64,000 nt of DNA, from assembly GCA_020832285.1 (NCBI GenBank), contig JAFIFB010000010.1:1-64000 (forward strand), given 5' to 3'. Shown here piece by piece: positions 1-64,000 of this stretch; positions within the stretch are counted from its first letter, which is position 1, and each line of letters starts with the position of its first letter. Source of the DNA: Balneolaceae bacterium. Its GTDB lineage: Bacteria; Bacteroidota; Rhodothermia; Balneolales; Balneolaceae. The position numbers and the translations under genes were made by a program. The notes under the pieces are model-generated. The model searched no databases. It had not been told where the DNA came from and was given only the letters and a program-made list of their open reading frames with translations.

Positions 1-140
1 GAAGGTGAGCCGGGAGGTCCAAGCGTGGCAGGAAGACCGAAACGCAAAGGATACAAGTGTGGACTGGAGATTTACCACAAAGGATGCCCGAATCAAACTA
101 AAGCGGTTATACCCGAAACTTTAGACTTGACATGACACTA
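1..140 (+). mobile_element. Right end of an IS630-type insertion element (partial)
   Basis: The window opens inside an insertion element. It contains the last codons of a transposase and then a terminal sequence at 121-140 that reads TAGTGTCATGTCAAGTCTAA on the minus strand, bounded by a TA dinucleotide as expected for the TA-targeting IS630/Tc1-mariner group. The left part of the element lies outside the window. The end abuts and truncates the amidohydrolase gene on the minus strand. The terminus is clearly related to the ends of the short repeats at 8774-8911 and 59859-59995. Confidence 0.72.
2..124 (+). CDS. IS630 family transposase, C-terminal fragment
   Basis: Reading from base 2, the plus strand encodes the last 40 residues of a protein ending in WRFTTKDARIKLKRLYPKL and a TAG stop at 122-124. 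The W-x-F-T-T-x-D-A-R-x-K-L-x-x-L-Y-P tail is characteristic of IS630-type DDE transposases. The catalytic DDE residues lie upstream, outside the window, so activity cannot be judged. The stop codon overlaps the terminal repeat, which is usual for these compact elements. Confidence 0.75.
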   Translation, partial: KVSREVQAWQEDRNAKDTSVDWRFTTKDARIKLKRLYPKL

Positions 141-918
141 GGTGACTCTGAACTGGCAGCAGATCTCCGGTTCCATTAACATGTAAAGTAATTCGTACTT
201 TTTCTTCTCGTGCAATTTCCCAATGCTTTGCGTTAATACCGGCTGCCAAAGCGAGACTTATAAGCGAATCATCTGAGGAAAAATAGGTATTCCGAAGGCG
301 TCGTAAATCTTCAGGATGCCGGTTAGCTGGTGTACTGTCTCCCGAACCGAACGCATACACTGCACGAATACCTGAGTCAACCAGGGCTTCTATCGCTGCA
401 TCGGTATGATCGGGTGAATTGCTGATGTGTGACCAGTCAAGGACCGTGGTGATGCCCGTATCTATCGCCCCGACTGAACTGATGAGATTCCCTGCGTACG
501 CATCTTCCGGCCTGAATACCGGACGGGCTTTTCCCTGCACAATCTGCATGTAATCACTCAGCCTCCCGTTTGGTAATATATTTCGAATTGAACCTTGCCA
601 CATGTGCCGGTGCGTATCTACAAAACCGGGCATGATAATCCGTCCCGAGGCATCCACCGTTTCGGCATCTGTTTTGATGGATGTGGCAATCTCTTTAATA
701 ATACCGTCTTCAATCAGAAGATCTGCCTGCCGGAAGTCACCAATCTCATCATCCATTGTAAGAATGGAACCTCCCTTCAAAAGCAATCGTCTGTTTTCCG
801 GAATAGGTTCATCCGGTTCTGAAGTGAAACCCGTCAAAAATGGCATCATCAATCCTGCACCGGTTCCTTTCAGAAATTCTTTTCTTGAAAACGGTTTGGG
901 TCGATTCAGAACTGTCAT
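121..918 (-). pseudogene. Amidohydrolase (chlorohydrolase/cytosine deaminase-like), truncated by IS630
   Basis: This 265-residue product is the N-terminal half of a metal-dependent amidohydrolase; family members are usually 430-480 residues. Residues 1-35 form a Tat-like leader (SRKEFLKGTGAG, with RK in place of RR), suggesting export. The composite metal-dependent hydrolase start (LLLKGGSILTMDD) and the metal-binding HxH (DTHRH, near residue 103) are present. The later His, His and Asp metal ligands are missing. The last codons and the TAA stop are supplied by the IS630 end at 121-140, so the natural 3' half was displaced or lost. The product is probably inactive. Confidence 0.8.
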
Positions 919-1019
919 TACTCAGATTTTTGATTTTTCGGTTGAATGCGTTCAGTTCAGTGAACAAAAATATTTCTGGAATATCTCTTAGTATTTATAA
1001 ATAATTGAGTTTCTCACAT

Positions 1020-2177
1020 TCACGCCTCTGACTGAAGGAATCGTAATATTTTCGGTACCAGCTGGTAAGGCAGGCGAGTCTGCGATGTCTGGCTGACTGA
1101 ACCGCAAAGATAAAAATCCAGCTCTGGACAATAGAACAGCCAGGAACCGGTGACACCAGTGTGCCCGATAATGGTTGGAACCGGGTTAAACGGTGTGAGC
1201 AGGCGTGGAATTTTAAAACGCATCATTCCCAGCCCATACTCAATCGGCCAGCTCGGAAGTCGCAGCGCAACGGCATCTGTAGGGAACCCGAATCTGTTCC
1301 ACTGTTGCTGCATCAGAACGGCGGTTTGAGGATCATCAAAAATACGGCCGCGGATCAGCCCTTTCATAAATACCAAAAGTTCATCGGCCGTGCTATAGAG
1401 ATCACGAAAGGATTGCAAAAGAAGTCTTTTCGTGAACACCTGATGATCTACCCAAAAATCGGCAGGCATTTCCAACAGGTCTGAAGGCTGATGTCCCGGA
1501 TGGAACGTATCGATCAGGCCAATTTTCTGGTAAACAAGTTCTTCAAATGCCCTGTAAATCGGTTTCTCTGTTACTTCTTCAATAATGGCGATCAGAAGCT
1601 GGAAGTTGGTGTCTGAATAGCGAATCTTCGGGCGTTTCTTATTAAAAGGCTGCGGAGCAAAATGAGGTGTAAGATGATCACGAACATACTCTGCGGCATC
1701 TTTAATGGTAATATGCCACTCTTCAATTCGGTCGATGGTTTCCAGCAGGCTCTTCTCTTTTTTGGGGCGATCTTCAAGCCAGTCGGGCAAACCGGATGTA
1801 TGGCTCAAGAGATGGCGAATGGTGATCTTATCCGAGTAATCACGCCCCTTATAATGGTGCAGACCTTTGGTGATGGCTTCCGGTAATATTTTTGTGATGG
1901 GATCGGCCAGATCAACTTTTTCCTGTTCATAAAGCCTGAGAATGGCCGCAGCGATGAATAGTTTGGTTACACTTGCGATAAAAAATGGAGTATGACCCTG
2001 TATCGGCACTCCGCTCTCGCGTGCCTCACCTTTGGCGCCGATCCACTTGAAATGCCGGTCACCGCTCTCCAATCCGATTATAGCGTGTTTGATCCCATCT
2101 CTTGAAACCAGCTCAGTGAGCCATTCATTAAGTTTATTATGAACTTTTTCAGGATGATTGATTTGGAAATTTTGCAT
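1020..2177 (-). CDS. Serine hydrolase, beta-lactamase class C / DD-peptidase-like
   Basis: This 385-residue protein belongs to the beta-lactamase class C/penicillin-binding family (Pfam Beta-lactamase). The nucleophile motif SxxK is S69-V-T-K72 in an FFIASVTK context, the YxN motif appears as YSDTN near residue 188, and a KTG-like HTG occurs in GHTGVTGSW near the C-terminus. No signal peptide is visible, so it may be cytoplasmic. Such proteins are usually esterases, peptidases or D-aminopeptidases rather than true beta-lactamases, and the substrate cannot be predicted. It is monocistronic, with about 100 bases to the truncated amidohydrolase. Confidence 0.85.
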   Translation of the reverse strand: MQNFQINHPEKVHNKLNEWLTELVSRDGIKHAIIGLESGDRHFKWIGAKGEARESGVPIQGHTPFFIASVTKLFIAAAILRLYEQEKVDLADPITKILPEAITKGLHHYKGRDYSDKITIRHLLSHTSGLPDWLEDRPKKEKSLLETIDRIEEWHITIKDAAEYVRDHLTPHFAPQPFNKKRPKIRYSDTNFQLLIAIIEEVTEKPIYRAFEELVYQKIGLIDTFHPGHQPSDLLEMPADFWVDHQVFTKRLLLQSFRDLYSTADELLVFMKGLIRGRIFDDPQTAVLMQQQWNRFGFPTDAVALRLPSWPIEYGLGMMRFKIPRLLTPFNPVPTIIGHTGVTGSWLFYCPELDFYLCGSVSQTSQTRLPYQLVPKILRFLQSEA

Positions 2178-2282
2178 ATTAGTCTTGATGATTATTACTT
2201 AGATTTAGTGAAGGACGCCTTTTCAAATATCAAACAAATCATAACAGTGATAAAATCTGTTTGCTGTTGTTTGTCAGATGTT

Positions 2283-2523
2283 TAGCCCGGATATCCTCAC
2301 CAAGGCCCTACTACGCTAAAGCTTCGCAGCTTTATGCGAAGGAGAGCCATTTTAGATTCTGCCATGGACATGCCTTTGGCAAAAGCAGCTGATGGGAAAA
2401 TCTCGCTGAAAAATAGTTCCGACCTGTCGGGATCATTCGATGATCCCAAAATTGGATCATAAAGTTTGATATATCTATAATTTACACTTCATTTTGCATA
2501 TTTACTGTGAGATCTCCGGGTTA
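2283..2523. repeat. Miniature inverted-repeat element, family 2, copy A
   Basis: The ends are imperfect inverted repeats: TAGCCCGGATATCCTCAC at 2283-2300 and, read from the other strand, TAACCCGGAGATCTCAC at 2507-2523. The roughly 240-base interior has no convincing reading frame. Its right end (ACTTCATT...TATTTACTGTGAGATCTCCG) is very similar to the right end of the element at 57609-57710, and its left end to those at 21568 and 30480. It fills most of the 430-base gap between the divergent genes at 2177 and 2609. Confidence 0.65.
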
Positions 2524-2553
2524 GCTTTATTTATCAAAATTCGCACAATTATT

Positions 2554-2561
2554 TATCTTTG
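2554..2561 (+). promoter_or_regulatory. Possible Bacteroidota-type -7 promoter element
   Basis: The sequence TATCTTTG matches the TAnnTTTG -7 consensus used by the primary sigma factor of Bacteroidota. It lies about 48 bases before the ATG at 2609 and just outside the right end of the mobile repeat at 2283-2523. No good TTTG -33 box at the usual 19-base spacing is seen, so this is a weak call. Confidence 0.3.
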
Positions 2562-2608
2562 CAAAGAACATCAGCTTGAATTAATTAGAAAAGTTACCCA
2601 CTGTGTCC

Positions 2609-3742
2609 ATGAAAATCAGAATATACCGACCCTTACTGTTTCTAACCTCACTGTTTTTTGCTTTATCTTTGGCACTTATTTCCTGTTCTGAAACAGAATC
2701 CTCTGAACAGACCTATTCAGAATTGGCTGCCCTGCCTTTCATCAAAGGCGTTTACGGAAATCCAGGCACACTGCTTGAAGCCGGTTACAATTTTGATGAG
2801 CTTGGTTTAAATGCGATTTTTGTGAGAAGTGTACAATTAGATGAACATGTTTACGAAACCGCAAGAGCTCAGCAGGTGAGGGTTTTTGTAGAATTTCCAA
2901 CACTGCGTGGAAATGGTTATGTGGATGACCATCCCGAAGCCTGGCCGATTGAAGAGACCGGCGAAAAATCTCCCCCGGCCGACTGGTTCATGGGAGTCTG
3001 CCCGACCGATCCCGATTTTATAGAGTATCGCCGGAAACAGCTTCGCGATATCCTGGAAACCTACAATCCTGACGGAATTTTCCTGGACTATACACACTGG
3101 CACGCCCAGTTCGAAACCAACGAACCCATTCTTCCGGAAACCTGTTTTTGCGAGCGGTGTATGACCAGATTTTCGGATGAGACCGGAACGGAACTTCCAG
3201 ATGGTGATCTTCCCGAAATTGCCGGATGGATTCTGGAACAAGCCGACCCGCAATGGCGAGACTGGCGAAATGATGTACTGAATAACTGGATGATCGACAT
3301 GAAGACAATTGTAAGGGAAAAACAACCCGAAGCGTTGGTGGGCATTTTTTACGCTTCCTGGTTCCCCGATGAACACGATGGCGCACTCTACCGAACTCTC
3401 GGCATCGATGTGGAAGCGTATGCAGAAATTGCCGATGTGATGGCTCCGATGCTCTTTCACAAAATGAAAGAACACGATCCGGAATGGCTCAGCGAATATA
3501 CTTCCTGGCTTGGCGATCTGATCGAAACGTCCGTGGAAGATAAACCCCTTGTCTGGCCTATTGTTCAGGCTCACGACAATCCTGTTGAAGTCACCCCGGA
3601 AGAGTTCCGGCAGGTAATGCTCGAAGGCTCAAAACCACCCGTTAGCGGCATCATGATGTTCTCCGATCAGGCCCTGCTCGACAATCCTGAGAAAATGGAA
3701 GTAATGAAACAGCTCTATTTTGAGGAGATCGGGCAAGAATGA
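2609..3742 (+). CDS. Putative lipoprotein, TIM-barrel glycoside-hydrolase-like protein
   Basis: The protein starts with a lipoprotein signal (MKIRIYRPLLFLTSLFFALS ending in LISC, Cys as lipid attachment site) and is about 377 residues long. The ATG at 2609 is preferred over an in-frame GTG at 2603. The body looks like a hypothetical glycoside-hydrolase-like TIM barrel: PDGIFLDYTHW in the middle is a typical strand-end motif with an Asp, followed by a CFCERCMTRF cysteine cluster seen in GHL-type glycosyl-hydrolase-like families. Substrate unknown; an outer-surface sugar-related role is inference. It converges with the epimerase-like gene, leaving only 3 bases between the stops. Confidence 0.7.
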   Translation: MKIRIYRPLLFLTSLFFALSLALISCSETESSEQTYSELAALPFIKGVYGNPGTLLEAGYNFDELGLNAIFVRSVQLDEHVYETARAQQVRVFVEFPTLRGNGYVDDHPEAWPIEETGEKSPPADWFMGVCPTDPDFIEYRRKQLRDILETYNPDGIFLDYTHWHAQFETNEPILPETCFCERCMTRFSDETGTELPDGDLPEIAGWILEQADPQWRDWRNDVLNNWMIDMKTIVREKQPEALVGIFYASWFPDEHDGALYRTLGIDVEAYAEIADVMAPMLFHKMKEHDPEWLSEYTSWLGDLIETSVEDKPLVWPIVQAHDNPVEVTPEEFRQVMLEGSKPPVSGIMMFSDQALLDNPEKMEVMKQLYFEEIGQE

Positions 3743-3745
3743 GGA

Positions 3746-4765
3746 TTAATCCTCATCCTCTGCCATAACTGACTGCAAGCCTGCAATAAGATTTTCCATA
3801 TATTCTCTGGCATTTCGTGCATAACGATCCACCTGTTCTGGATTTTCGGGCTGACCACTGAAAACCGGGTAAATATTTTCATACGCAAGAGTGATCGTCT
3901 TCCCTGTGAAAGCAACTGGTGCGAACAGACGATAGTGGTCGATTTCACCATATCCCGGTCCGCCTGTGGTTTTCTGCGGCCAAAGCCTGCCATCTTTCAT
4001 ACAAAAAGCACGAATAAGGTCTGCACAGGTTTGAATATCGGGAATGGGGTCCACTTCAAGATACCAGAACACATTTCCGGCGTCATAACTCATCCAGACA
4101 TTGGGGTGGTCCACCTCCTGAATGATTCTCGCCAGCGCTTCACCGGTTCCGGTCGTTTCACCACCGTGCTGCTTCATCACCAGCGTTACATTATGATCGG
4201 CCGCAATCGGACCAAGTTGTTTGAATTTTTCAATCCACACTTCAGGATCACCACCCTGGGTGTGACCGAATGAGAGAACATACTCAATCCCTGCCGCTTC
4301 TGCCTGTCTAATACGGTTTGTTAACACTTCAATAGCATTGTCATGATCGGGGTAAACGGTAGAAAACATTTTTACCGGCTCCAAACCGTGATCCCGGCAC
4401 CGCCGTCCAAGCTCGGCCGCTTTTTCGGGTGACGCGTCTTCTGGCATTACTGCGTGGTTTTCGCCGTCCTCTTCACGGTGCTGGGTGCCCCAGGCTATAT
4501 ATTCGTAACCTGCACTTTTAATTCCGGTCAGTGCCCGCTCAAGAGGAAAAAACCGGTAGGGCAGCGTCATGCAGGCATGCCTGAATGTGGTCGGGCTGTT
4601 GCTTCTCCTGAATGATTTCAAATCCGGCAGATTTTGTGATAAACTATTTGCCTTAACCGATCCTCCGGCAAACGCACCGGTTGCAAGAGCTCCTGCAGCA
4701 AACGTACTGTTTTTAATAAATGAACGCCGGTCGAGTTTTGATTTCTGATCTGAGCATGATTTCAT
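3746..4765 (-). CDS. Tat-exported sugar phosphate isomerase/epimerase-like protein
   Basis: This 339-residue protein has a clear twin-arginine leader (LDRRSFIKNSTFAAGALATG, residues 12-31), so it should be exported folded. The mature part matches the xylose isomerase-like TIM barrel family (AP_endonuc_2). Metal-ligand-type motifs are visible, such as a GHTQGG stretch, KQHGGET and YDAGNVFW, consistent with a divalent-metal centre. Exported members are common in Bacteroidota and Balneolota near carbohydrate genes, and the neighbouring convergent gene encodes a glycoside-hydrolase-like lipoprotein. Specific substrate unknown. Confidence 0.8.
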   Translation of the reverse strand: MKSCSDQKSKLDRRSFIKNSTFAAGALATGAFAGGSVKANSLSQNLPDLKSFRRSNSPTTFRHACMTLPYRFFPLERALTGIKSAGYEYIAWGTQHREEDGENHAVMPEDASPEKAAELGRRCRDHGLEPVKMFSTVYPDHDNAIEVLTNRIRQAEAAGIEYVLSFGHTQGGDPEVWIEKFKQLGPIAADHNVTLVMKQHGGETTGTGEALARIIQEVDHPNVWMSYDAGNVFWYLEVDPIPDIQTCADLIRAFCMKDGRLWPQKTTGGPGYGEIDHYRLFAPVAFTGKTITLAYENIYPVFSGQPENPEQVDRYARNAREYMENLIAGLQSVMAEDED

Positions 4766-4937
4766 AGATGTCTCCTTCCAGGGATATAGTAAAGTTATTA
4801 TTTTTCAAAATGTATATTGAAACGTCAAGAAAGGCAAATTTAAAACAAAATTAGGCTTACAAATCATTTCGTTTGATTGAAATGGCACTTTCACTTCTCA
4901 GACAATAACGCAAAGAAGAGAATCAACAAGATAAAAA

Positions 4938-5285
4938 TCAGTGTTTTTGAACGAGCTCAAGTAACTCTTCGGGAACGTCTATTTCCATTCGTAAAAGAGT
5001 GGAGGCGTGAGTTTTACCCTGAGCATCCAGCTTCAGAGAAACCGTTCCGCCGCCGCCGAGACTTTCATTTAGTATAAAATTCAATGCACCGATATTGGGC
5101 AGTTCATACCGCTCCACTTCTCCCTTGCAGATGTTTTTCATGTGCTCTTTCACCCTGATTTCGGTAAGCCTCTCCTTAAGGAACGGATAAATTTTCGGGT
5201 GCCGTGCAATGATTCCAACATTGCTTCCATTGCCCTTATCCCCGCTTCTACCGTGTGCAATTTCAATTAGTTTTACTCTGCGCAT
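4938..5285 (-). CDS. Stand-alone AtuA C-terminal-like domain protein
   Basis: This 115-residue protein resembles the small C-terminal domain of AtuA (acyclic terpene utilisation, DUF1446 family): it opens with LIEIAHGRSGDKGNGSNVGI, contains ELPNIGALNFILNESLGGGGT and ends after LRMEIDVPEEL. In many bacteria this domain is a separate small polypeptide beside its larger partner or acyl-CoA enzymes. Here neither is adjacent; the next upstream gene is a SIMPL protein 43 bases away. Function unknown. Confidence 0.7.
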   Translation of the reverse strand: MRRVKLIEIAHGRSGDKGNGSNVGIIARHPKIYPFLKERLTEIRVKEHMKNICKGEVERYELPNIGALNFILNESLGGGGTVSLKLDAQGKTHASTLLRMEIDVPEELLELVQKH

Positions 5286-5328
5286 AAATGAAAATTAATT
5301 TGAATAGATTTTTCAGCCAATAAAAAAG

Positions 5329-6048
5329 TTAATCCGCCAGATAATAAACAATTGTAGAAACAACCCTTACATTTTTGATGTGCGGATTGTTATTGTCGCG
5401 GTCTGAAATAGTAAACTGACCTTGCGATGCAGTTTTGATTTTACCCAGCCGGCTGTCGGAATCTTCAGCAAATTTTTCTGCAACTTTTCGCGCTTCCACA
5501 GTTGCCGCTTCGATCATTTCAGGCTTGATTTCGTTCAGCCGCGTAAAGATATACTCGGTGCGAAACTGGTAATCATCACCAGAAATAATAACTCCCTGTT
5601 TGCCCAGCTCGCTGATATTTCTCATCACGGCTCTTACTTCTTCCACATTATTAGAATAGACCGTTACTACCTGTGATGCAACATACCGAAATTGACTTTC
5701 ATTGTCACCTCCCCAACGCTGGGCCAAACGGTCGGTAACTATCGGCACAGCCACTGAAATTTCCTCATCGCTGATGCCATACTCCCTTAAAAATTCAATA
5801 ATTTTAGCAGCATTCTCTTCAAGCAGGCTGTAAATTCCCTCATGATTATTACTGGCTTGCGTAAATTGAATTGGCCAAATAACTACATCAGACAAATGCT
5901 CCTGCTCAGCAAGACCTCTCACAGTGACAGTCCTTTCAAAATCTTTGAATGTTTTTACAGCACTGTTCATAAAAAAACCCAAAATGAACAAGCCCATCAC
6001 AATAGAAACCCCGATAATGATGCGCCCCGTATCTTTTTTCTCTTTCAT
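5329..6048 (-). CDS. SIMPL (DUF541) domain membrane-anchored protein
   Basis: This 239-residue protein has an N-terminal membrane anchor (RIIIGVSIVMGLFILGFFM, residues 9-27) followed by a SIMPL/DUF541 domain: TVTVRGLAEQE, an alternation of strands and helices, and a DRDNNNPHIKNVRVVSTIVYYL end. SIMPL proteins are periplasmic or outer-membrane-associated and have been linked to oxidative-stress protection and signalling, but their chemistry is not established. It lies directly upstream of the AtuA-like gene on the same strand and may be cotranscribed with it. Confidence 0.85.
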   Translation of the reverse strand: MKEKKDTGRIIIGVSIVMGLFILGFFMNSAVKTFKDFERTVTVRGLAEQEHLSDVVIWPIQFTQASNNHEGIYSLLEENAAKIIEFLREYGISDEEISVAVPIVTDRLAQRWGGDNESQFRYVASQVVTVYSNNVEEVRAVMRNISELGKQGVIISGDDYQFRTEYIFTRLNEIKPEMIEAATVEARKVAEKFAEDSDSRLGKIKTASQGQFTISDRDNNNPHIKNVRVVSTIVYYLAD

Positions 6049-6225
6049 TTTCCTGAAACTTAAATTGTTCTAATTAGTTGAACCCGGTTTTGAAAATAAG
6101 TTTCATGCTTTGAGTTCTGCATTCAAAAAACGCAGAGCAAAACCACTTTCTTGTTAACTGGCCTCTCTTTATTTTCAGCAACAAACAGAGTAAAATCAGC
6201 TCATTATTTTTAAAGATCTGCGCAT

Positions 6226-7032
6226 TCAGTGAGCATATTCCAGCAATTCCCATAAATCACTCCAGGCTCTTTCACGGATTGAGTCAGCAAAATCCTCGAA
6301 TTCATCTACGTCCATTTCGGGGTGAACCTCTTCAATCACCTCACGGGTAATACCCATATCAATCTGATCAAGTGAGTTGTAGTAATCGGCTGTGATGAAA
6401 TTATAAGCAACGCTTGTACCGGTTGGAAATGTAAGCTGGTAAAAGTTCCATCCATCCATGCGATTATTATCCGTTTGATTTTGATGAAGTGGTTTGGCGA
6501 TATCGACCTCCAACTCCAAATATTCTTCAAGGCTTGCAGGTTCAGCCCTCATAAAATTTGTATTTTTGTAACGGCTGGGAGGGTCGGCAGTTTCATGGTA
6601 AACTCTGGCTTGTGTAGACCAGATTTCTGAATGAGCCGTATATTTTTTGGCGGGGTTCCGGTCCAGTAATTGCAATAAATCACCACTGTTTGGACGGGTG
6701 GTGGTTTGAAGGGAACTCAGATCGCCACTTATCCGGACCGACACAAAATTATATGTCTGATCGTGATTGCTGCTATAGTTTACCCGATATAATCTCCAGG
6801 CATCAATATTTCCATTATCCACGTACTGCTGTTCAATGGCTTGCCAGTCATCCACTTTCTCGAGAAAGGAAGAAATCTTATCGGCCTCAAGCTGAATATA
6901 GCTGACCTTTACCCAAGTTTCTCTGTCTGTTTGGGCGTACATGGCAGAAATCGGCAGCAGACAGAAGATAGCTCCAATCAAAAAATATCGCATCTTAGTC
7001 AGGTTTGTTGATGGTTTTATAGATGAAAACAT
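6226..7032 (-). CDS. Secreted protein of unknown function with an internal duplication
   Basis: The family is not recognised. A signal peptide starts at the second in-frame Met (position 6993, MRYFLIGAIFCLLPISAMYA), which is the more likely start; this gives about 255 residues. The mature protein contains two similar modules. The first has NIDAWRLYRVNY...YNFVSV and the second RMDGWNFYQLTF...YNFITA, suggesting two ferredoxin-like or dimeric alpha/beta-barrel repeats. The C-terminus ends with a helical, acidic segment. It is flanked by a SIMPL protein and an aldehyde dehydrogenase, neither of which suggests a role. Confidence 0.65.
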   Translation of the reverse strand: MFSSIKPSTNLTKMRYFLIGAIFCLLPISAMYAQTDRETWVKVSYIQLEADKISSFLEKVDDWQAIEQQYVDNGNIDAWRLYRVNYSSNHDQTYNFVSVRISGDLSSLQTTTRPNSGDLLQLLDRNPAKKYTAHSEIWSTQARVYHETADPPSRYKNTNFMRAEPASLEEYLELEVDIAKPLHQNQTDNNRMDGWNFYQLTFPTGTSVAYNFITADYYNSLDQIDMGITREVIEEVHPEMDVDEFEDFADSIRERAWSDLWELLEYAH

Positions 7033-7130
7033 TTTAATGGGAAACAGGCAAATTCTTTTTACTCATCCGTATTTAACAAATCACTTTTTAAAACTGGGTG
7101 AAATTGTCACCAGTCTGAATAGAGAAAATA

Positions 7131-8597
7131 TCAGTCGAACGGCCGGCCAACTCCCCCCATCTCAACATAAATGGTTTTGAGCTGAGTATAATCATCAATT
7201 GCAGCGCGCCCATTTTCCCGGCCCATGCCCGACATTTTCACACCGCCAAACGGAATTTCAACCGGATTTACATTATACGTATTTATCCAGCACATGCCCG
7301 CCTCAAGCTGATCAATTACCCGGTGTGCACGGTTCAGATCGTTCGTAAAAACTCCCGCTGACAATCCGTATGGAGTGTTGTTTGCCCGCTGTATAGCATC
7401 CTCTTCGTCTTCAAAAGGGAGAATGGTCATTACAGGGCCAAAAATTTCTTCCCGCACAATCCGGGCATCGTCTGATTCTGAGAAAAACGCAGCAGGTTCA
7501 ATAAAATAGCCGTTGTTAAGCGTGGAACCTTTACCAAAATCAGGAATGTTGCCGCCGAACAGAAGCTCCCCTTCCGACTTTCCAATGTCGATATAGTTGA
7601 GCACTTTTTGTTTGTGCTCACGGCTTATAAGTGCTCCGATCTGAGTCGCAGGATTTTTCGGATCACCGATCTTCAGACGGGTAGTCTCCTCTTTCAATTT
7701 ATCAAGAAAAGCATTTATGAGGCCTTTTTGAACATAAACACGTGTTCCATTCGAGCAAATTTCTCCCTGCGTGTAATAATTTCCGAGCATTGCGCCTTGA
7801 ACGGCTTCATTCAGGTCGGCATCATCAAAAATTAGAATGGGACTTTTGCCGCCAAGTTCCAAAGAGACTTTCTTCAGGTTGGATGCAGCCCCCTGCATCA
7901 CTTTTTGGCCGGTTCCTACCTCTCCGGTCAGCGACACTTTCCGGATTTTACTGTGGCTGACAAGCTGCCTGCCAACATCGGGCCCACCCTGAACCACATT
8001 AAATACTCCCTCGGGAAGTCCTGCCTCCATAAATATTTCGGCTAAATTCACAGCGTTTCTGGGGGTAAGTTCGGCGGGTTTAAAAATCATGGTGTTGCCG
8101 GCAGCGAGAGCAGGTGCGGCTTTCCAGCAAGCGATCTGCATAGGATAATTCCACGCCCCGATTCCCGCACAGACACCCAGAGGTTCTTTTTTGATGATAG
8201 CGTAACTTCTGCCGATCTGCACGTGGCTTCCCTCAATGGAGGCTGCAATACCGCCGAAATATTCGAGGGCATCCGCACCCGATATTATATCAACAGCATC
8301 AGCCTCGCGAATGGGTTTTCCGGTATCTTCAACTTCAATGGCAGCCAGTTCGCTGTTCCTTTCACGTAGAATCTCAGCCGTTTTCAGCAGTATTCTGCCG
8401 CGCTCCACCCCTTTCATGGCCGACCATTTTTTAAATGCTTCAGTAGCAGCCTCGACAGCCTGCTCCACATCCTCTTTTGATGCTGTGGTTACCTGCTGTT
8501 GAACAGTACCGTCACCCGGATAGATATTATCAAATCGCAGATCGGATCTGCCGGTACGTTTTTCGCCGTTTATAAACTGTGGTACATCAGAACTCAT
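7131..8597 (-). CDS. betB: Betaine-aldehyde dehydrogenase
   Basis: This 488-residue protein of the NAD(P)-dependent aldehyde dehydrogenase superfamily has the family's usual length. Visible motifs are the cofactor-binding GAWNYPMQIACWKAAPALA and FKPAELTP, the general-base segment LELGGKSP and the nucleophilic Cys in YTQGEICSNGTRV. The G-x-I/V-C-[ST]-N-G-T-R context is typical of betaine aldehyde dehydrogenases, which oxidise betaine aldehyde to the osmoprotectant glycine betaine. A related aldehyde dehydrogenase specificity cannot be excluded. Choline dehydrogenase (betA) is not nearby. Confidence 0.82.
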   Translation of the reverse strand: MSSDVPQFINGEKRTGRSDLRFDNIYPGDGTVQQQVTTASKEDVEQAVEAATEAFKKWSAMKGVERGRILLKTAEILRERNSELAAIEVEDTGKPIREADAVDIISGADALEYFGGIAASIEGSHVQIGRSYAIIKKEPLGVCAGIGAWNYPMQIACWKAAPALAAGNTMIFKPAELTPRNAVNLAEIFMEAGLPEGVFNVVQGGPDVGRQLVSHSKIRKVSLTGEVGTGQKVMQGAASNLKKVSLELGGKSPILIFDDADLNEAVQGAMLGNYYTQGEICSNGTRVYVQKGLINAFLDKLKEETTRLKIGDPKNPATQIGALISREHKQKVLNYIDIGKSEGELLFGGNIPDFGKGSTLNNGYFIEPAAFFSESDDARIVREEIFGPVMTILPFEDEEDAIQRANNTPYGLSAGVFTNDLNRAHRVIDQLEAGMCWINTYNVNPVEIPFGGVKMSGMGRENGRAAIDDYTQLKTIYVEMGGVGRPFD

Positions 8598-8773
8598 ACT
8601 GAGAGAGGATTTTTTTGATTAATTTTGCTGAAAGGTCCCGGTTTTTACCCTGATTCGCAAAGCCGGATGGAAAGAATTACCGAAAAAAACCTGTTAATTT
8701 AACACTGATACTATAAAAAAAGTTAAGATCAGGCTCAGCCAAAAAAGTACCTGTAAGAAAAGAAAACTACACT

Positions 8774-8911
8774 TAGAAACGTCTCAAAGATAAAACGAGG
8801 GAAAAGTCATCGGACCAGTTTTTCGGGAAATAAGCTAATAAAAAAAACGGGATGATTCCGCGTCGGCTTGCCTGAAGACACCCTCACACTTTTACTGATG
8901 ACGCGGCATTA
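8774..8911. repeat. Miniature inverted-repeat element, family 1 (IS630-related), degraded copy
   Basis: This 138-base element aligns end to end with the 137-base element at 59859-59995. The left end shares TCAAAGATAAAACG and then AAGTCAT and AGTTTTTC. The right end shares a CAC.CTTTTAC.G.TGAC.CG.CA.TA pattern. It is bounded by TA at both ends. It occupies most of the 335-base gap between betB and the acidic protein gene. No coding frame is present. Confidence 0.68.
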
Positions 8912-8932
8912 AAGTGTGCTACAGATTAAAAA

Positions 8933-9715
8933 TTACTCCAATCCGTAATTAAAACGGTCGCGCAGCTCTTGTACATAAATGCCAATGTCATTTCGTATTT
9001 CAAACAGCCGGCTGTGAAACTTGGAGTAGATTCCCGGCACAATAAAAGGCTCTCTTTTCATTTTTTGAAGATAACTGAGAGCATCATTGCCGCTGTAAAG
9101 TGCTTTTTTTGTATATGCGATATTTCCGCCGAGAACATCCTGTTCAAATCCGAAAGAATAGCCTCCAGCAAGTTTGGCCGTGATTTTCAGTACGTTGATA
9201 ATAAACTCGTGCACCTGTTTGGTTTGCAGGTGTGTGGGAATACTTTCTGCCCAGCGGAGTACATCCACGGCGAATGCACGGGCTTCGCGGTACACATCGA
9301 GATTTTCGATAGAACCGTAATCTGAGAGAGTAAAATCTTCACTCAGCTCTTTCCATTCTTCACCGTAGTCAAAATCGTCATTATCTTCGTCCAGTTCATC
9401 ATCATAATCAGAAAACGGATCGTCCTGGAAAAAAAAGTCGTCATCTTCCCATTCATCCTCTTCATCTTCCCAATCGTCTTCATCCTCAGGAAAATAGGCT
9501 TCGTCCAAAAGCAGCTCCTCCTCAATGAAGGCTTCTACGGCATCCAGCTCATCCATGCTTTCTTGAAGCAGAGTAATCCATCGGGGAGTATTACCTTTAG
9601 GATCGGATGTGATGAACCGTCGTAATTGCTCGCTTCGTTTTTCGATTTCGTTGAGATGAGATTCCCATTGGAATTCATTCCAAACCGGGCCTTCTTCAAA
9701 ACCGTCTAAGCTCAT
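8933..9715 (-). CDS. Hypothetical protein with a strongly acidic central region
   Basis: This 260-residue protein is of unrecognised family. Residues about 70-125 are almost entirely Asp and Glu with Trp, Phe and Tyr (DWEDEEDEWEDDDFFFQDD and similar), probably a disordered polyanionic linker. It separates an N-terminal helical part from a C-terminal helical domain (VYREARAFAVDVLRWAESI onward) that vaguely resembles four-helix-bundle proteins. No signal peptide is seen. It is the last gene of the cluster that runs from yggS through divIVA and the purine nucleoside phosphorylase, 114 bases after the latter. Role unknown. Confidence 0.7.
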   Translation of the reverse strand: MSLDGFEEGPVWNEFQWESHLNEIEKRSEQLRRFITSDPKGNTPRWITLLQESMDELDAVEAFIEEELLLDEAYFPEDEDDWEDEEDEWEDDDFFFQDDPFSDYDDELDEDNDDFDYGEEWKELSEDFTLSDYGSIENLDVYREARAFAVDVLRWAESIPTHLQTKQVHEFIINVLKITAKLAGGYSFGFEQDVLGGNIAYTKKALYSGNDALSYLQKMKREPFIVPGIYSKFHSRLFEIRNDIGIYVQELRDRFNYGLE

Positions 9716-9829
9716 TCAATGACGTGCTAAATGTTAACAGGTTGATGTATTTAAATAAATATGCTGTATAAATACAAGTTAAAAATACGATCTTTTCAAG
9801 TGGAAAAACAGACCTAATAATGTTTCATT

Positions 9830-10666
9830 TCAGAGTTTTTCAAGCACACGGATAATTACACGAGTCATCTTGGGTTCGGCCATAGCGGCTGCATCAAGAA
9901 TGTCTTCAATAATCACAGGCTCAAGTGCATCAGGGAAACATTCGTCAGTAATTACAGAAATACCAAGTACATCCATGCCCATGTGAACTGCAGATATCAC
10001 CTCTGGCACAGTGCTCATCCCCACCACATCTGCACCAATAAACCGCAGGTACCGATACTCGGCCCTGGTTTCGAGCATGGGGCCGGCCACAGAAACATAC
10101 ACACCCTGATGCATGGCAATTGCTTCTTCGAGAGCCACAGTTTGCGCAATGTCACGGAGGCGTTCGGTATAAGGATCGCTCATATCAGGAAAACGAGGTC
10201 CCAATTCATCATCATTCGGCCCTATTAGGGGATTATCACCCAGCAGGTTTATATGATCGCGTATGAGCATGATGTCGCCACGCTTATAGCTTGGGTTCAT
10301 CCCTCCGCAGGCGTTACTTACAAACAGGCAGTCGGCCCCATTGGCTTTCAGAACACGAACCGGAAATGCGATCTGCTGCATTGTATAGCCTTCATAAAAA
10401 TGAAACCGGCCCTGCATGGCAACGACATCTTTTCCGCCAAGCGATCCAAATAGCAGTTTACCTGCATGACTCTCTACTGTAGAAACGGGAAAGTGCGGTA
10501 TCTGATCGTAAGGAATTTCGGTTTCCACAACCATTTCATCGGCAAGCTGGCCAAGGCCGGTGCCTAAAATAAGCATGTAGTTGGGCCTCAGTTCGGTTTG
10601 AGATTGAATGTAGCTGAGTGCTTCTTTGCGTTTTCTTCGGAAGGTTTCTACTGATTCTCGTTGCAT
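9830..10666 (-). CDS. Purine-nucleoside phosphorylase
   Basis: This 278-residue enzyme belongs to the PNP/MTAP family of trimeric phosphorylases, which release free purine bases and (deoxy)ribose 1-phosphate in purine salvage. Visible motifs are [11 protein letters not shown], the phosphate-site [46 protein letters not shown] and the purine-site GMSTVPE and SVITDECF. The residue after SVIT is Asp where the mammalian inosine/guanosine enzymes have Asn, which could affect base preference. It lies 16 bases after divIVA, so probable cotranscription. Confidence 0.88.
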
Positions 10667-10682
10667 TCGTCAGTTATTTTTT

Positions 10683-11288
10683 TTAGTCGATTTGATCCAG
10701 GATATCATCGATTTTATCGTTTTCAGCCTGCTCGGGTTTTACTGAAGGAGCTTCTTCTTTTTTTGGAGTTTTAGGCTTACTTTTTTTTACTTTTTTTGGT
10801 TCTTCAATAGCAGATTCTGACAGGTTAAAGAGCGAATTTTCATCGGTTTTAAACTGGTCCAGTGTGTCGCCTGCATTGTCCAGGTAGGAGCGCATGCTGC
10901 GGATCATTTCATTTCGTTTATCTATGAGCTGCATTAAGCTCTGGCGAATTTCGCGCCGCTGCTGATTGGCTTCCTGCAGAATGGTTTCGGCTTCGAGCTC
11001 TGCCTTTTCAGTGATAATTTTTGCCTGTTTACGTGCATCGCTTACCTTCTCTTCTGCCGAACTTTTTGCAGTTTGAAGCGTTTCATGCAAGGCTTCTTCC
11101 ACTCGCTCATAGTGCCTCAGCTTATCGTTCATTTTATCCACCTGGTTTTCCAGGTCACGCATACGTCCCACCATATGCTCCCATTCATTGGCAAGAAGAC
11201 TCAGGAAAGATTGTACCTCGGTGGGATCGTAACCTCGGAGCGACTTTTCGAATTGCTGTTGCTTAATCTCAAGGGCTGTAAGTTTCAT
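10683..11288 (-). CDS. divIVA: DivIVA domain protein
   Basis: This 201-residue protein begins with the DivIVA membrane-curvature-binding domain (MKLTALEIKQQQFEKSLRGYDPTEVQSFL, with the family's GYD-x-x-E-V-x-x-FL motif), followed by long coiled coil to about residue 150 and a Lys/Glu-rich tail. DivIVA-type proteins locate to membrane curvature and organise division or polar growth. It sits between three small PspB-like membrane proteins and a purine nucleoside phosphorylase. With yggS upstream, this recalls the yggS...divIVA arrangement of Gram-positive bacteria. Confidence 0.85.
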   Translation of the reverse strand: MKLTALEIKQQQFEKSLRGYDPTEVQSFLSLLANEWEHMVGRMRDLENQVDKMNDKLRHYERVEEALHETLQTAKSSAEEKVSDARKQAKIITEKAELEAETILQEANQQRREIRQSLMQLIDKRNEMIRSMRSYLDNAGDTLDQFKTDENSLFNLSESAIEEPKKVKKSKPKTPKKEEAPSVKPEQAENDKIDDILDQID

Positions 11289-11387
11289 GAAATATTTAAA
11301 TCAATGTTTTGGGTTTTGCGTCTGCGATGGCTTCTCTCCTGATTGCAGTTTGCTGTTTAAATAAAAAGATGATCCATTAAAAGGCAA

Positions 11388-11741
11388 TTACTGATTCAGC
11401 ATATTTTTTAGTTTACTGCTTTTTTGCTCCTCTTCTTTTTGTGCTTCAGTCTCAATTTCTATTTCGATGGCGTTTTTCTGTTCCTTTCGGTGCTGTTCTT
11501 TATCCCTGCTTTTTAGTGAAGACTTCTTATCATCCGTCACAATCGCTTCTAAATTTGCAAGACGTCGGTCGGTTTTTTCTTTGAATTCACGCAGTGCAGC
11601 CAAAAATTCCTGGTTTTCTGTCAGGCTTTTGCCAGAGCCTTTTTTTACCCAGGCTTTTATAATACTGCCAACAATTCCCAGAAAAACAATCGTGATTACA
11701 CTTCCAAATACGATAGCTACTATAATTGTTTCTTCACCCAT
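11388..11741 (-). CDS. Small PspB-like membrane protein (third of three)
   Basis: This 117-residue protein has one N-terminal transmembrane helix (IIVAIVFGSVITIVFLGIVG), a basic stop-transfer segment (KAWVKK), a short helix with FLAALREFKEKTDRRLANLEAI and a charged low-complexity tail. The FL.ALREFK.KTD.RL.NLE block is shared with the neighbour at 11784-12158 (FLTALREFKQKTDQRLSNLE), so the two are paralogues. The layout resembles the phage-shock protein PspB (TM helix plus short amphipathic coiled coil), but similarity is weak and PspB function is inference. Confidence 0.6.
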   Translation of the reverse strand: MGEETIIVAIVFGSVITIVFLGIVGSIIKAWVKKGSGKSLTENQEFLAALREFKEKTDRRLANLEAIVTDDKKSSLKSRDKEQHRKEQKNAIEIEIETEAQKEEEQKSSKLKNMLNQ

Positions 11742-11783
11742 GATAAGTAAATACCTGTTTGTTATTGCAGTTATGTGTAATGT

Positions 11784-12158
11784 TTACTGTCTTAGCATAT
11801 TCCGAAGGTTACCATCTTTTCCAGGCTCAACTTCACTTTCATTGCCATGAAACTCTATCTCAGATAGATTTTGCCGTTCGGTTATTTTGCCCTTATCCGC
11901 CAAACCATGTTGTTGTGCTATATTATGCCCGGAAGCACCAGTTTCCAAATTGGAAAGACGCTGATCTGTTTTTTGCTTAAATTCACGCAAAGCGGTCAAA
12001 AATTCTTTATTTCCTGCAAGATTCACTCCTGTCTTTTGCTTCATCCTGGTTTTAACAAGGTCACCGATAGTTGCAATTGCCACTATCAATGTAACACAAA
12101 TCATTACAAAAATTGGAATCATCCAGGGTTCAATCAATTCAAGAAATTCCACCATCAA
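11784..12158 (-). CDS. Small PspB-like membrane protein (second of three)
   Basis: This 124-residue protein has one N-terminal transmembrane helix (MIPIFVMICVTLIVAIATIG) followed by the FLTALREFKQKTDQRLSNLE block shared with the downstream protein, and a variable polar tail ending in NLRNMLRQ (the paralogue ends in KLKNMLNQ). The ATG at 12158 overlaps the stop of the preceding gene by 4 bases, implying translational coupling. A tandem duplication produced this and the following gene. Its position between yggS and divIVA suggests an envelope or division-associated role. Confidence 0.62.
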   Translation of the reverse strand: MMVEFLELIEPWMIPIFVMICVTLIVAIATIGDLVKTRMKQKTGVNLAGNKEFLTALREFKQKTDQRLSNLETGASGHNIAQQHGLADKGKITERQNLSEIEFHGNESEVEPGKDGNLRNMLRQ

Positions 12159-12463
12159 CTACCTTTGGTTTCGGCCATTTTCGCTACACGGTTTTCATGC
12201 TCTTTTTTTATTGATTCTGCCTCATCAACTTCTATCATCCCGGCCGGGTCCGAGCTATTAAGGCTGCCATCATCGTTTGCAGCAATCGCTTCAAGATTTT
12301 CGATCCTCCTTTTCAACTGGTGAACTATCTCGCGCACTTCCTTCAACTCTTTTTCACTCTGATTATTTTTTACCTGCCACTTTAATTTGTTCTTTTGGTA
12401 ATCAATAATGTAAGCACCAACAATCGCAACAATTGGTATAAGAACCCAAATCCAGGAAGCCAT
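12155..12463 (-). CDS. PspB-like membrane protein (first of three)
   Basis: This 102-residue protein has a single N-terminal transmembrane helix (WIWVLIPIVAIVGAYII), a basic juxtamembrane stretch, then a coiled coil with VHQLKRRIENLEAIAANDD. TM helix plus R-x-x-x-LE-x-I/A is the layout of PspB, the inner-membrane partner of PspC in the phage-shock envelope-stress response. No pspA or pspC is in the window. It is the most PspB-like of the trio and is coupled by a 4-base overlap to the next gene. Confidence 0.62.
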   Translation of the reverse strand: MASWIWVLIPIVAIVGAYIIDYQKNKLKWQVKNNQSEKELKEVREIVHQLKRRIENLEAIAANDDGSLNSSDPAGMIEVDEAESIKKEHENRVAKMAETKGS

Positions 12464-12542
12464 AAGTCGTATATTTTGTTTGCAATTAGTTTAAGATATA
12501 AAAATTGATACAAACTGCATCTTGTTATAACGACAGAATTAC

Positions 12543-13241
12543 CTAATAGTTACGTTCACCAAAAATTGCCGTACCAACCCTCAGCATGGTGGAGCCTTCC
12601 TGTATTGCCACTTCCAGATCGTTGGTCATTCCCATTGAGAGGTGTTCCAGGTCGACCGCTCCTGAACTCAGGTGTTTATGTTGTTCGCGCAGATTGCTCA
12701 ATTGCCTGAACTCCGGCCTCACAAGTTCGGGGTCATCGGTAAATGTCGCCATTCCCATCAAACCCATTACTTTTGTATGCTTCAGGTTCTGGGCATATTT
12801 TAGAATTCCTTCAAGCTTATCTGGCTCACACCCGCTTTTTTGATCTTCCCTGCTGATATTTACCTGGATGAGAGTATTAATAGTCCGGTTTTCAAGGGCG
12901 GCTCTTTTTTCAATTTCCCTGAGTGCTTTTTTCTTATGAACAGACTGAATCCAATTCACACGGTGGGCCATATATTTAATCTTGTTCGTTTGAAGATTAC
13001 CGATAAAGTGCCATTGAATCTCATCTTTTTGAATCGACTCCATCCGTTCTTGAAGGGCTTTGGCCCGGTTTTCTCCAAAATGGACGTGCCCGGCTTCAAG
13101 CAGTTTCAGGATGTCTTCGTCAGGCTTGGTTTTACTTACAGCGACCAACCAAATTCCGGATGGATCTCTTCCGGCTTTCTCACATGCTTTTTCAATTCGG
13201 GTTTTTACGGCGTGATATCTGCTTTGAATCTCGTTGCTCAT
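12543..13241 (-). CDS. yggS: YggS/PLPBP family pyridoxal 5'-phosphate homeostasis protein
   Basis: This 232-residue protein is the PLP-binding single-domain TIM-barrel protein of the YggS/YlmE/PROSC family (usual length 220-240). Motifs include LVAVSKTKPDEDI with the PLP-binding Lys (VSKT), HFGENRAKALQER, WHFIGNLQTNK, MGLMGMATFT, LSMGMTNDLEVAIQEGSTMLRVGTAIFG. It has no known catalytic activity and controls free PLP and amino-acid balance. It is the first gene of the yggS/PspB-like/divIVA cluster and is divergent from nif3. Confidence 0.93.
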   Translation of the reverse strand: MSNEIQSRYHAVKTRIEKACEKAGRDPSGIWLVAVSKTKPDEDILKLLEAGHVHFGENRAKALQERMESIQKDEIQWHFIGNLQTNKIKYMAHRVNWIQSVHKKKALREIEKRAALENRTINTLIQVNISREDQKSGCEPDKLEGILKYAQNLKHTKVMGLMGMATFTDDPELVRPEFRQLSNLREQHKHLSSGAVDLEHLSMGMTNDLEVAIQEGSTMLRVGTAIFGERNY

Positions 13242-13520
13242 TTAAATTATGGGAACAGTGTTTAATCGATAGTATTTATTACCAGTTTTTTTTCAACACA
13301 AAAATACCATCTATTCATTCAAATGTATAGCCCTGTAATTTCCTGAGGAAGTCCCCAAAGAAAAATCTTAAAAAAATGGAGAAAATGTTTTAATGGAACA
13401 AAATCATTCGTATTTTTCTCTTTCTGTGAAAAAAACAATGATACGCCAGCGAAAATCCATATACAGGACGAACGCAGTGTTCGATTCCCGAATCAAAAAC
13501 AGCTCATATCCGGTTATGAC

Positions 13521-13528
13521 GGGAGGAG
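13521..13528 (+). promoter_or_regulatory. Strong Shine-Dalgarno that sets a TTG start
   Basis: GGGAGGAG lies 7 bases before the TTG at 13536. It is a near-perfect anti-16S match, notable because most genes here show no obvious ribosome binding site. It supports TTG as the initiator of the Nif3-like gene. Confidence 0.7.
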
Positions 13529-13535
13529 AACAGAC

Positions 13536-14588
13536 TTGAATACTCAGGTACGTCATATAACCAACTTCATTCATCAATGGGCACCCCCCGGCATAAAGTT
13601 GAGTTATGACAATGTAGGGCTTCTGCTGGGCGATCCCACCTCACCTGTTTCCAGAATTCTTGTTTGCCTTGATGTAACAGAAGAAGTTGTAAATGAAGCT
13701 CTTGAAAAAAAGTGCGAGCTTATTGTTTCTCACCATCCCCTGATTTTTGATAAAATTTCATCAATCAATCCCACAGACGAGCAGGGACGCATTATTTATA
13801 AAATGATCCGCAACAACATTGCCCTGCTCACAGCACACACAAATCTCGATGCAGCTCTTGACGGAGTCTCCTTTGTACTTGCGAACAATCTGGGTCTGGA
13901 TGATCTTCAGTTTTTAGATAAAACCTACAATATCATTCGAAAAATCTCTCTCACTACCGATTATGATGATAATGAAGCTGTATTGAAACTTCTTAACTAC
14001 TACTCGGCCGAAGAGGCTCACTTTCATGAAGTGGACGGGCGTAAGGGCGGGCAAAAGCAGTTTGAGGCAATTATAGATCAGCACAATGTAAGCCCGCTTA
14101 AAAAAACCCTGGAAAAAGAAGGTTTGCTCAAAAAAGGAAGTTTTCATGAAGTTGAAATGACCACTCCTACTAACAATTTCGGGATGGGAGTAATTGGTTA
14201 CTATCCCGACCAGGGAATTGCTATGGAAGAATTTTTACACCTTGTTTGCCGCGCACTGGATGTGCCCTCAGTTCGTTTTTCGGGACAGGCAAACCGTATT
14301 AAGAAAGTTGCTGTTTGTGGTGGTGCTGGTGTACATCTGAAAAAAACCGCTGTTAAAGCCGGGGCTGATGCCTTCGTGACCGCAGACATCAAATATCACG
14401 ACTATTTTACGGAAAAGACGAATTTTCTCCTTGTGGATGCCGGCCATTATGAAAGTGAATTCCCTGTGGTTGAAGCAATCCGAAAAGAATTGGCTGAAGC
14501 TTTTGAACACTTGCGAGTGGATGCGACCGAAAAGGTTACAAACCCAATGAATATCTACGTGACAGAATTTGAAAATAAAAACATCTAA
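13536..14588 (+). CDS. Nif3-like dinuclear metal center hexameric protein
   Basis: This 350-residue protein of the Nif3/YbgI/YqfO family starts at a TTG preceded by GGGAGGAG. Metal-site motifs are visible: SHHPLIF (two His), TAHTNLDAA, and near the C-terminus CGGAGVHL, DIKYHDYF and VDAGHYESE, which form the dinuclear site. A central insertion of the YqfO/PII-like type (residues about 130-240) is present, which explains the length versus about 250 for short members. Biochemical role is uncertain; some relatives are GTP cyclohydrolase I type 2-like. It is followed 19 bases later by a coiled-coil gene, a pairing conserved in many bacteria. Confidence 0.92.
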   Translation: MNTQVRHITNFIHQWAPPGIKLSYDNVGLLLGDPTSPVSRILVCLDVTEEVVNEALEKKCELIVSHHPLIFDKISSINPTDEQGRIIYKMIRNNIALLTAHTNLDAALDGVSFVLANNLGLDDLQFLDKTYNIIRKISLTTDYDDNEAVLKLLNYYSAEEAHFHEVDGRKGGQKQFEAIIDQHNVSPLKKTLEKEGLLKKGSFHEVEMTTPTNNFGMGVIGYYPDQGIAMEEFLHLVCRALDVPSVRFSGQANRIKKVAVCGGAGVHLKKTAVKAGADAFVTADIKYHDYFTEKTNFLLVDAGHYESEFPVVEAIRKELAEAFEHLRVDATEKVTNPMNIYVTEFENKNI

Positions 14589-14607
14589 TATTTCGTAATC
14601 ATATACC

Positions 14608-15342
14608 ATGCAAGAGGTTTTACAACAACTCGCCAACCTTCAGTACATTGACAGCCGCATTGATGAAATCCGCCAGTTGCGCGGTGATTTACCCGAAGAA
14701 GTGCTCGATATTGAAACCAATATGAATCGTTTCGAAGCAAAAATCCGTCAGCTCGAAGAAGAGCTAACCGCATTAACAGCTGAGAAAAACAAGCTTGAAC
14801 TCGATATCGAATCCTCCTTCGAAAAAACAAAAAAGTATGAAGAGCAGCAGCTCACGGTTCGCAACAATCGAGAGTATGATGCTCTTACCAAAGAGATAGA
14901 AGCTCAAAAACAGTTTGTGGAAAATTCCGCTTCCCGTATTGAGGAGATTGAAAAACGGCAAGAAGATATTTCCGGAGAACTGGAAGAAAACAGAGAGAAG
15001 CTCCAGGATACGGAAAAGCTTCATCAGGAAAAGAAAGAAAATCTTGAGACTGTTATTAAAAGTACAAAGGCCGAAGAGGATAAACTCCTCGAAAAAAGAA
15101 AAGAGCTCGAAGAAGAACTTGACAACCGATATGTTCGAAGCTACAACCGCCTGCGTGACGGGCTGAATAATGGTATCGCTGTTGTTGCCATGGAAAAAGG
15201 AGCCGCTTTGGGAATGGCATTACCGCCGCAGACTCAGGTGGAAGTCCGCAGAAAAAATAAGGTTATCATTGACGAAAACAGCGGACGAATTGTAATCGAC
15301 CCCACTTTTTTCCAAGAAGCAAAAAAACAGCTGAAAATCTAA
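14608..15342 (+). CDS. CT398-like coiled-coil hairpin protein with cysteine-less zinc-ribbon fold
   Basis: This 244-residue protein is of the COG1579 family: a long antiparallel coiled coil (residues 1-185) and a C-terminal zinc-ribbon-type domain recognisable by ALPPQTQVEVRRKNKVIIDE and SGRIVIDP. In relatives the ribbon carries two CxxC pairs around LPPQ and before GRI. Here the positions read AALG and DENS, and the whole protein has no cysteine at all, so zinc cannot bind in the usual way. The gene is paired with nif3 as in many genomes. Function is unknown. Confidence 0.85.
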   Translation: MQEVLQQLANLQYIDSRIDEIRQLRGDLPEEVLDIETNMNRFEAKIRQLEEELTALTAEKNKLELDIESSFEKTKKYEEQQLTVRNNREYDALTKEIEAQKQFVENSASRIEEIEKRQEDISGELEENREKLQDTEKLHQEKKENLETVIKSTKAEEDKLLEKRKELEEELDNRYVRSYNRLRDGLNNGIAVVAMEKGAALGMALPPQTQVEVRRKNKVIIDENSGRIVIDPTFFQEAKKQLKI

Positions 15343-15610
15343 TCTGAATTTTTACTAAGAAATTGCTTACACTATTCAATATAAATAGTTGTTATTATTA
15401 ACTTAAATTTCTATTCAACAATCATTTTTGAATAATTCAGGTTAAAAAGCTTTTCTAAATAACTTCAGCCTCATTGAACCAAATGAGCTTTGAGTTGCCG
15501 AACTAAATTAATACAGGCAGTTGATAAACTTTTCTATCTCAAATAAGAAGGCAAACCTGAATAACGTTGTATTCAATTGGAAAAGTAAAACAACGTTAAT
15601 AATTATATAA

Positions 15611-15978
15611 AGTGAAAGTTCCCGGGCAGTCGTCTCCCGAATATATCGGGAGAAGGAAAGTCCGAACACTTACGGAAACCGTGCTTCCTAACAGGAAGGC
15701 TTTGCCGGCAGCGGCAGGGCAGAAAGTGCCACAGAAAATATACCGCCCCGATACGTTGGGGTAAGGGTGAAATGGTGGGGTAAGAGCCCACCGCTCTCCG
15801 GGTGACCGGAGAGGCAGGGTAAACCTCACGGAGTGCAAGTTCACGCAGGTTGTGCGCCTCCGTCGCCATACAACCGGGTAGAACGCTTTGATCCCGGCAG
15901 TGATGCCGGGGCAAGATAAATGACTGCCATCCGTCTTATGGAGGATACAGAATTCGGCTTACAGGGAACTTTCTCACT
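15611..15978 (+). ncRNA. rnpB: RNase P RNA (bacterial class A)
   Basis: This is the catalytic RNA of RNase P, which matures tRNA 5' ends. The ends pair as helix P1 (AGTGAAAGTTCCC with GGGAACTTTCTCACT). Conserved core segments are in order: GGAAAGTCCG near 15654, ACAGAAA near 15732, AGGGTGAAATGGTG near 15764, TAAGAGCCCACCG near 15781, GGTAAAC, GTAGAACGC, and AGATAAATGACTGC with ACAGAATTCGGCTTA near the 3' end. Order and spacing match class A. A strong intrinsic terminator follows at 15983-16017. Confidence 0.96.
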
Positions 15979-15982
15979 TCAT

Positions 15983-16017
15983 GGCCGTTTCTACCAAACG
16001 TAGGAACGGCCTTTTTT
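15983..16017 (+). terminator. Intrinsic terminator of rnpB
   Basis: The arms GGCCGTTtCTAC and GTAGgAACGGCC flank a CAAAC loop and are followed directly by six T. It begins 5 bases after the P1 helix of RNase P RNA. Confidence 0.92.
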
Positions 16018-16127
16018 GATTTTGGCTAAAAAAAGATAGATTTTAAAAATTGTAATTGGCCATAATAAAAAATAGTTTTTTTGGTTGCCCAACTACAATA
16101 AATTAAAACGGACACAATTTTAGATTA

Positions 16128-16634
16128 ATGAAAATATTCAAAAGTATATTTATAACAGTATTCGCACTTGCTTTTTGTACGGGGAGCCTTCTTGCACAAG
16201 TACAACAACAGCAGCCACAGCAACAGCAACAGATGCCTGATTTACCCAGTTCTGCTGATGTGAGTGACGAAGAAGTAAGCCTTTTAGTTAACACTATTCA
16301 CGAACTTGAACCGATAGAACAAAAAACTCAGGAAAAAATAGAAGAAGCTGTTGAGGCTGAAGATCTTTCCTTTGAACGGTTTCAGCAAATGATGATGGCC
16401 ATGCAGAATCCGCAAATGGCTGATGAAATGGACGTATCCGATGAGGAGATGGAAAAAATTCAAACCCTCCAGCCAACACTCATGGAAATTCAGGGAGAAG
16501 CTGAACAGGAAATGATTGCCAAAATTGAAGAAAACGGTCTTACTATGGATCGGTATCGTGAAATCATAATGGGAGCACAGCAAGACCCTGAACTGATGCA
16601 GCGCCTTCAGAGCGAGCTTGGAATTGAAGAGTAA
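16128..16634 (+). CDS. Exported DUF4168-like protein
   Basis: This 168-residue protein has a signal peptide (MKIFKSIFITVFALAFCTGS...LLAQ) followed by a Gln-rich stretch (QVQQQQPQQQQQ, residues 24-35) and two similar acidic helical modules: EDLSFERFQQMMMAMQNP and NGLTMDRYREIIMGAQQDP. Tandem L-[ST]-x-[DE]-R-[FY] units with QNP or QDP ends match the DUF4168 pattern of periplasmic helical proteins. Function unknown. A terminator follows at 16661-16692. Confidence 0.75.
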   Translation: MKIFKSIFITVFALAFCTGSLLAQVQQQQPQQQQQMPDLPSSADVSDEEVSLLVNTIHELEPIEQKTQEKIEEAVEAEDLSFERFQQMMMAMQNPQMADEMDVSDEEMEKIQTLQPTLMEIQGEAEQEMIAKIEENGLTMDRYREIIMGAQQDPELMQRLQSELGIEE

Positions 16635-16660
16635 TTCTTGAATAAATAAAAAAATATTAG

Positions 16661-16692
16661 AGGCCTCTGATTAATTTCTGAGGCCTTTTTTT
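16661..16692 (+). terminator. Intrinsic terminator after the DUF4168-like gene
   Basis: AGGCCTC and GAGGCCT form a 7-base-pair GC-rich stem around a 12-base loop, followed by a run of T. Confidence 0.88.
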
Positions 16693-16789
16693 ATTTCAAC
16701 TGCCTTTTTATATCCGAATACATTTCAAAATAAAAAACCACTCTCTTATTTTTTAGCCTGCGGGTTTCGTAATATATGCCCTCATCTGA

Positions 16790-18334
16790 ATGAAGACGTT
16801 TACTTTTATGACACCAATCGAAAAAGTTGACCTTGAACGCCTTAAGTTATCCGATTACCTGGAAGTTCAGGAGCTGATGACAATCTGCTACCCCAAAATC
16901 GAAGATCCCGAATGGAGCCGAAGCGAACTAAAAAAACTCATTTCAGTTTTCCCCGACGGGCAGCTCGTTATTAAAGTAGATGGAAAAATCGTGGCTTGTG
17001 CCATGTCTATCATCATCGATTATACCCGATTTGATGACGACCATAAATATATAGACATCACCGCCAACGACACCTTCAGCACACATAGCGACAAGGGCGA
17101 TACACTTTACGGACTCGATGTGATGGTTCATCCCGATTTCCGGGGCTTGAGGCTGGGGCGCCGTATTTATGATTACCGCAAGGAATATTGTGAAAAATTG
17201 AACCTTAAGCGGATTGTAATTGGCGGACGCCTGCCCAATTTCCATAAGTTTGATGACATCTCTGCCAAAGAATACATCGAAAAAGTGCGCCGGAAAGAGA
17301 TTCACGATCCCGTTCTCAACTTTCAGCTATCTAACGATTTTCATGTTAAACGTGTAGTAAAAAATTATCTGCCTGAGGATGAAGCCTCTGAATCGTACGC
17401 GGCCATCCTGGAGTGGTCTAACATCTACTACACCAAACCCAACGAGAGATATCAGCCCGAAAAAACGGTAGTTCGTCTGGGATTGGTACAGTGGGGAATG
17501 CGACCATATAAAAATTACGATGACCTTACAGAACAGATTGAATATTTTGTAGATGCTGTATCGGGCTATCAGGCCGATTTTTTACTTTTCCCGGAATACA
17601 TCAATGCACCCCTGATGGCAGAGTATAACCATATGTCTGAGCCAGATGCCATCCGTGAACTGGCCGGTTACACCGAACGCCTTCGCGATACCTTTGCCGA
17701 TTTTGCAGTGGCTTATAACACCAACATCATTACAGGCAGCATGCCCGAATTTCGTGATGAGCTGCTCAAGAATGTAGGCTACCTCTGCAAGCGGAACGGT
17801 GAAATAGAAAAGTATGAAAAAATTCACGTGACGCCAGATGAAGTTAAGGCCTGGGGAATGACCGGAGGTGATAAAATCAAAACATTTGAAACGGACGCGG
17901 GTAAAATCGGTATCCTGATTTGTTACGACATTGAGTTTCCCGAACTGAGCCGCCTTCTTGCGCTGGAAGGAATGGATATTTTATTTGTACCCTTCCTTAC
18001 CGACACCCAAAACGGTTATTCACGTGTACGTAACTGTGCCATGGCCCGTGCCATTGAAAATGAGTGCTATGTGGCTGTTGCCGGAAGTGTAGGTAACCTC
18101 CCCAAAGTACATAACATGGATATTTCATTCGCGCAGTCGGTCGTATTTACACCTTGCGATTTTTCATTTCCAACTACGGGAATCAAGGCAGAAGCCACCC
18201 CGAATACCGAGATGATTCTGATCGTTGATGTAGACCTGAACCTGCTCAAAGAACTCCACGAAATGGGCAGTGTGCGAACAATGAAAGACCGTCGTACTGA
18301 CCTTTATCAAATTTCCCTGAAAAAAGATGCCTGA
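16790..18334 (+). CDS. GNAT acetyltransferase - carbon-nitrogen hydrolase (nitrilase) fusion
   Basis: This 514-residue protein fuses an N-terminal GNAT domain (about 1-205, with the acetyl-CoA-binding stretch VHPDFRGLRLGRRIYDYRKE) to a C-terminal nitrilase-superfamily amidase (about 225-505). The Glu-Lys-Cys triad is present: E269 in LLFPEY, K344 in KIHVTP and C378 in LICYDIEFPE. The same fusion is known in B. subtilis YhcX-type proteins, whose substrate is not established. One inference is sequential acylation and deamidation of one small molecule. It is preceded by the terminator at 16661. Confidence 0.92.
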   Translation: MKTFTFMTPIEKVDLERLKLSDYLEVQELMTICYPKIEDPEWSRSELKKLISVFPDGQLVIKVDGKIVACAMSIIIDYTRFDDDHKYIDITANDTFSTHSDKGDTLYGLDVMVHPDFRGLRLGRRIYDYRKEYCEKLNLKRIVIGGRLPNFHKFDDISAKEYIEKVRRKEIHDPVLNFQLSNDFHVKRVVKNYLPEDEASESYAAILEWSNIYYTKPNERYQPEKTVVRLGLVQWGMRPYKNYDDLTEQIEYFVDAVSGYQADFLLFPEYINAPLMAEYNHMSEPDAIRELAGYTERLRDTFADFAVAYNTNIITGSMPEFRDELLKNVGYLCKRNGEIEKYEKIHVTPDEVKAWGMTGGDKIKTFETDAGKIGILICYDIEFPELSRLLALEGMDILFVPFLTDTQNGYSRVRNCAMARAIENECYVAVAGSVGNLPKVHNMDISFAQSVVFTPCDFSFPTTGIKAEATPNTEMILIVDVDLNLLKELHEMGSVRTMKDRRTDLYQISLKKDA

Positions 18335-18450
18335 TATAGCTTGAAAATACATTTTTGATATTGTTCTTAACAGTTATTTAATTTGCAACAGAACAAGTTA
18401 AATGATGATCTTTAGGGCTCTGGGATTTACTGCTCTTATATGACCTGTAA

Positions 18451-20187
18451 ATGACATATACATTTTTTGACTTTTTACAACTGATTGGGTCGCTCGGAAT
18501 TTTCATTTTCGGAATGAAAATTTTCAGTGATGGTCTACAGAAAGTTGCTGGCAGCAAGCTTCGTTCTATTCTCAAGGGCATGACCAAAAACAGATTGAGC
18601 GGAATCGTTACAGGTTTTGGAGCCACTACCGTCACACAATCCTCAACCACTACAACGGTGATGGTGGTCAGTTTTGTAAATGCAGGGCTCATCACATTTA
18701 TCGAATCTACAGGGGTGATTATGGGTGCCAACATTGGTACTACAGTTACTGCCTGGATGGTATCGATTTTTGGGTTTCAGATGCAAATTACACCTGTTGC
18801 GGTCAGTTTAATTGGTATTTTCTTTCCTTTTCTGTTCTTTGGCCGTGAAAAACTGAAAAACCTGGCTGAAGCGATGATTGGTTTTGGTATCCTTTTTATC
18901 GGGCTCGAATTTATCAAAGATGCGGTTCCGAATATCCAGGACAATCCCGAAATGTTTGCTGCACTCGATTCCTTTACAGGGTTTGGTTTTGCATCGATGC
19001 TTCTTTTCGTTTTAGTAGGTACTCTGCTCACACTTCTTACCCAATCTTCATCGGCCGCAACTGCTATTACACTGGTTATGCTATTCCAGGGATGGATTAA
19101 CTTCCCCATTGCCGCTGCTATGATTCTGGGTGAAAATATAGGGACCACAGTAACCGCGAATATTGCTGCCATCATTGGCAATGTTCATGCAAAACGTGCT
19201 GCGAGGTTCCATTTAATTTTCAATGTGATTGGTGTTGTTTGGATGCTCTTACTGATCAATCCTTTTTTAAACGGGATCGATTACATAATGCAACAATTTA
19301 CTGATGTAGGCTCTATGTTTGATGCCACAGAAGAGGCAAGGGCAGCTGCAACTCTCGGGATCTCTCTTTTCCATACTACATTTAACGTTTTAAATGTCAT
19401 TTTACTTTTTGCTTTTGTACCTGCCATCATCCGGTTTGTAGAACGCATTCAAAAAGACAAGGACAAAGAAGGCCAGGCGTTTCGTCTTCAATACATTTCA
19501 GGCGGATTAATGTCTTCTTCTGAATTATCCATCGCACAAGCATTTAAAGAGATAGAACTGTTTGCCAAACTGATCGAAAAAATGCATTACAGTTTTTCCG
19601 GGCTTTTCTTTAAAAAACAGAAAAAACAGGAGAAATTTTTAAAGAAAATTGAAAAACGGGAACAGATCACCGATAACATTGAACTCGAAATATCGGAGTA
19701 CCTTACTCGCATTTCAAGCTCAAACCTCTCATCAGAAGCCAACAGGCGAATCCGCTCTATGCACAGTATGGTAAACGACCTTGAACGGATTGGTGACCTC
19801 TACTACCAGATGTCGAAAACGTTTGAGGATATGATGGACCTGGATGTAGCCTTGCCGAAAGAAGCTGTTGTTGAAGTCAGTGAATATTTAGATGTTATAT
19901 TGAAAGCGATTAAACTGATGAGGAAAAATATGGCGGATCTGAATGGCCAGGGAATATCCCTCGATAAGGCTATTAAGATGGAAAACCAAATCAATGCAAC
20001 ACGTGACAAGATGAAAAATGCTCACTACTTAAGGCTTGAAGAAGGCGTTTATACTCCCCAGGCGGGTGTTATTTTCCTCGACTATATTACACGACTTGAG
20101 AAAATCGGGGATCATATCTTCAATGTTCAGGAAGCCTTGGCCGGACGAAAATTGAAAACCCACTCCGAAATGCTTGTGGGACGGTAG
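18451..20187 (+). CDS. Na+/phosphate cotransporter family protein (NptA/YjbB-like) with PhoU-like tail
   Basis: This 578-residue protein has two inverted-repeat transporter units of the Na/Pi cotransporter family with signature QSST repeats (TVTQSSTTTTVMVV and LTQSSSAATAITLVM) and two GANIGTT/GENIGTT motifs. After the membrane part (about residue 335) a cytoplasmic helical PhoU-like domain follows, with IRSMHSMVNDLERIGD and DYITRLEKIGDHI repeats. Such proteins move phosphate with sodium in either direction. A PiT-like membrane protein gene follows 172 bases downstream. Confidence 0.93.
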   Translation: MTYTFFDFLQLIGSLGIFIFGMKIFSDGLQKVAGSKLRSILKGMTKNRLSGIVTGFGATTVTQSSTTTTVMVVSFVNAGLITFIESTGVIMGANIGTTVTAWMVSIFGFQMQITPVAVSLIGIFFPFLFFGREKLKNLAEAMIGFGILFIGLEFIKDAVPNIQDNPEMFAALDSFTGFGFASMLLFVLVGTLLTLLTQSSSAATAITLVMLFQGWINFPIAAAMILGENIGTTVTANIAAIIGNVHAKRAARFHLIFNVIGVVWMLLLINPFLNGIDYIMQQFTDVGSMFDATEEARAAATLGISLFHTTFNVLNVILLFAFVPAIIRFVERIQKDKDKEGQAFRLQYISGGLMSSSELSIAQAFKEIELFAKLIEKMHYSFSGLFFKKQKKQEKFLKKIEKREQITDNIELEISEYLTRISSSNLSSEANRRIRSMHSMVNDLERIGDLYYQMSKTFEDMMDLDVALPKEAVVEVSEYLDVILKAIKLMRKNMADLNGQGISLDKAIKMENQINATRDKMKNAHYLRLEEGVYTPQAGVIFLDYITRLEKIGDHIFNVQEALAGRKLKTHSEMLVGR

Positions 20188-20223
20188 TAATTTTTATTGC
20201 ATATACCGACAATCCGGAAACAA

Positions 20224-20309
20224 AAAAAGGCGATGACTTTAAATTTGACGTTCACCTGAGGGGGCTCCTTAAAATTTAATAGTTTCTTAATTTTCTGATC
20301 CGCCTTTTT
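20224..20309 (+). terminator. Possible long-stem terminator or structured RNA
   Basis: Outer arms AAAAAGGCGAT and ATCCGCCTTTTT (one bulge) enclose a second pair TTTAAATTT and AAAATTTAA around the G/C-rich centre ACCTGAGGGGGCTCCTT. The outer right arm ends in a T run, as for a terminator of the upstream phosphate transporter gene, but the loop is unusually long. Confidence 0.4.
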
Positions 20310-20359
20310 CAGTATTTTTATCTTTTATTGGTTTCTATTGCTCACCTGAACCAACATTT

Positions 20360-21478
20360 ATGCCATCTAACATCAGAGTCAGGAAATCTCTACTTACCTC
20401 CTACTACCAGTTCATTGAGATTGTCAAAGAGGAACGCATTTTCCTCATTATCATCAGCCTCTGTTTTTTTATTGCCGGATTTTCATACGAATATGCACAT
20501 CTTGCCATGTGGGTCGGTTTTATGTTTGCAGCCTATTCGGCTATTGCCAACGACAGCATCCAGACAATCGGCACGTTTCTCGCATCCAATCAGGATCGAA
20601 ATTGGTACTCGCTCTGGTTTTTTATCGGCGGAATTTATCTATTAACAGTCACCTATAGCTGGTTTACCTTCAACGGTGATGTAAGTTATCAGCGGCTTGC
20701 TACTCCCGCCCTGTCCGTGGCACCCACCAGTTTTTCTTTTTTGCAGCTTGCCGCTCCCATTTTTTTGCTGATCATCACACGTCTGAGAATGCCGGTTTCT
20801 ACGACATTTCTCATTTTAAGCTGTTTTTCGGCCGACCTTGCCGGTATCACAGGAATGCTGATGAATAGTCTTGGTGGATACATAACGGCCTTCACAGTGG
20901 GTATCCTGGTCTGGATTGCGATTTCACGATGGATCTCTAAAAACTTTACCGGAGAAGCAAAACCTTACTGGCGTATTATTCAGTGGATAACCTCGGGCTC
21001 TTTATGGTCCGTTTGGGTTATGCAGGATATAGCCAATGTTGCCGTTTACCTGCCACGAAGTTTAACAACGATTCAGTTCCTGGGCTTTGCTCTTTTTATC
21101 TTCTTTGGGCTCGGATTTCTTTTTTATCTCAGGGGCGATAAAATACAGCAGATCGTAACCGAAAAATCTCATGTAACCGATGTTCGCTCAGCCACCATAA
21201 TCGACTTCATTTATGCTATTTTGCTCTTTTTCTTCAAAGAGCTGAGTAATATCCCGATGAGCACTACCTGGGTATTTATCGGACTGTTGGCAGGGCGGGA
21301 ACTGGCTATGAGTCTCCTCGACAGTAACGGCCACGGGAAGCCCTTGCCAAGAACACTGAAACTTATCCGCAGGGACGCTCTTTATGCCGGTATCGGGCTT
21401 CTGATCTCCATCCTCCTAGCCATTTCCATCAACCCGGATATCAACCGGGAAATTTTAGAACTGCTGGGCATCCGATAG
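20360..21478 (+). CDS. Divergent PiT-like phosphate permease (membrane protein)
   Basis: This 372-residue polytopic membrane protein has about ten hydrophobic segments. Two short motifs suggest a remote relation to PiT (inorganic phosphate) transporters: SAIANDSIQTIGTF near residue 60, recalling the GxNDxANAxGT signature, and RMPVSTTFLIL plus NIPMSTTWVFIGLLAGRELA, recalling the PVSTTH motif of each half. The usual Asn-Asp of the second half is not obvious. Placement after an Na/Pi cotransporter supports a phosphate or anion role. The assignment is inference from motifs. Confidence 0.65.
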   Translation: MPSNIRVRKSLLTSYYQFIEIVKEERIFLIIISLCFFIAGFSYEYAHLAMWVGFMFAAYSAIANDSIQTIGTFLASNQDRNWYSLWFFIGGIYLLTVTYSWFTFNGDVSYQRLATPALSVAPTSFSFLQLAAPIFLLIITRLRMPVSTTFLILSCFSADLAGITGMLMNSLGGYITAFTVGILVWIAISRWISKNFTGEAKPYWRIIQWITSGSLWSVWVMQDIANVAVYLPRSLTTIQFLGFALFIFFGLGFLFYLRGDKIQQIVTEKSHVTDVRSATIIDFIYAILLFFFKELSNIPMSTTWVFIGLLAGRELAMSLLDSNGHGKPLPRTLKLIRRDALYAGIGLLISILLAISINPDINREILELLGIR

Positions 21479-21567
21479 ATTTGAATAATAAAAGGCCAAT
21501 GCCACTCAACAAATATATAACCGGGCAAATAATGATTCTCAATAGCATCACACTCATTTGATAATAA

Positions 21568-21813
21568 CTAGCCCGCATTTCTCACCAAGAAATTTGGTTG
21601 TGGCCAATCCCGACGGCGGTCGGGAGAAAAAGGTGGCGGAAAAGTACCTTAGTACGTTGAGCAAGCCATTTACAGAGACAACACAGCCCACGGGCAAATT
21701 TCGCAGCTTCTGACAGGGTGTTATTGAGGAAATCACTGAAATTGTAGGCTAAGGCATTAATAATCAAATTGATAGATTTATTCATAATTTTTTCTATGAG
21801 AAATGCGGGCTAG
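21568..21813. repeat. Miniature inverted-repeat element, family 2, copy B (deleted IS derivative)
   Basis: The ends are 17-base perfect inverted repeats: CTAGCCCGCATTTCTCA at 21568-21584 and its complement at 21797-21813. On the minus strand a reading frame opens at 21785 (MNKSINLIINALAYNFSDFL...) and breaks after about 30-35 plausible residues. This suggests an insertion sequence that lost most of its transposase. The left end continues CCAAGAAATTTGG, which is also found at 60914-60930. Confidence 0.68.
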
Positions 21814-21846
21814 CCACACCCATCTGATAACTTGTCAATCAGCTCA

Positions 21847-22974
21847 TCATTTTGAATCATCCTGATTCCGATTCTTCACTCCGATATCCAGTGGCCGATT
21901 ATTATCACCGGCAAGATGAATGGTTTGTGTTGGGAATGCAAAATCTATGCCTTCTTCGTTAAATTGGCGGAAGATTTCACGATTTACCCATTCGGTAAAT
22001 TTCATATACTCCCAGAAATCGGGCGGATGGTACCAGTAAAACACCTTGAGATTCAGTGAATCGGAATTCAGGTCATCAAAAAATACACGCGGAGGAAATG
22101 CTTCATTCATTCCCTCATGGTTGTCAAGAATCTCCTTCAGGATTTCAACAGCCCGGTCCACTTTCTCGGGCGGGGTATCGTAGGTGATGGTCACATCAAA
22201 CACACGGCGGATAAAAGCCCGTTTCCCAATATTATGAATGGTTGCATTGGCAAGGTTTCCATTCGGAACAGTAAGAAGGTGCCCTTCGAGAGTACGAATT
22301 TTCGTTGTACGGACTCCCACTTCATTAACCACACCAAGTTGACCTTCCAGATTGATGAGCTCACCCACATTGAACGGTTTGTCGGCAAAAATCATCAGTG
22401 AACCGAAAAAATTCCGGATGGTATCCTGCGCGGCAAGGCCCAGTGCCAAACCACCGATACCGATACCAGCCAGAATACTTGTAATAGGCTGATCGCTAAG
22501 TGACTGCGCAGCCTGTAAAGTCACCAGAATCACAACCGCCACACGGATCGATTTGCCCACAATGGGGATGAGCATGTCATCAATGTTAATGGAATCTTCT
22601 TTGGCAAATCCCTTCAGCCAGACATCCAGTACATCTACCTGCCGGTAGGCAAAATGCCCGATGGCAAGTATAATCAGCATTTCCAGAGTGGTATCAAGCA
22701 AACTCTGGAAACCTTCAGGTACGATTAAAAAAGAGATGGCAACGCGCAGGCCAACAGCAAAAAAGAGAAATGTGACCGACATTGAAGCCGCTTCCGCTGC
22801 TACGGAAAGCATCATTTGGCCACGATTTTCGAGCTTGGGCTTGAGTCTGTTTAGAAAATATTTGAACAGTTTTCCCGCAAAAAGAGCTATCGAAATGACG
22901 ACGATTAAGACGACAATCCGCCAAACTTCATTTCCAGCAAAAACAAATTCGGCAGGCTCGGTAATGATATCCAT
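21847..22974 (-). CDS. Small-conductance mechanosensitive channel, MscS family
   Basis: This 375-residue protein has about four N-terminal membrane segments and then the MscS core: a pore-type helix rich in Gly and Ala (IGGLALGLAAQDTIRNFFGSL), the beta domain (NVGELINLEGQLGVVNEVGVRTTKIRT...VPNGNLANATIHN) and the alpha/beta vestibule domain up to FPTQTIHL. These channels open on membrane tension and release solutes during hypo-osmotic shock, useful for a halophile. The gene is monocistronic, next to a mobile repeat. Confidence 0.92.
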   Translation of the reverse strand: MDIITEPAEFVFAGNEVWRIVVLIVVISIALFAGKLFKYFLNRLKPKLENRGQMMLSVAAEAASMSVTFLFFAVGLRVAISFLIVPEGFQSLLDTTLEMLIILAIGHFAYRQVDVLDVWLKGFAKEDSINIDDMLIPIVGKSIRVAVVILVTLQAAQSLSDQPITSILAGIGIGGLALGLAAQDTIRNFFGSLMIFADKPFNVGELINLEGQLGVVNEVGVRTTKIRTLEGHLLTVPNGNLANATIHNIGKRAFIRRVFDVTITYDTPPEKVDRAVEILKEILDNHEGMNEAFPPRVFFDDLNSDSLNLKVFYWYHPPDFWEYMKFTEWVNREIFRQFNEEGIDFAFPTQTIHLAGDNNRPLDIGVKNRNQDDSK

Positions 22975-23060
22975 GAACAGATTATGATTTTTATGTGACC
23001 TTAAAAATACAACACAGGTATCTGATCTGATACCTGCACTAATAACATGTCAAAGATACG

Positions 23061-24242
23061 TTAATCATTCAAACCCTCATAAAGTGCATTCAGCAATTCA
23101 CCGTCAAGATTTTGACTGTATTCCCAGAACATCGCACCACCCAAACCTCTTGCGCGGATGTAGTGGGTTTTATGACGAAGAGACTCTTCGTCATCGTACG
23201 TCACAAAAGTTTGTGTATCGGAGTTCCAGAGCCAGGGTGCTTTGGCTTCTGCGTCCCAATGGCGGGTAAATCCGTTTCTGTTGATATAGTTGTCTCTCAA
23301 ATTATCGTAACTGATTGAGCCGCGGTCACCATTCGGTGCAAACTGATAAAGTCCGTTGTCTTTGTTTCTGGCTTCGGTCCAGTACCTCCCGTAAAATGCC
23401 ACACCCAACACCAGTTTATCTGAGGGAATTCCTGCGTCGATGTACCACTGCACCGACTGATCGGTCGAGCCGCGGGTGTAGTGGATACTGGCTGACGGAT
23501 ACAAATTGGTGTGATGGCCCGCAACAGGTGAACCGCCAGTGTGATAATCGTAGGTCATCAGATTAATAAAATCGAGGTATTGATGCGCCTTATGCATCTC
23601 CGTGTTTTCCAGGAAACCCCTGCTGGCTCCCGTGGCGATGGTTAGCAGATATGGATCACCTTCCCGCCCCTCGATTCGGCCCTGTTCATCAAGATGTTCG
23701 CGGAGTTCTTTAAGCATCAGAGTAAAATTCTCTTTATCCACAGCCCGAAATACATTTCCCGCACCCGGGCTTCCGGGATATTCCCAGTCGATATCTACGC
23801 CATCAATCCCGAACTCCTTCACAAAATCAACAGCACTTTCGGCAAACTTTCGGCGTGATTCTTCGGTAAGTACGGCATCAGAAAACCATGTGGAACGAGT
23901 CCAGCCACCAAGCGAGATAAGAATTTTGAGATCTGGATTTTCCAGTTTTAGCGAATCAAGTACAGCAAAATTATAAGCATCCTGTTCATGCATCGATACC
24001 ACCTGGCCATCTTCCAGCACATCGGCAAAAGCGTAGTTGATATGTGTCAGTTTCGTTGCATCGATTTTATCTGTTGTCCAGTCAGACCGCCATCCGGCTA
24101 CGTAACCGATGATTTTGTACTCTGTTTCTGATTGTTTATACAGTCTGTTTTTAGATTTGTCATTTTCGGATGTATTAATTCCTGAAAATAAAATCAGGCC
24201 GGCTATGAGAGTCAGGAAGAGGTTTAGAAAGTGAAAGTTCAT
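23061..24242 (-). CDS. Glycoside hydrolase family 18 chitinase-like protein
   Basis: This 393-residue protein has an N-terminal signal or anchor (FLNLFLTLIAGLILFSGI) and a full GH18 TIM barrel: YKIIGYVAGWRSD at the start, LKILISLGGWTRS, and the catalytic DxxDxDxE signature in GVDIDWEYPG with the acid Glu. MTYDYHTGGSP, VLGVAFYGRYW and GLGGAMFWEYSQ follow. It should hydrolyse chitin or chito-oligosaccharides outside the cytoplasm. No chitin-binding module or sorting domain is seen. Monocistronic. Confidence 0.92.
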   Translation of the reverse strand: MNFHFLNLFLTLIAGLILFSGINTSENDKSKNRLYKQSETEYKIIGYVAGWRSDWTTDKIDATKLTHINYAFADVLEDGQVVSMHEQDAYNFAVLDSLKLENPDLKILISLGGWTRSTWFSDAVLTEESRRKFAESAVDFVKEFGIDGVDIDWEYPGSPGAGNVFRAVDKENFTLMLKELREHLDEQGRIEGREGDPYLLTIATGASRGFLENTEMHKAHQYLDFINLMTYDYHTGGSPVAGHHTNLYPSASIHYTRGSTDQSVQWYIDAGIPSDKLVLGVAFYGRYWTEARNKDNGLYQFAPNGDRGSISYDNLRDNYINRNGFTRHWDAEAKAPWLWNSDTQTFVTYDDEESLRHKTHYIRARGLGGAMFWEYSQNLDGELLNALYEGLND

Positions 24243-25267
24243 CAGTTTAGTTTATTATGTATGTTGGCTGAAATATATTTAGGTAGACGGTAACTCCGTA
24301 ACGAATAGTGAAAATTATATTATACCGATATTTAACACTCTATGAATCAAGAATCTACCATTCAGATGAGAAAAAAACTGATCAGCCTTGCAAAGAAGGC
24401 CGGGGCACTTCAACCGGATTCGCAGGAAAGATTGCGTCTTGAAGCGATGGCAACTGAATATGCAGAACGTTTTTTCGATTCTCTGCCCCATCAAAAAGCA
24501 TATTCCGCTTTTGATACAAAGGATTTTAATTTTAAGAACGATACAATTCCAGAAGAGGGGCAGTCACCATCCCAATTATTTAAGGATGTTGAGAACCGGG
24601 TGGTACGTCCCGGACTAAACACTGTTTCGGGCAGGCACTTTGGCTACATACCGGGAGGTGGGCTGGCCTCCTCAGCTATAGGAGATTACCTCGCAGCTGT
24701 GACAAACCGGTACGCAGGTGTCTACTCAATTTCTCCGGGTGCTGTGTCGCTCGAAACCCGGCTCGTAAACTGGATGTGCGGGCTGATGGGCTACGGGGCC
24801 AGCTCAGGCGGTTATCTGGCATCGGGCGGCAGCATAGCCAACTTCACAGCAATTGTCACCGCACGGGATACTGCCGGGCTGAAGGCTGCAGATTACTCTA
24901 AAGCTGTAGTTTACCTGACCCGGCAAACCCACCACTGTGTGGACCGTGCGCTGAATATGGCTGGCTTGAGAGAGTGTGCCCGCCGTTACATAATAATGGA
25001 TGATCAGTTCCGAATGAAATCCGATGAACTGGAAACAGCTATTCGGCAAGACCGGAAAAACGGATTAATTCCCTGGCTGATTGTCGGCTCAGCAGGTTCC
25101 ACGGATACCGGAGTCTGTTGATGCAGATACCAATGCACTCAATAAAAAACTGCATCAGTCACTTTTAGAAGATGGCCGTATCTTTTTATCCACTACCCGC
25201 ATTGATGAAAATGACTTTTTCAGTGTGGCTGTGCTCTCCGTACGAACCCACCTGCAAGAAGCCGCTT

Positions 25268-25273
25268 TAATTC
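25268..25273. repeat. Left target-site duplication of the IS
   Basis: TAATTC at 25268-25273 is repeated at 26766-26771 immediately outside the other IS end. Removing the IS and one copy restores the frame ...AALIRFF and a stop. Confidence 0.75.
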
Positions 25274-26765
25274 GGGCTTCCTCAAAAAGTCACACCTGAG
25301 CGCGCGGCGAAGGCTGAGAGGTTCAGCACAAACAGAGTGGCAGCAATCCAGGTCTCGGATGTGCTTTGAAGTTTGGCTTTGATTTGATTCAGCGAAAGCC
25401 CCTGCTTGGCATTGCCGATGCGCCCCTCAATGTGGTTGCGCTCGGCGTATTCATCGCGCTGTTTTCTCTTCTCGTAGGCGCTGAGTTTGGGTTTTGGTCC
25501 TTTGGGCAAGGCTGTCATACGAATACCTCTTTGGCTGCACCATGTTCGGTTGTCGTTGGTGTGGTAGATCTTGTCGCATTGTATCAATTCCGGGTAGTGG
25601 CCAGTCAACAGGCGGTATGTCTCAGCCTGATGCTGTAGGTCAGAGGCCTCGTTGTAGGCGTCCCAGCTGATCGTTTGGTGGGTCAGGTAGCCGCCAAACA
25701 GCGACAGGCCCAGTTTGGCTCCGAACTCCACGCGTTTTCCGCTTTTACCGCGCAGAATCGGGCGAACATGCGGCTGGGAGATACTCACAATACGGTCCTC
25801 ACACCGGCGAGTGCGCTCATCATACATCCCTCGCTGCTGCTCGTAGAGTGTGTGGATGATCCACAGCTGGCGCTGATATTTGTGCGAAAGTGGAAATGCT
25901 TGCCCACCTGCCATGTCCAGCATCTGCTCGATATGCCCCAGGTTGCGCTCCACACAGTTCAACAGGTACCGCAGGGTCTTTCGCAAGCTGGCCTTGGAGG
26001 CGTTTTTCTTTTTCGACTGGCTCAGATACCGCTTATGGGCCACCTTTCGATAGGTGCGTGGTTTGACTGGCAATTGATCCTTCAACTTTTCCCAAAGCAA
26101 GTCGATTATCATCTCGGTTTTGATCCGCGCCTCATTAACCAGCGACAGATCGGTGGGGTAGCGAATGTATTGATCGGCCACCGTAGCATCAATTTTGAGT
26201 TTTCCCTTCACAGCGGGTTTGGAGTTATTCCCTGCACTGGAGGCTGAGGGAAGGTCCTCGGAAAGGGTGATCAACGTCCGGGAGAACTCATCAAAGGTGT
26301 CCTCCCCGAGCCGCTTGCGCAACTCTACAAACAGGGTAGGCGAAAACAACTGGGTGGGATGGAAAGTCTCCAGGCCCAGGAAAAACTGCATGTAGGGATT
26401 CTCAGAGATGCTCAGCAACGTCTCCTCATCGGAGAGTCGCAGCTTGTGCTTAATGATGAAGGCACCGATGACCCAGCGGGGATTAACCGCCACGGCTCCC
26501 ATGTTGGGCGAAAAGCGCTTGGCATAGACCCCGACCATCCGATCCCAGGGTAGCAGAGCCCCCAGTTGAATCCAGCGGTTGTTAGGATCTAATTCGAGTT
26601 GGCAAAGATTCGAGAAATCCTCAAATTGAGTCTGATATTGAGATGTGTAATTTATCATATGCAAGGTTATTTGCTAAAAAGGTACAAAAACCCTGTATTA
26701 AAAACCATAAAAATGACATCTAAACTACTATAATTTCGTAATTTAGACTCGGTCTGAGGAAGCCC
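25274..26765 (-). mobile_element. IS5/IS1182-like insertion sequence (complete)
   Basis: This 1492-base element is bounded by the inverted repeats GGGCTTCCTCA (25274-25284 and the complement at 26755-26765) and by a TAATTC direct repeat on each side. It carries one transposase gene on the minus strand filling nearly its whole length. The intact frame, good ends and clean duplication suggest a recent insertion. Confidence 0.85.
25282..26664 (-). CDS. IS5/IS1182-like family transposase
   Basis: This transposase of about 460 residues (the MINYTSQ start at 26658 is equally possible) has the DUF772-type N-terminal domain (WVIGAFIIKHKLRLSDEETLLSISENPYMQFFLG). A DDE catalytic domain follows: D in KIDATVADQYIRYPTDLSL, the central D near LIQCDKIYHTNDNRTW, and E in NHIEGRIGNAKQGL. 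It moves the surrounding element by cut and paste. The family assignment IS5 versus IS1182 is from memory of motifs. Confidence 0.88.
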   Translation of the reverse strand: MHMINYTSQYQTQFEDFSNLCQLELDPNNRWIQLGALLPWDRMVGVYAKRFSPNMGAVAVNPRWVIGAFIIKHKLRLSDEETLLSISENPYMQFFLGLETFHPTQLFSPTLFVELRKRLGEDTFDEFSRTLITLSEDLPSASSAGNNSKPAVKGKLKIDATVADQYIRYPTDLSLVNEARIKTEMIIDLLWEKLKDQLPVKPRTYRKVAHKRYLSQSKKKNASKASLRKTLRYLLNCVERNLGHIEQMLDMAGGQAFPLSHKYQRQLWIIHTLYEQQRGMYDERTRRCEDRIVSISQPHVRPILRGKSGKRVEFGAKLGLSLFGGYLTHQTISWDAYNEASDLQHQAETYRLLTGHYPELIQCDKIYHTNDNRTWCSQRGIRMTALPKGPKPKLSAYEKRKQRDEYAERNHIEGRIGNAKQGLSLNQIKAKLQSTSETWIAATLFVLNLSAFAARSGVTF

Positions 26766-26771
26766 TAATTC
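26766..26771. repeat. Right target-site duplication of the IS
   Basis: TAATTC directly follows the right inverted repeat of the IS and matches the copy at 25268-25273. Confidence 0.75.
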
Positions 26772-26877
26772 GGTTTTTTTAGTGCTTAACAGCACTCATA
26801 CAGTTTTAAAAAATGGTTGCTCTAATGGTCATCACAATCAAAAGGTTTTAAAAGGGATCAATTCATCAAACTATAGC

Positions 26878-27936
26878 TCATTTCTGATCTTTCCCGACCT
26901 GTGCCAGCAACTTCCCCGCCGCCTTCACCGGGCTGATTTTTCCTGCAGCCACTTTTTTCTCCAGCTGCGGGATTCGGATACGTATTTCCGGATGCTCATA
27001 AAAATTTTGCCTGAGTCGTGATTCGATCGTTTCACGCATCCAGAAAACTGCCTGCTCTTTTCGGTTCTGCTCAAAAAAGCCGTTTTCGCGGGTTTGCCTG
27101 AAATAGCTTTCAACCTGCTGCCAAATTTCACTAATACCCTCACCTTTTAGAGCTGAACAGGTTAGTACGGGTGGTTTCCATCCTGATGGTTGGGATGGAA
27201 AGAGCGAAAGTGCATTCTGGTATTCCATCTTTGCCTGCCTGGCAGCTATCAGGTTCTCTGCCTCTGCCTTGTTAATGGCTATCAAGTCGGCCATCTCCAT
27301 GATACCCCGTTTGATCCCCTGCAGTTCGTCACCCGCGCCGGCAAGCATCAACAGCAGAAAAATATCCACCATCAATTTTACCGCGGTTTCAGATTGCCCT
27401 ACCCCCACCGTTTCCACAAAAACCGTACTGAAACCAGCAGCCTCGCAAAGCAAAATCGCTTCACGGGTTTTGCCAGCTACACCGCCCAGAGCACCTGATG
27501 TGGGAGATGGGCGAACATACGCACGCGAATGAGTTGAAAGAAATGGCATCCGGGTTTTATCACCCAGAATGCTTCCTTTTGAACGGCTGCTGCTGGGATC
27601 AACGGTCAATACTGCAATTTTTTTGCCCTGTTCCAGCAGATGTTTTCCAAGTGATTCAATAAATGTGCTTTTCCCAACACCCGGAACACCCGTCACACCA
27701 ATTCGCAAAGACCCTGCAGAATGTGGCAGGCACTTTTCAAGAATTTCTTCACCCATCTCCCGGTGATCCGGGTTTGAGCTTTCAATAAGCGTAATGGCCT
27801 GCGATAACACGGTCCGGTTTCCTGAAAGGATCCCCTCCACATATTCATCAACCTTCTTCAGGCTCTGCTTTTGGATCCGGTAATTCGGGTTTAGCGAGCC
27901 GTGATGAGTTTGTTTTTTATCGGATTCGCCAGGCAT
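26878..27936 (-). CDS. meaB: Methylmalonyl-CoA mutase-associated GTPase MeaB
   Basis: This 352-residue G3E-family P-loop GTPase has GVTGVPGVGKSTFIESLG (Walker A), VLTVDPSSSRSKGSILGDKTRM (switch region), a FVETVGVGQSE G3 region and AINKAEAEN (NKxD-like G4). MeaB/ArgK proteins load and protect the B12 cofactor of methylmalonyl-CoA mutase. The mutase genes are not in this window. It converges with the decarboxylase pseudogene and lies downstream of the sodium symporter gene on the same strand. Confidence 0.95.
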   Translation of the reverse strand: MPGESDKKQTHHGSLNPNYRIQKQSLKKVDEYVEGILSGNRTVLSQAITLIESSNPDHREMGEEILEKCLPHSAGSLRIGVTGVPGVGKSTFIESLGKHLLEQGKKIAVLTVDPSSSRSKGSILGDKTRMPFLSTHSRAYVRPSPTSGALGGVAGKTREAILLCEAAGFSTVFVETVGVGQSETAVKLMVDIFLLLMLAGAGDELQGIKRGIMEMADLIAINKAEAENLIAARQAKMEYQNALSLFPSQPSGWKPPVLTCSALKGEGISEIWQQVESYFRQTRENGFFEQNRKEQAVFWMRETIESRLRQNFYEHPEIRIRIPQLEKKVAAGKISPVKAAGKLLAQVGKDQK

Positions 27937-27999
27937 TTCTTTTCATTTTATCTTTGGGCTTTTTGATTCAAGATGATTGTTCTTTACGGTGATTGCAAG

Positions 28000-29370
28000 T
28001 CAGCTCTTCATCTTTTCGATCACAGTGGTAACCAGATAAGCAGAAATGGCACAAATAAGTGAAAGCAGGTATGCCCAGGATACATCGAACAGGTATGTGG
28101 CTGAGAGCCATACCGTCATGGCCGTGATCAGCGTTGCTGCTGCTGCATATTTTCCACCTGTTTTTGTGAACAGACCAAAAACAACAATGGTGAAAATTCC
28201 CGCGGTTCCGAATGCCGCTGCATCCACCACCAAATCGTATACACCCTCTGCATTGGTGGCAATAAACCAGGCGACGATTCCGAATACCACAACAAATATC
28301 CGTGCCCACCCCACCTTTTTCTTTTCCGGCATATCGGGGCGGCTCTTAACCACAATATTGTGTGACACCAGCGATGATGCCACCAGCAATGCCGAATCTA
28401 CCGTGGAAAGAATGGCTGATACCAGTGCCCCGGCAAAAATAATATAGAGCACGGTTGGCATGTAGGTTTGGGCCATTATGGGAATAATCTGTTCGCTATC
28501 TTCGATGCCGGGAACGAGGTGCAGGCCTACCAGTCCGATGAATGCCGGTATGAGTCCAAAACCGAGATACATCGAACCGGCTGTGATGGATGAACGTCGC
28601 GCCACTTTTGGCGATCGTGTAGCAATTACCCTGGCAACAAGCTCTTGTGCAACGACCGATCCGCAGAGTGGAATGGCCCAGATATCAATCCGATCCACGA
28701 GAGGTGTACCGACAGGCTGCCTTAGGGTGAGCCGGTCCGGATCGATAGAGCTCCATACCCCGGCGATATCCGGCGTGTTAAAAATCACCAGGAAAAAGAG
28801 GGCAATCAGGCCAAAAATCAGGATCACTCCCTGGATCAGATCGGTGTAAGCCACAGCGAGCAAACCTCCCAACACTGTATAAACGATAACAATGGTGGCT
28901 GCGATACCGATAGCAATTTCGAGTTCAAGTGAAGAGGAAGCCGTAAGAACCTGCCCAAATGCACGGATTTGTGCAGCTGCCCACATCAGTGTGGAAGGAA
29001 CCATAAACAGGACAGCCAGCTTTTCCACACCGGATGAGTACCTTTGCCTAAAGAGGTCGGCAAGTGTGGTTAGTTTTCTTTTCCATAGTGGCGCGGCAAA
29101 AACAAAACCCATTATAACCAGGCAAAGGCCAAAACCGAATGGATCGGCAGTGCCGCCTGCAAGTCCGCCATCGTAAATAGCACCAGATGCCCCGATAACA
29201 CTTTCCGAGCCGAACCAGGTGGCAAATATGGTAAACGTGCCCAACGTATAGCCAAGCTGCCGCCCTGCAAGGATATAATCCGCTTCTGTTTTGATGTAGC
29301 GGGAAACCCACCAGCCGATTCCAAGCTGAACCAGAACATAAATCAGAATACCGAAGAGGAGCCAGGTCAA
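28000..29370 (-). CDS. Sodium:solute symporter (SSS family)
   Basis: This 456-residue polytopic membrane protein has about 12 hydrophobic segments. Family features include the start of a long N-terminal helix followed by YILAGRQLGYTLGTFTIFATWFGSESVIGASGAIYDGGLAG (split transmembrane helix 1 of the LeuT fold) and ILSTVDSALLVASSLVSHNIV for the Na2-site Ser-rich helix. Substrate is unknown; candidates are proline, choline, sugars or carboxylates. It lies just after the lone transposon end at 29449 and upstream of meaB. Confidence 0.9.
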   Translation of the reverse strand: MTWLLFGILIYVLVQLGIGWWVSRYIKTEADYILAGRQLGYTLGTFTIFATWFGSESVIGASGAIYDGGLAGGTADPFGFGLCLVIMGFVFAAPLWKRKLTTLADLFRQRYSSGVEKLAVLFMVPSTLMWAAAQIRAFGQVLTASSSLELEIAIGIAATIVIVYTVLGGLLAVAYTDLIQGVILIFGLIALFFLVIFNTPDIAGVWSSIDPDRLTLRQPVGTPLVDRIDIWAIPLCGSVVAQELVARVIATRSPKVARRSSITAGSMYLGFGLIPAFIGLVGLHLVPGIEDSEQIIPIMAQTYMPTVLYIIFAGALVSAILSTVDSALLVASSLVSHNIVVKSRPDMPEKKKVGWARIFVVVFGIVAWFIATNAEGVYDLVVDAAAFGTAGIFTIVVFGLFTKTGGKYAAAATLITAMTVWLSATYLFDVSWAYLLSLICAISAYLVTTVIEKMKS

Positions 29371-29448
29371 TGCAGAACGGTTGGTTAACGTTGATGTCGG
29401 CTAATATAGGAATTGCGTGTAATTGTGGCGGAAAAAATTTTATGACAG

Positions 29449-29468
29449 TAGTGTTATGTCAAAGATAA
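29449..29468. repeat. Lone end of a family 1 miniature element
   Basis: TAGTGTTATGTCAAAGATAA is identical to the left 20 bases of the element at 59859-59995. No right end or internal sequence is found before the beta-lactamase stop at 29478, so it is an isolated remnant. Confidence 0.6.
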
Positions 29469-29477
29469 TAGAACTGC

Positions 29478-30380
29478 TTATTCGCCTTCATCATCTCTCT
29501 TAGAAAGAATCTCATAAATTATGCGTGAAACCCGGGATCCTGCTTCGGTTCCGAGGCGATTTTCCGGAAGGTTTTTTGAAAGAAAAATAAGCACATACCG
29601 CTGGCCATCGGGGAGCCATACGATACCCGAATCGTGGACTACCCCGCTGATGGAACCCGTTTTATTTGCCACAACAGCTTCACCTGGTAATCCGGCGGGA
29701 ATTATATCACGGTAAAACTGGTCTTTCAGAACTTCGACCATATTCTCATCGACTTGCGGACTTACGGCAGTTCCACGGGCAATTTTCTCAAAAATAATAC
29801 CCAGATCCCCGGCGGTTGTTTCGTTGTTAATACCCGCTTCAAAAGCCTTCATATCAAACAGTCCGCGTCGCACTTCAATCTTATCTGCACCGAGATTTCT
29901 CATCGTTTGGGTAATTTCTTCAGCCCCTGTTAGCTGCATGATGAGGTTCGTGGCAATGTTGCTGCTGTAGGTGATCATCGCATGATTAAGGTCCCAAAGA
30001 GTTGCGGTTTCACCTTCCATTCTCTCGAAAGGATCGTTTCCATCGGGGTTGAGATTGAGCTGAAATTCTGACCCATCCACTATACTGTAAAACCGGTTTT
30101 CTATTTTGATGGAATCCTCCAGGTCGAACTCGCCCAGTTCTGCCCTTCTGAATAGTTCAATCATTACCGGTGTTTTCATGGTACTGGCTGCATGAAAGAG
30201 CGCATCTTCGTTCATAGAAAAATGAAAATCCGGGTCGTCGAGATGCTGAAACCAGACAGCGTAGGTTCCATCGCGTTCGGCAAGGTATGTTTCAACTTCT
30301 GTGGCAAGCTGCTGCACATCGGTAACTGAGGGGTTTTGCAGAATGAAAACAAAGGCAAAAAGAAGTATTTGTGCAGTCAT
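29478..30380 (-). CDS. Class A beta-lactamase-like serine hydrolase
   Basis: This 300-residue protein with a signal peptide carries all motifs of class A beta-lactamases: S66-T-M-K69 (SxxK), SSN in YSSNIATNL where SDN is usual, EAGIN (ExxLN) in FEAGINNETTAGDL, and KTGSISG. It should be periplasmic. Class A enzymes hydrolyse penicillins and cephalosporins. The missing Asp of the SDN motif and the marine context make an endogenous, weak or different activity possible. The gene is monocistronic. Confidence 0.85.
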   Translation of the reverse strand: MTAQILLFAFVFILQNPSVTDVQQLATEVETYLAERDGTYAVWFQHLDDPDFHFSMNEDALFHAASTMKTPVMIELFRRAELGEFDLEDSIKIENRFYSIVDGSEFQLNLNPDGNDPFERMEGETATLWDLNHAMITYSSNIATNLIMQLTGAEEITQTMRNLGADKIEVRRGLFDMKAFEAGINNETTAGDLGIIFEKIARGTAVSPQVDENMVEVLKDQFYRDIIPAGLPGEAVVANKTGSISGVVHDSGIVWLPDGQRYVLIFLSKNLPENRLGTEAGSRVSRIIYEILSKRDDEGE

Positions 30381-30479
30381 AGTGTTTAATCACCTCAAAA
30401 AGTTCGGGTAGAGTAAATATTCTACAGATATGTTATTAATATAAAATTGGCTCTGCTTTTATTTTAATGAATCGAGACC

Positions 30480-30506
30480 TAACCCGGATTTCTTACCAAC
30501 GAAATG
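30480..30506. repeat. Family 2 miniature-element end (fragment)
   Basis: TAACCCGGATTTCTTACC (30480 onward) followed by AACGAAAT corresponds to TAGCCCGCATTTCTCACC and AAGAAAT of the element at 21568. No matching right end is visible nearby. It lies in the 338-base gap between the beta-lactamase and argH, where no gene is seen. Confidence 0.45.
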
Positions 30507-30719
30507 AGGACTAACCCCTACGAGTAACCAAAAAGGTTAACTATTTTGCCATTTTAAACAAACAATCCAAGGTAAAAAATGGATCTACTGGAAAATTTTT
30601 GGGTTAATTAAACTAATGGCCGAAATCTCCCCACTTGTCTGTCCAGATGTACTTTTAACAAAAAAAAGCTGAAAAAGTCATGAAAATTCTTTTAGTGTCT
30701 CGGGTAGTGGTGATAATAT

Positions 30720-32018
30720 TTATCTCAACATTTTTCTGATTTCAGATATACCGGCATTTCCGGGTGAACCAAGGTGGGTAAATTGTTCCATTACTTCCTG
30801 CCAGGTAAGCTGAGCAGCAGAATCGGGATTTTCGGCAATTTTTCGATAGGCTTCTCTGAATGAAATCCCCTCATTTTTTACAAGTTCATAAGCAGCCTCA
30901 GCAGCGAATATTTCCGGTGTGCAGGATTTCTCAAGAGCTGACTGAACAGGTTTTATGGAAGTAACAAGTATCCTCACAGCCTCAAGAGTTTCCAGTGTAT
31001 GGTGAAACGCTTTAATAACCGGCTCCTTGGTAAGCTGTAAATCCCGGTGATAACCACTTGAGAGGTTAGATAAAAGAGTTTGCAATGCAGCTGACTGACC
31101 CACAACCACAGCATGTCTGCCCCGGATCAGCTCAGCAAGATCCGGATTTTTCTTTTGCGGCATAATTGATGAACCTGTGCAAACCACCCGGTCAAGATCA
31201 AAAAATCCGTAACCTTCACTGCTAAACTGAATCACATCGGTGGCAAAACGGTTCAAAACCGACGTGACACTTGTAAGATACTGAACAACCTGTAACTCTG
31301 TCCATCCGCGGGAAAGTTGTGCGGAAGTTGAGCAGATAAGCGGTGAATCAAATCCGAGTTTATCGGCTTCCATCTCACGGTTGATGGGAAAAGTGGTCCC
31401 AAAACCCGCTGCTGAACCAAGGGGTGACCGGTTAATAACCGACATAATGCCGCTTGCCGATTCTCGCTGTATGACCAAAAGCTCCGCAAAGCTACCGGCC
31501 CAGAGCGCAACACTGCTGAGCATCGCCTTGCGGGTGTGCGTATAGCCGGGCATTGGAAGGCCTGCATGCATCTCTGCGAAATCAAGCAATGCAATTGCAA
31601 CAGTTTTCATTTCAGCCAGTACCATTTCAAGCCTCTCTTTTTCGTAAAGGCGCATTGCTGTCAGAACCTGATCGTTTCGGGATCGTGCCGTATGGATTTT
31701 TTTTCCGAGATCTCCCAGTTTTTCCGAAAGAAAATTTTCGATCGCTGTGTGCATATCCTCATCTTCCATCCGGATTTCAAAACGGCCACTTTCCCACAGT
31801 TCTAATATCTCCTCAAGTCCCTCATTCAACTTTTTGAATTCATCATCCGACAAAACACCGGCCTCTTTCAAGGCTTCCGCATGAACCGCTGATGCAGCCA
31901 GATCGAACGGCACTAGTTCCTGGTCGAGCAGGTAGTCGTTACCAACCGTGAATGCCTCCACTTTTTGGGCTGTTTCTGATTTAGTATCGGTGGTGCTTTT
32001 TTGCCAGAGCTTGGACAT
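30720..32018 (-). CDS. argH: Argininosuccinate lyase
   Basis: This 432-residue member of the fumarase/aspartase superfamily splits argininosuccinate to arginine and fumarate, the last step of arginine synthesis. Visible are the ETAQK.EAFTVGNDYLLDQELVPFDL start, IHTARSRNDQVLTAMRLY, MPGYTHTRKAM and the signature GSSIMPQKKNPD with the catalytic Ser loop. It is the third gene of the argF-argG-argH operon, 116 bases after argG. Confidence 0.96.
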   Translation of the reverse strand: MSKLWQKSTTDTKSETAQKVEAFTVGNDYLLDQELVPFDLAASAVHAEALKEAGVLSDDEFKKLNEGLEEILELWESGRFEIRMEDEDMHTAIENFLSEKLGDLGKKIHTARSRNDQVLTAMRLYEKERLEMVLAEMKTVAIALLDFAEMHAGLPMPGYTHTRKAMLSSVALWAGSFAELLVIQRESASGIMSVINRSPLGSAAGFGTTFPINREMEADKLGFDSPLICSTSAQLSRGWTELQVVQYLTSVTSVLNRFATDVIQFSSEGYGFFDLDRVVCTGSSIMPQKKNPDLAELIRGRHAVVVGQSAALQTLLSNLSSGYHRDLQLTKEPVIKAFHHTLETLEAVRILVTSIKPVQSALEKSCTPEIFAAEAAYELVKNEGISFREAYRKIAENPDSAAQLTWQEVMEQFTHLGSPGNAGISEIRKMLR

Positions 32019-32134
32019 TATTTGGAATTACAGATTCATGTATTAATATTCACTCAAAAATAGTGGAAATAAAAGGCAGGCAACAAATGTATAGAACTGC
32101 CTTTTTAACTTTTGTCGTCTGCCTCTCACCACTA

Positions 32135-33403
32135 TTAAACAACTTCTTTTTTTACAGTTTGCTTCAGCTGGTATGCTGTTTTCTGCGGCAGATTCCACAG
32201 TTCGATAAATCCGGCAGAAGCATTCTGGTTGAATGCGGCTGATTTATTGAATGTGGCAAGGTTTTCATCAAACAGTGAATATGGAGAATTGAGTGAAACA
32301 ACCTCACAATTTCCTTTATAAAGCCGTACGGTTACTTCTCCTGTCACTTTAGTATTCTGCTCGTTGATATATGCCCGGATATTGTCCATCACCGGCTCGT
32401 AATACTTTGCACCATATAACAGGTATGCCCATTTCTGATCCATCAGGGTTTTAAGCTCATTTTCTTCCCGGGTTGATACCAGCTGTTCCAGGTTCTTATG
32501 AGCCTGAATAAGAATATGAGCAGCAGGATTTTCATATACCCCGCGCACTTTCAGCCCCACTACCCTGTCTTCAATCAGGTGGAAATACCCAACCCCGTGC
32601 TTACCCCCGATCTCATTCAGCATCATCACAAGATCTTTTTTTTCATACTGAATTCCGTTGACTGATACCGGCACGCCTTTTTCAAATCCGATTTTCACCA
32701 GCTCTTCTTTATCGGGAGCCTGCTGTGGAGTGTTGCACCACTTCAGGATATTTTCAAGCGGGGGAATCAAATTCGGATCTTCGATCTCGCCGCCTTCACC
32801 CGTGTTGGCCCACATGTTTTCATCATAGGAGTATGGGCTCTTCTTGGTCTGTTCCACGGGGATTCCATTTTCAATCGCATAGGCAATCTCTTCTTCCCTG
32901 CCCATTCCCCACTCCCGGACCGGAGCGATAATTTTCAGATTTGGGTTGAGTGTGGTAATGTAACTTTCGAACCGAACCTGATCATTGCCTTTGCCGGTGC
33001 AACCGTGCGCGATCACTTCACAACCAAATTCCGAGGCAAACTGAACAGCCAGCTGTGAAATCATCACCCGCCCCAGCGGACACCCAAGCGCATAACCACC
33101 CTGGTAATCAGCGTTGGCTTTCACGGCCTCCATGCAAAGTTCAGCAAATTCATCTTTCGCATCGTAAACAATCGCATCTTTGGCACCCAGTTTCAGAGCT
33201 TTTTTCTTGATCGCATCCAGATCATCAGCAGTTTGGCCAATGTTGATCGTGAGAGCAATCACCTCGCAGTCGTACTCCTCGGCAATCCATTTCAGCATAA
33301 CGCTGGTGTCGAGTCCACCGGAATAAAGTAAAAGACAGGTGCTGAAGGTTCCCTTTTCAGCTTCGTGTGAGGCTACTTTTTTATAATTGGTATTCTGTTC
33401 CAT
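32135..33403 (-). CDS. argG: Argininosuccinate synthase
   Basis: This 422-residue ATP-dependent ligase joins citrulline and aspartate. The ATP-pyrophosphatase P-loop LLLYSGGLDTSVMLKW (residues 25-40) and the motifs AHGCTGKGNDQVRFE and SPYSYDENMW are present. It has a slightly longer N-terminus than average. It is the second gene of the arg operon, 54 bases after argF and followed by argH. Confidence 0.96.
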   Translation of the reverse strand: MEQNTNYKKVASHEAEKGTFSTCLLLYSGGLDTSVMLKWIAEEYDCEVIALTINIGQTADDLDAIKKKALKLGAKDAIVYDAKDEFAELCMEAVKANADYQGGYALGCPLGRVMISQLAVQFASEFGCEVIAHGCTGKGNDQVRFESYITTLNPNLKIIAPVREWGMGREEEIAYAIENGIPVEQTKKSPYSYDENMWANTGEGGEIEDPNLIPPLENILKWCNTPQQAPDKEELVKIGFEKGVPVSVNGIQYEKKDLVMMLNEIGGKHGVGYFHLIEDRVVGLKVRGVYENPAAHILIQAHKNLEQLVSTREENELKTLMDQKWAYLLYGAKYYEPVMDNIRAYINEQNTKVTGEVTVRLYKGNCEVVSLNSPYSLFDENLATFNKSAAFNQNASAGFIELWNLPQKTAYQLKQTVKKEVV

Positions 33404-33457
33404 GGTTCAGTTCTTTTCTAAATGTTGAGTTGATGTTAATTTGTTTAATTGCGGGTT

Positions 33458-34453
33458 TTAGTTGCCTGCAGTAAGTTCCGATTTTACTGATTGATTTTTC
33501 AATCCATTCAATTTGTTCTTCTTGAGATTTTCATCCAGCAGCAGTGCAAACACTCCTTTTGAAACAACTTTCCGGTTTTTTGCCTGCTGATAGACCCAGG
33601 AATTCTTATGGTCTATCACTCCGTCTGTCACTTCATAACCCCGGTGGGCAGGCAGGCAGTGCATAAATCCTGCTGTGGATTTTGCTTTTGAAAAGAGCTT
33701 CTCATTCACCTGGTAGGGCTGAAAATGCCTGATTTTTTCTTCAAAAAGGTGCTCTTCACCCATTGAGACGAATGTGTCGGTATATACCACATCAGCATCA
33801 TAAACCCCCTCGCCGGGATCGGTTGTACTGATAAATTTACCACCATATTTCAAAGAAAGCTGTCCAAAATAACTTTCTTGCTCATCACTCCAGGAATACT
33901 TTTTCGGTCCGGAAAAAATAACAGTGTGTCCCATCATCAGCCCGATTTCAGTAAGAGAAAAGGCAACGTTATTAGCATCACCTACAAAAGAGATCTTGAG
34001 CGGCTGGTCTTTACCATACTTCTGCTGTATGGTTAACATATCAGCCAGAGCCTGCATCGGGTGGTGCAGATTACAAAGTGCATTGACAATTGGAATGGTG
34101 CCGTACTGTTTCATTTTTTCGAGTGTGGTGTGAGAGTAGACCCGCGCAAAAACAGCATCACACCATTGAGAAACATTCATCATGGCATCGTAGAGCGATT
34201 CCCGGCTGGTAAACGGAACAGCTTTTCCATTGGCCAGCAGCAGATCTGCTTCAATCTGAACTACATCACCGCCAAGCTGGTTTATAGCCACTTCGGTACC
34301 TATTTTGGTTCGAAGAGAGGGTTTTTCAAAAACAAACCCGACATTTTTTTGTTTCAGAATCGGTTCTCCCGATCCTTCCAAATCAAGGCTCAGGTCCAGA
34401 ATCGCCTGGATGACCGTCGGTTCAAGTTCTCCAATAGTTAAAAGATGGTTCAT
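33458..34453 (-). CDS. argF: Ornithine carbamoyltransferase
   Basis: This 331-residue transcarbamylase makes citrulline from ornithine and carbamoyl phosphate. The carbamoyl-phosphate loop is FEKPSLRTK (usual STRTR), followed by HHPMQALADMLT and the ornithine-type FMHCLPAHRGYEVTDGVID. The HCLP Cys supports use of ornithine rather than the acetyl- or succinylornithine variant of some Bacteroidota. It is the first gene of the operon; upstream lies a leader with Arg codons and a terminator (34549-34684), so expression is probably attenuated by arginine. Confidence 0.92.
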   Translation of the reverse strand: MNHLLTIGELEPTVIQAILDLSLDLEGSGEPILKQKNVGFVFEKPSLRTKIGTEVAINQLGGDVVQIEADLLLANGKAVPFTSRESLYDAMMNVSQWCDAVFARVYSHTTLEKMKQYGTIPIVNALCNLHHPMQALADMLTIQQKYGKDQPLKISFVGDANNVAFSLTEIGLMMGHTVIFSGPKKYSWSDEQESYFGQLSLKYGGKFISTTDPGEGVYDADVVYTDTFVSMGEEHLFEEKIRHFQPYQVNEKLFSKAKSTAGFMHCLPAHRGYEVTDGVIDHKNSWVYQQAKNRKVVSKGVFALLLDENLKKNKLNGLKNQSVKSELTAGN

Positions 34454-34548
34454 TTTATTATGGTAGTATTAATTGAAAGTTTGGGAAAAAGTTGGGTTTG
34501 GTTCGATTCGGGACTGTGGAGAGAGCATTCTATAAATTGAGAAAGCAT

Positions 34549-34582
34549 AAAAAAAGCCCCGATAACTTGTTTATCGGGGCTT
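34549..34582 (-). terminator. Attenuator terminator in the argFGH leader
   Basis: On the minus strand AAGCCCCGATAA (from 34582) and TTATCGGGGCTT (ending 34554) form a 12-base-pair stem with a 5-base loop, followed by a T run to 34549. It lies after the Arg-rich leader peptide and before argF. It could also end readthrough from ruvB. Its 5' arm can alternatively pair with the end of the leader frame. Confidence 0.9.
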
Positions 34583-34621
34583 GTGATTAAGTCCTTTGCA
34601 GGCAATACCTACACACAAAAA

Positions 34622-34684
34622 TCACACGCCCAAAGGGCGGCGACGGCGAAGAAATGTGTTTAAGAATCGTGTGCAGTTTTTCAT
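34622..34684 (-). CDS. Arg-rich leader peptide of the argFGH operon
   Basis: The minus-strand frame ATG at 34684 to TGA at 34622 encodes MKNCTRFLNTFLRRRRPLGV: five Arg in 20 codons, four of them consecutive (CGC CGT CGC CGC), a composition expected of an attenuator leader that senses charged tRNA-Arg. No clear Shine-Dalgarno is seen upstream, as for many genes here. The next gene downstream is argF, after the terminator. Translation is unproved; the call rests on codons and on the matching RNA folds. Confidence 0.72.
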   Translation of the reverse strand: MKNCTRFLNTFLRRRRPLGV

Positions 34685-34739
34685 AACAATAAAGTTCGGC
34701 CAAAAAAAAATGAAATGCAAGATTTTTTTCCAGAAAGTG

Positions 34740-35828
34740 TCACGAATTGAATAGATCGTGATCCCCGCTCCTGCTCATTCCCAAATATCCATAAGATTTA
34801 GCAGTCACCACTCTTCCTTTGGGTGTTCGCTGCAAGAATCCCTCTTTAATTAAAAAAGGCTCATATACCTCTTCGATCGTACCTTTATCTTCACCAACCG
34901 CAACCGCAAGTGTACCCAACCCAACCGGGCCGCCTTTGTAATTTTCAATAATGGCTGTAAGAATACGTATGTCCATATCATCAAGTCCGTTTTGATCCAC
35001 ATCAAGCGCATTTAGTGCTTTATCGGCAATCTTGCTGTCGATACTATCGAGGCCGTCCACCTGCGCAAAATCGCGAGTGCGGCGAAGCAGTTTGTTTACA
35101 ATACGCGGTGTTCCGCGGCTCCGGCGGGCTATTTCAAAGGCTCCGCTTTCCGTTATTCCGAAATTAAGAATGTGGGCAGTGCGAAGGGCAATTCTCTGTA
35201 AAAGTTCAGTATCATAATAATCCAGCCGCATATCTATTCCAAAACGCGCTCGCAGGGGTGCAGTCAGCAATCCTTTTCTGGTGGTAGCTCCCACCAGGGT
35301 AAAATGGTTCAAATCAATTTGAACGCTGCGAGCACTGGGGCCGGAATCAATCACAATATCCAGCTTATAATCTTCCATTGCTGAATAGAGATATTCCTCC
35401 ACAACCGGATTGAGCCTGTGAATCTCATCAATAAATAGAACATCGCCTTTTTCAAGATTTGTGAGCAAACCGGCAAGATCACCTGGCTTCTCGAGTACAG
35501 GGCCTGTAGTTGGTTTGATCTGAACTCCCATCTCGCGTGAAATAATATAGGCAAGAGTCGTTTTCCCCAGGCCGGGAGGACCGGAAAGAATTACATGATC
35601 CAGGGCCTCACCTCTTTTTTTGGCTGCCTGAATAAAAACGGACAAGTTTTGTATAACTTTCTTCTGACCTACGAATTCCTGAAGAGTGGATGGGCGCAGA
35701 TTTTCTTCAAGCGCCTGATCTTTCTCTTCCGGGTTCAATAAAGGATTTTGCAAAACAGCGTTTCCTGTAAATGTTAAAACTGTATTTAAACAATAATAAT
35801 TAACTTCATCCTGAATTGCAGTTTTCAT
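34740..35828 (-). CDS. ruvB: Holliday junction branch migration DNA helicase RuvB
   Basis: This AAA+ motor of branch migration has Walker [16 protein letters not shown], Walker [13 protein letters not shown], sensor GATTRKGLL and the C-terminal winged helix ending [12 protein letters not shown]. The longest frame gives 362 residues, but the family normally starts shortly before [12 protein letters not shown]; a TTG at 35753 with an AGGAAA upstream would give the usual 337 residues and is the more likely start. The terminator at 34549-34582 separates it from argF. Confidence 0.96.
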
Positions 35829-35983
35829 TCATTCTTTTGAAACTGGGTAAACTACAATTCTGTTTGTTTGAATAATTGTACATTTTCAATAAATGAAATG
35901 CGTTTCTTGGAAAAATGGATTGAATTGTGAATAATTCAGTCTAAACGGGCTAAAATCACAGTTAATCACAGAATAGAGAAATT

Positions 35984-38251
35984 ATGCCGGACAAATCATT
36001 TTCACCGGATCAGTTTCAGATAGATTCCGAAGACCTGGACGTTGCAAAAAAAAGCAACAAGAAAATCAATCCAGATGTAAATGAATTCCTTTCTCAAAAA
36101 GGATTGCCAAAAGAAATGCACCAGAATGAATTGAGGATTTTCGGCAGCGACTACTATGACAATTATGAACTCAGCTGGCTTAAATTCAACTGGCGTGTTC
36201 TTGCCGAAGCCGAAAGGAAGGAAAATCCGCTTCTTGAACGGGTAAAATTTATTGGTATCGTCTGTTCAAATCTTGATGAATTTTTCCAAAAGAGAGTTGG
36301 AGGCCTGAAAAGGCAGCTTCACGCCGGGGTAACCGAACTGACTATAGATGGAAAAACTCCTGAAGAACAATTAAAAAAAATTCGAAAGGATGTTCTGAAA
36401 ATGATCAAGCGTTACAGGGGATGTTTTCTGAACGATTTGCTGCCCGGCCTCGAAAAAAATGGTATACTTATCAAAGAATACTCCAAGCTCGATGACTCTT
36501 TAAAAGATAAAGCTGATCAATATTTTGAAAAACAACTCTATCCTATTATCACTCCTCTTGCTGTTGACGAGGCACACCCATTTCCATTTATATCAAACAA
36601 AAGCCGTTCATTGGCCATTAAGCTTCTAAATAAAAAAAATGGCGAACAACTTTTTGCTAGAATAAAAATTCCTTCAAACCGACCACGCTGGATTGAACTT
36701 GAAAATACCGGAGAAAAGGCCGTATTGCTTTCCGTAAAAGATTTGATTGATGAGAAAATCTCACGCTTTTTTCCCGGCGTGGAAGTGCTCTCAGCTCACG
36801 TTTTTCGGATAACACGAAATGCCGATCTTGAGCGCAACGAAGAAGAGGCAGACGATTTGCTTGAAATGATTGAAGATGAGCTTCGGGAGCGCCGTTTTGC
36901 CGAAGTGGTTCGACTTGAGATCGATAAAAATATGCCATCTGATATTAAAAAATATCTTATCAAGCAGCTCAAGGTAAGCAAGCACGAAGTTTTTGAAATG
37001 GAGGGGCCGATTGGCCTGGCTGATGCTGTTCAGCTTTCCAGTTTAAAAGGATTCCAAAAACTTAAAATTGCCCCCTGGACACCCACACTTCATCCTGTTT
37101 TTCGACATCCAATTGACGAAGAGAGACCAAGTGTTTTTCATGTAATCCGCAATGGTGATTTTATCGTTCACCATCCCTATCACAGCTTCGAAACCTCCAC
37201 ACAACGATTTGTGGAAGAGGCAGCCAGCGACCCAAAAGTACTTGCTATCAAACAAACACTCTATAGAACTTCCAGCGATTCTCCCCTGATGCATGCACTA
37301 ATTCGTGCCGCTGAAACTGACAAACAAGTGGCTATCCTTATTGAGTTAAAAGCCCGTTTTGACGAAGAACTTAACATCACCTGGGCACAACGTCTTGAAA
37401 AAGCGGGTGTGCACGTTTCTTACGGGATGGCCGGCCTAAAAATTCATACAAAGTTAACTATTGTGGTAAGAGAAGAGGATGAAGGACTTCGCCGGTATGT
37501 TCACATCGGCACAGGAAATTACCACCCGCACACCGCTCAGCTATATGAAGACCTGGGGTATTTTACATGCTGCGAAGAAATAGCCGGTGATGTTTCTGAT
37601 GTTTTCAACCTGTTAACTGGCTACGCACCCGATCAGGAGTTCAACAAATTGCTTGTTGCCCCGAAATATCTTCGAAATAATATTATGGAACTTATTGAAA
37701 CCGAAATCAATGAGGTGGAAGAAGGCAGGAAAGGGCGAATCATCGCCAAAATGAACAGCCTGGAAGATCCAGTAATAATTCAAAAATTATATGATGCATC
37801 ACAGGCTGGTGTAGAGATCGATCTGATCGTCAGAGGTGTTTGCCGTCTGATTCCCCAGAAAAAAAACCTGAGTGAAAACATCCGGATTCATTCGGTTATC
37901 GGCCGGTTCCTGGAGCATTCGAGATGTTATTATTTTCACCACCAGGGTCAACACCTCTACTTCATCGGATCTGCCGACTGGATGCACCGTAACCTCGATG
38001 CCAGAGTTGAAGTTCTTGCCCCTATCGATCATCCTTCCCTTAAGCGATATCTTCAATATATGTTAAATATTTACCTGCATGACAATCACCTGCGATGGGA
38101 ATTAAAATCAAACGGAAAATACAAACGAATAAAACGGAAAAAAGGAGAGAAAAAAATTTCAAGTCATGATTTACTCATGGCACATACCAAAGAACTCAAA
38201 GAGCCTGTACCGCGGGCATACAGCTCAGTTTCCACAGATACCTCACAATAA
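35984..38251 (+). CDS. ppk1: Polyphosphate kinase 1
   Basis: This 755-residue protein makes inorganic polyphosphate from ATP. The N-terminal helical domain starts at YELSWLKFNWRVLAEA. Conserved active-site segments include SNLDEFFQKRVGGL, YPIITPLAVDEAHPFPFISNKS, the ATP/phospho-His region YVHIGTGNYHPHTAQLYEDLGYF and the C-terminal RGVCRLIP plus DWMHRNLDARVEVL. An extra 40-residue N-terminal extension and a basic C-terminal tail (KYKRIKRKKGEKK) are present. It is divergent from ruvB and convergent with the TPR gene. Confidence 0.96.
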   Translation: MPDKSFSPDQFQIDSEDLDVAKKSNKKINPDVNEFLSQKGLPKEMHQNELRIFGSDYYDNYELSWLKFNWRVLAEAERKENPLLERVKFIGIVCSNLDEFFQKRVGGLKRQLHAGVTELTIDGKTPEEQLKKIRKDVLKMIKRYRGCFLNDLLPGLEKNGILIKEYSKLDDSLKDKADQYFEKQLYPIITPLAVDEAHPFPFISNKSRSLAIKLLNKKNGEQLFARIKIPSNRPRWIELENTGEKAVLLSVKDLIDEKISRFFPGVEVLSAHVFRITRNADLERNEEEADDLLEMIEDELRERRFAEVVRLEIDKNMPSDIKKYLIKQLKVSKHEVFEMEGPIGLADAVQLSSLKGFQKLKIAPWTPTLHPVFRHPIDEERPSVFHVIRNGDFIVHHPYHSFETSTQRFVEEAASDPKVLAIKQTLYRTSSDSPLMHALIRAAETDKQVAILIELKARFDEELNITWAQRLEKAGVHVSYGMAGLKIHTKLTIVVREEDEGLRRYVHIGTGNYHPHTAQLYEDLGYFTCCEEIAGDVSDVFNLLTGYAPDQEFNKLLVAPKYLRNNIMELIETEINEVEEGRKGRIIAKMNSLEDPVIIQKLYDASQAGVEIDLIVRGVCRLIPQKKNLSENIRIHSVIGRFLEHSRCYYFHHQGQHLYFIGSADWMHRNLDARVEVLAPIDHPSLKRYLQYMLNIYLHDNHLRWELKSNGKYKRIKRKKGEKKISSHDLLMAHTKELKEPVPRAYSSVSTDTSQ

Positions 38252-38363
38252 ATAATTAACGAAGTGCATACTCTTATATATATCATACTTTATGATATAA
38301 ATGTGTGATCACTGGCCTTTTATCATCAATTACCGGAATGAACTTGACCGGCATCGAGAAGGA

Positions 38364-39179
38364 TTACCGTTCCAGTGGAGCGGGGGCCTCGGAGGGAATA
38401 TTTCCGAGCTCAATATCCAATCTATTCAGAAGTTCCAGTGCCGGACTCTTATAGCGTCCGTCCAGTTCATATACTTTATAAACTGCATCTCTGGCTTCTG
38501 CAAAATCACCGAGTTTCAGATATGTGTTTCCAAGAAACCACCAGCTTTTTTCAACTGTATGGCTTCGTAAATTATCCATATCGGTTATAGATAAAAGATG
38601 GCTTTTAGCCGACGAATAGTCCCCCTGATTGTAATGTAAAATTCCAAGATTCATTTCAATTAGTGATCTCTGATAAGCAGAAAGGGACTGATCTAAAATC
38701 TGCCCAAAATGGTGTATGGCCAGTGCCGGTTGATCATCGTAGGCAATAGCAAGTGCCTGATTGATTGCGATATCTATCTCTTCGGCCTCTTCCTCATCCG
38801 ATCGTTGTACTTCAGCACCCATCAGTTCTGTACGATCGATTGATGAGATAGCCATTTTTTGAAGGGCTTGTTGCTGATCTATTGAAAAAAACTGAATACC
38901 TATTGCAATCAGTACAGCGGCAGCAGCGGCAAATAACCAGGGCCTGAAACCTCCCAGAGCATAAAGCTTCCCAGAATCACCTGAGTTATCAGTAAAATTC
39001 GGTTTTTTTCCTTTTCTGATCAGGTTGCGTAAATGCAGTTCTGTTTCAAACCATTCATAGTATTCAGGGTTTTGGAGAAACTCTTTCCATAAATCATCAA
39101 TCTCATCCTGCGATAACTCACCGCGAATAAAGAGATCAATCTTTTTAAGTACTTCAATTTTTTTTTCGTTAGACATCAT
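38364..39179 (-). CDS. Membrane TPR protein, probable anti-sigma factor
   Basis: This 271-residue protein has an N-terminal cytoplasmic helical part (residues 1-75, including the short repetitive LFIRGELSQDEIDDLWKEFLQNPEYYEWF), a transmembrane helix (LFAAAAAVLIAIGIQFF near 82-98) and a periplasmic TPR-like domain (ALAIHHFGQILDQSL, LGILHYNQGDYSSAKSHLL, FLGNTYLKLGDFAEARDAV). An N-terminal part facing the cytoplasm plus TM plus sensory periplasmic domain is the anti-sigma architecture. It lies 93 bases after an ECF sigma gene on the same strand. No zinc-binding anti-sigma motif is seen, so the assignment rests on context. Confidence 0.65.
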   Translation of the reverse strand: MMSNEKKIEVLKKIDLFIRGELSQDEIDDLWKEFLQNPEYYEWFETELHLRNLIRKGKKPNFTDNSGDSGKLYALGGFRPWLFAAAAAVLIAIGIQFFSIDQQQALQKMAISSIDRTELMGAEVQRSDEEEAEEIDIAINQALAIAYDDQPALAIHHFGQILDQSLSAYQRSLIEMNLGILHYNQGDYSSAKSHLLSITDMDNLRSHTVEKSWWFLGNTYLKLGDFAEARDAVYKVYELDGRYKSPALELLNRLDIELGNIPSEAPAPLER

Positions 39180-39272
39180 GTTTTACCGTATTAAACTCCT
39201 GATTGCGTCTTCCAGCTGTACACAACCTCTCGTACGTATGAACCCGATTTTCCGATTTCCTTACAATTTTTT

Positions 39273-39812
39273 TTAAAAAATTTTATTCACACACTCATTC
39301 AGCTGCTGAATAGCACGATGTTTGCGAATCCAGGCATTGTTCAACGAAATATTGAAATATTCAGCAATATCGTCTGGAACAGCCGCGGGATGATCAAAAA
39401 GAAACTCAATCAATTCGCGGTAATGATTTTTTAACTTTGAGAGGCATTTTTCGAGTATCAACTCTTTTTCCTCATCGATCAGATTCCAGGCTTGTTCAGC
39501 TTCAGATGCCAAATCCTCCTGTATTTCTTCGTATTGGTCGAAATCAAAATCACGGCAAATTTTGTAGTAGCTGTGCCTGGCCCCAGTGAGCATATATGAG
39601 AGAAGCCCTGATGGGCTGTTAATTTCATCCTGCTGGATTTTTGGAATCACATATTCAAACATTACCTGCACTGCATCTTCAGCATCTTCATTAGATGCAT
39701 CAAGGGTTGACATTAAATATTTTTTCAGGATTGGGATTGCCTCAGCACATCGCTCGTTTGCTGTTTGCGTGTCCCCGTTTTTTATCGCATAGACCAATTC
39801 TGAATAGTCCAT
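39273..39812 (-). CDS. ECF-type RNA polymerase sigma factor
   Basis: This 179-residue protein has the sigma-70 region 2 core (STLDASNEDAEDAVQVMFEYVIPKI) and a C-terminal sigma-4 helix-turn-helix (SKLKNHYRELIEFLFDHPAAVPDDIAEYF.ISLNNAWIRKHRAIQQL). It is divergent from typical ECF proteins, but the order and spacing fit. A 249-base gap separates it from the CHAT gene, so it may have its own promoter. It is followed by the membrane TPR protein, its likely regulator. Confidence 0.78.
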   Translation of the reverse strand: MDYSELVYAIKNGDTQTANERCAEAIPILKKYLMSTLDASNEDAEDAVQVMFEYVIPKIQQDEINSPSGLLSYMLTGARHSYYKICRDFDFDQYEEIQEDLASEAEQAWNLIDEEKELILEKCLSKLKNHYRELIEFLFDHPAAVPDDIAEYFNISLNNAWIRKHRAIQQLNECVNKIF

Positions 39813-40061
39813 AGCTGGTAAATTTATTTAAATCATTTCTAAGGGATATTTTAAAAAAGTCTCTAAAGAAGATAAAAGATGAGATGAATTCTGCAAATAA
39901 ATATTTCAATATTTTAGTAACCAGAATAAAAAAGATTATGACTTAATCATTTCAAAAAGGCTGAGTAGTTTTTCAATTAAAAAATGAACATTATGTCAAG
40001 AATAAAAAGAGCTGATCAGGTAGAGGTTATAAACCTCACGATTTTGCTTACTGACAAATAT

Positions 40062-43000
40062 TTAACGCCCCTGTAAAATAAAAGCCGCCCAGTGTCGGGG
40101 TTCTGCATAATCCGGGTGTGCAATAAGATCAATCTTTGCATTTCGGAGAGATTCTCCATACGAATGTCCTTCTCGAATATAACGGTAAAACCGAATCATA
40201 AGATCGGAAGTGGGCTGATCGTTTACTCTCCACATTGAAACCACAAGATTGGCTGCACCTGCATGGATGAATGCACGGGTAAACCCTATTAAGCCCTCCC
40301 CTCTGTAGGCTGTTCCCATGCCGGTTTCACAGGCACTTAGAACGACAAGATCAGCATTCATCCGCAGATTGTATATCTCATTCAAATATAGAATTCCGTC
40401 ATTCTCCTCGTCTCCCCAAAATGCAATTCCGGAAAGGTTCGGGTGAGATTCATTCACAAATGCATGGGTTGCAAAATGTATCCAGGAATAGCTGTTTAAC
40501 GACTGGTTGGTTATGAACTCTTTCGAAGCACTTCTGTCCAGTAAAATATCGGTATGGTTCGGGAAAATATATTCAGCCAGACCCTGCCGTTTCCTGAACA
40601 GTGATGCAATTTCACGTGTTTCATAACGGGTAAGCGGCAACGGAGAAAGATTTGTATAATATCGCTCAGATACGGATTGATAAGTGTTAAAATCATCAAC
40701 TGATTGATTAAAAGGTGCCATTGCCAGCAAATTTCTGGGTCTCTCTGGGCGGTTTTGTGTCATTCGCTGTAATATCGTGGCTGAGGGTGCATACTTAATC
40801 TGTTTCTTTTTAATTAAATAGGGAAACCGGCTGTAATCATTATGACCCGGTTTCTCAGAAAGTAGCAATTCAAATGGTAAATAATGAAGCTCCTGATCAG
40901 GGACTATTATCAGTGAATTTGTTCGGATTTCAGATAAAACAGGCTCTATAAGTTGCTCAAAAAGAGATGCAGAATTTCTAACGATGGCATCCAGGCTGTC
41001 AGCTGTAACCCCCTCACGCAAATCACGAATTTTATCAGCAAGATCTTCGTTTTTTTTCGTTTTAGTTACGGAAATATTTTCGCTGTCAACCACAATTATA
41101 AAGATATCCACTTCACCTAATACATACTTCACCAGAGTTTCATCTTCGGTCAAAAGTGCCTGTAGCTCATACCTTTCTGCAAGCTGACGATCGTATTTTA
41201 ACTCATAGTAAGCAGGATATTGCTGCTCCAGTCCCTGCATAAAACGGACAATCTCCTCATTCAGGTAAAAAATTGAATCGCGATATTGAATTATCAGATC
41301 TTGATCAGCTTCATCCCCTTTCGCCTGTTCAGTATTTAACTGCTGGTAAAGGCCTGTCATTCGGCTGTTTAGTTCCATTTCCTTCTCCAGCACTTCTTCA
41401 GAAACCCCGGCTATACTTCTGGCATCCATCTCCTGTAGTAATTGGAGGGCAATTTTTGAACGGCTCATTTCACTGGTCTGATAGATTTCGTCGATCCATC
41501 TCTCCTGTCCGGTTTCTTTATACAGATAATAACTTGCTTTGATTGAGTTGGTGTAAATAGAATAATGTTGGTCAATGAGACTTAACTTGGACGCCTCATT
41601 CTGAAAGTTTGTCTGCAGAAAATCAATAACATCAATTGCAAACTCATAGTAGTAAAATGCATCAAATAAATGCCCTGCACCACTATTTGTCTGATAACTT
41701 TTTAAATGAAGATCACCCATTACCTGCAATGCGAATAAAAACTGTACAGGATGTGAAAGCAAACTCATTTCAGGATTTTGGCCGGGCGTGATACCACTCT
41801 CATCAATCATCATCCAAAGAGCTTCTTGAACATATCGTCTTCCCTCCTCAAATTTTTGTTCTTCAATATAGGATCGGCCTATATGAATTCTTATTTCCCA
41901 CGCCTCGGGATGGTTTTTGCCTATACTGGTTTCAATTAATTCGAGGGCCTCATGCAAAAATTCACGTGCTGAATTATAATCCCCCACTCTGATGTAGAAA
42001 GTCCCAAACTGCAGCAGAGGTGATGCAAGGTTGGGATGACCTTCGCCATAATAATCCCGACGTATTTTAATAGAAAGACGAAAATTTTCCTCTGCTTTTT
42101 CAAAATTCTCATTTTCGGTATAAATGCTGCCGAGATTGGAATACCCTAAAGCAGTTTCAGGATGATTTTGCCCAAGTGTATATTCTTTGATCCTTTGTGC
42201 CATTTCAAACATCTCTGCAGCTCTTTCAAAATCTCTCATCCGGTAAAATGAAGCACCCGAATTGTTAATAGCTGTTGCATAACCAGGACTTTCATCACCT
42301 TGATTTGTCTGAAAAATAACTGCCGATCTATAAAAATAATCCCCAGCAGTACCATAATCACCATACAAAAAATAGACAGTTCCCATACTATTGTAAGCAT
42401 AAGCCAGTTCAATATGATCACTTCCAAACGCTCCTCTAACCATATCAAGATTAGTGGCATAGTGATCCAGGGTTTTATCTATCATACCAAGCCTTCTGTA
42501 GGTCACACCAATATTATTATGAGCCATCGCTAATACATTTATGACATCAATGGTTTTCTCCTCATCATATAGAACCTCAAGAGCCCTGTTATAATTTTCA
42601 ATGGATCCTCTGAAATCCCCTCCCACAGATTTTATTCGCCCTTGAGCCACATAGGCCATCGCTTTTATTCTTCCCGTAATCTTCCCTTTTTCAACAAAAT
42701 CAAGAGCCTTCTGTGCAAAGTCAGCAGCCTGTTCAGTCTCATCGATTTCCAGGCTCAGATAAAAGTGCTCTGTGTAAAGCCTGACGAATAAAGGATGATA
42801 TTCATCGAGATAATCTTTTGCTATGGAATTGCCTCTCTCCCAGCTAATACCGGCTTCATCATACTCTCTCCTGTTCCGGTGCACATTTGTATTTATTACA
42901 TACATCTTTACACATTTTTCAGCGTACTCTTCCTGGCTGCAAATTTCTTCTGAAAGCTCATCCAAAATTTCAAGAGACTGGCTGTATTCTTTATAATGGA

Positions 43001-43169
43001 AAAATTGCAAAGCTTCATCAAAACGTTCAGTGAGATCTGAAGCCTGGAGAGTTATAACAGAGGGAATAAAGCAAAGCAAAAAAACCGCTGTAGTCACTAA
43101 AAATGTGATATACTTTAACCAATATATTCCACTCCTAATTGAGCAAATTTTAACACTGACAAGAACCAT
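40062..43169 (-). CDS. Exported TPR-CHAT domain protein (caspase-like protease)
   Basis: This 1035-residue protein has an N-terminal hydrophobic signal or anchor (residues about 19-42). At least eight tetratricopeptide repeats follow in residues 50-470 (for example LAYAYNSMGTVYFLYGDYGTAGDYFYRS and ALGYSNLGSIYTENENFEKAEENF). After a helical linker, a C-terminal CHAT protease domain (about 700-1035) has the catalytic His in IHFATHAFVNESHPNLSG (H902) and Cys in VVLSACETGMGTAYRGEG (C947). CHAT proteins are clan CD cysteine peptidases related to separase and caspases. It sits upstream of an ECF sigma gene and a membrane TPR gene on the same strand. Confidence 0.92.
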   Translation of the reverse strand: MVLVSVKICSIRSGIYWLKYITFLVTTAVFLLCFIPSVITLQASDLTERFDEALQFFHYKEYSQSLEILDELSEEICSQEEYAEKCVKMYVINTNVHRNRREYDEAGISWERGNSIAKDYLDEYHPLFVRLYTEHFYLSLEIDETEQAADFAQKALDFVEKGKITGRIKAMAYVAQGRIKSVGGDFRGSIENYNRALEVLYDEEKTIDVINVLAMAHNNIGVTYRRLGMIDKTLDHYATNLDMVRGAFGSDHIELAYAYNSMGTVYFLYGDYGTAGDYFYRSAVIFQTNQGDESPGYATAINNSGASFYRMRDFERAAEMFEMAQRIKEYTLGQNHPETALGYSNLGSIYTENENFEKAEENFRLSIKIRRDYYGEGHPNLASPLLQFGTFYIRVGDYNSAREFLHEALELIETSIGKNHPEAWEIRIHIGRSYIEEQKFEEGRRYVQEALWMMIDESGITPGQNPEMSLLSHPVQFLFALQVMGDLHLKSYQTNSGAGHLFDAFYYYEFAIDVIDFLQTNFQNEASKLSLIDQHYSIYTNSIKASYYLYKETGQERWIDEIYQTSEMSRSKIALQLLQEMDARSIAGVSEEVLEKEMELNSRMTGLYQQLNTEQAKGDEADQDLIIQYRDSIFYLNEEIVRFMQGLEQQYPAYYELKYDRQLAERYELQALLTEDETLVKYVLGEVDIFIIVVDSENISVTKTKKNEDLADKIRDLREGVTADSLDAIVRNSASLFEQLIEPVLSEIRTNSLIIVPDQELHYLPFELLLSEKPGHNDYSRFPYLIKKKQIKYAPSATILQRMTQNRPERPRNLLAMAPFNQSVDDFNTYQSVSERYYTNLSPLPLTRYETREIASLFRKRQGLAEYIFPNHTDILLDRSASKEFITNQSLNSYSWIHFATHAFVNESHPNLSGIAFWGDEENDGILYLNEIYNLRMNADLVVLSACETGMGTAYRGEGLIGFTRAFIHAGAANLVVSMWRVNDQPTSDLMIRFYRYIREGHSYGESLRNAKIDLIAHPDYAEPRHWAAFILQGR

Positions 43170-43251
43170 TCCAATTGTAATCTTTTGTCAATGTTAATGA
43201 ACCAGAATGAGATAGTAAAGTCTTAGCACTATTTTCAGTGGCTTAGGTATG

Positions 43252-44211
43252 TCAGATTTCGGATCCGAAAAGTGCGTTCACAAAAGAGGATCGTTCAAAT
43301 ACCTGTAAATCCTCTATTTGCTCACCTACCCCAATATATTTTACCGGAACACTAAGCTCATTTGATACACCAATTACTATTCCGCCTTTGGCTGTACCGT
43401 CCAATTTTGTAAGTACAAGCCCGGTTATATCCACCACATCGGTAAATGCTTTTGCCTGCTGCATAGCATTCTGGCCGGTGGATGCATCAAGTACCAGCAG
43501 GATTTCATGCGGGGCCCCATCTACGACTTTGCCCATCACTCTCTTAATTTTTCCGAGCTCATCCATCAGCGATTTTTTATTGTGAAGCCGGCCTGCCGTA
43601 TCGATCAGGGCAACATCAGCCCCTTTCTTTTTTGCCGAAGCTACCGTATCGAATGCCACGGCAGCGGGATCGGCATTTTGTCCCTGTTGTATAATGGGCA
43701 CTCCGGCACGTTCGCTCCAAATAGTGAGCTGATCTACTGCGGCAGCGCGAAACGTATCAGCTGCACCAAGAACCACCTTTTTCCCTGCTCTTTTGTACAA
43801 ATGGGCCAATTTACCAATCGTTGTGGTTTTTCCAACCCCATTCACCCCTACAATAAGAATGACATGCGGTTTGTGGTTAAAACCGGCATCAAATTCAGCG
43901 GGCTGGTCGGGCCGGTTTTCCTTCAGCAGAGCTGTTATCACATCTCTCATGATTTGCTGAAGTTCCGCCTGTGTCACAAACTTATCGCGTGCGACCCTCT
44001 CTTCCAGCCGGTTAATAATTTCTATAGTGGTTTTTACACCCACATCCGATGTAATCAGTGCATCTTCAATTGCATCCAGTGTGGCCGCATCCACAGTGTC
44101 TTTACCTGCAATGCTTTTACTTATTTTGTTTAAAAGTCCTTCACGGCTCTTTTCTACGCCTTTTTCAAGCTTCTCTTTCTTTTTCAGCCCAAGTTTATCT
44201 AACCAGCTCAT
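43252..44211 (-). CDS. ftsY: Signal recognition particle receptor FtsY
   Basis: This 319-residue SRP GTPase (NG domain) receives ribosome-nascent chain complexes at the membrane. GVNGVGKTTTIGKLAHLYK (G1), AADTFRAAAVDQLTIW, DVALIDTAGR (G3), VLTKLDGTAKGG (G4) and the DLQVFERSSFVNALFG C-terminus are all visible. The acidic A-domain of E. coli FtsY is absent; only a short basic helical N-terminus (KKKEKLEKGVEKSREGLLNK) precedes the N domain, as in many short FtsY proteins. Confidence 0.96.
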   Translation of the reverse strand: MSWLDKLGLKKKEKLEKGVEKSREGLLNKISKSIAGKDTVDAATLDAIEDALITSDVGVKTTIEIINRLEERVARDKFVTQAELQQIMRDVITALLKENRPDQPAEFDAGFNHKPHVILIVGVNGVGKTTTIGKLAHLYKRAGKKVVLGAADTFRAAAVDQLTIWSERAGVPIIQQGQNADPAAVAFDTVASAKKKGADVALIDTAGRLHNKKSLMDELGKIKRVMGKVVDGAPHEILLVLDASTGQNAMQQAKAFTDVVDITGLVLTKLDGTAKGGIVIGVSNELSVPVKYIGVGEQIEDLQVFERSSFVNALFGSEI

Positions 44212-44339
44212 ACTTCAGAATTAGTGTGTATTTTTGATATTTATTCTTCATAAAAACAGTCGACAATTATTCGGTATTTCAGAAACTATCTCTCACTGAA
44301 TAGAATCGGATGGAAATCTTGTAAGCCAGACTATTTTCA

Positions 44340-44930
44340 TCAATTAAAATCGGCACCTGCCATTATTTTTTTATACCGAACCCAGTATTCAATAAATGAG
44401 TAGGCCATGATCAGCACAGAAGCGGTTAGTAAAACCGTATGAACCGTTTCAGCCTCTCTGAAGAAAAATACCGAAAGCCAGTATAATGCCATAACATTTA
44501 CCGAAATTTTACCCGACATAATCGACATGGCCACCTTTCCCCGGTGCTTTTTGATGTGGGCTGATCCGGCCATAATCACAAGATCCCTTGCAACACCGAT
44601 TACAAAATACCAAACCGGAATCCATCCGATAATTACGGTGTAAAGAAACAGAAAAAATGCCATCAGCTTATCTGAGACCGGGTCAAGCAGTTTTCCCAGC
44701 TCGGAAATCTCATTGCGCCAGCGCGCAACCAGTCCGTCAAGGTAATCGGAAATGGCTCCATAGGCAATCAACAGAATAATTGCCATATTGATGTTAAAGT
44801 CATTTATATAGTGCAGATAAATAATCGGCACTACAACAATTACACGAGTCAATGAGATCAGATTCGACCAGGTGAAAATGTCGTCTTTTACCAATAACTT
44901 CTTGCCATCAACATTCTCAGCTTCTCTCAT
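44340..44930 (-). CDS. CDP-alcohol phosphatidyltransferase (phosphatidylglycerophosphate synthase-like)
   Basis: This 196-residue integral membrane enzyme has the family signature DG-x2-AR-x8-G-x3-D-x3-D in YLDGLVARWRNEISELGKLLDPVSDK. The start NLISLTRVIVVVPIIY is typical of PgsA. It probably makes phosphatidylglycerophosphate from CDP-diacylglycerol and glycerol 3-phosphate, but cardiolipin- or inositol-type specificity cannot be excluded from sequence. It lies upstream of ftsY on the same strand (128-base gap). Confidence 0.85.
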   Translation of the reverse strand: MREAENVDGKKLLVKDDIFTWSNLISLTRVIVVVPIIYLHYINDFNINMAIILLIAYGAISDYLDGLVARWRNEISELGKLLDPVSDKLMAFFLFLYTVIIGWIPVWYFVIGVARDLVIMAGSAHIKKHRGKVAMSIMSGKISVNVMALYWLSVFFFREAETVHTVLLTASVLIMAYSFIEYWVRYKKIMAGADFN

Positions 44931-44999
44931 AAGAGGATTCTTATGTTAGTTTTTTTTATGCTTCTAATGATACGTTTTTTTTAACCAAGATATAGATAA

Positions 45000-45599
45000 A
45001 TGAAAGATAAGGATTTAACGAATCCCAGAAAGAATTCTTCTTTACTTGAAGAAATACCCCTTACCTCAAAACACGTTTTTGACGGTAAACTGTTGCAGGT
45101 TTATTACGACGAAGTCGAACTTCCTGACAAAACCACATCTACGAGAGAGTGGATTAAACACCCCGGAGCAAGTGCAGTTGTTCCCGTTTTTCAGGATGGC
45201 ACTATTATGCTGTTGAAACAGTTTCGATATCCACCACGGAAAATATTTATTGAAGTTCCAGCCGGCAAGATCGATCCTGGAGAAACAGCTTATTCCACAG
45301 CTGAACGAGAGCTTTTTGAGGAGAGCGGAGTTGAATGTGAACAACTTATTCAGGTAGGCTCTTTTTTTCCGGCTATCGGATATGCTGACGAGATTATCTA
45401 TAGTTATGTGGCCTGGGGACTTACTGTGCATGATCAGAATATGGATGATGATGAATTCCTGGTGAATCATCGGATTCCATTTTCACAGGCACTGGAAATG
45501 ATTCAAGACGGGGAAATTACAGACGGGAAAACTATCTGTACATTACTTCATGCCTCACATTGGTGGAAAAAGAATGCACCTTTTCAAATAGAGCTTTAG
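45000..45599 (+). CDS. Nudix hydrolase, ADP-ribose pyrophosphatase-like
   Basis: This 199-residue protein contains the complete Nudix box Gx5Ex7REUxEExGU (GKIDPGETAYSTAERELFEESGV). The preceding strand block and IKHPGASAVVPVFQDGTIMLLKQFRYP are typical of ADP-ribose or nucleoside-diphosphate-sugar pyrophosphatases (NudF-like). It would degrade ADP-ribose to AMP and ribose 5-phosphate. It is divergent from the CDP-alcohol phosphatidyltransferase gene. Confidence 0.92.
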   Translation: MKDKDLTNPRKNSSLLEEIPLTSKHVFDGKLLQVYYDEVELPDKTTSTREWIKHPGASAVVPVFQDGTIMLLKQFRYPPRKIFIEVPAGKIDPGETAYSTAERELFEESGVECEQLIQVGSFFPAIGYADEIIYSYVAWGLTVHDQNMDDDEFLVNHRIPFSQALEMIQDGEITDGKTICTLLHASHWWKKNAPFQIEL

Positions 45600-45621
45600 C
45601 AATATTTTTTTAAAAAATGCA

Positions 45622-45921
45622 CTATACCGATTTAACACCTTTAATAAGCCCTTCCCGAATCGCAAGATTATAGAGGGACTTATGCATCTTTTTCTTTACT
45701 ATTTCTCCGCGATTCAAAAGCTCATCAATCTCTTCGCCTGTAAAAAGCATCAGGCATCCTTTTTCAAGGAATTGCTGATCTATGTTGCGCGGATCGGTGA
45801 GCCTGATTTCATCGATATTTAAACCTTTCGGGCTGATTCTCAAATCGATCAGGCAATAATACTGGTCAGCCGGCTGGTCACCGAGTTCTATTTTCTGTAG
45901 AGATGTGTCTTCAAATTTCAT
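45622..45921 (-). CDS. Conserved-looking hypothetical protein, 99 residues
   Basis: The family is not recognised. The frame has ordinary codon use and a plausible globular composition: an N-terminal beta-rich part (YYCLIDLRISPKGLNIDEIRL) and C-terminal helices (GEEIDELLNRGEIVKKKMHKSLYNLAIREG). No signal peptide or membrane segment is seen. It converges with the Nudix gene (22 bases between stops) and lies downstream of the DNA-binding protein gene, without a clear functional link. Confidence 0.55.
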   Translation of the reverse strand: MKFEDTSLQKIELGDQPADQYYCLIDLRISPKGLNIDEIRLTDPRNIDQQFLEKGCLMLFTGEEIDELLNRGEIVKKKMHKSLYNLAIREGLIKGVKSV

Positions 45922-46055
45922 TGGAGAATAATTGAATTACGTTTTTCTTGTACTATACGGATACTCATATATGTTTTCTCATGCTGTGATAAGTAAATCT
46001 CTGTTCTGATGCTCATTTTTTGATTTTTCGATTCTCCGTTAATTAACAAACAAAA

Positions 46056-46475
46056 TTACTCTTCATAGCGGTCGATAAAATCCCGGGCTTTCACTATTTC
46101 AAGAATTTCGCCTGTATCTGCATCCGTAATTTGAACCTGAAATAAACTGATGATTGCCTGACTGTGGAGACAATCCAAAGTTTCAGTTAATGTACTGCAC
46201 TCCTCAGTTTCGCTGACAAGATCGTTCACACCTTGCACAACATATTTTATTTTTTTCTCTTTTTTAGCAGGTTCCTGTCGCTGTTCATTCTCTTTTTGTC
46301 CCTGATCAAAATAGTCGCGAATCGCTTCTTCTGTTACAAACCACTGTACACCAAGCTTTCTTCCCTTGAGGCGCCCTTCTCTTAGGTAAGCACGCAGCGT
46401 CATTTTACTGATTCCAAGCAGTTCGTGCAGATCATCAACTGAATAGAGAGTCAAAGAGCCTATCTTTCTTGGCAT
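46056..46475 (-). CDS. Excisionase/MerR-like helix-turn-helix DNA-binding protein
   Basis: This 139-residue protein starts with a winged helix-turn-helix of the HTH_17/excisionase type (LYSVDDLHELLGISKMTLRAYLREGRLKGRKLGVQWFVTEEAIRDYF). A basic/acidic linker (residues about 70-87) and a C-terminal alpha/beta region without recognised family follow. Such domains bind DNA as transcription regulators or in mobile elements. The 5' flank contains repeated TAATATTA-like AT-rich stretches (46500-46545), which could be its operator. Confidence 0.75.
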   Translation of the reverse strand: MPRKIGSLTLYSVDDLHELLGISKMTLRAYLREGRLKGRKLGVQWFVTEEAIRDYFDQGQKENEQRQEPAKKEKKIKYVVQGVNDLVSETEECSTLTETLDCLHSQAIISLFQVQITDADTGEILEIVKARDFIDRYEE

Positions 46476-47225
46476 ATTATTTAAAATTTTTATCTGATAT
46501 TATCTAATATTAATTACACTAAATATAATATTAATAAACATTAATAGCATATATGATGTATCATTCAGATGGAATAACGACATCGATACATCTTTCCGGG
46601 AAATTAAAAAAGGCATATTACTCTCCTGCAAATCAATTCCCCTCACCCCCCTTAAAACTTATTCCTGATCTTATCGTAGTATTTTATTTTCATCCAAACC
46701 ATCTGAATAGTTGCTCCTTCAGTAAATCATCATGAGAAGGATTTCTAATAACTATTCCCGAGTCTCTGTTGAATCTGCCAATCGGCTATACCCGAATTTA
46801 TATCTTCTATGAGTTTTTAAATAATAACAAGTGCTTTTTAAGACAGATTAGATAACTTTATAATTATTTATACACTATTAATTGACATTAGTCATATAAT
46901 AAAATCCTGATTTGTTTTAAACACAAATATCACCTTATATTGGTGGTAATTGATCGAAAAATAAATCACATCCAGACCGATCATTGCTGACAGATAGCAA
47001 TCCGTTAAACTTTTATCCTGATTAAGAACTAAATATTTCAGAATCTTTTTCAAAGTACTTGTCAGCCTCAATCGCTTATTGAAAAGCTATCAACCAAGAC
47101 CTCACTGTCTCGTCAAAAAGAAATGCTTAATAAAAATATAGTCTGTATTCGAAAAGAAGCTTGTGCCCGATCCGATCAGCAGCTCTGAATCAAACCAGGC
47201 ACAAATACGCTCAATATAATGGACC
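46476..47225. other. Long AT-rich intergenic region without a gene
   Basis: No convincing coding frame, RNA gene or terminator was found in these 750 bases. The part near the DNA-binding protein (46490-46550) has several TAATATTA-type imperfect repeats. The rest is AT-rich with no recognised repeat of the two miniature-element families. Confidence 0.5.
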
Positions 47226-50200
47226 CTATGCAGAGGTTTGAGGGGCAATAACCTCCTGCCTGGAAGTGAGAAACTCCGCCTTTTTCTCCTTCACAAATTC
47301 CATAATACCGTTAGCAGTGATATAAACAACGGGAATTAAAACAAGTGTGATAAGTGTGGATGCGGTTAAACCCCCTATTACAACACGGGCAAGTGACGCC
47401 TGGATTTCACCACCTGCACCCCATCCAAAAGAGAGAGGTAAAAGCGCCAGAACCGTTGTAAAAGTAGTCATTAAAATCGGCCTGAGCCTCAGCCTTCCTG
47501 ATTCAACAACGGCCTCAAATATACCAAGTTTACGGTCGCGCCTCATCAAGTTGATATAATCTACCAATACGATGGCATTATTTACTACAATTCCAACGAG
47601 CATAATCACTCCCATAATACTCTGCATATTAAATGTCGTGTTGGTAATTAACATCGTTGGTATAATTCCAACAACTGCTACCGGTACTGCAAACATTACA
47701 ATAAGAGGGTCCAAAAATCGCTCGAATTGAGCGGCCATCACCATGTAAATTAATATGAGTGCCATCAGAATGGATATTATAAAATCTGTCTGGGCTCGCT
47801 GCTGCTCTTCATATTCGCCACTGTATACAATGGAGAACCCTTGCGGCATATTTATATCAGACAGCTCGGCCTGAATACGCTGAACAGCCTGACCCAGAGG
47901 CACCCCGCTCTCAAGATTAGCCGTAATGAATGTCACTCGCTGGCCATTGATCCGGTTGATCGTAACCGGGCCACGTGAGGCTTGCTGGTCAATCACCGTT
48001 GAAATAGGCACAGTACGTCCGTCAGCCGAACGTACTGAAACATTTTCAATATCCAGGGTACTCATACGGTCTTGTTCCTGCAGGCGTACGGTAATGGGAA
48101 ACTCATCTCCTCCATCGCGATACACTCCGGCACGGACTCCTCCAACATTTGCCTGAACAGCCTGGGCTACTTCCCTTGCCGAGAGGCCAAGTTCAGCAAT
48201 TTTTTCACGATCAAAAATGATGTTTTGCTCCGGACGTCCTTCTTCGCGATCGGACCGGACCCCACGAACTTCAGGAATTCTTTCCATTCTGCGGCGGATT
48301 TCTTCTGAAAGTTCATTGGCGATGTCCAGGTCATACCCCCTGAGCTGTACCTGGACCGCTTCATCACCACCAGAACCAAAAATTCGCCTCAGGATCCAGA
48401 GTCCGCTCTGAGCCTGAACCCGGAAAAATCCACCAGGAATAGTCCCTTCAATCTGATCTCGAATCTGATCGGCCAGATCGTATGAGCTGATTGTACGATC
48501 AGCCACATCAATCAGGTTTAAATCTACTTGTGCACGGCCGTGTCTTACATCTGTGGATATGTATTTCACCTGATCCATCGGGGCAATGGCTGTAACTTTT
48601 TCTACAAGTTCATCGAGATAGCGGTTTGCTACGGCAATGTTCATTCCGTCAGCCATATAAAAGTCGATCCTGATTTCATCCGCTTCAGTTTGTGGCGCCA
48701 GCTCCGTATCGATAAATCGGGCTCCGTACACAGCTCCAGCTATTAAAACTACCGTAATTCCGAAAACAGCATATTTGTTACGGATAGCTGTTTTTAAAAA
48801 GCCGCTGTATTTGTCCTCTACTTTTGCAAAAAAAATCTGGAACCGGCCTTTATCTTTTTCGGTAAGCTCAGAGTCCGGGCGAATACTCATAAACTTGCTT
48901 GCCAGCATTGGTACGAGTGTAAGTGCTACCAGCAGGGAACAAACAAGTGCAAATACCACAACCAGCGCCAACTCCTGGAACATGGTTCCGGTGAGGGTTT
49001 GCATAAATACTACAGGCAGAAAAATAACTGATGTTGTAATTGTTGATGCAACAATGGCTCCTGCCACTTCTTTGGTTCCCACAAGTGAACTTTCGGTCAG
49101 AGATTTACCTTTGCTTCTCAAGCGTACGATATTTTCGAGTACTACAATAGCGTTATCGACAATGAGGCCAACACCAAGTGCGAGCCCTCCGAAACTCATT
49201 TGATTGAGAGTGAGCCCGGTAAAATAGAGCAGGCCGAATGTTGCCACGATCGATACGGGAATGGCCAGTGAAATTATAAACGTTGTGGAACCATTCCTGA
49301 GGAAAAGATAGAGAATAAAAATCGCCAGAAGCGCCCCCCACATGGCCGATTGCTGTACGTTATTGATAGAGTTCTGGATAAATTCGCTTTGATCGGTAAC
49401 CACAAGAAGGTTAATATCTTCCCGCTCACTATTTATTCGTTCCACTTCCCTGTGGATCAGCCGAGACACTTCCACTGTATTTGCACCAGACTGTTTTCGG
49501 ATTCCCATCCGAATCATCGGTTCGTCATTAACACTCACCAGCCGCCCGATTTCTGCATAGGCATCCTCTACAGTGGCCACATCACTCACGCGAACCGGTT
49601 TTCCGTCAATCCTGGTGATAATTGTTTCTGCAATTTGTTCAATATTGGTAAACTCTCCCAGTGTGCGCACATAGAGTTGTGTAAGGCCATCTTTCACGTT
49701 TCCGCCGGGCAGAGTTGTATTTTCAGCAACAATGGCATTTTGAACATCTATGGCTGTCAGGCCACTCGCAATCAGCCGGTCTCGCTTCAGGTTCACCAGT
49801 ACTTCGCGATAAACCCCTCCCCATACATCAATTGTACCAACTCCGGGAACTTGTTCAAGCCGTTTGGCAATGTCTCTTTCCAGTAGCCGGGTTAAATCAT
49901 CAAGCGGCCGTGTAGACTGAGCTCCAAGGATAACAATTGGTGAGTCGTTTGGATCAAATTTACGTACTCTCGGATTATCAGCTTCTTCTGGCAAACTTCT
50001 TCTAACCCGATCGAGCGCAGCCCGAACATCATTTGCGGCTTCATCCAGATTGCTGTTTTGAGTAAAATTAAGTGTAACACGGCTGCGGCCCTCTTCCGAC
50101 TGAGAGGTCACCTCTTCGAGGTTTGCCACACCGGCAACAGCGTTTTCGATCTGGTCGGTAATGATCACCTCAATCTCTTCCGGTCCCACATTCGGATAAT

Positions 50201-50348
50201 CTACGGTAATGGATAAACGGGGAAATTCGATAGGCGGAAGAAGATCGACAGGCAGGTATCGAAAACCGGCAATTCCCAGAATCACCACAATCAGATAAAC
50301 CATTGTGGTGGCAATAGGCCTTTTAATTGAAGTATCAGTTAATCCCAT
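47226..50348 (-). CDS. RND efflux transporter permease (HAE1/AcrB-like)
   Basis: This 1040-residue protein has the usual twelve-helix architecture with two periplasmic loops. It begins with SIKRPIATTMVYLIVVILG and PVDLLPPIEFPRLSITVDYPNVGPEEIE. The helix 4 proton-relay region GLALGVGLIVDNAIVVLENI contains the Asp pair (VDNAIV), and the second half repeats the pattern (GVIMLVGIVVNNAIVLVDYIN). It would export hydrophobic compounds or toxic agents with the membrane-fusion lipoprotein encoded upstream. No TolC-type channel gene is in the window. Confidence 0.95.
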   Translation of the reverse strand: MGLTDTSIKRPIATTMVYLIVVILGIAGFRYLPVDLLPPIEFPRLSITVDYPNVGPEEIEVIITDQIENAVAGVANLEEVTSQSEEGRSRVTLNFTQNSNLDEAANDVRAALDRVRRSLPEEADNPRVRKFDPNDSPIVILGAQSTRPLDDLTRLLERDIAKRLEQVPGVGTIDVWGGVYREVLVNLKRDRLIASGLTAIDVQNAIVAENTTLPGGNVKDGLTQLYVRTLGEFTNIEQIAETIITRIDGKPVRVSDVATVEDAYAEIGRLVSVNDEPMIRMGIRKQSGANTVEVSRLIHREVERINSEREDINLLVVTDQSEFIQNSINNVQQSAMWGALLAIFILYLFLRNGSTTFIISLAIPVSIVATFGLLYFTGLTLNQMSFGGLALGVGLIVDNAIVVLENIVRLRSKGKSLTESSLVGTKEVAGAIVASTITTSVIFLPVVFMQTLTGTMFQELALVVVFALVCSLLVALTLVPMLASKFMSIRPDSELTEKDKGRFQIFFAKVEDKYSGFLKTAIRNKYAVFGITVVLIAGAVYGARFIDTELAPQTEADEIRIDFYMADGMNIAVANRYLDELVEKVTAIAPMDQVKYISTDVRHGRAQVDLNLIDVADRTISSYDLADQIRDQIEGTIPGGFFRVQAQSGLWILRRIFGSGGDEAVQVQLRGYDLDIANELSEEIRRRMERIPEVRGVRSDREEGRPEQNIIFDREKIAELGLSAREVAQAVQANVGGVRAGVYRDGGDEFPITVRLQEQDRMSTLDIENVSVRSADGRTVPISTVIDQQASRGPVTINRINGQRVTFITANLESGVPLGQAVQRIQAELSDINMPQGFSIVYSGEYEEQQRAQTDFIISILMALILIYMVMAAQFERFLDPLIVMFAVPVAVVGIIPTMLITNTTFNMQSIMGVIMLVGIVVNNAIVLVDYINLMRRDRKLGIFEAVVESGRLRLRPILMTTFTTVLALLPLSFGWGAGGEIQASLARVVIGGLTASTLITLVLIPVVYITANGIMEFVKEKKAEFLTSRQEVIAPQTSA

Positions 50349-50367
50349 TTTTGTTCTGTTTTTTAAG

Positions 50368-51672
50368 TTAAGACCCTGTTTGAGGACGGTCAGCTACATT
50401 TCCATTCATAATCTCACGGAGCAGATCCTGTGGTTGTAATCGCTGCATTTGCATTATGTTATACCAGCTTACAGGCCTTACACGGGCTTGTCCGCTGCTG
50501 CCACGTGAGAGCAGGTTCTGGCCAACTGTGACCACCCAGTCACCACTTCTGATGCCTTCAACACCTGCGGCATCTCTTCCTCGAGCTATAATTTCCACCG
50601 GGAGAAACTCAACATCGGTTGGGTTACTCAGGCTGCCTCTTTCCCCGTTATTTTCAAGCTCTTCGATAACCTCTGCTTCCAGTCCGAAACTTGTTGCCAC
50701 ATATACACCGATCTGACCGGTTTGCGGGTGCCGGTAAATAGCACTGAGTGGAATAATGGTTGCCTCTTCGCTCTGACCATAAAGTACATCCACGGTTACA
50801 AACATCCCCGGGAGAAGCAGTCCATCCTGATTATCGATATCAATTTCGGCTTCAGTGCTAAAGTTCCCCGCCCCCAAAAATGGAGAAATTCGTGAAACTT
50901 CACCGGCAAGTACAGTATCCCGGATATTTTCCGAAAAAATACGAACATCCTGCCCTGTAGTAATATATCCAAGCATTCGCTCAGTAAGATTTATTGTAAC
51001 TTTTGACTGTGTCAGGTCACCAAGTATAAATAGCCTTGTATTTGCACCTGCCTGCATCCCCACTTCTGCATTTCTCTGACCCACCGTTCCACTCACCGGC
51101 GCCCTTATTATGGTCTGTTCAAGTGCATCATTTTGTTCTTCTACATTTGAACGTGCCTGTTCAACTTGAGCTTCAGCCAATTCAAGGCTGGCCTCAGCCG
51201 ATTCAAGCCGTGCTTCGAGCTGTTCAATTTCAAGTTCACTACTCAGATCACGTTGCTGAAGAATTCGTTCTCTTCGGATTTGGGATTCAATCTCCCCCAA
51301 TGCTGCCTGTGCCTGCCGGCGCTGGGCGATATTTATGCGCAGGCTTGCTTCAGCCTGACGCAATCTTTCCCTGTACTCGGTATCACGCAATTTTATCAAC
51401 GGTTCACCTTGCTGCACCAGCTGGCCATTTTGCACAAATACTTCTTCAATCGGAGCTGATATTCTGGGATAGATATCTACCTGATTGGCAGCTCTTACAA
51501 TTCCATTAAGTCTCTCTTCGAGAGGCAGCCCGCCAAACTGTGCCTGAACAACTTCAACTGCCGGAACAACCTGACCCTGTCCGCTTCCGGACTGCTCATC
51601 ACTGCTGCAAGCTTGAAAGGTTAGAAAAGCAAATACAATTACTGATATCTTTATAATCTTATGTTTCATCAC
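50368..51672 (-). CDS. RND efflux periplasmic adaptor lipoprotein
   Basis: This 434-residue membrane-fusion protein has a lipobox (VFAFLTFQACSS, Cys near residue 22), a biotinyl-lipoyl-like barrel (RISAPIEEVFVQNGQLVQQGEPLIKLRD), a long alpha-hairpin coiled coil (about 105-195) and the second barrel half with RAPVSGTVGQRNAEVG. It connects the inner-membrane pump to an outer-membrane channel. It is followed by the RND permease gene after 19 bases, forming a two-gene operon. Confidence 0.94.
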   Translation of the reverse strand: MMKHKIIKISVIVFAFLTFQACSSDEQSGSGQGQVVPAVEVVQAQFGGLPLEERLNGIVRAANQVDIYPRISAPIEEVFVQNGQLVQQGEPLIKLRDTEYRERLRQAEASLRINIAQRRQAQAALGEIESQIRRERILQQRDLSSELEIEQLEARLESAEASLELAEAQVEQARSNVEEQNDALEQTIIRAPVSGTVGQRNAEVGMQAGANTRLFILGDLTQSKVTINLTERMLGYITTGQDVRIFSENIRDTVLAGEVSRISPFLGAGNFSTEAEIDIDNQDGLLLPGMFVTVDVLYGQSEEATIIPLSAIYRHPQTGQIGVYVATSFGLEAEVIEELENNGERGSLSNPTDVEFLPVEIIARGRDAAGVEGIRSGDWVVTVGQNLLSRGSSGQARVRPVSWYNIMQMQRLQPQDLLREIMNGNVADRPQTGS

Positions 51673-52534
51673 TCAATTCTTTTATAGGATAATGATAGAA
51701 TAACATTAATTTTCAATTTTCATTTCGCAAATCTTGTTAAAAAAATTAAAAGCGAATCATTATAATTGAATACTACCGCTTTTGTATTTGTTTTTAATAC
51801 TGTTGCAGAAGAATCTTTTATTTTTACAGAAAACAGTAAAACTCCCTGCAATCAAATATTAATGATCAATTTTACATAAAGTTGACCAATCAGACCCTGT
51901 AATTCAGGCAGCTCCAGGCTCCTTAACAGGTGAAGATTATCAGATAAAAATTTGGCTTCTATACAACAGAATGGTATGGTTTTATAAGAACCGTTCCCTT
52001 CCTTGATCTTTTAAACTCAGATCGATTCACAATCAGTTTTATTTATTCAGTATAAAGTCTTCCGCTGGCTGGCGGAGAGATTATAGAGGGGTATCCATCC
52101 ATTTTTAATATTTTAATGAACATCGCCCTTAATCCCCCGTTTTGCCAAAGGCATCATTTAAGATTCGAACTCAGGTTTTTACTGAATCCATCAATGGATG
52201 ATGTAATAAATTTCATGGTGCATCAATGTCTGAAACATACTGTTATTTTACCACTGTAGCTTGGCCAGGCCGATGAAAGGCCCGGTGGATGTGACGCCAA
52301 TTCTTTATTGCGAAATTAAATTATTTTTAATGGAAAATCGTATACTTTTTATTGTACTACCCTCACATTCAATACAAGATCATCCCTCATTTCACGTTTT
52401 CAAAATTGTATTTGAGGAGAATAATTCTTCTTATATTGTATTATTTTTTAATCTCTCCCGGCACGAGCTGCCAAACTGGTTCGAACTCTGCCCGGTACAA
52501 TGAAATAAAATTCAACCATTTTCTGTAAGCTATC
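51673..52534. other. Long intergenic region without a recognised gene
   Basis: About 860 bases with no convincing gene. It includes an imperfect palindrome TCCGCtggctGGCGGA near 52062-52077. A short TTTTGCCAAAGGCAT at 52140-52154 is also found in reverse orientation at 2369-2383 inside a miniature element, suggesting decayed mobile DNA. The divergent flanks probably contain promoters of the efflux operon and of the thioredoxin-like gene. Confidence 0.45.
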
Positions 52535-53011
52535 ATGAAACGAAAAGCTGTTATCGGTTCTGTAATTACCGGTTTTATTCTAATCTTCGCCTATTTTTCA
52601 TTTACACAAATCATTCCTGAAGATATCGAAAATGCACCGGAGTGGATGCCGCTAGAAACCGCACTTGAACAAGCTGGCCAAGACAACCGGCTCCTAATGA
52701 TTGATATTTACGAAGTAGGATGCCAATTTTGCCGAAAAATGGACCGTGAAACCTACCCGGCCCCTTCTGTTCGCGCCATACTCGACCGCTCGTACCATCC
52801 TGTAAAAGTTAACGGTCATTCCACAAATATGCTCTTATTTAACGGAGAGGAGATGAGTGAACGGGAATTTGCTTCCAAAATGGGTGTCACTGCCTATCCC
52901 TTCACGGTAGTTATGGATGCTGATGGGAATGTAATTGACCGCCGCCGCGGCTATCAGGATGTTGTTGGATTTTCCCGCTTTCTGAATAATGCGCTTGAAA
53001 AAGGGAGTTGA
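52535..53011 (+). CDS. Membrane-anchored thioredoxin-like protein
   Basis: This 158-residue protein has an N-terminal signal anchor (VIGSVITGFILIFAYFSF) and a thioredoxin fold of the DUF255/Thioredoxin_7 kind, with the redox pair C63-Q-F-C66 in YEVGCQFCRKMDRETY and the cis-Pro segment AYPFTVVMDADGN. It faces the periplasm and may reduce or exchange disulfides there or serve cytochrome maturation. Partner genes are not adjacent; it is convergent with lspA. Confidence 0.85.
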   Translation: MKRKAVIGSVITGFILIFAYFSFTQIIPEDIENAPEWMPLETALEQAGQDNRLLMIDIYEVGCQFCRKMDRETYPAPSVRAILDRSYHPVKVNGHSTNMLLFNGEEMSEREFASKMGVTAYPFTVVMDADGNVIDRRRGYQDVVGFSRFLNNALEKGS

Positions 53012-53085
53012 TTACTCCTTCAGACTGATGGAGGAAACACGAAATTTTCCCTGACTACAACCCTTTTGTCTGTTTTTCGTAAAGA

Positions 53086-53733
53086 TCAGGCATTTTTGTT
53101 ATTGCTGATTGTCTGCTGATCCGGGTCATCGGAAACCATAACAGAATCATCCTCTGTTGCCACGTCTGTTAGATCTGCACTTTCAGGCATTTGTTCCGTT
53201 TCCTCTTCCTCTTCTGTTATGGGCATAATTTTTTTGTGGAAAAGAATCAGTACAATTATAGATGTGCTTATAGCAATATCAGCAACATTAAAAATGTATG
53301 GGAAAACCGGCCAGTCGCCTATAGTAAGTGTAAAGTGTATAAAATCGACAACATGCCCGTGAAGTACTCCGCCATAACCACCCGCAATTCCCATAAAAAT
53401 ACGGTCGGTAATATTACCGAGTGCTCCTCCAAGAATCAGCCCCATGCAGATGAGGTATGCAAAATTAGCTTTTTCAAGAGTGATCAGAATGTAAACCAGA
53501 ATCCCGATCGTGGCGAGGATCGCAATTACACTGATTGTAGGCGTAGAAAGCCAATCCATGCCCATTGCCATGCCGGGATTTTTGGTAAAATTAAGTGCCA
53601 GCCAGCCTTCAATCACTTCAACTCTGTGTAAGCCGGGATTTGTCCGGACTAAATTTTTGGTGATCTGATCTACGATCACCACTAAAATAACAGGAACAAA
53701 AAGTGCTGTAAGTTTTTTTCCTCGTAACGACAA
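53086..53733 (-). CDS. lspA: Lipoprotein signal peptidase (signal peptidase II)
   Basis: This 215-residue inner-membrane aspartyl protease has four transmembrane helices and the catalytic Asp motifs GALGNITDRIF and FNVADIAIS. NPGMAMGMD (usual NxGxAFG) is also present. A 45-residue acidic C-terminal extension rich in Glu, Asp and Ser (after KKIMPI) is not usual in the family. It removes signal peptides from prolipoproteins, several of which are encoded in this window. It is cotranscribed with the upstream DksA-like and ileS genes. Confidence 0.94.
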   Translation of the reverse strand: MSLRGKKLTALFVPVILVVIVDQITKNLVRTNPGLHRVEVIEGWLALNFTKNPGMAMGMDWLSTPTISVIAILATIGILVYILITLEKANFAYLICMGLILGGALGNITDRIFMGIAGGYGGVLHGHVVDFIHFTLTIGDWPVFPYIFNVADIAISTSIIVLILFHKKIMPITEEEEETEQMPESADLTDVATEDDSVMVSDDPDQQTISNNKNA

Positions 53734-53745
53734 ATCTATATACTC

Positions 53746-54150
53746 TTATCGGCGTTTTAATTTAGCTTCGATGCTGAGCTGCGTGTGAGGAACGGCTTCG
53801 AGGCGTCCTTTGGCAATTTTTTTGCCGGTAACTTTACACACACCGTATGTTTTGTTCTCAATTCGCTTTAGTGCATCATCGAGATACCGGACAAACTTTT
53901 TGGTGCGGTTAAAAAGCATGTACGTTTTCTCCCGCTCCTGTGCGTCCGTGCCGGCATCAGCCATGTGAAAAGAGTATGCTGACTCATCGGATGCATTCTC
54001 CATACTTTCACGCAGTAAATTCTGCAATGTAGTGAGCTCCTGCTCAGCCTCATCCCTCTTTTTCACGATAATTTGCTTAAAGTACTCAAGCTCCTCATCG
54101 TTGTAGGGGGAAATTCTTTCCTCTTTTTTTGTTTCTTTTGAAGATGCCAT
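53746..54150 (-). CDS. DksA/TraR family protein with degenerate zinc finger
   Basis: This 134-residue protein has the coiled-coil N-terminal part (YFKQIIVKKRDEAEQELTTLQ) and a C-terminal segment aligned with the DksA zinc finger (YGVCKVTGKKIAKGRLEAVPHTQLSIEA). Only one of the usual four Cys remains, a variant I associate with Bacteroidota-type DksA. DksA proteins bind RNA polymerase and modulate initiation with ppGpp. Its place between ileS and lspA is reminiscent of conserved clusters. Confidence 0.82.
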   Translation of the reverse strand: MASSKETKKEERISPYNDEELEYFKQIIVKKRDEAEQELTTLQNLLRESMENASDESAYSFHMADAGTDAQEREKTYMLFNRTKKFVRYLDDALKRIENKTYGVCKVTGKKIAKGRLEAVPHTQLSIEAKLKRR

Positions 54151-54161
54151 AATCTTAATGA

Positions 54162-57100
54162 TTAATTGTTAATTGTTCTTCGTATCGAAATTTCGGTTTC
54201 GTCGCCCTCGATTTCCCAGGTCTTGACAAAATCAGATACGTCCAGTATGCTGGTATTGATCTCTTCTGCAAGTGTTTCGGTTTTGATATTATCCAATGAA
54301 GATTCAACCGCTTTTTTCAGTACATCCGAACCGGAGAACCCGATCACAATGCGGTCTGTCACTTCAAAATCGGCCTCTTTGCGCATATTCTGAATGCGGT
54401 TCACGAATTCACGTGACAACCCTTCTTCAATCAGTTTGGGGGTCAGTTCTGTATCCACAGCAACAGTTATGCCTTTTTCTGTTTCAACAGACCATCCCTG
54501 GAGGCCGGTTCGCTGAATTTCTATTTCATTTGATGAAATTCTTACTTTTTCATCATCATCCAGAAGAAGTTCAATAACGCCTTCATCTTCGAATTTAGTA
54601 ATATCTTCGGTAGATAGTTGATTTATTTTTTTGGCAACTGCTTTCATCCGCTTTCCGAGCCGCTTTCCAAGTACCGGGAAGTTCGGTTTGGCAGATTTAC
54701 TCACAATACCGGAATCATCATTCACATACTCAATTTCTTTAACGTTTACCTCATCCAAAATAATGCCTTTCACCGCATTAACTACCGTTCGCTCATCGCT
54801 GGCAATTGGAAGTATAATTTTTTTCAGTGGCTGTCTAACGTTCACATTGATTTGATTTCGAACCCGCAACACAATGGAGCTAATAATTCTGGCCACATCC
54901 ATACGGCGTTCGAGCTGTTTGTCGATGGCAGTTTCCTCAACCGTCGGATAAAATGAGATATGGACAGAATCTTCATCCTGTTTCACTACCTCGTTCAAGC
55001 GCTGGTAGAGCCATTCACCCATATAAGGTGCGATGGGCGACATGATTTTCGCCAGACTGAGCAGACACTCGAAAAGGGTTTGATAAGCGGCCGTTTTGTC
55101 CAGGCTTTTGCCTTCTTTCCAGAAACGTCGACGGCTTCGGCGGATGTACCAGTTACTCAATTCATCCAAAAAGTGTTCCATCTCACGGACTGCTTTGGTG
55201 GGTTCGTACTCATCCAAAAATTCATCCACCTGTTTTACAGTAGTGTTGAGGCGGGAGATAATCCAACGATCCATCTCGGTTCTTTCAGAACTTGGGATAG
55301 GCGAACCAGAGTAGGTAAACCCGTCGATATTTGCATAAAGAGCAAAAAAGGAGTACGTATTTACGATAGTATTGAAAAACTTTCGCTGAACTTCATTCAA
55401 GCCTTCTTCACTGAACTTCAGGTTTTCCCACGGAGATGAATTCGACATCATATACCAGCGAACGGTATCCGCTCCAAAATTTTGAATCACTTCCTGCGGA
55501 TCCACCGTATTCCCTTTCGACTTGCTCATCTTCTCGCCTTTGGCATCCAGCACCAGGCCATTAGATACCACATTCATATAAGCCGGTTTGTCGAACAGCA
55601 TGGTTCCGAGTGCATGCAGTGTGTAAAACCATCCCCGGGTCTGATCAACCCCTTCAGCGATAAAATCGGCAGGGAAATTTTCCTTGAATTTCTTTTTGTT
55701 TTCAAACGGATAGTGCCATTGTGCCCAGGGCATCGCTCCCGAATCGAACCAAACGTCCAGTAGATCGGGAATTCGCCTCATAGTGCCGCCATTCGGGCAC
55801 TTCCATGTAAACTCGTCGATATGCGGACGGTGCATATCCAGATCCAGATCATCAGGGATTTTCGCTTTTTTCCTGAGCTCTTCCACACTGCCGATGCACT
55901 CCACATAATCGGGATCTTTATCACTTACCCATATAGGTATAGGCGTGCCCCAATAGCGCTGGCGTGATACAGCCCAGTCTACATTATTTTCGAGCCAGGT
56001 TCCAAAACGGCCAGTGCCGGTGCTCTCCGGCTTCCAGTTAATTTTCTTGTTGAACTCCACCATTTTGTCTTTCACGTCGGTGGTGCGGATAAACCACGAT
56101 TCAACCGGATAAGACATCAGCGGAGTTCCTTTTCGCCAATCAAAAGGATAATTGTGCACGTACGTTTCGTGGTGATACATGCGGTTTTTATCCTTGATGG
56201 CACGGATAATTTCCTTGTCGGCATCTTTGAACCACATTCCCGCATAATCTTTCACCTCACCGGTAAAGCGGCCTTCGCGGTCAATAGGGTTATAAAGGGG
56301 AATGCCGGCTTTTTTACAAGTTTCGAAGTCATCAGCACCAAAAGCTGGAGCGGTATGCACCACACCGGTGCCATCTTCAGTTGTCACATAATCGGCCGCA
56401 ACCACTCTCCATGCATCCTCTTTTTCATATTCCTGCATCGCATATTCAAAAACAGGCTTATACACCCAGCCGATCAGGTCACTTCCTTTGTAATGTTCTG
56501 TGATTTCATACTCTTGCCGGATTGCATCATCCAGGCAGTCCTTGGCCAGGATATAAAATTCGGTTTTCTCTTCCTCGGATACTTTGATTTTCACATACTC
56601 CAGTTCCGGATTCACCGCAAGTGCCATATTTGAAATAATGGTCCAGGGAGTTGTAGTCCACGCCAGGAAGAAAACATTTTCATCGGCATCGAGGGAAAAT
56701 TTAACGGTAATAGAAGGATCTTGTGTCTCTTCATAACCCAAACTCACTTCATGTGAAGAAAGTACCGTTCCGCTTCCCGGTGAGTACCACTGAATTTTGT
56801 AGCCTTTGTATACCAGCCCCTTTTCATAAAGCTGTTTGAACGCCCACCAGACCGATTCGATATAATTATTTTCGAAGGTGATGTAGGGATTATCCAGGTC
56901 GACCCAGTACCCCATCCTGGTGGTGAGGTCGTCCCAAAGATGCTTGTACTTCAGCACACTTTCCCGGCACTTTGCATTGTATTTGGCCAGTCCGTACTCT
57001 TCTACCTGGGAACGGCCTTCCAGGCCAAGCTCCTTTTCTACTTCAATTTCAACTGGCAGCCCGTGCGTATCCCAGCCGCCCTTTCTTTCTACGCGGAAAC

Positions 57101-57332
57101 CTTTCAGGGTTTTATAGCGGCAAAACAGATCTTTCACCGTACGGGCCATAACATGATGAATGCCCGGCTTGCCGTTTGCAGTAGGCGGCCCTTCAAAAAA
57201 CGTAAACGGAATTCCATCACTGCGGGTGTCAAGACTTTTCTCAAAAATCTTGTTCTCTTTCCACCAGTTCAGGATTTCAACTTCCGCTTTGGGGTATGCC
57301 AGCTGTTTAACTTCTTTAAACTTATTAGCCAT
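54162..57332 (-). CDS. ileS: Isoleucine--tRNA ligase, type 2
   Basis: This 1056-residue class I synthetase is of the long, eukaryote-like type 2 (type 1 is about 930 residues with C-terminal zinc finger). The HIGH-equivalent motif reads GPPTANGKPGIHHVMAR, that is G-I-H-H, and the KMSKS loop is GEKMSKSKGNTVDP. The editing domain (about 190-410, with TTEDGTGVVHTAPAFG) is present. The GIHH order is unusual versus HxGH or HxxH. First gene of ileS-dksA-like-lspA. Confidence 0.96.
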   Translation of the reverse strand: MANKFKEVKQLAYPKAEVEILNWWKENKIFEKSLDTRSDGIPFTFFEGPPTANGKPGIHHVMARTVKDLFCRYKTLKGFRVERKGGWDTHGLPVEIEVEKELGLEGRSQVEEYGLAKYNAKCRESVLKYKHLWDDLTTRMGYWVDLDNPYITFENNYIESVWWAFKQLYEKGLVYKGYKIQWYSPGSGTVLSSHEVSLGYEETQDPSITVKFSLDADENVFFLAWTTTPWTIISNMALAVNPELEYVKIKVSEEEKTEFYILAKDCLDDAIRQEYEITEHYKGSDLIGWVYKPVFEYAMQEYEKEDAWRVVAADYVTTEDGTGVVHTAPAFGADDFETCKKAGIPLYNPIDREGRFTGEVKDYAGMWFKDADKEIIRAIKDKNRMYHHETYVHNYPFDWRKGTPLMSYPVESWFIRTTDVKDKMVEFNKKINWKPESTGTGRFGTWLENNVDWAVSRQRYWGTPIPIWVSDKDPDYVECIGSVEELRKKAKIPDDLDLDMHRPHIDEFTWKCPNGGTMRRIPDLLDVWFDSGAMPWAQWHYPFENKKKFKENFPADFIAEGVDQTRGWFYTLHALGTMLFDKPAYMNVVSNGLVLDAKGEKMSKSKGNTVDPQEVIQNFGADTVRWYMMSNSSPWENLKFSEEGLNEVQRKFFNTIVNTYSFFALYANIDGFTYSGSPIPSSERTEMDRWIISRLNTTVKQVDEFLDEYEPTKAVREMEHFLDELSNWYIRRSRRRFWKEGKSLDKTAAYQTLFECLLSLAKIMSPIAPYMGEWLYQRLNEVVKQDEDSVHISFYPTVEETAIDKQLERRMDVARIISSIVLRVRNQINVNVRQPLKKIILPIASDERTVVNAVKGIILDEVNVKEIEYVNDDSGIVSKSAKPNFPVLGKRLGKRMKAVAKKINQLSTEDITKFEDEGVIELLLDDDEKVRISSNEIEIQRTGLQGWSVETEKGITVAVDTELTPKLIEEGLSREFVNRIQNMRKEADFEVTDRIVIGFSGSDVLKKAVESSLDNIKTETLAEEINTSILDVSDFVKTWEIEGDETEISIRRTINN

Positions 57333-57608
57333 ATTGAACGCTGTGGTTCATTTTCAAAAAATTACAAGTAAGCCTTAAATATACGAAAAGCTACGCAATC
57401 TAAATACTCTGCGACGGTCAGACTTTTCCACTCCTTGTATAAATATAAAAGCCATTAAGATAGAGAGATTCTCAAAAATATCATTATTTACTTTCTTATC
57501 CACCAAGAATAAAGGCGGAAAATGTCTGCCCCCTTCGGATTACAGTATTTAATCGCACATACCTGACTCTTATTAATTTTTGAGCCTCATACTTTCAATC
57601 AACAGGCC
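57333..57608. other. Intergenic region upstream of ileS
   Basis: About 275 bases with no gene seen, presumably carrying the ileS promoter. No T-box-like or other recognised RNA fold was found. Confidence 0.4.
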
Positions 57609-57710
57609 TGGCCCGGACATCTCACCAAAATTCAAAATTTGAACCATAAAGGACCATAAATCAATTAATCAGACTTCATTAAGTATATTTACTGTGAGAT
57701 ATCCGTGATA
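57609..57710. repeat. Miniature inverted-repeat element, family 2, copy C
   Basis: The left end TGGCCCGGACATCTCACC and the right end (complement TATCACGGATATCTCACA) form an imperfect inverted repeat. Its right half ACTTCATTAAG.ATATTTACTGTGAGATATCC matches the right end of the element at 2283-2523. At about 100 bases it is the shortest complete copy and has no coding frame. Confidence 0.62.
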
Positions 57711-57730
57711 CATCTTATTTTTAGTTTAAC

Positions 57731-57817
57731 CTGAATTTGAAAAAAGAGTCTCCCTTCCTTGCCCCGAGGGATCACTATGTGGAAAAGGAGGGGACTTTCT
57801 TGTTGTCAAATTCAAAG
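57731..57817. repeat. Foldback repeat with about 30-base imperfect arms
   Basis: CTGAATTTGAAAAAAGAGTC and TCCCTTCCTT (57731-57760) are followed by a short centre and by AAGGAGGGGACTTTCTTG and TGTCAAATTCAAAG (57785-57817), the imperfect reverse complement. It lies between copy C and the phosphatase gene and could be a decayed element or a long RNA hairpin. Confidence 0.5.
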
Positions 57818-57873
57818 AATTTATATCGAACTCACGTTAGATTAGTAAGAACAGATCATCAAAAAATTTGAAT

Positions 57874-58377
57874 ATGAACCGCCCAATCACCAAAGATAAC
57901 CCCTACCGAATCTGTTTTGTCTGCCTCGGTAATATCTGCCGCAGCCCGACTGCCGAGGGAGTTTTTCAGCATCTTGTGAATGAACGCGGGTTTCAATCCT
58001 ATTTTTATATCGATTCAGCGGGAACCTCGGCTTATCATATCGGTGAGCCTGCCAACAGCAAGAGTCAGTTTGTTGCCAATCAGCAAGGAGTAAAACTCCA
58101 CTCAAAAGCCCGGCGTTTTGATATGGCCGACCTCGAGGATTTTGACCTGATACTGGCGATGGACCACGAAAACTTCAACAACCTCAACCGGCTCGATTCC
58201 AGAGGAATCCATTCCGATAAAATAAGGCTGATGCGTGATTTTGACCCTCAACCCGGAGACGGCGCTGTACCTGATCCTTACTACGGCGGCATGGACGGAT
58301 TCCAGAATGTATTTGATGTTCTGAAACGCAGCAGTGAGAATTTGCTGGACGAATTGGCAAAAAGTATTAACAAGTGA
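57874..58377 (+). CDS. Low-molecular-weight protein-tyrosine phosphatase
   Basis: The ATG at 57874 is preferred over an upstream in-frame TTG, giving 168 residues. The P-loop CX5R(S) is C17-L-G-N-I-C-R23-S near the N-terminus and the acid-loop Asp is in VPDPYYGG near residue 130, as in LMW-PTPs (usual length 145-165). They dephosphorylate protein tyrosines, often in exopolysaccharide control. No BY-kinase is adjacent. Confidence 0.92.
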   Translation: MNRPITKDNPYRICFVCLGNICRSPTAEGVFQHLVNERGFQSYFYIDSAGTSAYHIGEPANSKSQFVANQQGVKLHSKARRFDMADLEDFDLILAMDHENFNNLNRLDSRGIHSDKIRLMRDFDPQPGDGAVPDPYYGGMDGFQNVFDVLKRSSENLLDELAKSINK

Positions 58378-58404
58378 CGGATTAAAGTAATCTTTTACTC
58401 TTAT

Positions 58405-58776
58405 TCACCGCCAGAATACAGCTCTTTTTAACCGGTTGCCAAATTCTGCCGAATTAGTAAGGCCGATTAGTTTTTCAAGATGGAGCAGTACAAACAGACA
58501 AAATCCGACCTGAAACAGCAGATTCATTTCCCCGGCACCCATTCCCAAAATTGAGATTTCTAACTGCGGTATCATAAGTGTAAGCAGGATTCCGAACACC
58601 GTTCCTGCAATAAAGAACACCCAGGACCAGGCTATGCCGGAACTCGATGCGTTTCGCAGCGATTCTTCGATTTCAATCTGCATCATTACATCGTGTTCAA
58701 AGTCGGGAAAAGGCATTTCCAGCCTGCTTTTACCCAGCAGTTCTTTGATCTGTTTATCTTCGTTCGGGTTTTTCAT
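58405..58776 (-). CDS. Small membrane protein, probable anti-sigma partner
   Basis: This 123-residue protein has an N-terminal soluble part (about 45 residues, KQIKELLGKSRLEMPFPDFEHDVMMQI) and two transmembrane helices (WVFFIAGTVFGILLTLMI and LLFQVGFCLFVLLHLEKLIG). Its start overlaps the stop of the ECF sigma gene by 4 bases. That coupling and topology fit an anti-sigma factor. No zinc motif is seen and the family is not recognised. Confidence 0.65.
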   Translation of the reverse strand: MKNPNEDKQIKELLGKSRLEMPFPDFEHDVMMQIEIEESLRNASSSGIAWSWVFFIAGTVFGILLTLMIPQLEISILGMGAGEMNLLFQVGFCLFVLLHLEKLIGLTNSAEFGNRLKRAVFWR

Positions 58777-59342
58777 TCGAAGCTCTCTATTGGTTTGATA
58801 TTATAGGTTTCAGTAAGGATTTCTTTCAGCTTTTTTCGTGCCCGGTGCAGAAGCACTTTAGTTTTTGACTCCGACCAGCCGGTTATCTCTCCGGTCTCTT
58901 TAATACTGTACTCCTCAAGATAAAATAACTGCAGGGCAAGAGCTTCATCCGCGGTTAACTCCTTCATAGCTTCACGGATGTAAAACCGAAGGTGATCGTC
59001 GTCCGTCTTCTGTTCTATGTTATTGACAGTTCCGGATATTCCCTCTCTATCTGCTTTCAGGGCAAAAGACAGTTTTTGCCGGCGTTTTTGACTCCTCAGC
59101 AACTGAAATGCTTCATTTACCACAATGCGGTGAAACCATGTCCTGAAGGACGATTTTCGCTCAAACGTGTGGAGCCGGGTATACGTTTTCACAAAAGCAG
59201 CCTGAACAGTGTCTTTAGCGGCAAACTCCTCTTTCAAAATGGATACAGCCAGCATGTATGCACCGTCCTGAAACTGACGAATAATAAACCGGAACGCTTC
59301 TTTCTCGCCATCCAGTACCTTTTGTATATGGGATTCCAGCAT
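58773..59342 (-). CDS. ECF-type sigma factor
   Basis: This 189-residue sigma factor has region 2 (DGAYMLAVSILKEEFAAKDTVQAAFVKTYTRLHTFERKSSFRTWFHRIVVNEAF) and region 4 (LTADEALALQLFYLEEYSIKETGEITGWSESKTKVLLHRARKKLKE) in full and typical form. It lies between a DUF6249-like membrane protein gene (9 bases upstream) and the membrane partner gene that overlaps its 3' end. Confidence 0.92.
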   Translation of the reverse strand: MLESHIQKVLDGEKEAFRFIIRQFQDGAYMLAVSILKEEFAAKDTVQAAFVKTYTRLHTFERKSSFRTWFHRIVVNEAFQLLRSQKRRQKLSFALKADREGISGTVNNIEQKTDDDHLRFYIREAMKELTADEALALQLFYLEEYSIKETGEITGWSESKTKVLLHRARKKLKEILTETYNIKPIESFE

Positions 59343-59351
59343 CTGGAACGA

Positions 59352-59690
59352 TTAATCTTTCTTTTTGTCAAGAAAATGGGCGATGATCATTCCAACCCCT
59401 CCAAATAACACCAGGAAGAGCGGTGGCGCTCCCCAATATTGCCCAACATGTTCCTCCAAAATTAACCCTATTAATAAACCAATAGACAGTGAAACTAACA
59501 AGACTCCCGTTTTTAACCATGGAAATGAAAAACCGAAGTTTTTTTTATTTTCAGAGCTATGAGGTAGCTCCATTCCTTTTTCCAGCATGATCAGCCGCTC
59601 CTTTTCTCTGGTTTTATGGGTAAAATACCATGCCAAAAAAGCAGCGGTTAAAAATGCAAGAGACAAAATTGTAAAAATTACTCCATTCAT
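59352..59690 (-). CDS. DUF6249-like small membrane protein
   Basis: This 112-residue protein has three transmembrane helices (VIFTILSLAFLTAAFLAWYF, GVLLVSLSIGLLIGLIL, PPLFLVLFGGVGMIIAHFL) with a short KTREKERLIMLEKGMEL segment after the first, which matches the DUF6249 pattern as I recall it. Such proteins are often encoded upstream of ECF sigma genes in Bacteroidota. It is 9 bases upstream of the sigma gene, so one operon is likely. Confidence 0.7.
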   Translation of the reverse strand: MNGVIFTILSLAFLTAAFLAWYFTHKTREKERLIMLEKGMELPHSSENKKNFGFSFPWLKTGVLLVSLSIGLLIGLILEEHVGQYWGAPPLFLVLFGGVGMIIAHFLDKKKD

Positions 59691-59858
59691 AATAACTCTA
59701 TTTTATTAAGATTTCTGTGCTTCTGTCAGGTTAGATTCTGTCGGGCGGAAAAAGGTTACAAATCATCTGCCGAAACTGAAAACAAACACATTTCTTTTTC
59801 TTGAAAAGAGACTGAATGGTTTCTTTAGGGCTTTTCAAAATCATTTGTAATTTTATAA

Positions 59859-59995
59859 TAGTGTTATGTCAAAGATAAAACGTCGGGTAAGTCATAAGAC
59901 GAGTTTTTCAAAAAAAACCAATGAAGATGATTGCGATGATCCCGGATCGACTCGTCTGATGACTCTATCACTCTTTTACAGTTGACACGACAATA
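59859..59995. repeat. Miniature inverted-repeat element, family 1 (IS630-related), best copy
   Basis: This 137-base non-coding element is bounded by TA. The left end TAGTGTTATGTCAAAGATAA and the complement of the right end TATTGTCGTGTCAACTGTAA match at about 14 of 20 positions. Pairing continues inward (AAGTCATaAGACGAGT with ACTCGTCtGATGACT), so the whole element can fold back on itself. The outer end resembles the IS630 terminus at 121-140, which suggests mobilisation by an IS630 transposase. Confidence 0.75.
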
Positions 59996-60036
59996 GTCCT
60001 TAAAAAATCACAGAATTCGTCTTTATAAACAAAATC

Positions 60037-60897
60037 ATGCTGCCCGAATCCATCCACACGATACTTTCTGAAAAATACTCTCTTTCCATTCACAGCAGCC
60101 GCTCTGTCTCCGGCGGAAGTATCAACCAGGCTTACAAACTTTCGACAAACCGGGGAGAACTTTTCCTGAAATGGAAGCAACATTCACCATCTGATTTTTT
60201 TGAACGGGAGGCTGAAGGCCTGAAGGAACTGAAATCAGCCAATGGCTCGCTTCGAATTCCGGACGTGATCGCGGTTGAAAAATCCAGCACGCATCATCCC
60301 GGATTTCTGCTTTTGGAATTTATCGAAGAAGGGCGCGGCGGAGATTCTCATCAATTCGGGGCGGAACTGGCGCGGTTACATCAAACCAAAGGAGATTATT
60401 TCGGGCTTCATTACGATAACTACATCGGAAGCCTTCCCCAACGGAACGGACAATATGATAACTGGATCTCTTTTTTCGTGGAAAAACGGATCAATATTCA
60501 GATCAAAATGGGAGTGGATTCGGGCAAACTTTCTGCCTCAGTGGTTCAAAGCTGGAAACGGCTTGCCTCAAAACTTGATAATATTTTCCCTCCGTGCAAA
60601 CCTTCCCTCCTGCACGGAGACCTTTGGGGCGGCAATTACCTGTTTGATACTTCAGGCCTTGCCGTTCTAATTGATCCGGCTGTTTATTACGGGCATCCCG
60701 AAGTGGATCTTGCTTTCACAAAAATGTTCGGAGGGTTTTCGAGGGATTTTTATAATGGCTACCAATCAGTGAGCCCGATTGAAGGTGGGTTTGATGAGCG
60801 GGTTCCGATATTCAATCTCTATCCCCTGCTGGTACATGTAAATTTATTCGGAGGTCATTACGCATCTAAGTTTCAGTCGCTAATCAAAAAGTATTAA
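60037..60897 (+). CDS. Fructosamine kinase family protein
   Basis: This 286-residue protein of the fructosamine/ketosamine-3-kinase family starts MLPESIHTILSEKYSL. It has VSGGSINQAYKL, an ATP-lysine in LFLKWKQH, the catalytic Brenner motif LLHGDLWGGN and the metal-binding IDPAVYYGHPEVDLAF. Bacterial members phosphorylate ribulosamine- or fructosamine-type glycated amines to repair glycation. It is monocistronic between a mobile repeat and a converging small gene. Confidence 0.92.
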   Translation: MLPESIHTILSEKYSLSIHSSRSVSGGSINQAYKLSTNRGELFLKWKQHSPSDFFEREAEGLKELKSANGSLRIPDVIAVEKSSTHHPGFLLLEFIEEGRGGDSHQFGAELARLHQTKGDYFGLHYDNYIGSLPQRNGQYDNWISFFVEKRINIQIKMGVDSGKLSASVVQSWKRLASKLDNIFPPCKPSLLHGDLWGGNYLFDTSGLAVLIDPAVYYGHPEVDLAFTKMFGGFSRDFYNGYQSVSPIEGGFDERVPIFNLYPLLVHVNLFGGHYASKFQSLIKKY

Positions 60898-60899
60898 AC

Positions 60900-60939
60900 C
60901 TGCATTATTTACGACCAAATTTCTTGGTGAATAATGCAG
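60900..60939. repeat. Palindromic family 2 terminus (abutting ends)
   Basis: CTGCATTATT (60900-60909) and AATAATGCAG (60930-60939) are perfect inverted repeats enclosing ACCAAatttcTTGGT. The stretch ACCAAATTTCTTGGTGA is also found, in reverse, in the left end of the element at 21568. It may be two abutting family 2 ends after an internal deletion, or a hairpin after the kinase gene. Confidence 0.5.
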
Positions 60940-60954
60940 TTAAGAGCTTGCAAA

Positions 60955-60993
60955 AACAAAAAAAGCTTCCCAAATTTTCTTTCGGGAAGCTTT
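60955..60993 (-). terminator. Intrinsic terminator of the PID-CTERM gene
   Basis: On the minus strand AAAGCTTCCC and GGGAAGCTTT (60962-60993) form a 10-base-pair stem with a 12-base loop, followed by a T-rich tail. It starts about 20 bases after the stop at 61012. Confidence 0.87.
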
Positions 60994-61011
60994 CTTCAAA
61001 AATCGGTTGAT

Positions 61012-61215
61012 TTATTTCTTTTTGTCTCTCAGTTTTTTAATAGCATACCCTCCACCCGCTGCAGCGAGCAGGGCAAGGCCACCATCAATAGGTGTTTGAG
61101 TAGGTTTGTCGGGCATAGGAGGTGGTGCAGGTTGTGAAGCAGCTACATCCGGCAGAATTAAAATTGCCCCTAATAGAATCGTTAGTAATAAAGCAAATAA
61201 GATATATTTTTTCAT
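61012..61215 (-). CDS. Small PID-CTERM protein-sorting domain protein
   Basis: This 67-residue protein consists of a signal peptide (MKKYILFALLLTILLGAILI), a short Pro-rich mature segment (PAPPPMPDKP) and a C-terminal sorting signal: PIDGG followed by a hydrophobic Gly/Ala-rich helix (LALLAAAGGGYAI) and basic end KKLRDKKK. PID-CTERM signals are recognised by exosortase-like systems in Bacteroidota and relatives. The processed peptide would be only about 20 residues. No exosortase gene is adjacent. Its own terminator follows. Confidence 0.78.
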   Translation of the reverse strand: MKKYILFALLLTILLGAILILPDVAASQPAPPPMPDKPTQTPIDGGLALLAAAGGGYAIKKLRDKKK

Positions 61216-61774
61216 AATCTTCAGAGTTTTTAAATGTCAACTCCCTGCAAACAATATTCAATTTGTGAATTCAATCAAATCCATCAAGCCGGGCATGACC
61301 ATAAATTATCAGTACTAAATATTGTTTATTGTATTCTTAGAATATATAGTTTAAGATAACAATCTAAAAGTATTTCTAAGTAAATAAATATCTTGCTCAA
61401 TATCTTTTATAATCCATTAACAATCGATATGAAAAATCAGCTTCTATTAAAAAAACCTAACAGAGCCTGTAATACCTGAAGTCAAGTTATCATCAAACAA
61501 AAGTTGTGATTATTTCAAATTGAATATTCAGCGGGTATTCCTCAGGCAGAGAAGAGCTACCTTAAACAACAGATTTTGAGTAAAACTCAGTGAGTTCATA
61601 TTATATTGCTTTTTAAATGAGGCAACCCCTGAAAAAAGAATTCAGTTGATCTGTGATAAAAAGAATGTGTATACTAAGACACTTTTCACCAAATCGGTAA
61701 TTTCAGAAACGAAAAGAGGTTTCATTCAGGTTATAGAGTCCTTATTTATGACTAAAACTCTAAAACACATATTT
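61216..61774. other. Intergenic region between the PID-CTERM and peroxiredoxin genes
   Basis: About 560 bases between divergent genes with no convincing gene. An in-frame upstream extension of the peroxiredoxin frame to 61646 exists, but its residues look non-coding. The region is AT-rich and should hold both promoters. Confidence 0.45.
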
Positions 61775-62260
61775 ATGATTGAAATAGGAAAAAAAATTGA
61801 TACTGCGTTTCAAATCGAGGTTGTTCAGGGCGGAGAGCAGAAAGAAGTAACTTTCTCCGAACTTCTGGATCGCCCTGCTATTATTTCGGTATATATGCGT
61901 AATAATACCAGTGGCTGCGATAAACAAAACCGCAGCCTTGCAGAGCACGCTTCCTGGTTTGATAAAAAAGGTTATAATCTGATAGCCCTGAGCAAAGACA
62001 CCTGCGGCTCCCACAAAAATTATGCAGAAAAGCTGGATATTAACTACATCCTGGCATCCGATCCCGATTTTAAATTTGCTAAAGCGACCGACTCGATCGT
62101 TGAGAAAAAGATGTATGGAAAAACATTTGATGCCCCCTCAAGATCGGCGTTTATTATCGATAAGGAGGGAACGGTACTTGGTATTATTGAAAAAATAAAT
62201 ACCAAAGCACATGCAGAGGAGTTGAAAGAGCTGATTGAGGAAATAGAACAGGCAATTTGA
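61775..62260 (+). CDS. Peroxiredoxin of the AhpC/TSA-BCP type
   Basis: The ATG at 61775 gives 161 residues and a natural start (MIEIGKKIDTAFQIEVVQGG). The peroxidatic Cys is C48 in NNTSGCDKQNRSL, where BCP proteins usually have NTPGCTxE. A second Cys, C77, follows in SKDTCGSHKNYAEKL. The DAPSRSAFIIDKEGTVLGIIEK end is typical. It should reduce peroxides with thioredoxin. The replaced Pro-Gly and Thr around C48 mark it as divergent. Confidence 0.82.
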   Translation: MIEIGKKIDTAFQIEVVQGGEQKEVTFSELLDRPAIISVYMRNNTSGCDKQNRSLAEHASWFDKKGYNLIALSKDTCGSHKNYAEKLDINYILASDPDFKFAKATDSIVEKKMYGKTFDAPSRSAFIIDKEGTVLGIIEKINTKAHAEELKELIEEIEQAI

Positions 62261-62547
62261 CATAGTACCTGTTGCTGACACTGACTTCTGAAATATCCAT
62301 AAAATAAAATATGTTTGATGATAGTATTGTCAGTTCAAAGCTCGACATAAGTAAATTCCGGGTTAAACAGCCTGTTTTCTTGTCAAACCAGAATTCTGAT
62401 TTCTAAAAGGCAGATATTAATCATTCACAACATCTAAAATATAAATTATTAAAAATCGTCACACCTGGTGGATATCTTGATTGAGAGCTCTATCGAACTC
62501 ATCCAGGCTATCGATTCGTACGAACGTTTACTACCTAATAAATACAC

Positions 62548-64000
62548 ATGAAGTCATTAGTTATCGTTGAGTCTCCAACCAAAACAAAAACCATCAAGAA
62601 GTATCTTCCCAAGGGATATGTTGTAGACTCGTCCATGGGACATATCCGCGATCTGCCTTCTTCAGCAAAGGAAATTCCTGCCAAATACAAAAAAGAGTCG
62701 TGGTCGAATCTCGGCATTAATGTGGATGAGCGTTACGAACCGCTTTATGTAGTACCCTCCGGTAAAAAGAAAGTGGTAAAAAAACTGAAAGAACTTCTGA
62801 AAGAATCGGATGAACTGATACTCGCCACAGATGAAGACCGTGAAGGAGAGGCGATATCGTGGCATCTTGTGGAACTACTGAATCCGAAAGTCCCGGTTAA
62901 ACGAATGGCGTTCCGCGAAATCACCAAAGAAGCGATACAGAAAGCACTCGAAAATTTCCGTGACATTGACATGAACCTGGTTCACGCCCAGGAAACCCGC
63001 CGGATTATCGACCGCCTGGCAGGCTATACTATCTCACCGCTTTTATGGAAAAAAATCTCGCCAGGCCTCTCGGCAGGACGTGTTCAGTCGGTAGCCGTTC
63101 AGTTCCTGGTATCGCGTGAAAGGGAACGGATGAAATTTAAGAGTGGAACTTACTTTGATCTGAAGGCCTCGCTCACAAAGGAAAAAGACAAAAACCGGTT
63201 TGATGCCGACCTATCTCACCTGAATGATAAGCGCCTGGCCAGCGGAAAAGATTTTGATGAAAATACGGGTAAACTGAAAAAACCCGACAGCGTGGTTCTT
63301 CTGGATGAAGAAAAAGCCGGTAAATTACGCGACCTGCTCCATGAAGCCGGATGGTCGGTTACCAATATCGATGTGAAAACCCAAAAGCGGAACCCTTCTC
63401 CGCCTTTTATCACATCCACTCTGCAGCAGGAGGCTAACCGTAAATTTGGCTTTTCAGCCCGAGACACTATGAGTGTGGCCCAAAAACTGTATGAGAATGG
63501 TTATATCACTTACATGCGTACCGATTCGATGAATCTCTCGGGACAAGCAATCAATGCCGCCCGTAATGAGGTGGAAAAACAGTATGGTGAAGAATATTTA
63601 TTTGAGCGGGTTCGTAATTTCGGAAAAACCAAAGGTGCACAGGAAGCCCACGAAGCGATACGGCCAGCCGGTTCAAGCTTTACCCATCCTGAAAAATCAG
63701 GGCTGAGCGGCCGCGAACTCAAACTGTACGACCTGATTTGGAAACGTACCATTGCAACACAGATGGCTGAAGCACAGCTTGAGTTTACCAACGTTACAAT
63801 CACGGCTGAAAAAGGCGATACCAAAGCCGATTTTAAAACCAGCGGTAAAAAAATTCTGTTCCCCGGATTTTTCCGTGCCTATGTTGAAGGCAGTGACGAT
63901 CCCGAAGCCGCACTTGAAAACCAGGAAATTTTCCTACCTGAGATGAAAGAGGGTGAATCGATTGAACTTCACGAACTGGAATCAATCTCCCATGAAACAA
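62548..64000 (+). CDS. topA: DNA topoisomerase I, 5' part
   Basis: The frame opens at ATG 62548 and runs off the window, giving about 484 residues of a protein of usually 750-900. The Toprim domain is visible ([34 protein letters not shown] with the acidic metal triad), then the [24 protein letters not shown] segment and [10 protein letters not shown]. The active-site Tyr is in [13 protein letters not shown] at about residue 322. It relaxes negative supercoils. The C-terminal zinc-finger region lies outside the window. Confidence 0.97.

Follow-up and report, generated by a model that had tools for sequence, protein, structure and literature searches.

A probable arginine-sensing leader-peptide attenuator upstream of argFGH in Balneolaceae and similar arginine leaders in its class

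Organisation of the argFGH locus

The window (the whole 64,000-nucleotide stretch of DNA that was analysed) belongs to a Balneolaceae MAG from the genus-level group of Rhodohalobacter, here designated genus g1. On the minus strand, a short leader ORF is followed by an intrinsic terminator and then by argF, argG and argH. The gene ruvB lies upstream on the same strand and ends at 34740, 56 nt ahead of the leader ATG. The features of the locus are as follows.

30720–32018, minus strand: argH, argininosuccinate lyase (NCBIfam equivalog TIGR00838, 293 bits against a cut-off of 280)
32135–33403, minus strand: argG, argininosuccinate synthase (score above the NCBIfam equivalog cut-off)
33458–34453, minus strand: argF, ornithine carbamoyltransferase (NCBIfam equivalog TIGR00658, 285 bits against a cut-off of 281)
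34511–34515, minus strand: 3′ arm of an accessory helix, AGTCC, forming only 5 bp in this genome
34549–34582, minus strand: intrinsic terminator, a 12-bp stem and seven T (sequence, folding and pair counts in relatives)
34577–34588, minus strand: antiterminator 3′ arm AATCACAAGCCC, overlapping the terminator 5′ arm
34589–34597, minus strand: 5′ arm of the accessory helix, AAAGGACTT, in the antiterminator loop (co-varies with a post-terminator site in three genera)
34598–34612, minus strand: small hairpin GTAGG/CCTGC within the antiterminator loop (sequence and alignment)
34620–34631, minus strand: antiterminator 5′ arm GGGCGTGTGATT, overlapping the leader end and stop codon (11 of 12 pairs)
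34622–34684, minus strand: leader peptide ORF MKNCTRFLNTFLRRRRPLGV, 20 codons (ATG at 34684, stop codon TGA at 34624–34622)
34627–34639, minus strand: protector (1:2) hairpin CGCCC-TTT-GGGCG (97% of cells paired, mostly invariant)
34637–34648, minus strand: four consecutive Arg codons CGC CGT CGC CGC, the proposed arginine sensor
34715–34720, minus strand: TTGCAT, a recurring promoter-like element about 36 nt upstream of the leader ATG (by eye)

A TTTG/TTGCAT-like element is found by eye about 36 nt ahead of the leader ATG in most Balneolaceae leaders (34684–34720 in the window). Taken as a −33 box, this element would put the transcription start no more than a few bases from the ATG, and the leader ORF may then lie on a near-leaderless RNA. 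The gene 3′ of argH (29478–30380) matches Pfam Beta-lactamase2 with 173 bits and falls under the curated cut-off for class A beta-lactamases (90 versus 200 bits); its predicted product is a relative of serine hydrolases. The argJ/argC operon of the same genome, inspected by eye, has neither an Arg-run leader nor a terminator.

Leader peptide and competing RNA structures

A reading of this DNA made from the sequence alone had described a 20-codon leader with four consecutive Arg codons, a 12-bp terminator with a T run (34549–34582) and an antiterminator pairing 11 of 12 positions between GGGCGTGTGATT (34631–34620) and AATCACAAGCCC (34588–34577); all of these were recovered at the same positions, on the minus strand. 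Codon 6 of the ORF is an additional Arg codon, CGA. The terminator stem, AAGCCCCGATAA with TTATCGGGGCTT, spans 34582–34554, and the seven T occupy 34555–34549. When the 261-nt leader was compared with 200 dinucleotide shuffles, all but one of them folded less stably (z −3.6).

In an alignment of 15 relatives, 90% of the antiterminator cells and 99% of the protector-plus-terminator cells are paired, and double changes are present; the terminator stem itself is 100% paired, with double changes at five of nine pairs. The small hairpin within the antiterminator loop has the variants GTAG..CTAC and GCAG..CTGC in genus g1 (by eye in the alignment). The antiterminator duplex formed by a leader with its own partner averages about −17 kcal/mol over 30 leaders. 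Across 11 clades, the antiterminator 5′ arm co-varies with its 3′ arm; in a swap test with one leader per clade, where permutation controls relatedness only in part, own partners scored −17.2 kcal/mol against −13.5 ± 0.86 kcal/mol for swapped ones, and none of 20,000 permutations was as good. The leaders of genus g17 show a three-way compensation: GGGC has become AGGC in the leader, GCCC has become GCCT in the terminator 5′ arm and GGGC has become AGGC in the 3′ arm. A single position is altered in all three strands at once, as is required of a shared segment.

Conservation across Balneolales

An orthologue of argF was found in 37 of 129 Balneolales genomes, and 33 of the argF loci, most of them from MAGs, have enough upstream sequence to be evaluated. 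All 33 carry an Arg-run leader ORF and a hairpin terminator upstream of argF, and the terminator is strong and has a T run in each. The peptides, terminators, antiterminators and neighbouring genes diverge while the Arg run persists. Since 33 of 33 evaluable loci keep leader and terminator, and since the antiterminator arms co-vary between genera, chance is ruled out as the source of the leader–terminator unit before argF. Where relatives have the same operon, the Arg codons are conserved as Arg, with synonymous swaps among CGC, CGT, CGA and CGG, and the antiterminator pairing persists through compensatory change; the loss of either, which the sequence-only reading had named as a refutation, was not seen. 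CGC and CGT together make up 116 of the 134 Arg codons of the leaders; their share in the genes of the window is 40%.

Every evaluable locus of genus g1 has the leader tail RRRRPxG[VA]. The N-terminal half of the peptide is variable within this genus, and gaps in its alignment come in threes. Outside the genus, the tails read RRRRRSGV, RRRRPKGRNT, RRRRPYGRVR, RRRCRTG or RRRRPRA, or the stop follows directly after RRRRP; the weakest leader has only NRRSLFRV. Against the reading as an arginine sensor stand the leader of G099 (L081), where no more than two Arg codons are adjacent, and the interrupted run Arg-Arg-Arg-Cys-Arg in three genomes of f2 g22.

Fungal AAP and speFL are arrest peptides that stall the ribosome. 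The RRRRPxGV tail might similarly act from within the ribosome tunnel, where its ligand would be free arginine or ornithine, instead of reporting starvation at the Arg codons; the strong conservation in genus g1 of a C-terminus, RRRRP[LWMS]G[VA], that runs to the stop codon is what such a peptide would display. The same codons, however, encode the protector hairpin and the antiterminator arm, so the RNA accounts for their conservation, and outside the genus the tail differs while the Arg run stays. Moreover, arrest by a ligand at the stop codon could only strengthen termination, since a ribosome stalled there would hide the antiterminator arm. We consider an arrest peptide very unlikely.

The position of ruvB, on the same strand and with its end 56 nt ahead of the leader ATG, raises the alternative that the hairpin is the ruvB transcription terminator, the short ORF being there by chance or encoding a small protein with no part in the control of argF. 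This explanation can hardly be credited: G111 keeps leader and terminator together with argF though its upstream gene is dehydrogenase-like, the leader end co-varies with the terminator arm, and a decayed copy of the leader persists in G002 after apparent loss of argF and argG.

Neither argF nor argG was found in seven genomes of the window's genus (G001, G002, G007, G009, G013, G015 and G016), some of which are incomplete MAGs; this suggests repeated loss of arginine synthesis in the genus. A fossil argF leader with its terminator was located at L110:1440-1600 in a genome where neither gene was found; the gene next to it encodes a TonB-dependent receptor-like protein.

Ribosome position and proposed mechanism

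The nascent RNA was folded by partition function with a ribosome assumed to cover 12 nt on the 5′ side and 13 nt on the 3′ side of the first P-site base. For the window's leader, the modelled antiterminator pairing is 0.96, 0.96 and 0.99 when Arg codons 1, 2 and 3 occupy the A site; it is 0.01 at Arg codon 4, 0.00 at the stop codon and 0.22 without a ribosome. The corresponding modelled means over 30 leaders are 0.83, 0.89 and 0.80 at Arg codons 1–3, 0.13 at Arg codon 4, about 0.01 from past Arg codon 4 to the stop codon and 0.33 without a ribosome. The switch point in footprint folding thus falls inside the Arg codons. Under the assumed footprint, the model reproduces the earlier proposal that a ribosome stalled at the first Arg codons leaves the antiterminator arm free and that one at the stop codon covers it; the arm is free at Arg codons 1–3 and masked from Arg codon 4 onwards. 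The complete RNA at equilibrium always favours the terminator. The choice must therefore be kinetic and made during transcription, as in known attenuators.

The leader contains an ORF with Arg codons, an intrinsic terminator, a compensated antiterminator that shares a segment with the terminator, and a protector hairpin; in anatomy it has every defining feature of a classical leader-peptide attenuator on which sequence can decide. It is very probably a ribosome-mediated transcription attenuator of argFGH whose signal is charged arginine tRNA. We infer from the sequence features that the leader peptide is translated, that ribosomes stall on it under arginine shortage and that this shifts the efficiency of termination. 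With sufficient arginine, the ribosome behind RNA polymerase would pass the four Arg codons and reach the stop codon at 34622, where it would cover the antiterminator 5′ arm (34631–34620); the terminator (34582–34549) would then fold and transcription would end ahead of argF. When arginine is short, the ribosome would stall with an Arg codon in the A site, the protector hairpin would be opened and the GGGCGTGTGATT arm would be left free; this arm could pair with AATCACAAGCCC once the latter is transcribed, the terminator would be blocked and argFGH would be transcribed. In the absence of translation, the protector hairpin would favour termination.

Accessory helix across the terminator

The read-through RNA could also fold an accessory helix between 34597–34589 and 34515–34511. 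The helix has 7–9 bp in most relatives of the window's genus, and its 3′ site lies past the terminator, usually 36–59 nt ahead of argF. Its arms change jointly, as in AAGGACT/AGTCCTT, CAGGATT/AATCCTG and CGGGATT/AATCCCG, with further co-varying pairs CAGGGATTT/AAATCCCTG, AAGAACTT/AAGTTCTT and AAGGAACT/GGTTCCTT. None of 20,000 swaps matched the native pairing, and among eleven windows along the leader only the one containing the accessory arm was specific (z −5.3; the others within 1.5). Both sides have changed in five of nine pairs, a count for which the arms were picked by their pairing. The 3′ arm is transcribed only past the terminator and hence has no part in the termination choice; a role in stabilising or positioning the read-through leader after the decision is suggested.

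The helix could instead be the main element of a translational or Rho-dependent control in which the position of the ribosome gates argF initiation or Rho entry. It reaches a C-rich, G-poor stretch 3′ of the terminator, and other Balneolaceae have Arg leaders upstream of acetyltransferase-argG that lack a terminator, both of which would suit such a mechanism. Yet the helix was not seen in genera g10, g16 and g17 or in families f2 and f5, where terminator and antiterminator persist, and every evaluable argF leader has its strong terminator with a T run. Control of argF by this route appears improbable, and transcription attenuation is retained as the reading for argF.

Arginine leaders before argG and the distribution of ArgR

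Searching the order with a covariance model of the argF leader led to an Arg leader upstream of argG in family f5 (L120). Thirteen weak matches to the model were inspected; only the argG leader of G121 was an Arg leader, the rest resembling ordinary terminators or chance matches. Upstream of the other ArgG lineage, Arg leaders are common across the class (in Rhodothermales, Salinibacter-like genomes and others). Examples include MISHNSYSQRTKFRRRRFRRRLMAGVCEDCV, MKNNTLIAGSVLVRRRRWATALEESCR and the beginning of a longer one, MQPVRPIRPVRRPRRPRGGG; in every case a strong terminator stands about 70–175 nt ahead of argG. An ORF with at least four Arg in eight residues is present in 22 of 39 argG upstream regions, versus 1.4 expected from dinucleotide shuffles.

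The antiterminator of the argG type pairs with the apical half of the terminator arm. Over 22 leaders, own partners scored −21.2 against −15.7 ± 0.8 for swapped ones (0/20,000), in a window including the apical part that was a post-hoc choice; the effect is near 7 standard deviations, and two narrower windows that took in no more than the base of this arm gave no signal. The argF and argG leader designs have no obvious common sequence, so the two types may have arisen separately.

A sample of 109 genomes from the phylum was searched for ArgR (PF01316). The window's own genome gave no match, and none of the other 27 genomes sampled from the class gave a credible one; five identical weak PF01316 matches in G149 resemble a repeated element. 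Outside the class, ArgR is strong in 42 genomes, where it commonly lies directly upstream of argG.

The terminator-less Arg leaders upstream of acetyltransferase-argG in other Balneolaceae occur at L131, L134, L136, L137, L140, L150, L209 and L210. Their ORFs, such as MQFTLAHNIVRIPTPRFPRRR followed by a stop codon, are enclosed by a long-range helix, and there is no T run; the helix co-varies as ATAACATTGTTCG/CGAACAATGTTA, ATAGGATC/GATCCTA and ATAGAATTGA/TCAATTC. These leaders perhaps act translationally or Rho-dependently. Arg-rich short ORFs also lie upstream of acetyltransferase-argG in Bacteroidia (L195, L204 and L205; MKIYQTYHLSLFPLRRFRRPSGV, MRRFYPRRP and MLQLHTIFTFSIRRSGIRRP).

Taken jointly, the observations could mean that in the class (Balneolales, Rhodothermales and relatives) ArgR gave way to leader-peptide attenuation, which would be the chief control of arginine synthesis and would act on two or more operons with different antiterminator designs. 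Some genera would have added a co-evolving long-range helix acting on read-through RNA, and the terminator-less Arg leaders would extend the principle to other Bacteroidota. We give this combined reading an even chance of being correct. Four of these points go beyond what the sequence-only reading had described: the protector hairpin that spans the RRRRPxG codons, the helix reaching past the terminator, the spread of such leaders across the class and the apparent absence of ArgR.

Comparison with known systems

Arginine operons are usually described as being under ArgR, and in some bacteria under T-boxes. ArgR/AhrC and arginine T-boxes share the proposed task of the argF leader, namely arginine feedback on its own synthesis; ArgR/AhrC is, however, a protein repressor and the T-box senses tRNA directly, and the argF leader is neither. 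A 2005 survey describes arginine control in other bacteria by T-boxes and not by leader attenuators (PMC1262725). No account of a leader attenuator that responds to arginine and controls an arginine biosynthesis operon turned up in the open-access literature, and an earlier description elsewhere is possible. Arginine, argC, argF and argG go unmentioned in the main text of Naville and Gautheret 2010. The transcriptome of Flavobacterium psychrophilum points to likely leader-peptide attenuation before amino acid operons; the structured 5′ elements listed there include pheA and hisG, and the section concerned names no arginine operons (PMC9723704).

The published bacterial arginine-sensing leaders that were found act on other genes and by different means. 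In the Salmonella speF leader, consecutive Arg codons of orf34 sense arginine (PMC6386406); orf34 controls ornithine decarboxylase, and so polyamine synthesis, via Rho, ribosome-site access and RNase G, whereas the argF leader has an intrinsic terminator and precedes arginine biosynthesis genes. The leader ORF rbfL of S. aureus senses arginine limitation through rare Arg codons (PMC13009471). Unlike the argF leader, it acts by translational repression, blocking the ribosome-binding site of a biofilm regulator.

The Bacteroid-trp RNA is a trp attenuator. Like the argF leader, it is a candidate RNA element that regulates an amino acid operon in cis, and it comes from the same superphylum; it differs from the argF leader in sensing tryptophan and in sequence, the argF leader having no Rfam match to RF01692, the family of this Bacteroidetes motif (PMC2864571). 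The Rfam search gave no match above threshold, the best leader family being His_leader (RF00514) with 22.2 bits against a gathering score of 49.

In a class apparently lacking ArgR, arginine leaders on two arg operons would represent one control principle standing in for another. They predict arginine regulation in Salinibacter- and Rhodothermus-like genomes, and the argF leader would offer a ready RNA-made arginine sensor. With the trp, his, leu, thr and phe attenuators of Proteobacteria, the argF leader shares a short ORF with a run of end-product codons before a biosynthetic operon, and a protector, an antiterminator and an intrinsic terminator with common segments. It differs from them in the amino acid, which is arginine, in the phylum, and in the extra helix across the terminator in three genera, which is a new part.
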